DNA of 37,377 nucleotides, from positions 1 through 37,377 of the forward strand of contig NZ_VOHR01000006.1 of NCBI RefSeq assembly GCF_009192725.1. The letters run 5' to 3'. Positions 1 through 37,377 of the stretch are shown piece by piece; positions within the stretch are counted from its first letter, which is position 1, and the number at the start of each line of letters is the position of its first letter. Source of the stretch: Segeticoccus rhizosphaerae. Lineage in GTDB: Bacteria > Actinomycetota > Actinomycetes > Actinomycetales > Dermatophilaceae. Below the pieces are notes generated by a model. It saw only the letters and a program-made list of their open reading frames with translations, had not been told where the DNA came from and did not search any database. The translations under genes and the position numbers were made by a program.

Positions 1-462
1 GACCGGGTCGTGGCGTGGGTGGAGGCCGCGGTGGCGGCCGGTGCCCGGTTGGTGGCCGGCGGCACGGCCAGCGGCGGGGTGGTCGAGCCCACCGTGTTGC
101 TGGACGTGCCCGATGGCGTGTCGGCGTGGGACGAGGAGATCTTCGGGCCGGTGGTCGCGGTGCGGTCGGTGCCGGACCTGGACGCGGCGTTCGAGGTGGT
201 CAACCACTCCCGCTACGGGTTGCACGCGAGTGTGTTCACCGCGTCGCTGGAGACGGCGTTCGAGGCGGTGGACCGGATCGAGGCGGGCGGGGTGATCGTC
301 AACGAGGTGCCCGGGTTCCGTTCGGACGTGATGCCCTATGGCGGGGTGAAGGACTCCGGCGCGGGCCGGGAGGGACCGCGGTTCGCGATCGAGGAGCTGA
401 CGGTGACCCGGATGGCGGTCATCCGGCCATCCACCAGCACGACGAGCACGAGGAGGGGCTGA
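1..462 (+). CDS. Aldehyde dehydrogenase, C-terminal part (5' end outside window)
   Basis: The reading frame is open from base 1 and runs 153 codons to TGA at 460-462, so the N-terminal two thirds, including the catalytic Cys, lie upstream of the window. What remains is the end of the ALDH superfamily fold: an EIFGPVV segment, the HSRYGLHASVFT segment, and the C-terminal oligomerisation part with VNEVPGFRSDVMPYGGVKDSG. The Pro-Gly-Phe-Arg-Ser-Asp stretch resembles lactaldehyde/glyceraldehyde-3-phosphate dehydrogenase-type ALDHs more than betaine-aldehyde dehydrogenases, but the substrate cannot be read from this fragment. An SDR gene follows after 3 nt on the same strand, so the two are probably co-transcribed and may oxidise an alcohol and its aldehyde in sequence (inference). 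Confidence 0.9.
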   Translation, partial: DRVVAWVEAAVAAGARLVAGGTASGGVVEPTVLLDVPDGVSAWDEEIFGPVVAVRSVPDLDAAFEVVNHSRYGLHASVFTASLETAFEAVDRIEAGGVIVNEVPGFRSDVMPYGGVKDSGAGREGPRFAIEELTVTRMAVIRPSTSTTSTRRG

Positions 463-465
463 GGC

Positions 466-1311
466 GTGGACCAGCAGACGACGAATGAACAGGCGGGGCA
501 CCCGGCGACCGACGGCACGACGGTCGAGCAGGCTCCCGGCCGGGTGGACTACAGCAGGCTGTTCCGGCTCGACGGGCGGCGCGCGGTGGTGGTCGGCGCG
601 GGGAGCGGCATCGGTCGGGAGAGCGCGTTGGCGCTTTCCGCGCACGGGGCGCAGGTGGTGTGCGCCGACCGGGACCTGACGGCCGCGAAGGAGACCGTCG
701 CCGCCGGTGGCGGGGACACGGCATATGAGCTGGATGTCCTGGACTCCGAGGCGGTCTCGCGCGCGGCGGACGAGCTCGGCCCGGTCGACGTGCTCGTGTT
801 CACCGCCGCGACCAACGTGCGCAAGCGGCTGCTGGACTACACGGCCGAGGAGTTCGACCGGGTGGTCTCGCTCAACCTGCGCGCGTCGTTCGATCTGGTG
901 CGGGCCTTCGGTGCGGGCATGGCGCAGCGGGGCCGGGGCAGCATCATCGGGTTCAGCTCCATCCGCGCGGTCGCGGTCGAACCGGGTCAGGGCGTCTACG
1001 CCGCGACCAAGGCCGGTCTGGTGCAGCTGCTGCGCACCGCGGCCGCCGAGCTCGGCCCGGACGGCGTCCGCCTCAACGCGATCGCCCCGGGCATCGTGGA
1101 CACGCCACTGACCGCCCAGATCCGGGCCGTGCCGGAGTGGTCCGAGGCCTACGCCAGCAAGAGCGCGCTCGGGCGCTGGTCACACGCCGAGGAACTCGCC
1201 GGCGCCGTGGTCTACCTCGCCTCCGACGCCTCGAGCTTCGTCACCGGCAGCCAACTGTTCGTCGACGGCGGCTGGACCGCCATCGACGGCCGCTACACCC
1301 CACCCAGCTGA
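466..1311 (+). CDS. SDR family NAD(P)-dependent oxidoreductase
   Basis: Classical short-chain dehydrogenase of 281 residues. The cofactor loop is GAGSGIG (residues 44-50), with an acidic Asp68/Asp70 region after beta2 that favours NAD. The catalytic set is Ser164/Ser165, Tyr178 and Lys182 (YAATK). The family's NNAG motif appears as TAATN. The C-terminus has the usual [12 protein letters not shown]. The N-terminal 30 residues are polar and extra to the fold. GTG 466 is preceded by AGGAGG (451-456) nine bases away, inside the end of the upstream aldehyde dehydrogenase gene, so the pair looks like one operon. The 3' end overlaps the convergent GMC oxidoreductase gene by 19 bp. The substrate is unknown; a secondary alcohol or hydroxyacid is likely from the family. 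Confidence 0.88.
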
Positions 1312-3059
1312 CCTCGCGCCGGCGCCGGGTTGGCTCCGGCTGCGCTCGGCGGGTCGGTGCGCGCGTTCCACGCGTGGTTGCGCGGGTCGCCCTCGGGGTA
1401 GAGCGGCATGCCCTCGCCGTGACGGTAGAACGGCACCTGCGCGGGCGGCAGCGGCGTCGTCCCGAGGATCAGGTCGGCGGCCTTCTCCGCGACCATCATG
1501 ACCGGGGCGTAGATGTTGCCGTTGGGCACGTAGGGGAACACCGACGCGTCGACCACCCGCAGGCCCTCGACACCGTGCACGCGCATCGAGCGCGGGTCGA
1601 CGACGCTGCGTTCATCGGTGCCCATCCGGGCGGTGCACGAGGGGTGCAAGGCGGTCTCGGCGTCCCGGGCGACCCAGTCCAGGATCTCCTGGTCGGTCCG
1701 CACCGCGGGGCCGGGTGAGATCTCACCGGCGCTGAAGGCGGAAAAGGCGGGCTGCTCCAGGATGTTGCGCGCTGCCCTGACCATCTCGACCCACTCGCGC
1801 CGGTCGTCCTCGGTCGACAGGTAGTTGAACCGCACGGCCGGATGGCTGAACGGGTCGGTGCTCGTGACCTTCACGCTTCCGCGGCAGTCGGAGTACATCG
1901 GTCCGATGTGCACCTGGTAGCCGTGCTCGGCGGCCGGCCGCGTCCCGTCATACCGGATGGCGATCGGCAGGAAGTGGAACATCTCGTTGGGGTAGCGGAC
2001 CCGGTCGTTGCTGCGGATGAACCCTCCGGCCTCGAAGTGGTTGCTCGCACCCACCCCGCGGCGCAGGAGCATCCACTCGGCGCCGACCCGCGCCTTGTGC
2101 CGGTGCTTCAGCCACGGAGCGATCGAGACCGGCTGCTTGCTGGCGTGCTGGATGTAGACCTCGAGGTGGTCCTGCAGGCTCTCGCCGACTCCCGGCAGGT
2201 CTGCCACCGGCTCGATTCCGAGCGCTCGCAGCTCCTCCGCGTTGCCGATGCCGGCGAGCTGCAGCAGCTGCGGGGAGTTGAACGCGCCGCCGCAGAGGAT
2301 CACCTCGGCGGCCCGCGCCGTCCGGCGCCACTTGCCGGCCCGGACGTAGTCGACTCCCGTCACCCGGTTGCCCCGGGTGCGTAGCCCCGAGACCTGCGCC
2401 AGCGTCTCTATGGAGAGGTTCTTGCGGCCCTGCACGGGGTGCAGGTAGGCGCGGGCCGCGCTGAGGCGACGCCCCCGGTGCACGTTGCGGTCGAACTTGG
2501 CGAAACCCTCCTGCCGGTAACCGTTGACGTCGTCGGTGAGGGGGTAGCCAGCCTCCTGGACCGCCTCGAAGAACGCGCCGAACAACGGCGAGTCGGCGGG
2601 GCCGCGTTCGAGCACCAGGGGACCGGAGCCGCCCCGCCAGTCGTCGGCACCGGCGAGGCACGTCTCCATGCGCTTGAAGTAGGGGAGACAGTGCGCGTAG
2701 TCCCACTGCTCCATGCCCGCGTCGCGTGACCAGCGCTCGAAGTCGAGCGGGTTGCCGCGCTGGAAGATCATCCCGTTGATGCTGCTCGAGCCGCCGAGGA
2801 CCTTGCCCCGGGCGTGGTAGATCCGCCGACCGCCCATGAAGGGCTCCGGCTCCGACTCGTACCTCCAGTCGTAGAACCGGTTGCCGATCGGGTAGGACAA
2901 CGCGGCCGGCATGTGGATGAACGGGTCGACGCGGAAGTCACTGCGCCCGGCCTCGAGCACCAGCACGGACGTGCTCGGGTCGGCGCTCAACCGGTTCGCC
3001 AGCGCGGACCCCGCCGAGCCGCCCCCGACGATCACGACGTCCCAGGCCCGCTCGGTCAT
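1293..3059 (-). CDS. betA: GMC oxidoreductase, choline dehydrogenase-like
   Basis: FAD-dependent glucose-methanol-choline oxidoreductase of 588 residues, within the usual range. The N-terminal dinucleotide fold has GGGSAG (12-17) and Glu36 at the end of beta2. The GMC signature region reads [19 protein letters not shown]. The C-terminal active-site pair is His472 (in [10 protein letters not shown]) and Asn513 (in PNGNIYAP), matching the His/Asn pair of choline-oxidising members. Start ATG 3057-3059 overlaps the TGA of the upstream betaine-aldehyde-dehydrogenase-like gene (ATGA), so translation is probably coupled. Predicted reaction: choline or a related amino alcohol to its aldehyde. The last ~25 residues are Ala/Pro/Gly-rich and run 19 bp into the opposing SDR gene, which suggests an extended or rearranged 3' end. 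Substrate assignment is by family resemblance only. Confidence 0.82.
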
Positions 3060-4567
3060 GCGTCCCCCTCCTTCGTGGCTCGGTCCTCGAACCATCCGGC
3101 CGGGCCGGGTCTGGTGTTGTGCCAGATGTGCTTGGTCTCGCGATACTCCTCGAGCCCGGCCAGCCCGAGCTCTCGCCCCACCCCGGACTGCTTGAACCCG
3201 CCCCACTCGGCCTGGGGCACGTAGGGATGGAAGTCGTTGATCCAGATGGTGCCGTGGCGCAGGCGTCGGGCGACCCGTTCGGCCCGGCCCGCGTTCTCGG
3301 TCCAGACCGCGCCGGCGAGGCCGTAGATGGTGTCGTTGGCGATCGCCACCGCGGCGTCCTCGGCCGCGTCCGCGGTGCCGCCGGAGAAGGTCTCGACGGT
3401 CAGCACCGGGCCGAAGGACTCGTCCTGGACGCACCGCATCCCGGTGTGGCAGTGGTCGAGGACGGTGGGCAGGAAGTAGCTTCCCTGGGCCAGAGCGGGA
3501 TCGGCAGGTGGTCCGCCGCCGACGAGCAGCTGCGCGCCCTCGGCCACGGCCGCCTCGACGTACGACTGCACCTTGTCGCGGTGCTCGGCGCTGATCAAAG
3601 GGCCGGCCTCGGCGTCCTCGTCGAACGGCCCACCCAGCCGGATGTCGTGCGCCCGCCGGACCAGCTCGGCTACGACCTGGTCGTGCACCGACTCCTCGAC
3701 GACCAGCCGGGACCCGGCCGAGCACACCTGGCCGGAGTCGAGGAAGACCGCGGTCAGGGCGTTGTCGATCGCGGCGGGCAGGTCGGCGTCGGCGAAGACG
3801 ATGTTGGGGTTCTTGCCACCGAGCTCGAGCGCCACACGCTTGACGGTGGCTGCCGCTGCCGCCATGATGCGTCGTCCCGTCGCGAGGCCACCGGTGAACG
3901 ACACGAGGTCGACGCCCGGGTGCTCGGTGAGGGCCGCGCCGACCGTGGCACCCGATCCGAGGACGAGCCCCCCCACGCCCTCCGGCAGCCCGAGCTCCGC
4001 GAGGGTGCGCACCAGCCAGATGGCCGTGTGCGGGGTGAGCTCGCTGGGCTTGAGCACGAAGGTGTTGCCTGCGGCGAGGGCCGGGGCGACCTTCCACGAC
4101 GTCTGCAACAACGGGTAGTTCCACGGTGTGATCAGGGCGCACACGCCGACCGGTTCGTGCACCACCCGGCTGGAGACGGCCGCGACCCCGGTGTCCACCA
4201 CTCGCCCGGCGTCGACCTGCACCAGGCTCGCGAAGTGGCGGAACACCGCGATGACGTCGTCCATGTCGAGCTGGGCCTCGACGAATCGCTTTCCCGTGTC
4301 TAGCGCTTCGAGGCGCGCGACCTCGTCCTTCTCCTGTGCCAGGCGGTCTGCCAGGCGGTGCAGCAGGGCAGCCCGGTCAGGGCCGGGGGTGTCCACCCAC
4401 GGCCCGGAGTCGAAGGCGGCGCGTGCGGCGGCGACCGCGGCACCTGCATCCTCCGCCGCGGCCTCGTCGACCGTGCCGACGGTGCTGCCGTCTGCAGGGC
4501 ACACGATGGTGCGTGTGCCCTGGTCGGAGGCGTCACGCCATACCCCGTTGATGAACAGGTCGGACAT
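3056..4567 (-). CDS. betB: Aldehyde dehydrogenase, betaine-aldehyde dehydrogenase-like
   Basis: Full-length ALDH of 503 residues from ATG 4567. A GTG two codons upstream (4573) is possible, but GGGAG sits five bases before the ATG, so ATG is preferred. Visible family landmarks are Asn150 (ITPWNYP), the FTGG cofactor loop near 224-227, the general base Glu248 ([12 protein letters not shown]) and the nucleophile Cys282 (GQVCSAGSR). The C-terminus carries the [21 protein letters not shown] stretch typical of betaine/aminoaldehyde dehydrogenases. It is the first gene of a two-gene minus-strand operon with the choline-dehydrogenase-like gene, which would supply its aldehyde substrate. The proposed pair makes glycine betaine from choline or oxidises a similar aminoalcohol for carbon and nitrogen. 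The divergent ABC importer may bring in the substrate. Confidence 0.85.
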
Positions 4568-4596
4568 CAGCACTCCCGTCGATCGTCTGCAGGTGC

Positions 4597-4628
4597 TGTC
4601 GCGTCACCAGTGCCGAGCTGGCGCGACA
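4597..4628. promoter_or_regulatory. Long inverted repeat in the betB-like / ABC importer divergent region
   Basis: TGTCGCG (4597-4603) and CGCGACA (4622-4628) are perfect complements, and CCAG (4607-4610) pairs with CTGG (4618-4621) inside them. This gives an 11-bp dyad with a three-base bulge, 30 bp upstream of the betB-like start. A second short dyad, GTCA-CAA-TGAC, lies at 4631-4641. Position between divergent operons suggests an operator for a shared regulator, but no regulator gene is adjacent. No convincing -35/-10 pair is visible in this region. Confidence 0.45.
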
Positions 4629-4697
4629 AGGTCACAATGACATGCCGAATCGGTGTGGAGAGACCTCCAGCCGGCGTCGGCACCCCTAAAGTGTGGC

Positions 4698-4721
4698 GTG
4701 GGCCGTCACGGGACGGCCCAC
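4698..4721 (+). promoter_or_regulatory. Perfect 10-bp inverted repeat just upstream of the importer Shine-Dalgarno
   Basis: GTGGGCCGTC (4698-4707) and GACGGCCCAC (4712-4721) pair perfectly around an ACGG loop. The dyad ends two bases before the GGAGG ribosome site (4724-4728) of the substrate-binding protein gene. A weak -10-like TAAAGT lies at 4687-4692, which would put the transcription start inside the left arm. It could be an operator over +1 or a 5' mRNA hairpin that controls ribosome access. No T-run follows, so a terminator is unlikely. Confidence 0.55.
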
Positions 4722-4734
4722 CCGGAGGTCAAAA

Positions 4735-5871
4735 ATGAAGACGTTGTGCACCAGAGCAGTGACGCTGACCGCAACCCTGGCGTTGGCCGCAGTTGCCGCG
4801 GCTGCTTGCTCGCCGCCGAGCAAGAACAGCAGCAGCCAGAGCTCCAGCGGCGGCACCGATGCGGCCACGGCCACCTCGGCCAAGGACTTCGGCGGTATGG
4901 ACGCGCTGGTCAAGGCCGCGAAGGCGGAGGGCACCCTCAACGTCATCGCCCTGCCCCCCGACTGGGCCAACTACGGCAAGATCATCAAGGCCTTCGAGAA
5001 GAAGTACGGCATCACGATCAAGTCCGCCCAGCCCGACGGCGCCAGCCAGGACGAGATCAACGCGGCCAAACAGCTCAAGGGCACCGACCGGGCTCCCGAC
5101 GTCTTCGACCTCGGTCAGTCGGTGGCACTGGTCAACACCGACATGTTCGCGCCCTACACGGTGGCGAACTTCGACACGGTGCCCCAGCAGTTCAAGGACC
5201 CGAAGGGCACCTGGGTCAACGACTACGGCGGCATCATCTCGATCGGCTACGACTCCTCCAAGGTGCCCGACGTCACGAGCCTGGCCGACCTGCTCAAGCC
5301 GGCCTACAAGGGCAGTGTCGCCCTCAACGGTGACCCCACCCAGGCCGGCGCCGCCTTCAGCGGTGTCGTGATGGCCGCGGTCGCGAACGGCGGCAGCCCC
5401 GACGACGTGGCGCCCGGCGTCGACTTCTTCGTCAAGCTCAAGAAGGCGGGCAACTTCCTGCCGCTCGACCCGACGCCCGCGACCATCGAGTCCGGCCAGA
5501 CCCCGGTCGTCATCGACTGGGACTACACCAACGCCGCCGAGACCGCCAAGCTGCCCAGCTGGAAGGTCATGGTGCCAAAGAACGCCGTCGTCGGCGGCTA
5601 CTACTACCAGGCCATCAACGCCGACGCGCCGCACCCGGCGGCGGCGCGGCTCTGGGAGGAGTTCCTCTACTCCGACGAGGGGCAGAACCTCTTCCTGGGC
5701 GGCGGCGCCCGCCCGGTGCGCGCCGATGACATGGTCAAGAAGGGCACGATCGACAAGGCCGCCTTCAAGAAGCTGCCGCCGGTCCAGGGCAGCCCCGTCG
5801 TACCGACCCAGGCCCAGACCGAGAAGGCGGCGAAGTACCTGTCCAAGAACTGGTCGAAGGTCACCAGTTGA
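4735..5871 (+). CDS. ABC transporter substrate-binding lipoprotein (spermidine/putrescine-iron-type family)
   Basis: Extracellular receptor of 378 residues anchored by lipid. The signal peptide has Lys2/Arg7, a hydrophobic stretch (9-24) and a lipobox-like AAAAC with the lipidated Cys at 25, followed by a Ser/Asn-rich linker. The mature part has the cluster of features of PotD/AfuA-type receptors: NVIALPPDWANY, APDVFDLG, an YGGIISIGYDSSKVP segment and GYYYQAINADAPHP. ATG 4735 follows GGAGG with six bases between; upstream in-frame codons lack a ribosome site. It is the first gene of a four-gene importer operon whose members all overlap by 4 bp. The ligand is not readable. Divergence from the choline-oxidation-like pair suggests an amine or amino-alcohol, while polyamines or aminoalkylphosphonates remain possible. 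Confidence 0.85.
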   Translation: MKTLCTRAVTLTATLALAAVAAAACSPPSKNSSSQSSSGGTDAATATSAKDFGGMDALVKAAKAEGTLNVIALPPDWANYGKIIKAFEKKYGITIKSAQPDGASQDEINAAKQLKGTDRAPDVFDLGQSVALVNTDMFAPYTVANFDTVPQQFKDPKGTWVNDYGGIISIGYDSSKVPDVTSLADLLKPAYKGSVALNGDPTQAGAAFSGVVMAAVANGGSPDDVAPGVDFFVKLKKAGNFLPLDPTPATIESGQTPVVIDWDYTNAAETAKLPSWKVMVPKNAVVGGYYYQAINADAPHPAAARLWEEFLYSDEGQNLFLGGGARPVRADDMVKKGTIDKAAFKKLPPVQGSPVVPTQAQTEKAAKYLSKNWSKVTS

Positions 5872-6722
5872 TCAAAGCCGCGAGGCGAGCCCTGCCGTCG
5901 CTGGGGATGGTGCCCTTCCTCGGCTACCTGACGGTGTTCCTGTTCATCCCGACGGTGATCGTCGTGGTCGGCGCGTTCCAGGACGACGGCAGGCCGACAC
6001 TGGACAACGTCCGCGCCCTCGGGAGCGGCCCGGTCCTGCACGCCCTGCGGCAGAGCCTCGTGGTGTCCGCCAGCACCGCCGTCATCGGGGCCGTCGTCGG
6101 GGGCCTCCTGGCGTATGCCGTGGTGACCTGCAAACCGGACGGGGCCGTGCGGCGCGCAGTCACCAGCGCGTGCGGAGTGCTGGCCCAGTTCGGTGGCGTG
6201 ATGCTCGCGTTCGCGTTCATCGCGACGCTCGGCTTCTCCGGTGCCGTCACCACCTTGGTCAAGGACTCGGTCGGCGTGAACCTCTACGGCAGCGGGTGGC
6301 TCTTCGACGTGCCGGGGATCATCCTGGTCTACTCCTACTTCCAGATCCCGCTCATGGTGATCGTGTTCCTGCCCGCGCTGGACGGCATCAAGGTGCAGTG
6401 GCGTGAGGCTGCCGAGAACCTCGGGGCCTCGACCTGGCAGTACTGGCGTCAGGTCGCCGGGCCGCTGCTGCTGCCGGCGTTCCTGGGCTCGACCCTGCTG
6501 CTGTTCGCCAACGCCTTCGCGTCCTACGCGACGGCGGCGGCCCTGGTCAGCCAGGGCAACCCGATCCTGCCGCTGTTCATCCGCTCGGCCCTGACCAGCG
6601 AGATCCTGCTCGGGAGAGCGAATCTCGGCTACGCCCTCGCGCTGGAGATGATCGTGGTCGTGGCGATCGTCATGACCGGCTATGCGCTGCTGGTCCGACG
6701 CACCTCGAGGTGGCTGCGGTGA
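5868..6722 (+). CDS. ABC transporter permease (first)
   Basis: Integral membrane permease of 284 residues in the binding-protein-dependent transport family. TTG 5868 overlaps the TGA of the receptor gene (TTGA), with AAGG seven bases upstream. The next plausible start (Met14) would remove the cytoplasmic Lys/Arg-rich lead, so TTG is preferred. A hydrophobic segment at about 15-37 is followed by five more membrane segments. The cytoplasmic EAA loop reads EAAENLGASTWQYW near residues 181-194 and contacts the ATPase. It forms a heterodimer with the next gene product. Confidence 0.85.
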   Translation: MIKAARRALPSLGMVPFLGYLTVFLFIPTVIVVVGAFQDDGRPTLDNVRALGSGPVLHALRQSLVVSASTAVIGAVVGGLLAYAVVTCKPDGAVRRAVTSACGVLAQFGGVMLAFAFIATLGFSGAVTTLVKDSVGVNLYGSGWLFDVPGIILVYSYFQIPLMVIVFLPALDGIKVQWREAAENLGASTWQYWRQVAGPLLLPAFLGSTLLLFANAFASYATAAALVSQGNPILPLFIRSALTSEILLGRANLGYALALEMIVVVAIVMTGYALLVRRTSRWLR

Positions 6723-7567
6723 CCCTGCCACGCCAGCGCCGTGCCCGCCGGCAGCGCGCCTTCCGGATCGTGACGTTCGTCGTCCTGGGCGCCTTCTTCC
6801 TCATCCCCCTCGTCTCGATGGTCGACTTCAGCACGCGTGGGACAGCCGGCAGCGGTCGCACGGGAGAGGCCTGGGGTGCCCTGCTGCACGATCCGGAGCT
6901 GACCGCCGCGATCATCACCTCGCTCGAGCTGGCCGCGCTCACCGTCATCGGCATGGTCCTCCTGCTCGTCCCCACCATGGTCTGGGTCCGCTTGCGGGTG
7001 CAGTGGGCCGCCCGGATGGTCGAGTTCCTCTGCCTGCTGCCGCTCACCATCCCTGCGCTGGTCATCGTCGTGGGCATCGCGCCCGTCTACGCCTGGGTCA
7101 CCTACTTCCTCGGCGGCTCCGCGCTCACGCTGACCTTCGCGTATGTCGTGCTGGTCCTGCCCTACGCCTTCCGGTCCCTCGACGCCGGCCTGTCCGCGAT
7201 CGACCTCACGACGCTGTCGGAGGCGGCTCGAAGCCTTGGTGCCGGGTGGTTCACGGTCATCGCGCGCGTCGTCGTCCCCAACATCGTGTCGGCGCTGCTG
7301 TCGGCCGCGTTCATCTCCGTCGCCCTGGTGCTGGGTGAGTTCACCTTCGCCTCCCTGCTGCACTACGACAACCTGCAGGTCGTGATCGCGTTCTTCGGCA
7401 AGAGCAACGCGAAGGTCTCGGTGTCGGCGTCACTGGCCGCGCTGATCTTCGGGTTCGTGCTGCTGCTCCTGCTGTCCCTGCTCGGCCGCGGGCGCAAGGG
7501 CAGGCGCACCACCGCCATCGAGCCGCTGGCGGTCACCACGCCCGCCGGGAAGGAAGTGAAGGGATGA
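6719..7567 (+). CDS. ABC transporter permease (second)
   Basis: Second permease of the importer, 282 residues. GTG 6719 overlaps the TGA of the first permease (GTGA) and has GAGG eight bases upstream. A GTG three codons earlier (6710) is possible but has no better ribosome site. A basic N-terminus (PRQRRARRQ) precedes the first membrane helix. The EAA loop is EAARSLGAGWFTVIARVVVP near residues 167-186. The C-terminal tail is short and basic. Family: PotC/CysW-like permeases. Translation appears coupled to both neighbours. Confidence 0.85.
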   Translation: MTLPRQRRARRQRAFRIVTFVVLGAFFLIPLVSMVDFSTRGTAGSGRTGEAWGALLHDPELTAAIITSLELAALTVIGMVLLLVPTMVWVRLRVQWAARMVEFLCLLPLTIPALVIVVGIAPVYAWVTYFLGGSALTLTFAYVVLVLPYAFRSLDAGLSAIDLTTLSEAARSLGAGWFTVIARVVVPNIVSALLSAAFISVALVLGEFTFASLLHYDNLQVVIAFFGKSNAKVSVSASLAALIFGFVLLLLLSLLGRGRKGRRTTAIEPLAVTTPAGKEVKG

Positions 7568-8625
7568 GCGCGTCCGCCCTCGAGACCCGGGAAGGGGTGG
7601 AGGTCCGGCTGGAGGGCCTGCACCGGGAGTTCTCCGGAGTGCGTGCCCTCGACGGGCTGGACCTGACCCTGCGCCCCGGTGAGCTGGTCGCCCTGCTCGG
7701 TCCGTCCGGTTGTGGCAAGACGACCGCCCTGCGTCTCGTCGCCGGACTGGACGACCCCGACAGCGGCCGCGTCGTCGTGGGCGACCGGGACGTCACCCAT
7801 GTGCCTGCCAACCGGCGGGACATGGGCATGGTGTTCCAGGCCTACAGCCTCTTTCCGCACCTCACCGCGCAACAAAACGTCGAGTTCGGCCTGAAGCTGC
7901 GCCGCGTCGACCGGTCCAAACGGGCAGGCCGGGCCAGGCAGATGCTCGAGCTGGTGGGCCTCGCCTCGCAGGCCGACCGCTTCGCCAGCCAGCTGTCCGG
8001 AGGGCAGCAGCAACGGGTCGCCCTGGCGCGGGCGCTCGCGATCCAGCCGGCGGTGTTGCTGCTGGACGAGCCGTTGTCTGCGCTCGACGCGAAGGTGCGA
8101 GCCCAGCTGCGCGACGAGATCCGGCGCGTCCAGCTCGAGGTGGGCACGACCACCCTCTTCGTCACCCACGACCAGGAGGAGGCCCTGTCCATCTCCGACC
8201 GGGTCGGGGTGATGAACCAGGGCAGGCTCGAGCAGCTCGCCCCGCCCGAGGAGCTCTACACCGCACCCTCGACGGCATTCGTGGCCGCCTTCGTGGGGCT
8301 GATGAACCGGATCCCGTGCCGTGTCGAGGCAGGGCGCGCGTCGGTTCTCGGCGCCACGGTCCGCGTGACCGACCGCTCCGTGACCTCCGGTGAGGGAATC
8401 GCGATGGTGCGCCCCGAGCAGCTGGTCGTGGAGGCCTCCGACGCCGGGAGCGCGGAGGTGCTGCAGGTGAGCTTCCTGGGCTCGGTGACCCACGTGCGGG
8501 TCCGCACGGCCGACGGCCACGAGCTGCTCTCGCAGGCGAACGGGGCCGAGGCGGCCCGGCTGACCGTCCACACCCCGGTGCGGGTCCGCCTCGTCGCGGA
8601 CCAGCTGCTCGTCTCGTCCGACTGA
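7564..8625 (+). CDS. ABC transporter ATP-binding protein (PotA-like)
   Basis: ATPase of 353 residues that powers the importer. Motifs in order: Walker A GPSGCGKT (46-53), Q-loop Gln92, signature LSGGQ (144-148), Walker B with Asp168-Glu169, D-loop SALD (172-175) and switch His202. The C-terminal ~110 residues form a TOBE-type regulatory domain, including MVRPEQLVV, as in PotA/MalK/FbpC ATPases. ATG 7564 overlaps the TGA of the second permease (ATGA). The gene ends 10 bp before the convergent YciI-like gene, and no terminator hairpin fits in that gap. Confidence 0.93.
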   Translation: MSASALETREGVEVRLEGLHREFSGVRALDGLDLTLRPGELVALLGPSGCGKTTALRLVAGLDDPDSGRVVVGDRDVTHVPANRRDMGMVFQAYSLFPHLTAQQNVEFGLKLRRVDRSKRAGRARQMLELVGLASQADRFASQLSGGQQQRVALARALAIQPAVLLLDEPLSALDAKVRAQLRDEIRRVQLEVGTTTLFVTHDQEEALSISDRVGVMNQGRLEQLAPPEELYTAPSTAFVAAFVGLMNRIPCRVEAGRASVLGATVRVTDRSVTSGEGIAMVRPEQLVVEASDAGSAEVLQVSFLGSVTHVRVRTADGHELLSQANGAEAARLTVHTPVRVRLVADQLLVSSD

Positions 8626-8635
8626 GCAACCGGGT

Positions 8636-8911
8636 TCACTCGGGCGCCGGGATGACCACGTTCCACTCGCGCAGCGTGGCGTCTGCCGAGACGCCCTCTC
8701 GCGTGTAGGGGTCGGCCGCGAGCACCTCGCGCGCCGCGGACTCGTCGGCCACGTCGAGCACCACCACGGCGCCCCGGGAATCCGCCGTCGGGCCCGCCAG
8801 CACGACGGCGCCAGCCTCGTGCAACGAGCCCATGTAGGCGAGGTGCTCGGGGCGCACCCGCGCGCGGGCCTCGGGGTCTGCGTAGCGGTACTCGAGCAGG
8901 TAGTAGGTCAT
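8636..8911 (-). CDS. YciI family protein
   Basis: Small protein of 91 residues with the alpha/beta ferredoxin-like YciI fold. It begins MTYYLLEYRY, has RPEHLAYMGSLHEAG with the conserved His23, then AGPTAD, and the DPYTREGV segment that supplies the second conserved acidic/His region of the family. ATG 8911 follows GGGAG at nine bases. An in-frame ATG nine codons upstream (8938) lies nearer a TATCCT -10-like element but would add residues absent from the family. YciI proteins are stand-alone domains of mostly unknown, sometimes dehalogenase- or muconolactone-isomerase-like, function. It is monocistronic and convergent with the importer operon. Confidence 0.85.
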   Translation of the reverse strand: MTYYLLEYRYADPEARARVRPEHLAYMGSLHEAGAVVLAGPTADSRGAVVVLDVADESAAREVLAADPYTREGVSADATLREWNVVIPAPE

Positions 8912-8950
8912 GCCGCCATGCTCCCACCTCAGCCGCATCTCGGTGGGTCG

Positions 8951-8960
8951 AGGATAGGCT
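8951..8960. promoter_or_regulatory. Overlapping divergent -10 elements
   Basis: On the plus strand TAGGCT (8955-8960) is a typical actinobacterial -10 about 41 bp before the 63-residue membrane peptide start. On the minus strand TATCCT (8956-8951) precedes the YciI gene. The hexamers share two base pairs, so only one polymerase could melt the site at a time. No clear -35 is seen for either. Confidence 0.4.
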
Positions 8961-9001
8961 GACAAGAGCGAGAACCCATCAGCGAGAGGCCGCCCGAGCA
9001 C

Positions 9002-9193
9002 ATGCACACGAGCGACTGGATCTTCCTGGTCGTGGCGGTCGTCGCTCTTGCCGGTGCGATGCTCCTGATCAGGGTGATCAGCAGGACGATGATCGAGGCC
9101 CACTTCGAGCGCAAGGCCCGTGAGAGGGAGGCGCAGCAGGCCCGTCGCCAGGCGCTGCGCGACAGGCTCCGGGGCGACCAGGAGGGCCGATGA
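9002..9193 (+). CDS. Small single-span membrane protein, unknown function
   Basis: A 63-residue peptide. One strong hydrophobic helix (residues 6-24) is followed by a highly charged segment (about 25-63) rich in Arg, Glu and Gln that should form an amphipathic or coiled-coil helix in the cytoplasm. Codon third positions are GC-rich as in neighbouring genes, which supports real coding. The ribosome site is weak (GAGAGG 13 bases upstream, or CGAG nearer). A TAGGCT -10-like element lies at 8955-8960. I do not recognise a family; similar small membrane peptides are common in actinobacteria. It is followed by the DUF2237 gene 61 bp downstream on the same strand. Confidence 0.6.
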   Translation: MHTSDWIFLVVAVVALAGAMLLIRVISRTMIEAHFERKAREREAQQARRQALRDRLRGDQEGR

Positions 9194-9254
9194 CGCCGTC
9201 CACGTCGGCAGATCGCCGCGAGATGCGTGCGCACACCAGGCAGGGGCCGTCATC

Positions 9255-9656
9255 ATGGAAGGCATGACGGAGCGCAACGTCCTCGGTGGCGAGCTGCAGG
9301 AATGCGGCACCGACCCGATGACCGGCTTCTACCGCGACGGGTGCTGCAGCTCCGGCCCGCAGGACCTGGGCAGCCACACGGTCTGCGCGGTCGTGACCAC
9401 CGAGTTCCTGGTGCAGCAGATGCAGGTCGGCAACGACCTGTCGACGCCGCGGGTGGAGCTGGGCTTCCCCGGCCTGCAGCCGGGGGACCGGTGGTGCGTG
9501 GTCGCGGTGCGCTGGCTCGAAGCGTTCCAGGACGGGGTGGCTCCACCGGTGGTGCTGGCCTCGACGCACGAACGCGCCCTGGACGTCATACCACTGGAGG
9601 CCCTGCAGGCCAACGCGGTCGACGTGCCCGACGACCCGCGTTCGCTGATCTCGTGA
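9255..9656 (+). CDS. DUF2237 family protein
   Basis: Protein of 133 residues belonging to the conserved DUF2237 family of unknown function. The family hallmarks are plain: ECGTDPMTGFYRDGCC with paired cysteines, LGSHTVCAVVT, GNDLSTPRVELGFPGLQPGDRWC, and APPVVLASTHERAL. Cys residues in these motifs may bind metal or form disulfides (inference). ATG 9255 has AGGGG eight bases upstream. The alternative ATG 9264 is only one base after its nearest purine run, so 9255 is chosen. The gene overlaps the downstream HIT gene by 4 bp (GTGA), implying coupled translation. Confidence 0.85.
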   Translation: MEGMTERNVLGGELQECGTDPMTGFYRDGCCSSGPQDLGSHTVCAVVTTEFLVQQMQVGNDLSTPRVELGFPGLQPGDRWCVVAVRWLEAFQDGVAPPVVLASTHERALDVIPLEALQANAVDVPDDPRSLIS

Positions 9657-10078
9657 GCGTCCGTGGGGACGGCTGTCTCTTCTGCGAGATCGTGGCCGGT
9701 GAGGTGGCGGCGCAGGTCGTGCTGGACAGCGAGCACGTCGTCGGCTTCCTCGACAAGCGGCCGGTCTTCAAGGGGCACACCCTGGTGGTGCCGCGCGACC
9801 ACGTGGTGACGCTGCCGCAGCTGCCGGCGGAGCTGATGGCCCCGCTGATGCACGATGTGCAACGGGTGGCGGCCGCGATGGTCGGGACGCTCGGCGCCCA
9901 GGGGTCGTTCGTCGCCGTCAACAACGTGGTGAGCCAGAGCGTCCCGCACCTCCACGTCCACGTGGTGCCGCGCACCAAGGGTGACGGGCTGCGCGGGTTC
10001 TTCTGGCCTCGAACGAAGTACGCCGATGACGTGGAAGCCAAGGAGTATGGCGACCGGTTGCGGGCGGTGTTGGACTGA
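9653..10078 (+). CDS. HIT family hydrolase (Hint-like nucleotide-binding protein)
   Basis: Histidine-triad protein of 141 residues. The triad is His99-Leu-His101-Val-His103 followed by VVP, which binds and hydrolyses the alpha-phosphate of nucleoside phosphoramidates or dinucleotides. An N-terminal Cys8-x-x-Cys11 with His50 forms the zinc site usual in this subgroup. GTG 9653 overlaps the stop of the DUF2237 gene. Length and motifs are normal for the family. The exact substrate is unknown, as for most bacterial HIT proteins. Confidence 0.9.
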   Translation: MSVRGDGCLFCEIVAGEVAAQVVLDSEHVVGFLDKRPVFKGHTLVVPRDHVVTLPQLPAELMAPLMHDVQRVAAAMVGTLGAQGSFVAVNNVVSQSVPHLHVHVVPRTKGDGLRGFFWPRTKYADDVEAKEYGDRLRAVLD

Positions 10079-10088
10079 GGCCCGTGGG

Positions 10089-10094
10089 TATGGT
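10089..10094 (+). promoter_or_regulatory. -10 element for the aconitase gene
   Basis: TATGGT lies 45 bp before the GTG start, giving a leader of about 38 nt that ends in GGGAGG (10127-10132), six bases from the start codon. No convincing -35 is present 16-18 bp upstream. The element falls just after the HIT gene stop. Confidence 0.4.
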
Positions 10095-10138
10095 GGCGAG
10101 AAGGGTTCCGATCACCGCTGCACCTTGGGAGGCACACC

Positions 10139-12091
10139 GTGTCGATGAACGTGGCTCAGAAGCTGATCTGCGACCACCTGGTCTCGGGGGAGATGAATCC
10201 TGGGGACGAGATCGGACTGCGGATCGACCAGACCCTCACCCAGGACGCCACCGGCACCATGGTGATGCTCGAGCTCGAGGCGATGGACCTGGTCCGCGCC
10301 CAGACCGACGTGTCGGTGCAGTACGTCGACCACAACCTGCTGCAGGCCGACGCACGCAACCCCGACGACCACCTGTTCCTCCGCTCGGCGGCGCAGCGCT
10401 TCGGCCTGTGGTACTCCAAGCCGGGCAACGGCGTCTCCCACCCGACGCACCAGCAACGGTTCGGCAGGCCGGGCGCCACGATGGCCGGGTCGGACTCACA
10501 CACCTGCGCAGCCGGCGCCATCGGCATGCTGTCGATCGGGGTCGGTGGGCTCGAGGTCGCCATGGCGATCGCCGGTGAGCCGCTCTACCTGCGGATGCCC
10601 GAGATCTGGGGCGTGCGGCTGACCGGTGAGCTGCCGGCGTGGGTCTCGGCCAAGGACGTGATCCTCGAGATGCTGCGCCGGCACGGAGTCAAGGGCGGCG
10701 TCGGCCGGATCATCGAATACCACGGGCCGGGACTCGCAGGTCTGTCCGCGATGGACCGCCACGTCATCGCCAACATGGGCGCCGAGCTGGGCGCGACCAC
10801 CTCCGTCTTCCCCTCGGACGACGCCGTGCGCACCTTCCTGCGTGGCGAGGGCCGCGAGGAGGACTGGACCGAGATCCTCGCCGACGAGGACGCGACCTAC
10901 GACGTCGAGGACGAGATCGAGCTGTCCACGCTCGTGCCCCTCATCGCCAAGCCGTCCTCGCCGGGCAACGTGGTGCCGGTGAGCGAGGTTGCCGGAGAAC
11001 CGGTTTCGCAGGTCGTGCTCGGCTCCTCGGCCAACCCGGGGCTGCGCGACTTCGCGATCGTCGCCGAGATCGTCCGCGACCACCAGTCCGAGGCCGAGCT
11101 CTCCTTCGACGTCAACCCGAGCTCGCGCCAGATCCTCGAGGACCTCACGAAGGGTGGGTGGCTGTTCGACCTGATCAAGGCTGGTGCGCGGATCCACCAG
11201 TCCGGGTGCATGGGCTGCATCGGCATGGGCCAGGCGCCGGCGACCGGCCGCAACAGCCTGCGCACCATGCCGCGCAACTTCCCGGGCCGGTCGGGCACCA
11301 GGGAGGACGCGGTGTGGCTGTGCTCACCCGAGACGCTTGCCGCGGCGGCCCTGACCGGCAAGATCACCGATCCGCGTGAGCTGCCCGACCTGCTCGACAT
11401 CGACTACCCGAAGCTGCAGCTGCCCGACTCCTCGAGCGTCAACACGGCAATGCTCGAGTCGCCGCTGCCGGAGGACGAGGCGCAACGCGTCGAGCTCGTC
11501 AAGGGCCCGAACATCTCCGGCCTGCCCGAGCTCGACGAGCTGCCCGACCACATCGAGGCGCCGGTCGGCCTCAAGGTCGGCGACAACGTCTCGACCGACG
11601 AGATCCTGCCGGCCGGAGCACGAGTCCTGCCCTACCGCAGCAACATCGAGAAGATCTCGGAGTTCACCTTCGCTCAGGTGGACGAGGAGTATGCCGAGCG
11701 CGTCGCCGCGCTCAAGGACGGCACCGGCCACCTCGTGGTCGGGGGCGAGAACTACGGCCAGGGCTCGTCCCGTGAGCACGCGGTCATCGCGCCCCGCTAC
11801 CTCGGCCTGCGCGTCGTGATCGCCAAGTCGTTCGCCCGCATCCACTGGCAGAACCTCGCCAACTTCGGCATCCTCGCGCTGGAGTTCACCGAGGCCGGCG
11901 ACTACGACGACGTCGAGCAGGGTGACACCCTGGCGCTGGACGGGGTCCGCGACGCCGTGGCGCAGGGCGACCGGATGCAGGCCAAGAACGAACGCAGCGG
12001 CAAGACCTACGAGCTGCGGCACCGGCTGTCGCCTCGGCAGGTCGCGATGGTCCTGGCGGGAGGTCAGATCCCCCTGCTGCGGGACGCCTGA
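10139..12091 (+). CDS. Aconitate hydratase, short Aquifex-type
   Basis: Predicted [4Fe-4S] hydro-lyase of 650 residues, interconverting citrate and isocitrate in the TCA cycle. The three cluster cysteines are visible: Cys123 in SDSHTC, and Cys357 and Cys360 in SGCMGC. The C-terminal swivelling domain carries GENYGQGSSREHA near residue 536, followed by KSFARIHWQNLANFGIL. The protein is about 250 residues shorter than the AcnA type (about 890) that is usual in actinobacteria, and matches the layout of the 'Aquifex-type' putative aconitases: a catalytic part plus a fused swivel. GTG 10139 has GGGAGG at six bases; ATG 10145 is a weaker alternative. It could be the main aconitase or act on a related tricarboxylate such as homoaconitate. 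Confidence 0.85.
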   Translation: MSMNVAQKLICDHLVSGEMNPGDEIGLRIDQTLTQDATGTMVMLELEAMDLVRAQTDVSVQYVDHNLLQADARNPDDHLFLRSAAQRFGLWYSKPGNGVSHPTHQQRFGRPGATMAGSDSHTCAAGAIGMLSIGVGGLEVAMAIAGEPLYLRMPEIWGVRLTGELPAWVSAKDVILEMLRRHGVKGGVGRIIEYHGPGLAGLSAMDRHVIANMGAELGATTSVFPSDDAVRTFLRGEGREEDWTEILADEDATYDVEDEIELSTLVPLIAKPSSPGNVVPVSEVAGEPVSQVVLGSSANPGLRDFAIVAEIVRDHQSEAELSFDVNPSSRQILEDLTKGGWLFDLIKAGARIHQSGCMGCIGMGQAPATGRNSLRTMPRNFPGRSGTREDAVWLCSPETLAAAALTGKITDPRELPDLLDIDYPKLQLPDSSSVNTAMLESPLPEDEAQRVELVKGPNISGLPELDELPDHIEAPVGLKVGDNVSTDEILPAGARVLPYRSNIEKISEFTFAQVDEEYAERVAALKDGTGHLVVGGENYGQGSSREHAVIAPRYLGLRVVIAKSFARIHWQNLANFGILALEFTEAGDYDDVEQGDTLALDGVRDAVAQGDRMQAKNERSGKTYELRHRLSPRQVAMVLAGGQIPLLRDA

Positions 12092-12113
12092 CCCCCCGCT
12101 GGGCTGAGGGGTC
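12090..12113. terminator. Possible bidirectional hairpin between convergent genes
   Basis: GACCCC (12090-12095) pairs with GGGGTC (12108-12113) in the 48-bp gap between the convergent aconitase and monooxygenase genes. No T-run follows on either strand, so intrinsic termination is uncertain. Confidence 0.3.
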
Positions 12114-12139
12114 CGGTGTCGGGGTTGGGGGGTGGGCGG

Positions 12140-13342
12140 TCAGCGCGCGGCGTAGAGCCAGTCGAGGTGCTGGTAGTCGTCCACCTCGCGCGACCGCAGG
12201 ACCTCGTTGCGGGCCTCGCGCTCGGCGCCGTCACGGTGCCAGAAGCTGCCCCACCAGCGGGCGGTCGTCTGGACCTCGGCAGTGCGCGGCCGGCGCAGCT
12301 CGACGTAGGAGCCCAGTGCGGCGTCCCAGTCGGGACCGGAGCCGGGGCCGGAGCGTGCGTGCTCGCCGGAGACCAGCCCGGCCAGCACGCCGGCGTCCTC
12401 GATCGCCTGGCAGGCACCCTGTGCGAGGTACTGCAGCATCGGGTGCGCGGCGTCCCCGGTCAGCACCAGGCTGCCTCGGCGCCAGTTCGTGATCGGCTCC
12501 CGGTCGTACATCCGCCACCAGCGGTCCCGCCAGAGCCGGGGCAGCGCGGACAGCACTGCCGGGCAGGATCCGGCGAAGGCGGCGTCGAGCTCGTCCGGGG
12601 TGCCCCAGTCCTCCTCGCCGCGCAGGGCCTTGGGCGACTCGAAGACCGCCACCTGGTTGAAGATCTCGCCGTGCCGCAACGGGTACTGCACGAGGTGGCG
12701 GCGCGGTCCGATGTAGACCACGACGTCGGTCATCGCGATACCCTGCTGCTCGGCGACCTCCTCGACCGGCACGGCGCCGCGGTAGGCGACGTAGGCCGAG
12801 CTGACCTGCTCGTCGTTGCTGAGCTGGGAGCGCAGCAACGAGCCGAGACCGTCGGCGCCCAGCGCCACGCGAGCGTGGTCGGTGCGACCCGGGCTGTGCA
12901 CCTCCACCCCGCCGTCGACGTCGACGACGTCCTTGACCCCGCAGCTGGTGACCAGGTCGACGCCGGCCGCCCGGCAGGCATCGAGCAGGATGCGGTGCAG
13001 GTCGCTGCGGTGGATGACCACGTAGGGCGCGCCGTAGCGCTCCTGGGTGCGCTGGAGGTCCAGCCGGGTCAGCTCGCTGCCGTCGAGGGCGTCACGCATG
13101 ACCAGGTGCTTTGGCAGCACGCCCTCGGCGATCACCTGGTCGAGGACGCCCCAGTCCCGCAGGATGCGAGTGGCGTTGGGTGCCATCTGCAGGCCGGCAC
13201 CCACCTCGCCGAACTCGTCGGCGCGCTCGAGCACGCGCACCCGTTGCCCGGCCCGGGTCAGTGCCAGGGCGTTGCCGAGTCCTCCGATTCCTCCTCCGAC
13301 GACGACGACGTCGACGGCGGTGGGGGCGGTGTCATTGGTCAT
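12140..13342 (-). CDS. 3-Hydroxybenzoate 6-hydroxylase-like FAD monooxygenase
   Basis: Group A flavoprotein monooxygenase of 400 residues. FAD motifs: GGGIGG (16-21) with Glu39, GADG (162-165) and GDAAHP (296-301). His216, Tyr220 and Gln304 have exactly the spacing (4 and 88 residues) that I recall for His213, Tyr217 and Gln301 of the rhodococcal 3-hydroxybenzoate 6-hydroxylase, which position and activate the substrate. Predicted reaction: 3-hydroxybenzoate + NADH + O2 to gentisate. Context agrees strongly, because maleylpyruvate isomerase and fumarylpyruvate hydrolase genes precede it in the same operon. ATG 13342 has only a weak ribosome site (GGA at about 10 bases). Salicylate 5- or 1-hydroxylase-like activity is the main alternative. 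Confidence 0.85.
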   Translation of the reverse strand: MTNDTAPTAVDVVVVGGGIGGLGNALALTRAGQRVRVLERADEFGEVGAGLQMAPNATRILRDWGVLDQVIAEGVLPKHLVMRDALDGSELTRLDLQRTQERYGAPYVVIHRSDLHRILLDACRAAGVDLVTSCGVKDVVDVDGGVEVHSPGRTDHARVALGADGLGSLLRSQLSNDEQVSSAYVAYRGAVPVEEVAEQQGIAMTDVVVYIGPRRHLVQYPLRHGEIFNQVAVFESPKALRGEEDWGTPDELDAAFAGSCPAVLSALPRLWRDRWWRMYDREPITNWRRGSLVLTGDAAHPMLQYLAQGACQAIEDAGVLAGLVSGEHARSGPGSGPDWDAALGSYVELRRPRTAEVQTTARWWGSFWHRDGAEREARNEVLRSREVDDYQHLDWLYAAR

Positions 13343-13378
13343 CTTTCGATCCGTTCGCAGAGTGGTTCGTGGTGGTGG

Positions 13379-14089
13379 TCACAGCCACGGGGGCAGTTGC
13401 GGCAGCCCTGTGGCCTTGATCGAGTGAGGTCGCCCCGACAGCCAGGCCGCCAGCTCGGGCAGCGGCGCTGTCACCTCGACCGGCTGACCACTGCCGCTCA
13501 CGGTCCACTGCAGGGTGGCGCCGTCCGTCCGGAGGATCAGCGCGGGGCCGGTGCCGGCCTTCGAGCGCTTGGCCGTCACGTCGTCCAGCAGGGCGACGAG
13601 GAAGTCCTGCGGCAGGTCGGCGAAGGTCAGGCCCGCGCCCAGGTCGACGCCGTGCACCAGGACCTCGCGGGCCCGCATCCAGGGGATCTCGGTCGCCGGC
13701 ACGGTGCGGCCCTGGGCGGTGACCACCTCGGCCTGCCAGGCCTCTTGGCCGAGCGAATCGAGGTCTGCAGCCAGGCCGTGCGCTGAGGACCGCACCCACT
13801 CGCGCAGGCTGGCCGCCGGACGCTGGCTGCCCGACTCGATGTCCTTGTTGCGCTGCTCGCTCGAGGCGTACATCCGTGACTCCACGCCGGTGGCGGCCCA
13901 GGATGCAAGGCGTTGCAACGCCTCGGCATTGGAGGCCAGGTGGGCCAACAGGTGTCGCCGGGTCCAGCCTGGCAGCGCTGTCGCGTCGTCGAGCTCGCTG
14001 TCGGAGAGCTCGTGGACGGCGGACAGCAGGTTCACGGTGCCCGAGCTGACCCAGGAGGAGGCAAGCCGCCGGTGGTGTTCGCTCGTCAC
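13379..14089 (-). CDS. Maleylpyruvate isomerase, mycothiol-dependent type
   Basis: DinB-like four-helix protein of 236 residues with an N-terminal MDMPI domain and a small C-terminal alpha/beta domain. The metal ligands expected for mycothiol-dependent maleylpyruvate isomerase are present: His50 (WTRRHLLAHLA), Glu142 and His146 (REVLVHGVDLG). It isomerises maleylpyruvate to fumarylpyruvate with mycothiol as cofactor, the actinobacterial replacement for the glutathione enzyme. GTG 14089 overlaps the stop of the fumarylpyruvate hydrolase gene (GTGA). The monooxygenase gene follows after 36 bp. The mycothiol dependence supports an actinobacterial host. Confidence 0.9.
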   Translation of the reverse strand: MTSEHHRRLASSWVSSGTVNLLSAVHELSDSELDDATALPGWTRRHLLAHLASNAEALQRLASWAATGVESRMYASSEQRNKDIESGSQRPAASLREWVRSSAHGLAADLDSLGQEAWQAEVVTAQGRTVPATEIPWMRAREVLVHGVDLGAGLTFADLPQDFLVALLDDVTAKRSKAGTGPALILRTDGATLQWTVSGSGQPVEVTAPLPELAAWLSGRPHSIKATGLPQLPPWL

Positions 14090-14928
14090 GCCGCGCCCTC
14101 TGCCACGGCGGTGTTCTCCAACCGGCCGATCGACTCGATCTCGGTGACCAGGGACGCGCCCGGCGAGAGGTATCGGGCGGGCTTGCGCGCGTGACCGACG
14201 CCCCCGGGCGTGCCGGACGCGATGACGTCGCCAGGCTGCAGGGTGAGGATCGTGGAGACGTACTGCACGAGGGTGACCGGGTCGAAGACCAGGTCGGACG
14301 TGTTGGCGTGCTGGACCTTCTCGCCGTCCACGAGTCCGCTGATGTCCAGAGCGGGGCGTGTGCCCCCGGGCAGCTCGTCGGGGGTGACCAGCACCGGGCC
14401 GAAGGGAGTGCTGCCCTCGAACGTCTTGCCCTGCAGCCACATCTTGGTGCGGTACTGCCAGTCGCGCATCGTCACGTCGTTGAGCACGCTGAACCCGGCA
14501 ATCGCCTCCCTTGCCTCGTCCTCCGACGCGCGCCGCACCGGGCGGCCGATGACGATCGCGAGTTCGGCCTCCCAGTCGACCTGGTCGGACTCGGGTGCAA
14601 GCTGGATGTCGTCGGCGGCCCCGATCAGCGCTTCGGGGTACTTCGCGAACAGCGTGGGGTGCTCGGGGAGCTCGCGACCCATCTCCAGGATGTGGTTGCG
14701 GTAGTTCAGGCCGACGCAGACGATCTTGCCCGGGCGAGGGACGACCGGCGCGAAGTCGGCGCCCTCGAGGGGGTGGCTCGTGCCGTCTCCGTCACCGGAA
14801 GCCAGCTGCTCCCAGTCGGGCCGGGCGAGCAGGGCGCCGACGTCGGGCACGCCGAGGCCGACGCAGCGGTCGTTGTCGACGCGGACCGCCAGGTTGCCGT
14901 CGGTGGTGCGGATCGTGGCGAGCTTCAT
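14086..14928 (-). CDS. Fumarylpyruvate hydrolase (FAH family)
   Basis: Fumarylacetoacetate-hydrolase-family enzyme of 280 residues that cleaves fumarylpyruvate to fumarate and pyruvate, the last step of the gentisate route. The divalent metal ligands are Glu120 and Glu122 (DWEAELAIVIG) and Asp151 (LNDVTMRDWQ), with Lys168 (GKTF) near the active site. The C-terminus has the family's VIASGTPGGVG. ATG 14928 follows AAGGA at eight bases. First gene of a three-gene minus-strand operon, divergent from an IclR regulator across 184 bp that contains two palindromes. Substrate specificity is inferred from the neighbouring isomerase. Confidence 0.88.
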   Translation of the reverse strand: MKLATIRTTDGNLAVRVDNDRCVGLGVPDVGALLARPDWEQLASGDGDGTSHPLEGADFAPVVPRPGKIVCVGLNYRNHILEMGRELPEHPTLFAKYPEALIGAADDIQLAPESDQVDWEAELAIVIGRPVRRASEDEAREAIAGFSVLNDVTMRDWQYRTKMWLQGKTFEGSTPFGPVLVTPDELPGGTRPALDISGLVDGEKVQHANTSDLVFDPVTLVQYVSTILTLQPGDVIASGTPGGVGHARKPARYLSPGASLVTEIESIGRLENTAVAEGAA

Positions 14929-14944
14929 CAGGATCGTCCTTCCA

Positions 14945-15047
14945 CCTGCAGATTGTGCAGGGGTTTGTGGGTGGTGCGGGCGGGCTGGTTGCGGGGCCGC
15001 GGTCCGGTCGCCCGGCGCTGACCGATCCGGCCGGCCAGGTCACCTGG
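14945..15047. promoter_or_regulatory. Two palindromes in the divergent gentisate-operon/IclR control region
   Basis: CCTGCA-GATTG-TGCAGG (14945-14961) lies 17 bp upstream of the hydrolase start. CCAGGT-C-ACCTGG (15035-15047) sits 65 bp before the IclR start. Both are perfect dyads of 6-bp arms in an intergenic region of 184 bp, and are candidate sites for the divergent IclR protein. No consensus minus-strand -35/-10 pair is obvious; CACAAT on the minus strand (14958-14953) is the best -10-like match. Confidence 0.4.
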
Positions 15048-15083
15048 TGTGCGGGGGCTCATGGAGCACCACATTAGGCGCGG

Positions 15084-15115
15084 TTCTGTCTTGTGGGATA
15101 TACAATTCTGTTGTG
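15084..15115 (+). promoter_or_regulatory. Leaderless promoter and direct repeats for the first IclR gene
   Basis: A near-consensus -10, TACAAT (15101-15106), ends six bases before GTG 15113. The expected transcription start falls on the start codon and there is no room for a ribosome site. TTCTGT occurs at 15084-15089 and again at 15106-15111, exactly 22 bp apart (two helical turns), flanking the -10. This would suit autoregulation. No good -35 is seen. Confidence 0.55.
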
Positions 15116-15880
15116 AGGAACAAGCCGCAGTATGCCGTCGCGTCCGTCGACCACGCCCTGCGCCTTGCAGTGCTGCTCCAGCAGGAAGGACCCCTGGGCG
15201 TCTCCGAGGTGGCGGCGCGGCTCGGCATCGCACGCTCGACCGCGCACCGGTTGCTCGCCATGCTGGTCTATCGCTCGTTCGCCGTGCAGCTCCCGGACAA
15301 GCGCTACGCGGTAGGGCCGGTCATGGGCGACGCGCCGTCGGCGAGCGTCGATGTCGGGCGGCTGCGCAACGTGGCACTGCCGCACCTGCGTGAGCTCGTC
15401 GAGCAGGCAAGGGAGACCGCGAACCTCATCGTGTTGGCCGGCGTCCAGGCGCGGTTCGCGGCGACCGTGGAGTGCTCCCAGATCCTTCGGGTGGGCGACC
15501 GGGAGGGGCGCTCCCTGCCGGCCCACCTGGTGTCCGGCGGCAAGGTCCTGCTCGCCACGCTGGGCGACGACGAGGTGCGCAGCCGGTTGGGGGAGGCCTC
15601 CGGGGACCACACGCAGGCACCGCTTCGCCCCGGTGAGGTCGAGGCCTTGCTCACCGAGCTCGCACACATCCGCCGCCAGTCCTTCGCGATCAACGACCAG
15701 CAGACCGAGCAGGGGGTCACCGCCGTGAGCAGGTTGGTGCGTGGTCCGGAGGGCGAGGCGCTCGCCTCTGTCGGGCTGGCCGTTCCCACAGCACGATTCG
15801 GGCCGGAGCAGCTGCCTCGGTGGGTCGGCGCACTCACCGTCGCCGCTGGCCGCATCGAACGGGACCTCGCGGCCGACTGA
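15113..15880 (+). CDS. IclR family transcriptional regulator (gentisate operon)
   Basis: Regulator of 255 residues. The N-terminal winged helix-turn-helix (about 10-65) includes GVSEVAARLGIARSTAHRLL, and is followed by the IclR effector domain with LPAHLVSGGKVLLA and a late segment RQSFAINDQQTEQGVTAVS. GTG 15113 is chosen because a TACAAT -10 ends six bases before it (leaderless start) and because the next residues match the usual family N-terminus; the open frame upstream has no ribosome site. Divergent orientation to the hydrolase/isomerase/monooxygenase operon suggests that it senses gentisate or 3-hydroxybenzoate (inference). Confidence 0.88.
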   Translation: MRNKPQYAVASVDHALRLAVLLQQEGPLGVSEVAARLGIARSTAHRLLAMLVYRSFAVQLPDKRYAVGPVMGDAPSASVDVGRLRNVALPHLRELVEQARETANLIVLAGVQARFAATVECSQILRVGDREGRSLPAHLVSGGKVLLATLGDDEVRSRLGEASGDHTQAPLRPGEVEALLTELAHIRRQSFAINDQQTEQGVTAVSRLVRGPEGEALASVGLAVPTARFGPEQLPRWVGALTVAAGRIERDLAAD

Positions 15881-15913
15881 CCGGCGTCCTGCCGGGCCGG
15901 GCAGGATCGTCGT

Positions 15914-17158
15914 ATGACGCTCACGGCCGAGGCCACGGACACGACCCGTCGCCGCGGGCTCCGACGGATGCGACTGCTGGCGCTGTCGCTGCTCGTCATC
16001 GCCGCGGTGGTTTTCCTGCTCACACGCGGGCGCGGTGGAGGCTGGGGGTTCGTCGCCGCCGCCGCCGAGGCCGCGATGGTGGGCGCCATCGCGGACTGGT
16101 TCGCGGTGACCGCCCTCTTCCGGCACCCTCTGGGGCTGCCGGTCCCGCACACCGCGATCATCCCGGAGCGCAAGGCCGCGCTGGGAGCGAGTCTCGAGGC
16201 CTTCGTCACCGAGAACTTCCTCACCGAGGAGAATGCCAGGAGCCGACTGGGTTCGGCTGACGTGACCCGCCGGATCGGCCGCTGGCTCTCCAGGGAGCCG
16301 AATGCCCAGCGGGTGGTGGCCGAGGCAGCGCCCCCGCTGGGCCGGGCGCTGCGGTCGGTGCGCGACGAGGAGGTGCGCTCCTTCCTGGACGAGGCGCTCC
16401 TGCCGCGGCTGGGGGAGGAACAGCTCAGCCCGGTCGCCGGGCACCTGCTCGAGTCCGTGGTGGTGGACGGGGCCCACCACGGACTGGTCGACCTGGCTCT
16501 GGTCGAGGGTCACCAGTGGCTGCGCGCCAACTACGACACGGTGGCTGCCGTCGTTGCCGCCAGGGCACCGTGGTGGTCTCCGCAGTGGCTGGACGACAAG
16601 GTCGTCGAACGCGTCCACCACGAGGCAGTGGCGTGGGTCGCGGACGTGCGCGACGACCCCGCCCATCCGGCCCGGCACGCGCTGGACGCCCTGCTGGCCC
16701 AGCTGGGCGACGACCTGCAGCACGACGACGCGACGCGTCGGCGTGCGGAGCGGTTCAAGGAGCGGATGCTGGCCCACCCGGGAGTGGCGGACGGGCTCGT
16801 GGCCGTGTGGGACGCCATACGCACCGTCGTGGTGGACGCCCTGGACACGCCGGACAGCATCCTGCGGCGGCGCGCGTCCGGCGCGGTGGTGTCGCTGGGG
16901 GAGCGGCTCGTCTCCGACGACCGGCTGCGCACTCGCGTGGACGCGCACCTCGCCGACGCGGTCGGGCACCTCGTCACGACCTACGGCGGCGAGATCGCCA
17001 CGGTGATCTCGCAGACCGTCGACCGCTGGGACGGCAAGGAGGCCGCCGAGCGGATCGAGCTGCACGTTGGCAAGGACCTGCAGTTCATCCGGATCAACGG
17101 CACCGTGGTCGGCGCGCTCGTGGGCCTGGCCATCCAGGCGGTGGACGTGCTGCTGTGA
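15914..17158 (+). CDS. DUF445 family membrane protein
   Basis: Protein of 414 residues in the YjiN/DUF445 family of unknown function. An N-terminal helix (about 20-37) is followed by the family block GAIADWFAVTALFRHPLGLPVPHTAIIPERK. A long alpha-helical soluble region comes next, and a C-terminal membrane segment (VVGALVGLAIQAVDVLL) ends the chain. ATG 15914 has AGGA about eight bases upstream. It stands alone between the IclR gene (33 bp upstream) and an XRE regulator, and interrupts the gentisate genes. Nothing in the sequence connects it to aromatic catabolism. Confidence 0.88.
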   Translation: MTLTAEATDTTRRRGLRRMRLLALSLLVIAAVVFLLTRGRGGGWGFVAAAAEAAMVGAIADWFAVTALFRHPLGLPVPHTAIIPERKAALGASLEAFVTENFLTEENARSRLGSADVTRRIGRWLSREPNAQRVVAEAAPPLGRALRSVRDEEVRSFLDEALLPRLGEEQLSPVAGHLLESVVVDGAHHGLVDLALVEGHQWLRANYDTVAAVVAARAPWWSPQWLDDKVVERVHHEAVAWVADVRDDPAHPARHALDALLAQLGDDLQHDDATRRRAERFKERMLAHPGVADGLVAVWDAIRTVVVDALDTPDSILRRRASGAVVSLGERLVSDDRLRTRVDAHLADAVGHLVTTYGGEIATVISQTVDRWDGKEAAERIELHVGKDLQFIRINGTVVGALVGLAIQAVDVLL

Positions 17159-17171
17159 CCCTGTGCCTGTC

Positions 17172-17186
17172 TACACTCACGCCATG
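17172..17186 (+). promoter_or_regulatory. Leaderless promoter of the XRE regulator
   Basis: TACACT (17172-17177) ends six bases before ATG 17184, the same geometry as at the first IclR gene, and there is no purine-rich ribosome site between. Transcription is expected to begin at or next to the ATG. Confidence 0.5.
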
Positions 17187-17546
17187 AGCGCACCCGACGG
17201 GGCGGACGACCCGGTGCTGAAGGCCTTCGGTCAGTTCGTCAAGACGCAGCGGCAACTGGCCCGCGTCTCGCAACGGCACCTGGCCAGGCTGTCGGGCGTC
17301 TCCGACTCCTACCTCAGCCAGCTCGAGCGAGGACGCTACCGTCCTTCGGCACAGGTCGTCACGGCGCTCGCGGACGCGTTCGGGCTCGCGCCCAAGGCGC
17401 TCTACGCCAAGCTCGGGCTGCTGCCGGAGGACGACGACGCGACTCGGCCGGGGGTCGAGGAGGCGATCATCGACGACCCCCGTCTCGGGCAACCGCAGAA
17501 GGAGGCGCTGATCCGCGTCTACCGCTCCTACCTCGGGGACGACTGA
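17184..17546 (+). CDS. XRE family helix-turn-helix regulator
   Basis: DNA-binding protein of 120 residues. An HTH_3-type five-helix domain spans about 13-68 (QRQLARVSQRHLARLSGVS then SYLSQLERGRYRPSAQVVTAL). A C-terminal tail with DDPRLGQPQKEALIRVYRSY recalls a small actinobacterial XRE group that I associate with genes for heparin-binding-haemagglutinin or phasin-like proteins (from memory, moderate confidence). ATG 17184 is supported by the leaderless -10 at 17172. It is convergent with gentisate dioxygenase, 42 bp away. Target genes are unknown. Confidence 0.85.
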   Translation: MSAPDGADDPVLKAFGQFVKTQRQLARVSQRHLARLSGVSDSYLSQLERGRYRPSAQVVTALADAFGLAPKALYAKLGLLPEDDDATRPGVEEAIIDDPRLGQPQKEALIRVYRSYLGDD

Positions 17547-17581
17547 GCTGGGCTCCATCGTCGCGGCGCGGTCCCTCGGGC

Positions 17582-17602
17582 AGACGACTCAGGCGGTCGT
17601 CT
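17582..17602. terminator. Possible hairpin between XRE and gentisate dioxygenase ends
   Basis: AGACGAC (17582-17588) pairs with GTCGTCT (17596-17602) around a 7-base loop that contains the dioxygenase stop codon. There is no T-run, so any terminator role for these convergent genes is tentative. Confidence 0.25.
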
Positions 17603-18731
17603 CGACGCGGTGCAGACCGAGCTTCTCGAAGACCGGGGCGTCGCTGAACCGGAACAGGTCGAGGGCGCCGGAGTCGGAGTCGGACCCTCCTGCCTCGGAC
17701 TTCACCGACAGGCTGTGCCAGGACGGCACGACGAAGAGGTCACCGCGCGTGACGCTCCACGAGCTGTCTCCCACGGACACGACACCGGACCCGTCGAAGA
17801 CCTGGTAGACCGACGAGCCGACCTCGCGCGTGGGCGTGGTCTGCGTGCCGCGCGCGACCCGGTGCATCTCGGTGCGGATCGTGGGCAGCACGTCACCGGC
17901 GTCGGACGGGTTCGTGTAGCGGACCGCGGCGTGGCCGGGCTCCACCACGCCGGGGAATCCCTCGTGGTCCAGCTCGAGCTGGTCGGTCAGCGCGGCGTCG
18001 GTATCGGCCCACCGGTAGGCGAGCAGCGGACTGCCCTGTCGCGGACCGGGCTGTGACACCGGGCGCAGCCCCGGGTGTCCCCAGAGGCGTTGCGAGCGGG
18101 ACCGCTGCGGCGTGGTCTTCTCCGCGTCGCTGATCGCGTCGCGGCCGAACTCGAAGAACTGGCTCTCGTTCGCGTACTGGAACGGGATGTCCAGTCCGTC
18201 GATCCACGCCATCGGCCGGTCGGTCGCGTTGTGGTGCGCGTGCCAGTTCCAGCCCGCCTGGGGCAGGAAGTCGCCGCGGTTCATGGGGACCGGGTCGCGC
18301 CCGACGACCGTCCAGACGCCCTCACCCTCGACGACGAACCGGAAGGCGTTCTGGGTGTGCCGGTGCTCGGGGGCGTCCTCCCCGGGCATGAGGTACTGGA
18401 TGGCGGCCCAGAGGGTCGGCGTGGCGTAGGGCTTGCCGCCGAGGCCGGGGTTCGCCAGCGCGATCGCCCGACGCTCGCCTCCGCGTCCGACCGGCACGAG
18501 CTGTCCGGCCCGGTCCGCCAGCTCGAGCAGGTGCCGCCACCGCCACAGGTGCGGGCGTGCCTTGGACTGGGGGTGCAGCGGCATGAGGTCACCGATCTCG
18601 GTCCACAACGGCACGAGCAGCTCGCGCTCGAAACCGCGGTAGAGCTCCTCGAGCTCCGGTGTCGGCACCGGCTGGCCCGGGCCTTCCTCGGCGCGCAGCT
18701 GTACGGGCGAGGTGACGTTGCTGATGGACAT
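17589..18731 (-). CDS. Gentisate 1,2-dioxygenase
   Basis: Bicupin Fe(II) dioxygenase of 380 residues, opening the gentisate ring to maleylpyruvate. The first cupin (about 110-185) has the iron ligands His123 and His125 (PEHRHTQNAFRF) and His164 (WNWHAHHN). A second, degenerate cupin spans about 290-360 (SSVYQVFDGSGVVSVG, DLFVVPSWH). ATG 18731 has AGGAGG at eight bases. It is the missing ring-cleavage step between the 3-hydroxybenzoate hydroxylase and the isomerase encoded at 12140-14089, but lies outside that operon. A MarR gene is 119 bp upstream on the same strand. Its 119-bp leader shows TTCC-N7-GGAA (18826-18840) as a weak dyad. Confidence 0.93.
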   Translation of the reverse strand: MSISNVTSPVQLRAEEGPGQPVPTPELEELYRGFERELLVPLWTEIGDLMPLHPQSKARPHLWRWRHLLELADRAGQLVPVGRGGERRAIALANPGLGGKPYATPTLWAAIQYLMPGEDAPEHRHTQNAFRFVVEGEGVWTVVGRDPVPMNRGDFLPQAGWNWHAHHNATDRPMAWIDGLDIPFQYANESQFFEFGRDAISDAEKTTPQRSRSQRLWGHPGLRPVSQPGPRQGSPLLAYRWADTDAALTDQLELDHEGFPGVVEPGHAAVRYTNPSDAGDVLPTIRTEMHRVARGTQTTPTREVGSSVYQVFDGSGVVSVGDSSWSVTRGDLFVVPSWHSLSVKSEAGGSDSDSGALDLFRFSDAPVFEKLGLHRVETTA

Positions 18732-18850
18732 GCCGCAGACCTCCTGGGTGGCGCCGACGCCGCCGACGGCAGCGGGACGTGTGTCCCTCCACGGTAGGTC
18801 GGCCCCGAGAAATGGGATCGCAGTCTTCCGCAGAGAGGAAAGGACAGCGC

Positions 18851-19312
18851 TCAGTGGTACTTCGGGTCCGCCGCCTCGAGCATCTCGCCGAGCAGGGCGG
18901 CCAGCTCCTGACGCTGCTCGGCCCCGAGGTGGCGCAAAAGGGTGTCCATCGTCGTGTCCGCCAACGGACGGGCCTGTCGCAACAGCCGGCGTCCCGCGGA
19001 GGTGATCGCGATGATCCGCGTGCGGCGATCGCCGGGATCCTGCACCCGCTCCACGAGGTCTCGCCGCTCGAGGTCGTCCACGAGCACGACGACGGCGCTC
19101 GGGTCCAGGCCGAGATCGTCCACGACCCTGCGCTGGGGCACTCCGTCCCCCTCGGCGGCGAGCTTGAGGAGGACGTAGTGCCGGGAGCGCAGGCCGGTGT
19201 CGCGGAGGGCGTCGTTGGTGGCCCTCAGCGCAGTCGCCGAGGCACGAGCGAGCAGGAATCCGAGGTCGTCGGCCAGTGCCGCCGGCACGACAGAGAGGGC
19301 GGGTGAGGACAT
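18851..19312 (-). CDS. MarR family transcriptional regulator
   Basis: Winged-helix regulator of 153 residues. The recognition region is GDGVPQRRVVDDLGLDPSAVVVLVDDLERRDLVERVQDP, and the wing reads DRRTRIIAITSAGRRLL, as in MarR proteins. ATG 19312 has AGGAG at five bases, and TATAAT lies on the minus strand at 19356-19351. It is divergent from the SDR/amidohydrolase/MaoC/acyl-CoA dehydrogenase cluster and upstream of gentisate dioxygenase. It probably represses the divergent cluster and itself in the absence of an aromatic acid or CoA-ester ligand (inference from family and operator position). Confidence 0.9.
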   Translation of the reverse strand: MSSPALSVVPAALADDLGFLLARASATALRATNDALRDTGLRSRHYVLLKLAAEGDGVPQRRVVDDLGLDPSAVVVLVDDLERRDLVERVQDPGDRRTRIIAITSAGRRLLRQARPLADTTMDTLLRHLGAEQRQELAALLGEMLEAADPKYH

Positions 19313-19328
19313 CGGCGCTCCTAGGTTG

Positions 19329-19358
19329 TTGACTTCATCAATGATAGTGAATTATAAC
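19329..19358. promoter_or_regulatory. Divergent promoter with probable MarR operator
   Basis: On the plus strand TTGACT (19329-19334) and TATAAC (19353-19358) form a strong promoter with an 18-bp spacer for the SDR cluster. On the minus strand TATAAT (19356-19351) serves the MarR gene, so the two -10 elements overlap. Between -35 and -10 lies an imperfect 18-bp palindrome, TTCA-N10-TGAA (19334-19351), with the short dyad ATCA-A-TGAT (19337-19345) inside it. A MarR dimer here would block both promoters. Confidence 0.6.
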
Positions 19359-19402
19359 GAGTGCACCATTGCAAGAGCAGACATCGACGCGAGGAGAATC
19401 CG

Positions 19403-20320
19403 ATGGACCTGACCGGCAAGGTGGCGATCGTCACCGGGAGCGGCCGTGGCCTGGGCCTGGCCTACGCCAGGAGGCTGGCCGGATCCGGCGCGGCCGTCGT
19501 GGTCAACGACGTCGACGCCGAGGTGGCAGAGGCTGCCGTGGAGGCCATCCGACGGGACGGCGGCAAGGCCTCGGCGGTCACTGCGGCGGTGGGGGACTCC
19601 GAGGTCGCGCAGGCCCTGGTGGACCACGCCGTGGAGACGTTCGGCCGGCTGGACGTGCTGGTGTCGAACGCAGGGGTCCTGCGGGACAAGGTGCTCTGGA
19701 AGATGACCGACGAGGACTTCGACCTGGTGACCCGCGTGCACCTGCGCGGCACCTTCACCTGTGCCCGCGCTGCCGTCGTGCAGATGAAGGAGCAGGGGGA
19801 GGGCGGCCGGATCATCCTCATCGGCTCGCCGGCCGGGCAGTACGGCAACTTCGGTCAGACCAACTACTCGGCGGCCAAGGCCGGGATCGTCGGCTTCGCC
19901 CGCACCTGGGCCATGGAGCTCGCCCGTGACCGGATCACCGCCAACGCGGTCGTCCCGGTCGCCGCGACCGCCATGACGGCGACCGTCCCCTTCCTCAAGC
20001 CGTATGTCGAGGCGCTGGCAGCCGGCGAGCCGTTGCCACCGTTCGCGCGCCGGGAACTGGCCTTCGGCTCACCGGAGGACGTCGCCGGGCTGGTCGCCTT
20101 CCTGGCCTCCGACGACGCGGCGGACGTGACCGGGCAGGCCGTCGGCATCGGCGGCGACCGGTTGTCGCTCTACTCCCACCCCGAACAGATCGTGCAGGAG
20201 TACCACGCCGGCGGTTGGGACGCCGACGACATCGCGAAGGTGTGGCCGGGCGCGTTCGCCCCGCACCTGCAGACCGTCGGCGAGCAGCTGCCCGAAGACC
20301 CCGCGCAGAAGGAGGGCTGA
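19403..20320 (+). CDS. SDR family oxidoreductase, hydroxyacyl-CoA dehydrogenase-like
   Basis: Short-chain dehydrogenase of 305 residues. Cofactor motif TGSGRGLG (11-18), Asp36 after beta2 (NDVDAE) favouring NAD, NAG (89-91), and the catalytic Ser142, Tyr155 and Lys159. The TGxGxGLGxAYA form and the extended C-terminus (about 60 residues beyond the core) resemble the dehydrogenase part of peroxisomal-type multifunctional enzyme 2, so the substrate may be a 3-hydroxyacyl-CoA. ATG 19403 follows GAGGAG at six bases. First gene of a cluster under the MarR-controlled promoter; the amidohydrolase start is 4 bp beyond its stop. Confidence 0.85.
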   Translation: MDLTGKVAIVTGSGRGLGLAYARRLAGSGAAVVVNDVDAEVAEAAVEAIRRDGGKASAVTAAVGDSEVAQALVDHAVETFGRLDVLVSNAGVLRDKVLWKMTDEDFDLVTRVHLRGTFTCARAAVVQMKEQGEGGRIILIGSPAGQYGNFGQTNYSAAKAGIVGFARTWAMELARDRITANAVVPVAATAMTATVPFLKPYVEALAAGEPLPPFARRELAFGSPEDVAGLVAFLASDDAADVTGQAVGIGGDRLSLYSHPEQIVQEYHAGGWDADDIAKVWPGAFAPHLQTVGEQLPEDPAQKEG

Positions 20321-20324
20321 CCAC

Positions 20325-21194
20325 ATGAGCCTCGACCTGGAGAACCTCGTCGCGATCGACACGCACGTCCACGTCGAGATCGATGACCACGGGCACACGG
20401 CGTTGCCCCAGCCCTTCCTGGACGCCTCGGCCAAGTACTTCAAGGCGGGGGAGCGGACGCCGACGATCGACCAGATCGCCGAGAAGTACCGCGAGCGCCG
20501 GATCGCCGCGGTGATCTTCACGGTCGACGCCGAGAAGGCACTGGGACACGGCCGGATCTCCAACGAGGAGGTCGCCGCCGGCGCGGCCCGGCACCCCGAC
20601 GTGCTGATCCCGTTCGGCAGCATCGACCCGGCCAAGGGCGCCGACGGCGTCGCCGAGCTGGAGCGGCTGGTGGCCGACCACGGTGTCCGCGGACTCAAGT
20701 TTCACCCGAGTCTGCAGGAGTTCGCGCCCAACGACGGCACGGCATACCCGCTGTTCGAGGCCCTGGCTGCCCGTGGACTGCCGGCCATCTTCCACACGGG
20801 CCAGACCGGCATCGGCGCCGGCATGCCCGGCGGCGGAGGCATCAAACTGCGCTTCTCCGACCCGATGCTGCTCGATGATGTCGCCGCCGACTTCCCGGAG
20901 CTGACCATCATCATGGCGCACCCGTCGGTGCCGTGGCAGAGCGAGGCGATCTCGGTCGCGACGCACAAGCCCAACGTGGCCATCGACCTGTCCGGGTGGT
21001 CGCCCAAGTATTTTCCCCAGGAGCTGGTCCGTGCCATCAACGGGCCGCTGCGCAGCAAGGTCCTCTTCGGCTCCGACTATCCCGTGATCGACCCCGACCG
21101 CTGGCTGGCCGACTTCGACAAGCTCGAGATCAAGCCCGAGGTCAAGCCGAAGGTCCTCAAGGAGAACGCGATCCGCGTCCTGCGCCTGCCCTGA
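20325..21194 (+). CDS. Amidohydrolase-related metal enzyme (amidohydrolase_2 family)
   Basis: TIM-barrel metal-dependent hydrolase or decarboxylase of 289 residues. Metal and active-site residues are visible: His14-x-His16 (DTHVHVE), His127 (KFHPSLQ), His157 (FHTG), His199 (MAHPS) and Asp251 (GSDYP). This family includes ACMS decarboxylase, gamma-resorcylate decarboxylase, 4-oxalomesaconate hydratase and pyrone-dicarboxylate lactonase, so C-C bond cleavage, decarboxylation, hydration or lactone hydrolysis are all possible. ATG 20325 follows AAGGAGGG. It lies between an SDR and a MaoC hydratase, which suggests that it handles a CoA-ester or ring-fission intermediate. Confidence 0.85.
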   Translation: MSLDLENLVAIDTHVHVEIDDHGHTALPQPFLDASAKYFKAGERTPTIDQIAEKYRERRIAAVIFTVDAEKALGHGRISNEEVAAGAARHPDVLIPFGSIDPAKGADGVAELERLVADHGVRGLKFHPSLQEFAPNDGTAYPLFEALAARGLPAIFHTGQTGIGAGMPGGGGIKLRFSDPMLLDDVAADFPELTIIMAHPSVPWQSEAISVATHKPNVAIDLSGWSPKYFPQELVRAINGPLRSKVLFGSDYPVIDPDRWLADFDKLEIKPEVKPKVLKENAIRVLRLP

Positions 21195-21234
21195 CGGCCT
21201 CCCCCCTGCTGCACCCACGATGAGAGGTACTGCC

Positions 21235-21690
21235 ATGCCCACGAACACGCAGTTCGCCGACCTGACCGACCTCGTCGGATCGGATCTTGGCGTCACGGAG
21301 TGGATGGAGGTCACTCAGGACCGCGTCAACACCTTCGCCGACGCCACCGACGACCCGCAGTGGATCCACGTCGATCCCGAGCGGGCCCGGAGCGGCCCCT
21401 TCGGCACCACGATCGCGCACGGCTACCTCACGCTGGCCCTGGTGATCCCGCTGTTCACCGAGCTGCTCGAGGTCGAGGGCGTCGGCACGAAGCTCAACTA
21501 CGGCCTGAACAAGGTGCGCTTCCCCGCTCCGGTGAAGGTCGGGTCGAGGATCCGCCTGGGCGCAGTCGTGCGCGAGGTCACCGAGGTGGGCGGTGGCGGC
21601 CGGCAGCTGACCTTCGACGCCACCGTGGAGATCGAGGGCTCCGAGAAGCCGGCCTGTGTGGCACAGCCGGTCTTCCGCTTCTACGCCTGA
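21235..21690 (+). CDS. MaoC-like (R)-specific enoyl-CoA hydratase
   Basis: Hot-dog-fold protein of 151 residues. The hydratase motif is ATDDPQWIHVDPERA with the catalytic pair Asp40/His45, followed by GPFGTTIAHGYLTLAL, as in NodN/MaoC-type hydratases. It should hydrate an enoyl-CoA to a 3-hydroxyacyl-CoA or run in reverse. ATG 21235 has AGAGGT seven bases upstream; an in-frame ATG at 21220 is less well placed. It sits between the amidohydrolase and the acyl-CoA dehydrogenase and would link the dehydrogenase product to the SDR substrate. Confidence 0.88.
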   Translation: MPTNTQFADLTDLVGSDLGVTEWMEVTQDRVNTFADATDDPQWIHVDPERARSGPFGTTIAHGYLTLALVIPLFTELLEVEGVGTKLNYGLNKVRFPAPVKVGSRIRLGAVVREVTEVGGGGRQLTFDATVEIEGSEKPACVAQPVFRFYA

Positions 21691-21752
21691 CGGCGCCGTG
21701 CCGGGCTGGAGCTCCCGCTCCAGCTCCCAGGACCAACCGACCAGGAGTGATC

Positions 21753-23579
21753 GTGACGCACTATCGCACCGACCGGAACCACAGCGAGTTTCTCCTCTTC
21801 GACGTGCTGGGGGTTGCGGACGCCTACGGCCGGGCGCCCTTCGAGGACGTGGACGTCGACGCCGCCAGGGACGTCCTCGAGCAGGCCGAGCGCTTCGCGA
21901 CCGAGCGGCTGGCGCCGAGCTTCGTCGTCGGGGATCGATGCCCACCGGTGCTCGACCCCGTCACCCATGAGGTCGCGATCCCGGGCGAGGTGGCGACTGC
22001 TCTGCGCGAGCACCTCGCGTCCGACTGGCTCGGGCTGGACCTTCCCCCGGGCAGGTGTGAGGTGCGGGTGCCCGCCTCCCTACGCTGGGCCGCCACGGAG
22101 TTCGCGATGGGTGCCAACCCGGCCGTCGGCATGTGCACCCAGCTGGTCCCGCAGGTGGTCCGCCTCCTCGACACCGCTGGTACGCCAGCCCAGCGCCGGC
22201 TCGCCGAGCTGATCCTCGAACGGCAGTGGACGGTCACCATGGTCCTGACCGAACCGGACGCCGGTTCGGACGTGGGCGCGGCCCGGACCCGGGCGTTCCC
22301 ACAGCCCGACGGCACCTGGCACCTCGAGGGCACCAAGCACTTCATCACGTGGGGCGAGCACGACGCGACCGACAACATCGTCCACCTCGTCCTGGCCCGG
22401 CCCGTCGGCGTCGAGGGCGCGGGCGGTCCGGGCAGCAGGGGCCTGTCGCTGTTTGTCGTGCCCGCGCACCACTACGACCCGGACACCGGTGAGGTCGGAC
22501 GGCGCAATGGCGTCATGGCCACAGGGCTCGAGCACAAGATGGGGGTGCGGGCCACACCGACGGTCGGACTCACCTTCGGCGACGGGGAACCAGCGGTGGG
22601 CACGCTCCTCGGTGACGAGCACCGTGGGCTGCGGCAGATGTTCGAGATCATCACCTACGTCCGTCTCCTGGTCGGCCTCAAGTCGGCCGCCGCGCTGTCC
22701 ACCGGTTACCTGGGCGCGCTCGAGCAGGCGCGCACGCGCGTGCAGGGCCGGCCGCTGATCACCTTCGATTCGGCGGGCCCGGAGCCGGTCCCGATCGTCG
22801 AGCATCCGGACGTGCGTCGATCGCTGATGTCCCAACGGGCCTTCGCCGAGGGTGCCCGCGCGCTGGTGCTGTACACCGCAACCCTCTTCGACCGGATGGA
22901 GGTGGCCGAGGCGTCGGGTATCCCGGACGATGTCGCCGTCGTGCGCCACCGCCTGCTGCTGCCCGTGGTCAAGACGTGGTGTGCGGAGACCGCCTGGCAG
23001 GTGCTCGGGTCGGAGTGCCTGCAAGTGTTCGGGGGCTCCGGGTTCCTCGAGGACCACCCGCTCGAGCAATACGTCCGTGACACGAAGATCGACAGCATCT
23101 ACGAGGGGACGAGCGGCATCCAGTCCATGGACCTGCTGCAGCGGCGGGTGGCCCCCGACCGGGGCAAGGCGCTGGGCGAGCTGCTCGCCGAGGTCACCGC
23201 CCTCGCCGACTCGCTCGCCGACAGCGGGGCCCTCCAGATGGAGGCCGGGTTGCTGCGGGACAGCGCCGACGACGTCACGCGGATGGCCGGGTTGAGCCTG
23301 GACCGTGCGCACTCGGATCCGCAGGTGGCCGCACTGGGCGCCCGGGCGCTGCTGCTGGCCGTGGGCGACGTCGTGGTGGGCTGGCTGTTGCTGCGCTCTG
23401 CCGTGGTCGCGGACGAAAGGTGCGCCGCCGCAGGAGAGCCCGCCGACGGGGATCTCGCGGGTCGCGCCGCCGCCGCCCGGTGGTATGCCCGTCAGGTGCT
23501 CCCGAGGACGTCCGCCGCGCTGCGCTCGCTGCGACTCCTGGACAGTGAGGTGATGGACCTCCCTGCCGGGAGGCGGTGA
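21753..23579 (+). CDS. Acyl-CoA dehydrogenase, long (FadE5-like) type
   Basis: FAD-dependent acyl-CoA dehydrogenase of 608 residues, in the long class with an extra C-terminal helical domain. Visible segments are MVLTEPDAGSDVGAARTRA (FAD/substrate loop), GTKHFITWGEHD, LEHKMGVRATPT, QVFGGSGFLEDHPLEQYVRDTKI, and IYEGTSGIQ near residues 449-457. GTG 21753 has AGGAG five bases upstream; the much longer open frame before it is non-coding shadow. It oxidises an acyl-CoA to the enoyl-CoA that the upstream MaoC protein would hydrate. The C-terminal domain (about 480-608) recalls members acting on long-chain or unusual acyl groups. Confidence 0.9.
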   Translation: MTHYRTDRNHSEFLLFDVLGVADAYGRAPFEDVDVDAARDVLEQAERFATERLAPSFVVGDRCPPVLDPVTHEVAIPGEVATALREHLASDWLGLDLPPGRCEVRVPASLRWAATEFAMGANPAVGMCTQLVPQVVRLLDTAGTPAQRRLAELILERQWTVTMVLTEPDAGSDVGAARTRAFPQPDGTWHLEGTKHFITWGEHDATDNIVHLVLARPVGVEGAGGPGSRGLSLFVVPAHHYDPDTGEVGRRNGVMATGLEHKMGVRATPTVGLTFGDGEPAVGTLLGDEHRGLRQMFEIITYVRLLVGLKSAAALSTGYLGALEQARTRVQGRPLITFDSAGPEPVPIVEHPDVRRSLMSQRAFAEGARALVLYTATLFDRMEVAEASGIPDDVAVVRHRLLLPVVKTWCAETAWQVLGSECLQVFGGSGFLEDHPLEQYVRDTKIDSIYEGTSGIQSMDLLQRRVAPDRGKALGELLAEVTALADSLADSGALQMEAGLLRDSADDVTRMAGLSLDRAHSDPQVAALGARALLLAVGDVVVGWLLLRSAVVADERCAAAGEPADGDLAGRAAAARWYARQVLPRTSAALRSLRLLDSEVMDLPAGRR

Positions 23580-23598
23580 GACCCCCTGCCTCGGCGCA

Positions 23599-23609
23599 GG
23601 CACGGTGCC
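23599..23609. promoter_or_regulatory. Palindrome upstream of the second IclR gene
   Basis: GGCAC-G-GTGCC is a perfect 11-bp dyad 86 bp before the IclR start, next to CCTGC-N6-GCAGG (23585-23600). It could be an operator or a weak stem following the acyl-CoA dehydrogenase stop at 23579. Confidence 0.3.
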
Positions 23610-23694
23610 GGTCCCGGATCGCCCTCCCACAACCGTTCTCGGTGTGTCATCATCCCGGAAGGTGAGTTCCCCAGAGCGGAACGGAGGCCCCGAG

Positions 23695-24435
23695 GTGGCA
23701 TACCTGGAGTCGGTGGACAACGCCTTGCGGTTGCTGGTGCTCCTGGCCCGGCAGGGCGACGTCGGTGTCACGGCGGCCGCCTCCGAGCTGGGCGTCGCAC
23801 CGTCGACCGCACACCGGTTGTTGTCCACCCTGCGCTACCGGGGTTTCGCGGTGCAGGGGAGCGGCCGTGGATACCAGCCTGGTCCTGCGTTCGCGTCGCT
23901 GTCGGTCGGTGAGTCACGAGGGGGAGGCCTCGAGGCCGTGGTCCTGCCCCACCTCGAGCGCATCCGGGAGCAGCTGGACGAGACCTGTCACCTCATGGTC
24001 TGCTCCGGGCGGGAGGCGCGGATCCTCGCCACGGTCGAGGCCCGGCAACCCCTCCGCGTCGGGTCCCGCACCGGCGCCGTCTTTCCGGCGCACCTGGTCT
24101 CCGGTGGGGTTGTCGTGCTGGCGGGCTTGGGTGCGGCGGAGTTGGACGAGCTCTACCCGCCGGAAGGAGTGCCCGAGCTCGACCTCGATGCCGCCGGAGT
24201 CAAGCGACTGCACCGCGAGCTGCGGACGATCCACCAGCGCGGCTACGGGCTGAACGTCGGCCGCACGGAGCGTGGGATCGCGGGGATCGCGACGGCCCTG
24301 CGAGGGGCAGACGGTCGGGTCGTTGCCGCGATGTCCGTCTCGGTCCCCACCATCCGCTACTCGGCGGCGCGGGTCCGGGAGATCGTGCGGGTGCTGCACC
24401 TCGCCACAGACGCCGCCAACGCCGAGCTCCGGTGA
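23695..24435 (+). CDS. IclR family transcriptional regulator (second)
   Basis: Regulator of 246 residues. Winged HTH near 17-45 (GVTAAASELGVAPSTAHRLL), then the IclR effector domain (FPAHLVSGGVVVLAGLG, GYGLNVGRTERGIAGIATAL). GTG 23695 has GGAGG at seven bases and gives the N-terminus AYLESVDNALRLL, matching the other IclR protein's start. Earlier in-frame GTG codons (23605, 23644) lack ribosome sites. It closes the MarR-divergent catabolic cluster and probably regulates it or a nearby lipid gene. It is a diverged paralogue of the 15113 regulator. It converges with the first WS/DGAT gene, 13 bp away. Confidence 0.88.
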   Translation: MAYLESVDNALRLLVLLARQGDVGVTAAASELGVAPSTAHRLLSTLRYRGFAVQGSGRGYQPGPAFASLSVGESRGGGLEAVVLPHLERIREQLDETCHLMVCSGREARILATVEARQPLRVGSRTGAVFPAHLVSGGVVVLAGLGAAELDELYPPEGVPELDLDAAGVKRLHRELRTIHQRGYGLNVGRTERGIAGIATALRGADGRVVAAMSVSVPTIRYSAARVREIVRVLHLATDAANAELR

Positions 24436-24448
24436 GCACCTGTCGAAG

Positions 24449-25906
24449 TCAGGACTGGCTCGGGTGGGTGGCCCGCAGGCGCCCCTGCTCGACCAGTTCG
24501 TCGTGCGCGGCCACAAGGAGGTCGAGCACCTCCCAGGGGTCCGGGATCAGGGCCGGGCACGTCACGACTCCCACGTGCAGGCGTCCACGGTATCCCTGGA
24601 TGGTGATGTTCAGGCCGAGCCCGTCGCTGAGGGCCGGAAGGGGGTAGAGGCCCTCGATGGGCTGTCCGTGCAGGTGCAGCACCTCGCGCGTGCCGGGCAC
24701 GTTGGAGACCAGGACGTTGAACGGTAGGCGCACCCGGTCGGCGAGGCGGGCCGCCGCGACGACGCGCACGGCTCGTGTCGCCAGGGCCGGTGGCGCGAAG
24801 GAGGCGACGTCCTGCAGGGTGTCGGCACCGATCGCGCGGTGTGCCTTGGCCACCGCGGTGGTTTCGCGCACGCTGGTGAGCCGCACGAGCGGGTCGGCCA
24901 CGTCGGTCGGCAGGGGGCAGGTCATCAGGTCGATCTTGTTGCCGGTGACCTTGTCCTCGTCCGTGCGCACCGAGATCGGCACGAGCGCCCGGAGCGGCTC
25001 CTCGGGCAGGGCTTCGGCCCGCAGGAGCCATTCGCGCAGGGCCCCTGCGACCGTGCTGAGCAGCACGTCGTTGACCGTGGCACCCGCGGCCGTGCGCACG
25101 GCCTTGGAGTCGTCCAGCGACAACTCACCGAAGGCCCACGCCCGGTCGCGCGTGATGGCCTTGTTGAACGGGGTCCTCGGTGCGCTGATGCGTGGACGAG
25201 AGCGCACCGGCACGGCATCGCCGGCGGTCCCTGTGAGCCACTCGACCGTGCCGCTGGAAACGCGTGCGGCCGAGGTGATCGCGAGGGTGGGCACCTGTGG
25301 CAGCCGACCCATCAGTGCGGCCTCGAGCCGCAGCGCCGTGCCTGCGAGGTCGGCGACCCCGAGCATCCCCCGGGCGAGCATCTCGCCGGTGCCGGGCAGG
25401 GACGCAGGATGCCATGCGCCGTCGGACGACGGGTCGGTCTCCGGGGGCCGGTCGTCGAGCAGGGTGGTGAGCAGGTCCCTTCCGGCAATGCCGTCCACTG
25501 CGGCGTGGTGGATCTTGGTGATGACGGCGGTCTGGTCCGGTGCGGAGCCCTGCACGAGGTGGATCTCCCAGAGCGGGCGAGACCGGTCCAGCGGTTGCTC
25601 CGCGATCTGAGCCACCGTCCGGGCGAGCTCACGGCGCCACTCGTCACCGATGACGACCGACCCGAAGAGGTGCTGGGTGAGGTCGAAGTCCGGGTCGTCG
25701 ACCCACCAGGGCCGGTCGATGCCGAGCGGGACGTTGCGCAGCCGACGCCGCAGGATGGGGGCGAAGGGCAGTCGCGCCTCGACCAGGTCACGCAGCTCGT
25801 CGAGATCGAGCCGTCCGGCGACGAGGGCGGTGAGGCAGATGTGCCCGGCACCGTGGGGGCCGTCGAGGGCGAGGAACGATGCGTCGAGGCTGCTCAGTCG
25901 TTGCAT
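24449..25906 (-). CDS. Wax ester synthase/diacylglycerol acyltransferase (WS/DGAT), first copy
   Basis: Acyltransferase of 485 residues making wax esters and/or triacylglycerol from acyl-CoA. The family start MQRLSSLDASFLALDG is present. The catalytic HHxxxDG is HHAAVDG (133-139), PLWE follows at 111-114, and the late motifs include FNVLVSNVPG and GLGLNITIQGY. ATG 25906 has GAGG immediately before it, too close to be ideal; GTG 25912 two codons upstream is an alternative. It is next to a phasin-like gene on the same strand and 0.94 kb from a second WS/DGAT on the other strand. The tail ends shortly after the domain, unlike the second copy. Confidence 0.92.
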   Translation of the reverse strand: MQRLSSLDASFLALDGPHGAGHICLTALVAGRLDLDELRDLVEARLPFAPILRRRLRNVPLGIDRPWWVDDPDFDLTQHLFGSVVIGDEWRRELARTVAQIAEQPLDRSRPLWEIHLVQGSAPDQTAVITKIHHAAVDGIAGRDLLTTLLDDRPPETDPSSDGAWHPASLPGTGEMLARGMLGVADLAGTALRLEAALMGRLPQVPTLAITSAARVSSGTVEWLTGTAGDAVPVRSRPRISAPRTPFNKAITRDRAWAFGELSLDDSKAVRTAAGATVNDVLLSTVAGALREWLLRAEALPEEPLRALVPISVRTDEDKVTGNKIDLMTCPLPTDVADPLVRLTSVRETTAVAKAHRAIGADTLQDVASFAPPALATRAVRVVAAARLADRVRLPFNVLVSNVPGTREVLHLHGQPIEGLYPLPALSDGLGLNITIQGYRGRLHVGVVTCPALIPDPWEVLDLLVAAHDELVEQGRLRATHPSQS

Positions 25907-26123
25907 CCTCACCGCGAGCGAGCCCCCGTGGCGGGCCTCGGCACCTGACACCACGACCGAGCAGGACTTCGGCCTCGAACAGGCGCACAGGAGCTCATGG
26001 GGCCCATCCTCCCAAGGTCGGGCCGGACATGCCACGACGCGGGCCCACCGATCGGGTGGGAACCACGTCGTGGCTGGTGCCGCCTGCTGCCCGGGTGGGG
26101 CATGACGGGTCGTGTCGCGGGGC

Positions 26124-26480
26124 TCAATCCGTCGCGCTGCGGCTCCCCTTGGAGCTCGACTTCTGCGACTTCTGTGTCGTGTTCGACGTGGAGGCCGCTG
26201 GAGCGGGCGTGAAGAGATCGAGCAGACCGCTCTGGAAGGACTCGCGGGCCTGGGTCCAGTCCTTGCTGCTCGCGGTGGCGTAGCGCACGTAGTCGGACGG
26301 GCTGCCGACGAGCGAGGCAAGGGGCTTCAGGCCGGTCTGGAAGCGCTCCGGCGGCCTGGGGGCCTTGTCCAGGATCTCCGAGGCGCGACCGAGCAGGCCG
26401 AGGACGGCGTGCTGGCCCTTGTTCGCGGCCTCGACCTGACGCTCGTGAACCTTGGTGACGAGAGCGATGACGGTGGACAT
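26124..26480 (-). CDS. Phasin-like small protein, probable lipid inclusion-associated
   Basis: Protein of 118 residues. Residues about 1-95 are predicted helical and amphipathic with no transmembrane segment (for example VEAANKGQHAVLGLLGRAS), then a short Ala/Pro stretch. The last 22 residues are Ser/Thr/Lys/Gln-rich and disordered. Size, helical body and polar tail resemble phasins and the small lipid-droplet proteins of actinobacteria, and the flanking WS/DGAT genes support this. I do not recognise a specific family. ATG 26480 has AGGAGG four bases upstream. A strong promoter with direct repeats lies at 26536-26578. It reads toward the first WS/DGAT gene (217 bp gap), so co-transcription is possible. 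Confidence 0.65.
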   Translation of the reverse strand: MSTVIALVTKVHERQVEAANKGQHAVLGLLGRASEILDKAPRPPERFQTGLKPLASLVGSPSDYVRYATASSKDWTQARESFQSGLLDLFTPAPAASTSNTTQKSQKSSSKGSRSATD

Positions 26481-26844
26481 GTTTCCTCCTGTGACGGTGA
26501 TTCCGTGCCGTGCTGGCTGTGAATCGCTTGCCATCATTGAACATTCATTATGCGTAGTTTGTCAAGCAGTTGCGTAGTCAGGTGACGTGGTTCACGCTCT
26601 TCGGCCCGGCGCAGACTTCGAATTCCGCACACCGGAACGTTGAGAACATGAACGGTCTCGGTCGCGCGGGAGTCAATACCATGGCTTCAGAAGCGCTGCT
26701 TCATCGGGTCCGCAACCGCGCTGTTCGACGAAGAGCTCTCGGAACTGCGCACCACCGTGCGCCGCTCCACCCTTACGCACCCGCCCTCCGGCGCGGGCCG
26801 TCGCACCCCGACGCTCGTCACCGGCACGAACGACAGGACCACAC
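26481..26844. promoter_or_regulatory. 364-bp divergent control region between the phasin-like and second WS/DGAT genes
   Basis: The phasin side is AT-rich. It has -35 TTGACA (minus strand, 26565-26560), an 18-bp spacer and -10 TTCAAT (26541-26536). TGCGTAGT occurs at 26551-26558 and 26571-26578, 20 bp apart, flanking the -35. The -10 lies in a near-palindrome, ATTGAACATTCATT (26536-26549). Further right, TTCCG-CACAC-CGGAA (26623-26637) is a perfect dyad. I see no good promoter for the WS/DGAT gene; its ATG has AGGA about seven bases upstream. An open frame from 26681 looks like chance and has no ribosome site. Confidence 0.55.
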
Positions 26845-28530
26845 ATGCAGCAGCTCACCGCGATGGACGGGATGTTCTTCAGCGTCGACACCGCGACCTC
26901 GACCGGCGTGATGGGCGGGCTGATCATCTACGACGCCTTCGACGACCCGGCGGCCGGCCGAGCGGAGCGCATGATCGAGCGGATCACCGAACGGCTCGAC
27001 CAGATCCCGCCGTTCCGCCGGGTGCGCGCCAAGGTGCCGCTCGGGCTCGACAAGGAGTACTGGGCCGAGACCGAGGTCGACGTCGCTGCGCACGTCCGGA
27101 CGATCACCCTGGCCGAAGGCGGGACCGACCAGGACCTCGCGGCAGAGATCTCCCGCATCATGAGCATCCGCCTCGACCCCCACCGGCCCCTCTGGGAACT
27201 GTGGATCATCGAGGGCCTGCACGGCGGCCGTCTCGCACACCTGCTGCGGGTGCACCACGGCGCGGTCGACGGCGGGACCATCCCCACGATCCTCGATCTC
27301 CTGTCGGACCACCCGACGACGCCCGCCGACCCGGCCAGCGCGGCCCCGGGCCGGCGCGAGCCCTGGGGAGGGCCGGTCGAGATGCTGGCGCGGGGGGTCG
27401 TGGGGAGGGCCCTCAAGCCCGTCCAGTTCGTCGGGCTGCAGGCGCAGACGGTCAAGTACCTCGTGGGACGACGTTCCGAGGATGGCGTGATGGCCCTGCC
27501 CGCCTTCATCGCGCGGATGATCCCGGGCAAGGTGGGGGCACCGGTCCGGGGCGTCGTCAACCGGCGACAGCGTGCCAAGGGGCAGCCAGAGGTCCTCCCG
27601 GTGCTCCCGCAGGTCACGAAACCAGCCACCCCCTTCAACAGGACGATCACCGACGCCCGGACCTACGCCTTCTCGGACCTGTCGCTCGCCGACTTCAAGC
27701 GGGTCGGCAAGGCCTTCGACGGCACCATGAACGACGCCGTCGTCGCCGTCGTGGCGGGGGCTCTTCGGCGATGGATGGAGGAGCGGGGCGGCGCCCCTGA
27801 GGAGCCGCTGGTCGTGTGCATCCCCTACTCGTTGCGCACCGGGGAGGAGAAGGACCGGTGGGCCAACCACATCAGCATGTTCTTCGCGCCGCTCCCGACC
27901 CACCTCGCCGACCCGGTCGAGCGACTCAAGGCGGTCCACGGCGACCTCAAGGCGGCCAGGAGCAACTTCGACGCCCTGCCCACCGGACTGCTCCGTTCCG
28001 CAAGCCGTTTCATCCCGCAGTCGCTCTTCTGGGTCCACCAGCAGCTGCTGAGCCGCGCGCCCGACTGGGTGTCGGGCTCGATGTGGAACGTCGTGGTCTC
28101 CAACGTCCGCGGCCCGTCGCAGGTCGTGGAGGTCACCGGGGCCCGTATGGCGGGCTACTGGCCGGCCGCGTTCCTCACCACCGGCGTCGGACTCAACATC
28201 ACGCTGCAGAGCTACCTCGACCGGGTGGACTTCGGTTTCATGGGAGCCGGCGACCTCACCGGTGACCTCTGGGAGCTGCCCGGGCACATGAAGGACGCGC
28301 TCGAGGAGCTGATGGAGGCCGCCGACCGCGCCGAGTCCGCGGCGAAGTCCCCGGCCCCGAGAAAGTTGGCCGCAAAGAAGTCGCCGGCCCCGAGAAAGTC
28401 GGCGGCAAAGAAGTCGCCGGCCCCGAGAAAGTCGGCGGCAAAGAAGTCCCCGGCCCCGGGAAAGTCGGCCGCCAGGAAGTCCCCGGCAGCGAAGAAGTCG
28501 GCTGCCAAACCCACCCCCACTGACGACTGA
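26845..28530 (+). CDS. WS/DGAT, second copy, with Lys/Ala/Pro repeat tail
   Basis: Acyltransferase of 561 residues. The catalytic motif is HHGAVDG (137-143), PLWE lies at 115-118, and SNVRGPS and GVGLNITLQSY come late in the domain, which ends near residue 480. After a short helix, residues 501-555 are five tandem 11-residue units of the form KSPAPRKSAAK, then PTPTDD. Most WS/DGATs stop near 460-490 residues. The tail is strongly basic and disordered, like histone H1 or the heparin-binding tail of mycobacterial HBHA, and should bind DNA, polyphosphate or other polyanions (inference). ATG 26845 begins the conserved MQQLTAMDGMFF. The acyl-CoA synthetase follows after 41 bp, supplying acyl-CoA substrate. 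Confidence 0.92.
   Translation: MQQLTAMDGMFFSVDTATSTGVMGGLIIYDAFDDPAAGRAERMIERITERLDQIPPFRRVRAKVPLGLDKEYWAETEVDVAAHVRTITLAEGGTDQDLAAEISRIMSIRLDPHRPLWELWIIEGLHGGRLAHLLRVHHGAVDGGTIPTILDLLSDHPTTPADPASAAPGRREPWGGPVEMLARGVVGRALKPVQFVGLQAQTVKYLVGRRSEDGVMALPAFIARMIPGKVGAPVRGVVNRRQRAKGQPEVLPVLPQVTKPATPFNRTITDARTYAFSDLSLADFKRVGKAFDGTMNDAVVAVVAGALRRWMEERGGAPEEPLVVCIPYSLRTGEEKDRWANHISMFFAPLPTHLADPVERLKAVHGDLKAARSNFDALPTGLLRSASRFIPQSLFWVHQQLLSRAPDWVSGSMWNVVVSNVRGPSQVVEVTGARMAGYWPAAFLTTGVGLNITLQSYLDRVDFGFMGAGDLTGDLWELPGHMKDALEELMEAADRAESAAKSPAPRKLAAKKSPAPRKSAAKKSPAPRKSAAKKSPAPGKSAARKSPAAKKSAAKPTPTDD
28345..28509 (+). repeat. Five tandem 33-bp repeats encoding the basic tail
   Basis: Five in-frame 33-bp units encode KSPAPRK(L/S)AAK, twice KSPAPRKSAAK, KSPAPGKSAAR and KSPAAKKSAAK. 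The central units are nearly identical at the DNA level, while the last two diverge. Copy number is therefore likely to vary among strains by slippage or recombination. Confidence 0.9.
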
Positions 28531-28538
28531 CCCGTCAG
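28527..28538. promoter_or_regulatory. Short palindrome between WS/DGAT and acyl-CoA synthetase
   Basis: CTGAC-CC-GTCAG overlaps the WS/DGAT stop and precedes the AGGAG ribosome site of the next gene by 23 bp. The arms are only 5 bp and there is no T-run; an operator or weak mRNA stem is possible. Confidence 0.25.
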
Positions 28539-28571
28539 GGGGTCGGTCCCAGCCAGAACGTAGGAGAACCC

Positions 28572-30098
28572 GTGTCGTTCAACCTCTCAGTCATCGTTCG
28601 CGAGTCGGCGCAGTCCGGCCCCGACCGCCCGGCCATCATCCACCGTGGTGGCACCATCTCCCACCGTCAGCTCGACGAGTGGAGCGACCGCGTCGCGAGG
28701 GGGCTCGTGCGACTGGGGGTCACGCCGGGAGACAGCGTCGGGGTCCAGCTGCCCAACGTTCCCGAGTTCGCGGCGGTCTTCTACGGCGTCCTCAAGGCCG
28801 GGGCTGTCGCCATCCCGATGAACGTCCTCAACAAGGGCCCGGAGATCGCCTACTTCCTGAAGAACTCTCAGGCAAATCTGTTGATCTCGGCGGCGGGTGT
28901 CGCGAGCGAGGCTGCCCGGGGCGTGAACGAAGCCGGCGCGGAACACCTGTTCATCGTCGGCGACGCCCAGCTGCCCGCCTGTGCGCGGCGCTTCGAGGAG
29001 CTCACCGCCGGTGGTCAGGAGATCCCCGCGCCATTCGTCCAGCGACAGCCCTCTGACACGGCCGTCCTGCTCTACACGTCGGGCACCACCGGTCACCCCA
29101 AGGGGGTCCAGCTGACCCACTTCCAGCTCCTGATGAACGCCGAGGCACACGTCGAGGCCTTCGAGATGGACCGCGACAGCGTCACCATCGCGGTCATGCC
29201 GCTGTTCCACGCTCTCGGCCTGTCGGGCCTGCTCAACGCCACTCTGCGCGCTGGCGGCGCAGTGGTGCTCCTGGAGAAGTTCAAGCCGCTCGACGTCCTG
29301 CAGGCGATCCAGGACCACCACGCCACGATCTTGCACGGCGTCCCGACGATGTACCACGCGATCGAGCACCAGCCGGAGCGGTCCGACTACGACGTCTCCT
29401 CGCTGCGCTACTGCGGTTCCGCGGGCGCGCCCATCGCCGCAGAGCTGCTGGACACCTTCGAGCGCGAGATGGGTGTGCAGATCCTCGAGATGTACGGACT
29501 GACCGAGAGCGGACCACTGGCCAGCTACAACCGACCGGACCACCGCAAGCCGTACAGCATCGGCACGCCCATCTGGGGCACCGAGATGCAGGTTTGGGAC
29601 GACGAGAACACCGAGCTGCCGGCGGGCCGCGACCACGTCGGCGAGCTGGTGATCCGCGGACACAACACCATGGGCGGCTACCTGGACAACCCGGAGGCGA
29701 CCGAGCAGGCCTTCGCCGGCGGCTGGCTGCACAGTGGCGACCTGGGTTACCGCGACGAGGACGGCTTCTTCTTCATCGTGGACCGCAAGAAGGAGATGAT
29801 CATCCGGGGCGGCTACAACGTCTACCCGCGGGAGGTCGAGGAGGTGCTCTACCAGCACCCCGCGATCTTCGAGGCGGCGGTCGTCGGCCTGCCCGACGAC
29901 CGGCTCGGCGAGGAGGTCGGAGCCTTCGTGTCGCTCAAGATCGGCGCCTCGGCCGAGACCGAGGAGATCATCGACTTCGTCAAGGACCGTGTGGCCGCCT
30001 ACAAGTACCCGAGGACGGTCGAGATCCTCCCCGACCTGCCCAAGAGCCCCACCGGCAAGATCCTCAAGCGCCAGCTGGTGCCTGGGCGCAAGGCCTGA
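28572..30098 (+). CDS. Long-chain fatty acid-CoA ligase (acyl-CoA synthetase)
   Basis: Adenylate-forming enzyme of 508 residues that activates fatty acids with ATP and CoA. Motifs in order: P-loop LLYTSGTTGHPKG (about 165-177), YGLTESGP near 307, the hinge GDLGYRDEDGFFFIVDRKKE, IIRGGYNVYPREVEE, and the C-terminal catalytic Lys in SPTGKILKRQL. GTG 28572 has AGGAG at five bases. It is 41 bp downstream of the second WS/DGAT and probably in its operon, feeding acyl-CoA into wax ester or triacylglycerol synthesis, or into the beta-oxidation-like enzymes at 19403-23579. Chain-length preference cannot be read. Confidence 0.9.
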   Translation: MSFNLSVIVRESAQSGPDRPAIIHRGGTISHRQLDEWSDRVARGLVRLGVTPGDSVGVQLPNVPEFAAVFYGVLKAGAVAIPMNVLNKGPEIAYFLKNSQANLLISAAGVASEAARGVNEAGAEHLFIVGDAQLPACARRFEELTAGGQEIPAPFVQRQPSDTAVLLYTSGTTGHPKGVQLTHFQLLMNAEAHVEAFEMDRDSVTIAVMPLFHALGLSGLLNATLRAGGAVVLLEKFKPLDVLQAIQDHHATILHGVPTMYHAIEHQPERSDYDVSSLRYCGSAGAPIAAELLDTFEREMGVQILEMYGLTESGPLASYNRPDHRKPYSIGTPIWGTEMQVWDDENTELPAGRDHVGELVIRGHNTMGGYLDNPEATEQAFAGGWLHSGDLGYRDEDGFFFIVDRKKEMIIRGGYNVYPREVEEVLYQHPAIFEAAVVGLPDDRLGEEVGAFVSLKIGASAETEEIIDFVKDRVAAYKYPRTVEILPDLPKSPTGKILKRQLVPGRKA

Positions 30099-30256
30099 AG
30101 GGCGGCCCGAACCGCCGCAAGAGCCTCATCGGCACTCGATAACCCTCTGCCACAACAGAGCACGCGTCACTTCACCACAGCTCGACACCCCCCACCCACC
30201 GCCAACGGACGGCACCCGCGCCGATCCGGCAGCACCCCTCACCCTTTGGAGTCCTC

Positions 30257-31618
30257 ATGTCACAGGTCATCTCTGCCGAGAGTCGGCGCAAGGAGGTGCG
30301 CAAGGTCATCCTCTCGAGCTACTTCGGGACGACGATCGAGTACTACGACTTCCTTCTCTACACCTCGGCCGCCAGCCTGGTCTTCGCCCATGTCTTCTTC
30401 AGCAACCTCTCTGCGGCGACGGGCACCATCCTGTCGTTCGTGACCCTGTTGGCCGGCTACCTGGCGCGGCCGATCGGCGGCATCATCTTCGGCCACTTCG
30501 GCGACCGGCTCGGCCGTCGCAAGATGCTGCTCATCACGATGGGGCTCATGGGGGCGGCCAGCTTCCTGATCGGGTGCGTCCCGTCATACGGCACCTGGGG
30601 CGAGTGGGCACCCGCCACCCTCGTGCTGCTGCGCATCGTGCAGGGGATCGCGGTCGGCGGTGACTGGGGCGGCTCCGCCACCATCAGCGTCGAGGCGGCC
30701 GAGGACGGCAAACGTGGCCTGACGGCCGCGTTCGTCAACATGGGGGCGCCGAGCGGTGCCGTGCTCGGCTCCCTGGTGCTCGCTCTGTTCGCCATGATGG
30801 ACAACTCCGCCTTCCTGCACTGGGGCTGGCGGATTCCCTTCCTGCTCAGCGGTGTCCTGGTCCTCATCGGTCTGTGGATCCGGTGGAGGATGAGCGAGTC
30901 CCCGCTCTTCGAGGAGATGCAGGCCAAGGCGGATGAGCAGGAGAAGAAGGAGACTCCGCTCGTCGCCGTCGTCAAGAACCAGGGGAAAGCGATCATCCTC
31001 GCCGCACTCGGCACGGTGAGCTGCTTTGCGCTGCAGGGGCTCCTTGCCTCTTACGCTCTCACCCTCGGCACCACCGAGGGCGGCCACAGCCGCACCGCGG
31101 TGCTCGTGGCCTTCTCGGTCGCCTCCGTGCTGCAAGTGGGTGCCCTGGCCTTCTACGCCAACCTGTCCGACCGGTTCGGCCGGCGTCCGGTGATGATCTT
31201 CGGCTCTGTCGCCGGCATCGTCCTGGCCTACCCCATCTTCTGGATGATCCAGGATGGCTCGACGTTCCTGCTCTACCTCGGCATGATCCTCGGTATGCCG
31301 GTCGTGCAGGCCGCCGTGTACGGCCCGTCGGCAGCCTTCATCTCCGAGATGTTCCACACCCAGTACCGTTACACCGGAGCGTCACTCGGCTACCAGATCG
31401 CATCCACTCTCGGTGGCGGCGTGTCCCCGCTGGTCGCGGCCAGCCTCGCCGCAGTCGGTGGATTCACCCCGGTCGCTCTCTACGTCGCGGCACTGTTCCT
31501 CGTGGGTGTGTTCATCGTCAAGATCACCCAGGAGGGCACCAAGCTCGACCTGGGCGCCGCAGAGCAGTCGCCGGCGACCAAGACGTCGGACGGGAAGCCC
31601 GACCTGCAGACCGCCTGA
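30257..31618 (+). CDS. MFS transporter, metabolite:H+ symporter (MHS) type
   Basis: Twelve-helix membrane transporter of 453 residues. The N-terminus SSYFGTTIEYYDFLLY and the loop 2-3 motif GHFGDRLGRRKMLL, followed by RIVQGIAVGGDWGG, are typical of the MHS group (ShiA, KgtP, ProP relatives). The second half repeats the MFS loop as DRFGRRPVMIFG. Substrates in this group are small carboxylates, zwitterions or shikimate-like acids, so a mono- or hydroxy-carboxylate related to the catabolic genes here is plausible. ATG 30257 has GGAG upstream. A 158-bp gap separates it from the acyl-CoA synthetase, and I see no clear promoter in that gap. Confidence 0.9.
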   Translation: MSQVISAESRRKEVRKVILSSYFGTTIEYYDFLLYTSAASLVFAHVFFSNLSAATGTILSFVTLLAGYLARPIGGIIFGHFGDRLGRRKMLLITMGLMGAASFLIGCVPSYGTWGEWAPATLVLLRIVQGIAVGGDWGGSATISVEAAEDGKRGLTAAFVNMGAPSGAVLGSLVLALFAMMDNSAFLHWGWRIPFLLSGVLVLIGLWIRWRMSESPLFEEMQAKADEQEKKETPLVAVVKNQGKAIILAALGTVSCFALQGLLASYALTLGTTEGGHSRTAVLVAFSVASVLQVGALAFYANLSDRFGRRPVMIFGSVAGIVLAYPIFWMIQDGSTFLLYLGMILGMPVVQAAVYGPSAAFISEMFHTQYRYTGASLGYQIASTLGGGVSPLVAASLAAVGGFTPVALYVAALFLVGVFIVKITQEGTKLDLGAAEQSPATKTSDGKPDLQTA

Positions 31619-31635
31619 GTGCTGCACACACCGGG

Positions 31636-32364
31636 TCAGGCGCTCCTGGCCGGGTCGGGGTACTGCCCCCGCTCCGGCCGGGAGAACGGTTGCCGATAGG
31701 CGTGCCAGATGTGGGGTGCCTGCCCCAGCCGGTCGGCGACCACGTGCAGTGCGGCCGGGTGGACTCCCATGCCGAGGTGGCTCGAGATGATCTCGACGTT
31801 CTCGGCGCGGGGGCCTCGGGGCTGCAGGCAGCGGTGCCAGTCGAAGACCCCGTCGCTGCGCGAGTAGACGGCGGTGACGGGGACGGGCAACGGTCTCATC
31901 GCGGCGGCCCACCGGGTGGCGTACCACGCGCCGTCGAGCGGGGCGCCGAGCGTGACCAGCAGGCGCACCCGGTCGGGGCGGGCCAGAGCGACCTGGCGGG
32001 CGAACGCACCGCCCACGCTCCAGCCGACGAGCCCCACCGGGCCCTCCTCGTGGGAGATCTGGTCGACGCGGTCGATGAGGGTCTGGACCACCGTCGCGGG
32101 CTTTCCCAGCATCGTGCCCCGGTGCATGCGGTGCGGGGAGTGGCCCAGGGCCCGCAGGTGCGAGCGCATGGCCAGCGTCCACCCGTTGCCGCCGCACAGA
32201 CCGGGAACGGCCAGAACCGGCTGGCCATGGGCCCGCGTGGCCCCCAGGAGGAAGGGAGCCATGAACGGCACCGACGCCAGCTCGATGCTCGCCCGGTAAG
32301 GCTCGAACGGAGCCAGCAGCCACGGGTGCGAGAGCACGCGCTGCATCGAGGGGGCGGTGGGCAC
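31636..32364 (-). CDS. Alpha/beta hydrolase (lipase/esterase-like)
   Basis: Serine hydrolase of 242 residues. The nucleophile elbow is GWSVGG with Ser116. The oxyanion region VPGLCGGNGW lies near 53-62, the probable acid Asp is in YSRSDGVFDW, and the catalytic His is in SSHLGMGVHP. GTG 32364 has GGGAGG at six bases; ATG 32346 is a second choice. Upstream on its strand a TAGGTT -10-like element lies at 32401-32396. Position next to wax ester/triacylglycerol synthesis genes suggests a neutral-lipid or ester hydrolase, but this is inference. It converges with the MFS gene (17 bp gap) and diverges from the 499-residue unknown gene. Confidence 0.85.
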   Translation of the reverse strand: MPTAPSMQRVLSHPWLLAPFEPYRASIELASVPFMAPFLLGATRAHGQPVLAVPGLCGGNGWTLAMRSHLRALGHSPHRMHRGTMLGKPATVVQTLIDRVDQISHEEGPVGLVGWSVGGAFARQVALARPDRVRLLVTLGAPLDGAWYATRWAAAMRPLPVPVTAVYSRSDGVFDWHRCLQPRGPRAENVEIISSHLGMGVHPAALHVVADRLGQAPHIWHAYRQPFSRPERGQYPDPARSA

Positions 32365-32531
32365 GGCGGCCCTCCCATCTGCGGAGAGGGTCCTCAACCT
32401 ACCGGCATCGTGGGCGCGGCCGGCGGACGCCCTGCAGTCGACCTGCCGGACATGAGACAGGACAGCACGAGATCGACGGCACGAACTCGACAACACGGCC
32501 GCCCGGCGGCGGAGGACAAGGAGACACAACC

Positions 32532-34031
32532 ATGGGTGAGGACGGCGTCAACTTCCCCGGCGGCCGGCACGGTCGGAGCAGCACGGAGACCGGGAAGCGG
32601 GTCCTGCGGGCGGCGGTGACCCCGGTCGACGACTCGCTCGCCGACCGATTCGCGAGCGAAGAGAACTGGCGCCGCGGGTATCCCCGCCACTTCGAGGCGC
32701 TCACCGTCCTCGAGGCGGGCTCCGCGGAGACGGCGATGACCGTGGCGCGGGCCGGTCTCGCCGAGGCCGCGCAGAGCTTCGTCCACGTGACCGGCGAGCA
32801 GGAGCACCCACTCGGACACGCGGTGTCGGTCCGCGAGCCGCGACTGTCCACGGTGGAGGTGGTGGGAGGGGGGATCCGACGTCCCGTCCTCGAGGTGCCC
32901 TATCGCGGCGAGCTGCTCACCGGCCACAGGTTGCTCCGCCAGCTGGACGACTGGGTCGGGCGCGGCATCACCGAGCCGTCCTTCCGAGAGGCGGTCGGAT
33001 CGGTCGTGCGCCACCCGGAGTGGCTGGACCTGTCCGATCGCACCTTCGCGCTGGTGGGCGCCGGATCCGCCATGGGGCCGTTGTCCGACCTGCTGGCCTG
33101 GGGTGCGCACGTCGCCGCGATCGACCTGCCTCGTCCGCGGGTCTGGGAGCGGATCGTCCGCACCGCACGCGCCTCGGCCGGGCGGCTGTCGGTTCCGGTG
33201 CGCGGGGGCGGCGCCCCATCAGGCGACGCCCTCGTCGAGCATGCGGGAGCCGACCTGCTGACCGAGGCCGGGGCGGTGGTCGACTGGCTGACGGGGTTGC
33301 CGGGCCCGTTGACGGTGGGCAACTACGGGTATGCCGACGGGGCGCTCTTCGTGCGCCTCACCATGGCCTTCGACACGGTCCTGACGGAGTTGGCGGCGCG
33401 GCGCGACGATCTGTCGCTCGCCTACCTCGCGACCCCGTCGGACGTCTTTCTCGTGCCGTTGGCCGCGGTGCAGGAGTCGCAGCGCCGCCACCGGGCGCTG
33501 CGGCCGTCCCCCTTGGCGGCGCGGGCGGTGCACAGGGCTTCCGGGGGACGGGTGCTGCGACCCAACTTCACCAGCGAAGCCGTCCTGGAGACCGCGGCCG
33601 GCCGATACGGGCTGGTCAACGCCATGATCACCGACCAGGGACAGAACTACGCGCTGGCCAAGCGGTTGCAGCGCTGGCGGCTGATGCTGGCTCGGGCCGA
33701 CGGGATGCTGACGTCGGTGCACGTGGCCCCGCCGACCCGCACGGCGTCCGTGCACTCGAACCCTGTCATGGAGCAGCGCCAGCGGCTGACCGCTCGGCTC
33801 GGCATCGAGACCTTCGACGCCGACACCTCCCGCGCACTGGCCGCAGCCGTCCTCGTGCACGACCTGCGCAACCCCGCCTCAGCGGCCAACCCCGCCGTCC
33901 CGCTCGCGCACCCGCACGAGAGCTTCATGGCTGCGGCGAACCCGGGCGGCCGCTGGCGGGTCCCGCTCGAGCCCGGCAGCGCGCTGCCCGTCCTGGAGTG
34001 GCTCTCCAGGATTCCCGGGATGCATCGGTAG
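32532..34031 (+). CDS. Uncharacterised protein with Rossmann-like motif
   Basis: Protein of 499 residues that I do not recognise. The middle has a dinucleotide-like glycine loop, ALVGAGSAMGPLSDLLAWGAHVAAID (glycines 176, 178, 182; Asp198 after beta2), suggesting NAD(P) or SAM binding. The N-terminal 170 residues include HFEALTVLEAGSAETAMTVAR and EVPYRGELLTGHRLLRQLDDW. The C-terminal third has NFTSEAVLETAAGRYGLVNAMITDQGQNYALAKRLQRWR, followed by VAPPTRTASVHSN. No signal peptide or membrane helix is evident. ATG 32532 has AAGGAG at eight bases. It diverges from an alpha/beta hydrolase across 167 bp and lies beside lipid-storage genes, so a role in fatty aldehyde/alcohol or wax metabolism is one guess, with no direct support. 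Confidence 0.8.
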   Translation: MGEDGVNFPGGRHGRSSTETGKRVLRAAVTPVDDSLADRFASEENWRRGYPRHFEALTVLEAGSAETAMTVARAGLAEAAQSFVHVTGEQEHPLGHAVSVREPRLSTVEVVGGGIRRPVLEVPYRGELLTGHRLLRQLDDWVGRGITEPSFREAVGSVVRHPEWLDLSDRTFALVGAGSAMGPLSDLLAWGAHVAAIDLPRPRVWERIVRTARASAGRLSVPVRGGGAPSGDALVEHAGADLLTEAGAVVDWLTGLPGPLTVGNYGYADGALFVRLTMAFDTVLTELAARRDDLSLAYLATPSDVFLVPLAAVQESQRRHRALRPSPLAARAVHRASGGRVLRPNFTSEAVLETAAGRYGLVNAMITDQGQNYALAKRLQRWRLMLARADGMLTSVHVAPPTRTASVHSNPVMEQRQRLTARLGIETFDADTSRALAAAVLVHDLRNPASAANPAVPLAHPHESFMAAANPGGRWRVPLEPGSALPVLEWLSRIPGMHR

Positions 34032-34034
34032 GCT
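34029..34034 (+). promoter_or_regulatory. -10 element for the DUF4234 gene
   Basis: TAGGCT overlaps the stop of the preceding gene and lies 36 bp before ATG 34071. The same hexamer is used at 8955-8960. The leader contains AAGG seven bases before the start. No -35 is clear. Confidence 0.35.
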
Positions 34035-34070
34035 GCCTCCTTCGAGGACCAGACCGAGCAAGGTGCCGCC

Positions 34071-34625
34071 ATGACCGATGTGCCGAACCGACCCCCCGAC
34101 CCGCCGGATGAGCCGGCAGCGGGTGACCCTTACTCCCAGGGCTATCCGCCGGCCCAGGGCCACCCGCCCGTTCCGGCCTACCCAACGGCCCAGGGCTACC
34201 CGCCCCCGCCGCCCGGCTACGGCGCGGCGCCGGTCATGCCCTCGGGCTACGCGGCGCCGTCCGGCCAGGTGGGACACGTGCGGGGCACCGGCCTGTGCAT
34301 CCTGCTGTGCTTCGTCACCCTCGGCATCTACAGCCTCTACTGGTTCTACGTCACCCACGAGGAGATGAAGCGGCACAGCGGCCAGGGCCTCGGCGGCCCG
34401 CTCGCCCTCGTCATCGCGTTCTTCATCGGCATCGTGATGCCCTACCTCACCTCCAACGAGGTCGGCGAGCTCTACGCCCGCCGCGGGCAGCACCCGCCGG
34501 TGAGCGGTTTGACCGGCCTCTGGTACTTCCCCGGTGTGTTCCTCGTGATCGGTCCGATCGTCTGGTTCGTCAAGACCAACAAGGCCCTCAACGCCTACTG
34601 GCGATCGCTGGGGGCCGTGGGCTGA
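34071..34625 (+). CDS. DUF4234 membrane protein with Pro/Gly/Tyr-rich N-terminus
   Basis: Protein of 184 residues. Residues 1-65 are disordered, rich in Pro, Gly and Tyr with repeated QGYPP/QGHPP-type units. The rest is a DUF4234-like domain: RGTGLCILLCFVTLGIYSLYWFY (first helix), a second helix near LALVIAFFIGIVMPYL, and a third ending WFVKTNKALNAYW. The function of the domain is unknown. Pro/Tyr-rich cytoplasmic tails of this sort are common on actinobacterial membrane proteins and may mediate self-association (inference). It is followed by a promoter/hairpin region and mrpA. Confidence 0.85.
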   Translation: MTDVPNRPPDPPDEPAAGDPYSQGYPPAQGHPPVPAYPTAQGYPPPPPGYGAAPVMPSGYAAPSGQVGHVRGTGLCILLCFVTLGIYSLYWFYVTHEEMKRHSGQGLGGPLALVIAFFIGIVMPYLTSNEVGELYARRGQHPPVSGLTGLWYFPGVFLVIGPIVWFVKTNKALNAYWRSLGAVG

Positions 34626-34672
34626 GCCCCGGGCCGACGTTCCCGCCGCACTGTGACGCGCCGACACCCCCG

Positions 34673-34700
34673 TATGATCGGCGCTACCCCCGGTAGCGCC
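34673..34700 (+). promoter_or_regulatory. -10 element with a 9-bp perfect hairpin over the transcription start
   Basis: TATGAT (34673-34678) is a near-consensus -10. GGCGCTACC (34680-34688) pairs perfectly with GGTAGCGCC (34692-34700) around CCC, and is followed by a T/G-rich run to 34712. It may be the terminator of the DUF4234 gene (stop 55 bp upstream), a repressor site over +1 of mrpA, or both. The mrpA leader from here would be about 87 nt. Confidence 0.5.
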
Positions 34701-34771
34701 TCGTGTTGTTTGTCGGTGGGTGACGCCGCGAATCCGACGCCGCTCGGCCACGACGAACACGAGGAGTGGAG

Positions 34772-37377
34772 ATGATCACGCTCCTCGTCGCCCACGTCGT
34801 CCTCGCCGCGGCGGCACCAGCTCTCGTCCGCTGGTGGGGGAGCCGGGCGTTCATCGTCCTGGCGGCGCCGCCTGCCGCGGCCGCAGTATGGGCGCTCACC
34901 CAGACGTCGACCGTCCTGGCCGGACGCCCACCGACCTTCCGCGCCGACTGGGTGCCATCGCTCGGCATGCAGCTGTCCTTCCGGCTGGACACCCTGTCCT
35001 GGCTGCTCACCCTCGTGGTCGGCGCGATCGGGGCGCTGGTCCTGCTCTACTGCGCGCACTACTTCGAGGACGACGAGCCGGGCCTCGGCGGCTTCGCGGC
35101 ATCGCTGACCGGTTTCGCCGGGGCCATGCTCGGGCTGGTGACCAGCGACGACCTGCTGGTGCTCTACGTGTTCTGGGAGCTGACCACGGTCCTGTCCTAC
35201 CTGCTGATCGGCCACCGGGCGGGCAGCTCGGTCAGCAGGTCGGCGGCCACCCAGGCCCTCGTCGTCACGACCGCCGGTGGGCTCGCCATGCTCGTGGGCA
35301 TCGTGCTGCTCGGCCAGGACGCCGGCACCTACCGGATCTCCGAGCTGGTCGCCGACCCGCCCACAGGACCGCTGGCGACCGCCGCGGTGGTCCTGCTGCT
35401 CCTCGGCGCGGTGAGCAAGTCCGCGCTGGTGCCGTTCCACTTCTGGCTGCCCGGTGCGATGGCCGCGCCGACTCCCGTGAGCGCCTACCTGCACGCCGCC
35501 GCGATGGTCAAGGCCGGGGTCTACCTCGTGGCACGCCTGGCCCCGGCCTTCAGCGACGTGCCGCTCTGGCGCCTGGTGGTGCTCGTGCTCGGCGGTGCCA
35601 CCATGCTGATCGGCGGCTGGCGGTCGCTGCGCCAGCACGACCTCAAGCTGCTGCTCGCCTACGGCACCGTCAGCCAGCTGGGCTACCTGACCATCCTGGC
35701 CGGTTACGGCACCCGGGTAGCCGCGCTGGCGGCGCTGACCGTCCTGGTGGGCCACGCGTTGTTCAAGTCATGCCTGTTCCTGGTCGTCGGCACGATCGAC
35801 CACAGTGCGCACACGCGTGACGTGCGGGAGCTGTCGGGGCTCGGGCGCCGTATGCCTTGGCTCGCCGGGACCGCGGTGGTCGCTGCCGCGTCCATGGTCG
35901 GGTTGCCCCCGATGATCGGCTTCGTGGGCAAGGAGACCGCATACACCTCCATGCTGCCCGGGCACGGGGCCGGACCGGATGGCGACTGGCCGGTCCTCGT
36001 GGTCCTGGTGGCGGGGTCCGTGCTCACCTTCGCCTACGGCGCGCGATTTTGCTGGGGCGCCTTCCGGTCGGTGCGCGGCCGGGCGCCGACCCCGCTGCAC
36101 CGGCCGGCCGGGCTCCTGGTGGGAGTGCCGGTGCTGCTCGCGGCCGCCGGTGTGGTGGCCGGCGCCCTGTCCGGGCTCGGCGAACGCTACCTGCACGCCT
36201 ACACCGAGGCGTGGCCGCAGGCCCGGCACACGGTGCACCTGGGCCTGTGGCACGGACTGTCGACGCAGCTGCTGCTGTCCGCCGTCACCGTCGCGCTCGG
36301 GGCTGCGCTGTTCTGGCAGCGGTCACGCGTCGAGGTGCTGCAACGGACCGCGCCTGCGGTTCCCAGCGCGGACGCCGCCTACCGCGGTCTGATGCGTGGA
36401 CTCGACCGGGCCTCACTGGAGGTCACCGGGGCGTTCCAGCGCGGCTCGCTCCCGCTCTCTCTCGGCCTGATCCTGCTGGTGCTGGTCGTCCTTCCGGCCG
36501 TGGGCCTGGCCGGCGCCGCCTGGCCCGATCAGATCCGCTGGGGGGACAGCCCGGTTCAGGTGGCCGTGGCGGTCGTCATCGCGGCGGCCGCCTTCTTCAC
36601 CACCCGGGCCCGGCGCCGGCTGCGCGCGGTCTTCCTCGTGAGCGTGACCGGCTACGGCACCGCGATGCTGTTCCTGCTGCACGGCGCCCCGGACCTCGCG
36701 CTCACCCAGGTGCTCGTCGAGACCGTGTCCATCGTGGTCTTCGTCCTGGTGCTCCGGCGACTGTCGGGCAAGTTCAACGACGACCCCAGCCTGCGGACCC
36801 GGCGGCTGCGGGGCCTGCTCGGCGTCGGCGTCGGCGTGGTCACGACCTGCATGGCCCTCGTCGCGGTGGCGGCGCGCACCGCCGAGCCCATGACGGCCGA
36901 GTTTGCCAAGGGCGCAGTGGAGTTCGGCGGTGGCAACAACATCGTCAACGTGACCCTCGTGGACATCCGGGCCTGGGACACCATGGGGGAGCTGTCCGTG
37001 GTCCTGGTCGCCGCGACCGGGGTGGCAAGCCTGATCTTCCTGCGCGAGGACGCCCTCTCGGTGAGCCGGCGCCTCGTTGCCAACGCCCGGTCCCTGCGTC
37101 GCACGCACGCCTCGCTCGGCGGCAACGAGGGCAGCCCCTGGCTCGCCGAGGGTTCGGCGATGCCTCCGGAACGGCGCTCGGTGCTCTTCGAGGTGGTCAC
37201 CCGGCTGATCTTCCACACCATCATCCTGTGGTCCCTCTACCTGCTCTTCTCCGGCCACAACCACCCCGGCGGCGGTTTCGCGGCCGGGCTGGTCGCCGGT
37301 CTCGCGCTCGCCGTCCGCTACCTGGCCGGCGAGCGCGACGAGCTGCGCGCCGCCGCGCCGATCATGCCCGGCCTGCT
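34772..37377 (+). CDS. mrpA: Na+/H+ antiporter subunit A (MrpA-type), 3' end outside window
   Basis: The frame is open from ATG 34772 (GGAG close upstream) to the window end, 868 codons without a stop. It is a NuoL/MrpA-like multi-span proton-translocating subunit. Landmarks are LVLYVFWELTTVLSYLLIGH with the conserved Glu, and SKSALVPFHFWLPGAMAAPTPVSAYLHAAAMVKAGVYL with the conserved Lys and His. Near the window end FSGHNHPGGGFAAGLVAGL matches an MrpB-type domain fused at the C-terminus, as is usual for long MrpA. The rest of an mrp operon should follow. It exports Na+ against H+ for pH and salt homeostasis. The alternative, a respiratory complex I subunit, is disfavoured by the MrpB part. 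Confidence 0.93.
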   Translation, partial: MITLLVAHVVLAAAAPALVRWWGSRAFIVLAAPPAAAAVWALTQTSTVLAGRPPTFRADWVPSLGMQLSFRLDTLSWLLTLVVGAIGALVLLYCAHYFEDDEPGLGGFAASLTGFAGAMLGLVTSDDLLVLYVFWELTTVLSYLLIGHRAGSSVSRSAATQALVVTTAGGLAMLVGIVLLGQDAGTYRISELVADPPTGPLATAAVVLLLLGAVSKSALVPFHFWLPGAMAAPTPVSAYLHAAAMVKAGVYLVARLAPAFSDVPLWRLVVLVLGGATMLIGGWRSLRQHDLKLLLAYGTVSQLGYLTILAGYGTRVAALAALTVLVGHALFKSCLFLVVGTIDHSAHTRDVRELSGLGRRMPWLAGTAVVAAASMVGLPPMIGFVGKETAYTSMLPGHGAGPDGDWPVLVVLVAGSVLTFAYGARFCWGAFRSVRGRAPTPLHRPAGLLVGVPVLLAAAGVVAGALSGLGERYLHAYTEAWPQARHTVHLGLWHGLSTQLLLSAVTVALGAALFWQRSRVEVLQRTAPAVPSADAAYRGLMRGLDRASLEVTGAFQRGSLPLSLGLILLVLVVLPAVGLAGAAWPDQIRWGDSPVQVAVAVVIAAAAFFTTRARRRLRAVFLVSVTGYGTAMLFLLHGAPDLALTQVLVETVSIVVFVLVLRRLSGKFNDDPSLRTRRLRGLLGVGVGVVTTCMALVAVAARTAEPMTAEFAKGAVEFGGGNNIVNVTLVDIRAWDTMGELSVVLVAATGVASLIFLREDALSVSRRLVANARSLRRTHASLGGNEGSPWLAEGSAMPPERRSVLFEVVTRLIFHTIILWSLYLLFSGHNHPGGGFAAGLVAGLALAVRYLAGERDELRAAAPIMPGL

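Follow-up and report, generated by a model that had tools for sequence, protein, structure and literature searches.

Lys-rich repeat tails recur on actinobacterial WS/DGATs and may link lipid inclusions to the nucleoid

Introduction

Why would a lipid-synthesising enzyme end in a long, strongly basic repeat? The question is raised by a 37,377-nt stretch of DNA (hereafter, the window), which holds two genes for wax ester synthase/acyl-CoA:diacylglycerol acyltransferase (WS/DGAT). The second of them (WS/DGAT 2; 26845..28530, plus strand; 561 aa), recognized by Pfam, TIGR02946 and structure matches, carries a tail of this kind.

Lys-rich tails are known from several proteins of storage inclusions. 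MLDS links Rhodococcus droplets to the genome; the lysines of its C-terminal PAKKA units bind DNA without sequence specificity, and their exchange for glutamate, or their deletion, abolishes binding (PMC5504291). The tail of PhaF organises PHA granules and that of AlgP polyP granules (PMC3574117, PMC9239181), the KPAA tail of the latter being needed for granule spacing (PMC9239181). HBHA depends on its Lys-rich domain both to bind phosphoinositides and to form inclusions: derivatives devoid of the Lys-rich repeats neither bind phosphoinositides nor restore inclusions (PMC6176652). Here, we ask what such a tail might do on the TAG-synthesising enzyme itself.

Results

The tail follows a complete WS/DGAT

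By all features tested, WS/DGAT 2 is at the sequence level a plain WS/DGAT. Both family domains are complete, in the right order and above curated cut-offs, namely PF03007 (WS_DGAT_cat) at residues 4-299 (E 5.8e-47) and PF06974 (WS_DGAT_C) at residues 339-489 (E 1.5e-28), and the protein scores 363.6 bits against TIGR02946 (cut-off 309.95). The HHxxxDG active-site motif reads HHGAVDG (residues 137-143; 27253..27273, plus strand), and its H137, H138, D142 and G143 are invariant in our alignment (A1). An AlphaFold2 model, built from an 11-sequence alignment, matched best the solved WS/DGATs 6chj (Marinobacter) and 7nxg (Acinetobacter baylyi), with which the protein shares the two-domain fold, the HHxxxDG motif and the full-length family match. 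As both Pfam domains are complete before the tail begins, the latter lies wholly outside the enzyme. What sets WS/DGAT 2 apart from typical family members, which end a median of 9 residues past the C domain, is an added, predicted disordered tail of 61 residues with a net charge of +17.

The last ordered element of the model is an amphipathic helix (residues 475-501; 28267..28347, plus strand), modelled with a pLDDT of about 90-97 except for its final residues and followed directly by the tail. With a hydrophobic moment of 0.56, the highest-scoring 18-residue window of this helix ranks in the protein's top 1%. The motif by which mycobacterial Tgs1 is proposed to bind inclusions is likewise a C-terminal amphipathic helix, and Dgat/Tgs enzymes occur on inclusions and at the membrane, including plasma-membrane microdomains (PMC10699116). 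The helix of WS/DGAT 2 is thus a putative contact to lipid inclusions or the membrane, so the modelled protein would run from catalytic domain through a lipid-facing helix to the basic tail.

A 33-bp tandem repeat encodes the disordered, basic tail

The tail (28345..28527, plus strand) comprises five tandem 33-bp units of the KSPAPRKSAAK type (28345..28509; unit starts at 28345, 28378, 28411, 28444 and 28477), a number to be read with the source assembly in mind, as it consists of 761 contigs, and the copy number of tandem repeats can come out wrong in an assembly of this kind. TRF reported the array at 28344-28502 (period 33, 4.8 copies) with a score of 234; the second-best array elsewhere in the window scored 77. 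In order, the units read KSPAPRKLAAK, KSPAPRKSAAK, KSPAPRKSAAK, KSPAPGKSAAR and KSPAAKKSAAK, followed by KPTPTDD and the stop codon. The original prediction of five 11-residue units encoded by 33-bp tandem repeats is therefore borne out by both TRF and translation.

Among the 61 residues are 15 Lys, 4 Arg, 16 Ala, 11 Pro, 9 Ser and 2 Asp. The net charge of +17 compares with -5 for the first 500 residues, and the isoelectric point is 11.7 for the tail, 6.2 for the first 500 residues and 9.6 for the whole protein. Residues 508-561 have a pLDDT below 50, from which we predict disorder. The reading frame of the tail is continuous with that of the enzyme and rich in AAG, a codon otherwise uncommon in this high-GC genome, which rules out a wrong-frame or non-coding artefact. 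Differences among the units are evenly split between synonymous and non-synonymous changes (6:6, p 0.05-0.10), so that selection on the protein is not clearly shown. The sole Pfam match within the tail, to the chlamydial histone-H1-like family HC2, reached 21.3 bits, below the gathering cut-off of 40; we read it as reflecting composition rather than homology. Accordingly, membership of the histone H1/HC2 family was rejected, and the likeness to histone H1 and HBHA that had been predicted holds for composition. Opposite the tail lies a 102-aa antisense ORF with DFFAADFLGAG repeats (28212-28520, minus strand), most likely a mere mirror of the tail repeat.

The locus points to neutral lipid as the likely inclusion

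Immediately downstream of WS/DGAT 2, on the same strand, lies a gene for a FadD-type fatty-acyl-CoA synthetase (28572..30098, plus strand; PF00501 and PF13193; 475 bits against PRK06187, just under its cut-off of 476), which likely supplies substrate to WS/DGAT 2. An acyl-CoA-synthetase-like gene also adjoins three other tailed WS/DGATs (L190, L191, L196) and the tail-less syntenic relative described below (L202). WS/DGAT 1 (24449..25906, minus strand; PF03007/PF06974), with a probable ATG start near 25906 within a longest ORF that begins at 26320, carries no tail and continues past its domain with QGRLRATHPSQS.

Between the two WS/DGAT genes, upstream of the first and divergent from the second, lies a gene for a phasin-like small protein (26124..26480, minus strand) of no named family. 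Its low-confidence, single-sequence model is all-helical with a disordered tail, and the protein has a short basic C-terminus ending in STSNTTQKSQKSSSKGSRSATD. It had no Pfam match and no match across the other 185 family genomes searched, and a fold search with the weak model returned nothing significant. We note it as a candidate new lipid-inclusion coat protein. PhaC_N had no match in the window's genome, which is 95% complete; a PHA granule context was therefore dropped, leaving neutral lipid as the likely inclusion. Elsewhere in the window, an 18-bp tandem repeat (34135-34204; CCCAGGGCTACCCGCCGG, PQGYPP-type units) lies within an ORF (34071-34625) and encodes Pro/Gly/Tyr-rich low complexity.

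Close relatives differ in the presence of a tail

In a search of 186 genomes from the window's own family, WS/DGAT 2 was matched most closely at 50% and 46% identity (G171). The nearest syntenic relative (L051/L202; 50% identical), from another genus, has kept the neighbourhood—an acyl-CoA synthetase and an IclR-like regulator—and ends 14 residues past the domain, without a tail. Since the nearest relatives are tail-less, a tail ancestral to this orthologue group is unsupported. No further member of the window's genus was among the family genomes listed. Elsewhere in the family, a WS/DGAT from another genus (G076) bears a 94-residue Lys/Ala tail with a net charge of +26, and WS/DGATs of two further genera have Arg-rich tails. 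Searching the last 126 residues across the order gave five other low-complexity matches. Absence of the tail from all close homologues, combined with a lack of DNA or polyanion binding, had been named beforehand as speaking against a function: the tail is indeed absent from the nearest syntenic relative, while equivalents occur on many actinobacterial WS/DGATs.

Basic tails recur on WS/DGATs and turn over quickly

To place the tail among its kind, we drew a phylum-wide sample of 110 WS/DGAT C-termini, taken in order of domain score without regard to the tail. Sequence past the C domain had a median length of 9 residues, in keeping with the earlier remark that the C-terminus of WS/DGAT 2 is unusually long; it reached at least 40 residues in 13/110, 11 of these 13 tails being positively charged. 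Applying a strict rule (a 36-residue window with at least 7 Lys and a net charge of at least +8, mostly KRAPSTG), we found such K-tails on 5/110 sampled WS/DGATs versus 1/602 predicted genes sampled from two genomes that own tailed WS/DGATs (Fisher p 4e-4, an indicative value given crude gene calls and the presence of paralogues of one genome among the WS/DGATs). Within the family of G911, a different one from that of the window, 10/28 WS/DGATs carried a strict K-tail (p about 6e-14 when set against these 602 genes), both figures coming from a family picked for having tails. The proposed search of homologues for Lys/Pro/Ala tails has thus shown that WS/DGATs carry them repeatedly and far more often than background genes do, and that the tail of WS/DGAT 2 is no unique feature.

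The K-tail label, mapped onto a mixed tree comprising 77 WS/DGATs, required 5 changes in labelled groups, 4 of them forced by starred branches, and 6 changes over all rows; a tree of the G911 family required 7, of which 5 were forced. Both trees were quick ones with SH-aLRT support only, and such counts cannot separate gains from losses; with several changes forced, a single origin of all WS/DGAT K-tails is unsupported. Among G911-family orthologues 64-85% identical to one another, the tail varied between a single residue and PKRPAKKAPTKKAPAEKKAAAKKAPAKA-like repeats, and two tails of at least 20 residues were acidic. Counting tails of at least 20 residues with a stop codon in this family, 19/22 had a net charge of +6 or more and 2/22 were negative. 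The longest tail seen, on a WS/DGAT of the same family (L312), spans 181 residues with a net charge of +34. WS/DGAT tails thus appear, from these comparisons, to be recurrent, biased to basic and short-lived; any expectation of a stable feature gives way to one that is absent from the syntenic relative and flips among near orthologues.

We found no description of a tailed WS/DGAT in the openly available literature, a scope that does not prove novelty. The tailed form of this known enzyme family is real, recurrent and apparently undescribed.

Other proteins with Lys-rich tails bind nucleic acid

We surveyed the window's genome by tail searches and by sampling about 300 kb, on which 224 genes were predicted. 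Besides WS/DGAT 2, comparable tails turned up on just two proteins, HU (L072, contig C209) and Ku (L254, contig C759). Ku (L254:4653-5780, minus strand) was the only other strict K-tail in the 224 sampled genes, on a contig sampled owing to its tail match; the HU tail came from the search and not from the gene sample, and its contig ends inside the Lys-rich tail repeats. A tail common on unrelated proteins of this genome, which had been raised as evidence against a function, is rejected on this survey: such tails are rare and otherwise sit on DNA-binding HU and Ku. Like WS/DGAT 2, both proteins extend a folded domain with a C-terminal tail rich in Lys and Ala, but there the folded domain itself binds DNA, and the repeat units are not identical. 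In G911, the sole background K-tail belongs to an NYN-ribonuclease/S1 protein (L222:9975-11615, minus strand) with a long KKKAPAKKAPAKK repeat tail. HU, Ku and the NYN-ribonuclease/S1 protein are all nucleic-acid binders, which we regard as the best circumstantial evidence for nucleic acid as the ligand of the WS/DGAT tail.

Discussion

The reading we favour, at a probability of roughly 0.5, is by analogy that of a fused polyanion-binding tether, through which the TAG synthase, together with the lipid inclusion growing from it, would stay attached to the nucleoid. An ordinary WS/DGAT would have acquired its disordered, Lys-rich, histone-H1/HBHA-like tail as a 33-bp unit expanded. With the catalytic domain and helix seated on the plasma membrane or a nascent TAG inclusion, the tail would extend into the cytoplasm and bind nucleic acid without specificity, the likeliest target being nucleoid DNA. 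One polypeptide would then do the job of MLDS on Rhodococcus lipid droplets or PhaF on PHA granules, keeping the inclusion on the nucleoid so that it is shared out evenly when the cell divides, and possibly also protecting DNA under starvation. The succession of a complete enzyme, an amphipathic helix and a +17 tail supports this reading, as do the recurrence and basic bias of the tails and the precedent of MLDS, PhaF and AlgP.

The tail may work like those of HBHA and MLDS, of phasins or of histone H1, if such analogies extend to function, although WS/DGAT 2 belongs to none of these groups. It shares with MLDS of Rhodococcus jostii RHA1 a Lys-rich C-terminal repeat tail behind a droplet-targeting part (PMC5504291), and with mycobacterial HBHA, which has a role in lipid inclusions, C-terminal alanine/lysine/proline repeats (PMC6176652); the Lys/Ala/Pro motif is similar but not identical. 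MLDS is a structural droplet protein with a PAKKA unit, whereas WS/DGAT 2 is a TAG-synthesising enzyme with a KSPAPRKSAAK unit, and droplet-DNA tethering, shown for MLDS, is for WS/DGAT 2 only inferred. HBHA combines a short N-terminal hydrophobic sequence and a coiled coil with a surface adhesin role; the N-terminal 489 residues of WS/DGAT 2 are instead those of the enzyme, with no non-enzymatic lipid-binding or coiled-coil part, and an assignment to HBHA/MLDS was rejected. In Pseudomonas PhaF and AlgP, a histone-H1-like disordered tail likewise positions storage granules with respect to the nucleoid (PMC3574117, PMC9239181), but on a phasin or helical N-terminus without enzyme and for PHA or polyP granules. 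WS/DGAT 2 has no phasin domain, which, along with the missing PhaC_N match in the 95% complete genome, excludes a PhaF-type phasin.

Several observations weigh against a tether. Basic tails are equally able to bind anionic phospholipid, as HBHA illustrates (PMC6176652), and the main rival reading, to which we give perhaps one chance in four, makes the tail an electrostatic anchor to such lipids with no part for DNA. Such an anchor would make the helix and the catalytic domain dock more firmly at the sites of TAG synthesis, be it the inner plasma membrane or the phospholipid monolayer of the inclusion. This fits the loss of phosphoinositide binding and inclusion restoration by HBHA without its Lys-rich repeats (PMC6176652), the presence of Dgat/Tgs enzymes at plasma-membrane microdomains (PMC10699116) and the start of the tail at the membrane surface, directly after the amphipathic helix. 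Yet 61 flexible residues exceed the need for local docking, most WS/DGATs manage without a tail, and the other K-tail carriers in the surveyed genomes are nucleic-acid-binding proteins. We consider it improbable, though well short of negligible, that the tail is instead a near-neutral low-complexity extension with no dedicated ligand, arisen when a GC-rich repeat slipped in replication once the original stop had been lost, and tolerated at an exposed C-terminus. Its strong basic, Lys-rich bias despite the GC-rich codon use of these lineages, the enrichment on WS/DGATs over other genes and the repeated independent appearance on the mixed tree speak against this, whereas the 33-bp tandem repeats, the absence from the nearest relatives, the rapid turnover among orthologues and the weak sign of selection between units speak for it. 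As tails come and go, and two are acidic, tolerance of low complexity at the C-terminus accounts for some of the pattern; the short end of the syntenic relative and the 6:6 unit differences also count against the tether. Binding of polyphosphate, which would couple carbon storage inclusions to polyP granules, strikes us as a long shot: AlgP needs its KPAA tail for polyP granule spacing (PMC9239181), but that tail is also thought to work through DNA, and while the genome may belong with actinobacteria some of which accumulate polyP, the window showed no link to polyP genes.

Returning to the nucleoid tether, the fast turnover of the tails suggests that their role is probably modulatory and redundant rather than essential for TAG synthesis. 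Whether actinobacterial TAG synthases have repeatedly evolved nucleoid-binding tails, such that the enzyme itself places and partitions inclusions on the chromosome, is a tentative generalization that we hold at somewhat less than even odds. The positioning and inheritance of bacterial lipid inclusions are known in few systems, where they proceed via dedicated structural proteins. If the synthase carries the tether, positioning would begin where lipid is made, and simple repeat expansion could suffice for its gain or loss. With naturally tailed and tail-less orthologues available at 64-85% identity within one family, the idea is directly testable, and WS/DGAT C-termini should not be assumed trimmable in oil-production engineering. 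If true, the tail would be an evolvable module for organelle positioning that has arisen recurrently on a metabolic enzyme.

Follow-up and report, generated by a model that had tools for sequence, protein, structure and literature searches.

What protein is encoded by the 499-codon reading frame that lies downstream of wax ester/triacylglycerol genes in Segeticoccus rhizosphaerae, and what might it do there? The window (the whole stretch of DNA analysed, 37,377 nucleotides of contig NZ_VOHR01000006.1) places it as follows:

32532-34031, forward strand: gene of the 499-residue protein with a predicted short-chain dehydrogenase/reductase (SDR) fold (P0001), from translation, model and homologues
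32518-32523, forward strand: Shine-Dalgarno-like AAGGAG, 8 nt before the ATG of that gene, read directly in the sequence
26845-28530, forward strand: wax ester synthase/diacylglycerol acyltransferase (WS/DGAT; TIGR02946, PF03007)
28572-30098, forward strand: long-chain acyl-CoA ligase-like protein (AMP-binding)
30257-31618, forward strand: MFS metabolite/H+ symporter-like protein, not kept near relatives of P0001 elsewhere
31636-32529, reverse strand: alpha/beta hydrolase, divergent from P0001, its reading frame beginning at TTG

The frame is a real gene, as shown by its ribosome-binding site, codon-position GC and homologues. Its length alone would be no proof, since antisense frames of 400-489 residues are also present in the window. 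The earlier note called it well supported, and the call holds: translation gives 499 residues with no internal stop, the AAGGAG is suitably placed, GC at the three codon positions is 0.747, 0.539 and 0.912 (window GC, 70.5%), and many genera have relatives that align almost end to end at 33-55% identity. The genome of the window has a single copy. The divergent hydrolase noted before is the alpha/beta hydrolase listed above, whose true start probably lies nearer 32346 than the TTG, and the nearby WS/DGAT gene is likewise found, upstream together with the acyl-CoA ligase gene and with the MFS transporter gene between. Downstream are a small DUF4234 membrane protein with a proline-rich N-terminus (34071-34625), not kept nearby elsewhere, and an Mrp-type Na+/H+ antiporter subunit (MnhA/B-like, with MbhD and MbhE domains; 34766-37375) which the contig end truncates. 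A shared operon with the gene for the MFS protein, the hydrolase or the DUF4234 protein was considered and set aside, as none of these is kept in related loci, apart from one distant MFS gene in locus L111. A promoter and terminator scan of the region and an Rfam search gave no informative result.

No sequence library names the protein. Searches of Pfam, NCBIfam, PHROGs and the PDB sequences return nothing for it, and Pfam adh_short (PF00106) does not match it at E values up to 10. Among 21 members of the family searched against Pfam at E up to 1 there were stray matches only and no SDR model, and a profile of these 21 found nothing significant among PDB sequences. The 46 members searched against NCBIfam likewise gave stray matches, one of them to a 3-oxoacyl-ACP reductase model (E 2.9e-4). 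The earlier note could name no family, and neither can these libraries; a match to a housekeeping or otherwise characterised family was looked for in them and none was found, and such an identity was rejected. Relatives are annotated as hypothetical protein wherever annotation was looked at. The accessible portion of the open-access literature yielded no paper on the family, and a full-text search of it with peptide strings was likewise empty.

An AlphaFold2 model built with 46 sequences has mean pLDDT 95.2 and pTM 0.93, and the structure-based search that the earlier note proposed finds an SDR-like core in it. The parts of the protein are:

32532-33011, forward strand: N-terminal domain, residues 1-160, of helices and small strands in the model, no PDB fold match
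33024-33971, forward strand: SDR-like core, residues about 165-480, from the AlphaFold2 model and VIA-align
33057-33077, forward strand: GAGSAMG, residues 176-182, predicted dinucleotide-binding loop between beta1 and alpha1, from model, conservation and hhalign
33123-33125, forward strand: D198 at the end of beta2, from model and alignment, D in 45 of 46 proteins
33432-33443, forward strand: T301-P302-S303-D304 at the end of predicted beta5, from model and alignment
33444-33629, forward strand: stretch inserted between beta5 and the catalytic helix (residues 305-366), which is shorter in classical SDRs
33648-33662, forward strand: Y373-A-L-A-K377, the SDR catalytic YxxxK, 46 of 46, in hhalign register
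33729-33743, forward strand: P400-T404 after beta6, aligned to the SDR P...T motif, both residues 46 of 46
33768-34007, forward strand: residues 413-492, predicted substrate lobe, with many family-conserved positions changed in P0001 and in the protein of locus L015

In VIA-align the best match is the ketoacyl-reductase domain of fungal type I fatty acid synthase (FAS; 9d4a_B; Z 20.3, rmsd 3.8, 298 residues aligned, 13% identity), and fungal FAS chains take the first 23 places by Z. SDR chains follow at Z 16.7-17.5 with rmsd 2.5-4.0 over 212-244 residues; the classical SDR 1h5q_A (Z 17.5, rmsd 2.5, 226 aligned) covers model residues 160-477, and mycobacterial FAS (4v8w_D) scores Z 17.0 (rmsd 3.6, 255 aligned). 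It is this ranking of FAS ketoacyl reductases and classical SDRs that makes the core, residues about 165-480, SDR-like. Foldseek on the full model gave a best E of 3e-5, again to a FAS ketoacyl reductase, and a viral fold library gave no informative result. The glycine motif of the earlier note sits in an SDR core, behind some 160 residues of another kind. These N-terminal residues carry W46, R47, G75, G112 and W141 in all 46 rows and, when the first 165 residues were folded alone, gave pLDDT 90.8 and pTM 0.60. Against the PDB this domain alone had a best Foldseek E of 1.7 and, on realignment to 24 chains, a best Z of 4.6; the comparison lists no family and so excludes none.

Profile comparison agrees with the core. 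By hhalign the family aligns with 15 SDRs taken from genomic loci over beta1-alpha1-beta2 (residues 165-201; P 4.2e-5, probability 70%), while ten control families give P values between 0.0041 (for an FAD reductase, which binds a dinucleotide too) and 0.78. A further piece of the alignment, colinear with the first and weak alone (P 0.38), brings Y373 and K377 into line with the YxxxK of the SDRs and P400-T404 into line with their P...T motif. In the model Y373 and K377 lie in helix 371-389, at the start of the helix that follows beta5. The clear GAGSAMG motif of the earlier note is a loop conserved across the 46 aligned proteins, with G176 and A177 in every one, G178 in 38 and G182 in 39; the family consensus is GAG[AS]EMGP. 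Residue 301 is T in 45 rows and S in one, P302 and D304 are invariant, and residue 273, noted for the SDR catalytic Asn in alpha4, is H, N or F. An Asp at the end of beta2 goes with NAD(H) rather than NADP(H), and from its position D198 would give that preference here; by position and similar rules, T301 probably takes the place of the SDR catalytic Ser.

With classical SDRs of the FabG type (PF00106, adh_short) the protein shares the predicted beta1-alpha1-beta2 dinucleotide fold, YxxxK and the P...T after beta6. It differs in having no Pfam match, which together with a glycine loop of GAG[AS]EMGP rather than TGxxxGxG speaks against the SDR assignment, and in its probable Thr for Ser after beta5, its insert of about 60 residues before the catalytic helix and its 160 extra N-terminal residues. 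On balance the family very probably consists of SDR-fold oxidoreductases, real, widespread and unnamed; the enzyme with a Rossmann-like motif that the earlier note supposed is in keeping with the modelled SDR-like fold and the invariant YxxxK. Fold and invariant residues make the family an assayable candidate oxidoreductase.

The structural ranking raises the possibility, which we hold only tentatively, that the protein reduces 3-ketoacyl-CoA or 3-ketoacyl-ACP and so does, as a free-standing enzyme, the work of the FAS-I ketoreductase domain. The FAS-I ketoreductases (9d4a, 9d48, 4v58) share the SDR core and give the highest structural scores, the one NCBIfam match above is to a FabG model, and in locus L042 acyl-CoA dehydrogenase and MaoC genes adjoin a sister gene. 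However, the FAS-I ketoreductase is part of a multienzyme chain, whereas ours is free-standing at 499 residues with its own N-terminal domain, which by itself resembled nothing in the FAS chains compared, and a long FAS chain may simply permit more aligned residues. Comparison of the family with four actinobacterial FAS-I proteins by hhalign and hmmsearch gave a best P of 0.013, not significant and positioned beyond the ketoreductase range, and we therefore claim no descent from FAS-I. In actinobacterial FAS-I (L152-L154), a stretch near residues 2452-2562 of the form P-x-W-x2-LD-V...VGGAE-GPY resembles the family PEWLDL...GAGAEMGP, again without significance.

The family is large, conserved, widespread and unnamed. 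Relatives were found in 14 of 149 genomes of the order of the window, in 108 of 186 genomes of its family (36 of 53 genera), and in 24 of 396 genomes of a phylum sample, where two weak partial matches among an initial 26 were dropped. A genome-contig search with the single protein was uninformative; with an alignment as query, at least 531 of at least 590 pattern matches encode relatives. The best 80 of these at least 531 were kept as named loci, so the list of taxa drawn from them is biased: Acinetobacter, Myxococcus/Pyxidicoccus (Myxococcaceae), Nitriliruptorales, Nanopelagicales, Geodermatophilus, Nocardioides, Phycicoccus and two Chloroflexi MAGs. A quick tree of 42 proteins unites the Acinetobacter sequences in a single clade (100), nested in a group (98) that also contains the Myxococcaceae and MAG proteins, and places P0001 as sister to the protein of L015 (99; 55% identity). 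Hundreds of genomes, those of Acinetobacter baumannii included, have this enzyme-like family, which matched no model dedicated to it in Pfam or NCBIfam.

Phage and mobile origins were both rejected. The only matches in the phage collection are two 115-kb records labelled Acinetobacter phage MD-2021a (CAKLQH020000010.1 and CAKLQF020000014.1), which carry the gene and look like bacterial chromosome contigs, and the six "plasmid" records with the gene are from A. baumannii, several of them chromosome-sized. One genome of the Acinetobacter genus sample (G1000, C1:3047505-3048999) has one complete copy and another that is broken into three open frames, the latter either a decaying duplicate or a sequencing error. 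Four MAG records titled Bifidobacterium breve (L048, L056, L065 and L081) contain loci of Nanopelagicales type, and in the tree L056 falls among the Nanopelagicales, so these names look wrong.

The earlier note proposed neighbourhood statistics for WS/DGAT, and here the answer is divided: co-occurrence stands at the level of whole genomes, in one direction, and adjacency, but for one probably accidental case, does not extend beyond the window and one sister genome. In the family of the window, WS/DGAT (PF03007) is present in 104 of 108 carriers against 52 of 78 non-carriers; without the genus g101, a large phylogenetic block to which 10 negative genomes were assigned from listing order, the figures are 104 of 108 against 41 of 47 (P 0.07). 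The phylum sample has WS/DGAT in 20 of 24 carriers against 122 of 372 others (Fisher P 1.2e-6, the Fisher tests ignoring relatedness). Twenty-six carrier genomes were chosen from the 80 named loci so as to span their diversity, and 24 of them have WS/DGAT, among these Acinetobacter, Myxococcaceae, one Chloroflexi MAG and Nanopelagicales-like genomes of 1.5-2.4 Mb. The converse fails. In the order around the Acinetobacter genome G848, 47 of 115 genomes have WS/DGAT and a relative of our gene occurs in one, the Acinetobacter centre itself; in the genus sample, relatives are in 88 of 99 genomes and WS/DGAT in 98 of 99, including 10 of the 11 that have no relative, several of these 11 being small or incomplete. 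Within this genus, then, the test of dependence on WS/DGAT was uninformative to negative. The association at genome level is strong but one-way.

From this distribution, a role in neutral-lipid metabolism is the most likely one. Our preferred reading, to which we give as a whole a probability of about one half, is that the protein is an SDR-type NAD(H) oxidoreductase acting most likely on lipid-derived carbonyls in bacteria that have WS/DGAT. In the model, a helical N-terminal domain of its own kind would precede the divergent SDR core; the core would bind NAD(H) at the GAG[AS]EMGP loop (GAGSAMG in the window protein); hydride would move between the cofactor and a carbonyl or alcohol by way of Y373, K377 and probably T301 at the Ser position; and the enzyme would reduce an acyl-derived aldehyde or ketone in wax ester or triacylglycerol (TAG) metabolism. 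The choice of cofactor, the part played by T301, the direction of the reaction and the lipid nature of the substrate are what we infer. Against this reading stand the drop of the association in the window's family to P 0.07 once g101 is left out, the retention of WS/DGAT in the gene-less Acinetobacter genomes, its presence in 46 genomes of the wider order that have no relative, and, described below, the neighbours in Nanopelagicales and the scarcity of physical linkage.

A narrower proposal would make the family a fatty-aldehyde reductase (FALDR): Acr1 would make the aldehyde, a protein of our type the alcohol, and WS/DGAT would esterify it. In the accessible parts of three papers (PMC11948995, PMC5806253 and PMC7251950; 2018-2025) the enzyme of the aldehyde-to-alcohol step in Acr1-type wax synthesis is called "unknown" or "uncharacterized", and near-restriction to WS/DGAT carriers makes the family a concrete candidate for this gap. 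Acr1, the fatty acyl-CoA reductase of Acinetobacter, also belongs to the SDR family according to the accessible text of PMC11948995 and shares genus and wax-ester context with our protein; it catalyses the preceding step, acyl-CoA to aldehyde. The proposal draws on an SDR-type reductase by fold and hhalign and on its nearly genus-wide presence around Acinetobacter. It also draws on the gene's absence from the remaining 46 genomes with WS/DGAT in the sample of that order, where one-step reductases may serve in some. The fatty acyl-CoA reductases FarA/AcrB and FcrA give alcohols to WS/DGAT as one-step, four-electron enzymes, FcrA being an HMG-CoA reductase homologue in the accessible text of PMC11948995. 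The gene-less genomes that retain WS/DGAT weigh against it, and fatty aldehydes are reducible by many other dehydrogenases. Among the Actinobacteria, most carriers may produce TAG in place of wax, and TAG synthesis needs no aldehyde step. We consider it unlikely that the family across Actinomycetota, Acinetobacter and Myxococcaceae is the missing reductase of the Acr1 pathway, with the clade of the window as a version with a remodelled substrate lobe; if true, it would be useful for oleochemical engineering.

Neighbours conserved across lineages were not found, every lineage having its own set. In loci of the Nanopelagicales type a ferredoxin-NAD reductase gene (18 loci in the cluster) and a group-II PLP decarboxylase gene (14 loci in the cluster, not checked one by one; in several the gap is about 20 bp) come before it, with a TPP enzyme, an HpaD-like dioxygenase, an HpaE-like dehydrogenase, an FAA hydrolase and a P450 nearby. 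In Phycicoccus/Pedococcus-type loci a universal stress protein gene follows on the opposite strand (11 loci). These contexts argue for reductase chemistry in places, not for one pathway. The Nanopelagicales neighbours suggest aromatic or amine catabolism instead of lipid chemistry, and the protein might then be an SDR for aromatic or amine-derived aldehydes or other xenobiotic carbonyls, its link to WS/DGAT one of lifestyle. We find this rather doubtful, as no such gene set turned up in the other lineages examined, and the presence of WS/DGAT in nearly all of the diverse carriers would be left unexplained.

Returning to the preferred lipid reading, physical linkage to WS/DGAT is confined to the window's own small clade. 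Besides the window, WS/DGAT lies within 6.5 kb of the gene in 2 of 121 loci, some 40 of which have flanks of 1.5 kb only. In one, the sister locus L042, WS/DGAT and acyl-CoA ligase genes lie upstream as in the window (50% and 58% identical); L042 and L015 appear to be one genome, because they have the same WS/DGAT count and best score. In the other, L092, a LigD primase gene stands between the relative and WS/DGAT, and the adjacency is probably accidental.

At 19 positions the window protein lacks a residue that at least 85% of the family share, and it differs in one insertion column besides; its departures from consensus include E180, D363, P371, H471 and R482. Such departures could mean that catalysis has been lost and that the protein serves in binding or structure, for example on lipid bodies. 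We regard this as very improbable, Y373, K377 and T/S301 being kept in all 46 proteins, the window protein included. Most of its departures within residues 413-492 are shared with the sister L015. In SDRs the stretch after the P...T motif binds substrate, and these changes in the putative substrate lobe, taken with the WS/DGAT and ligase neighbours, suggest that the clade of the window may have a substrate of its own.
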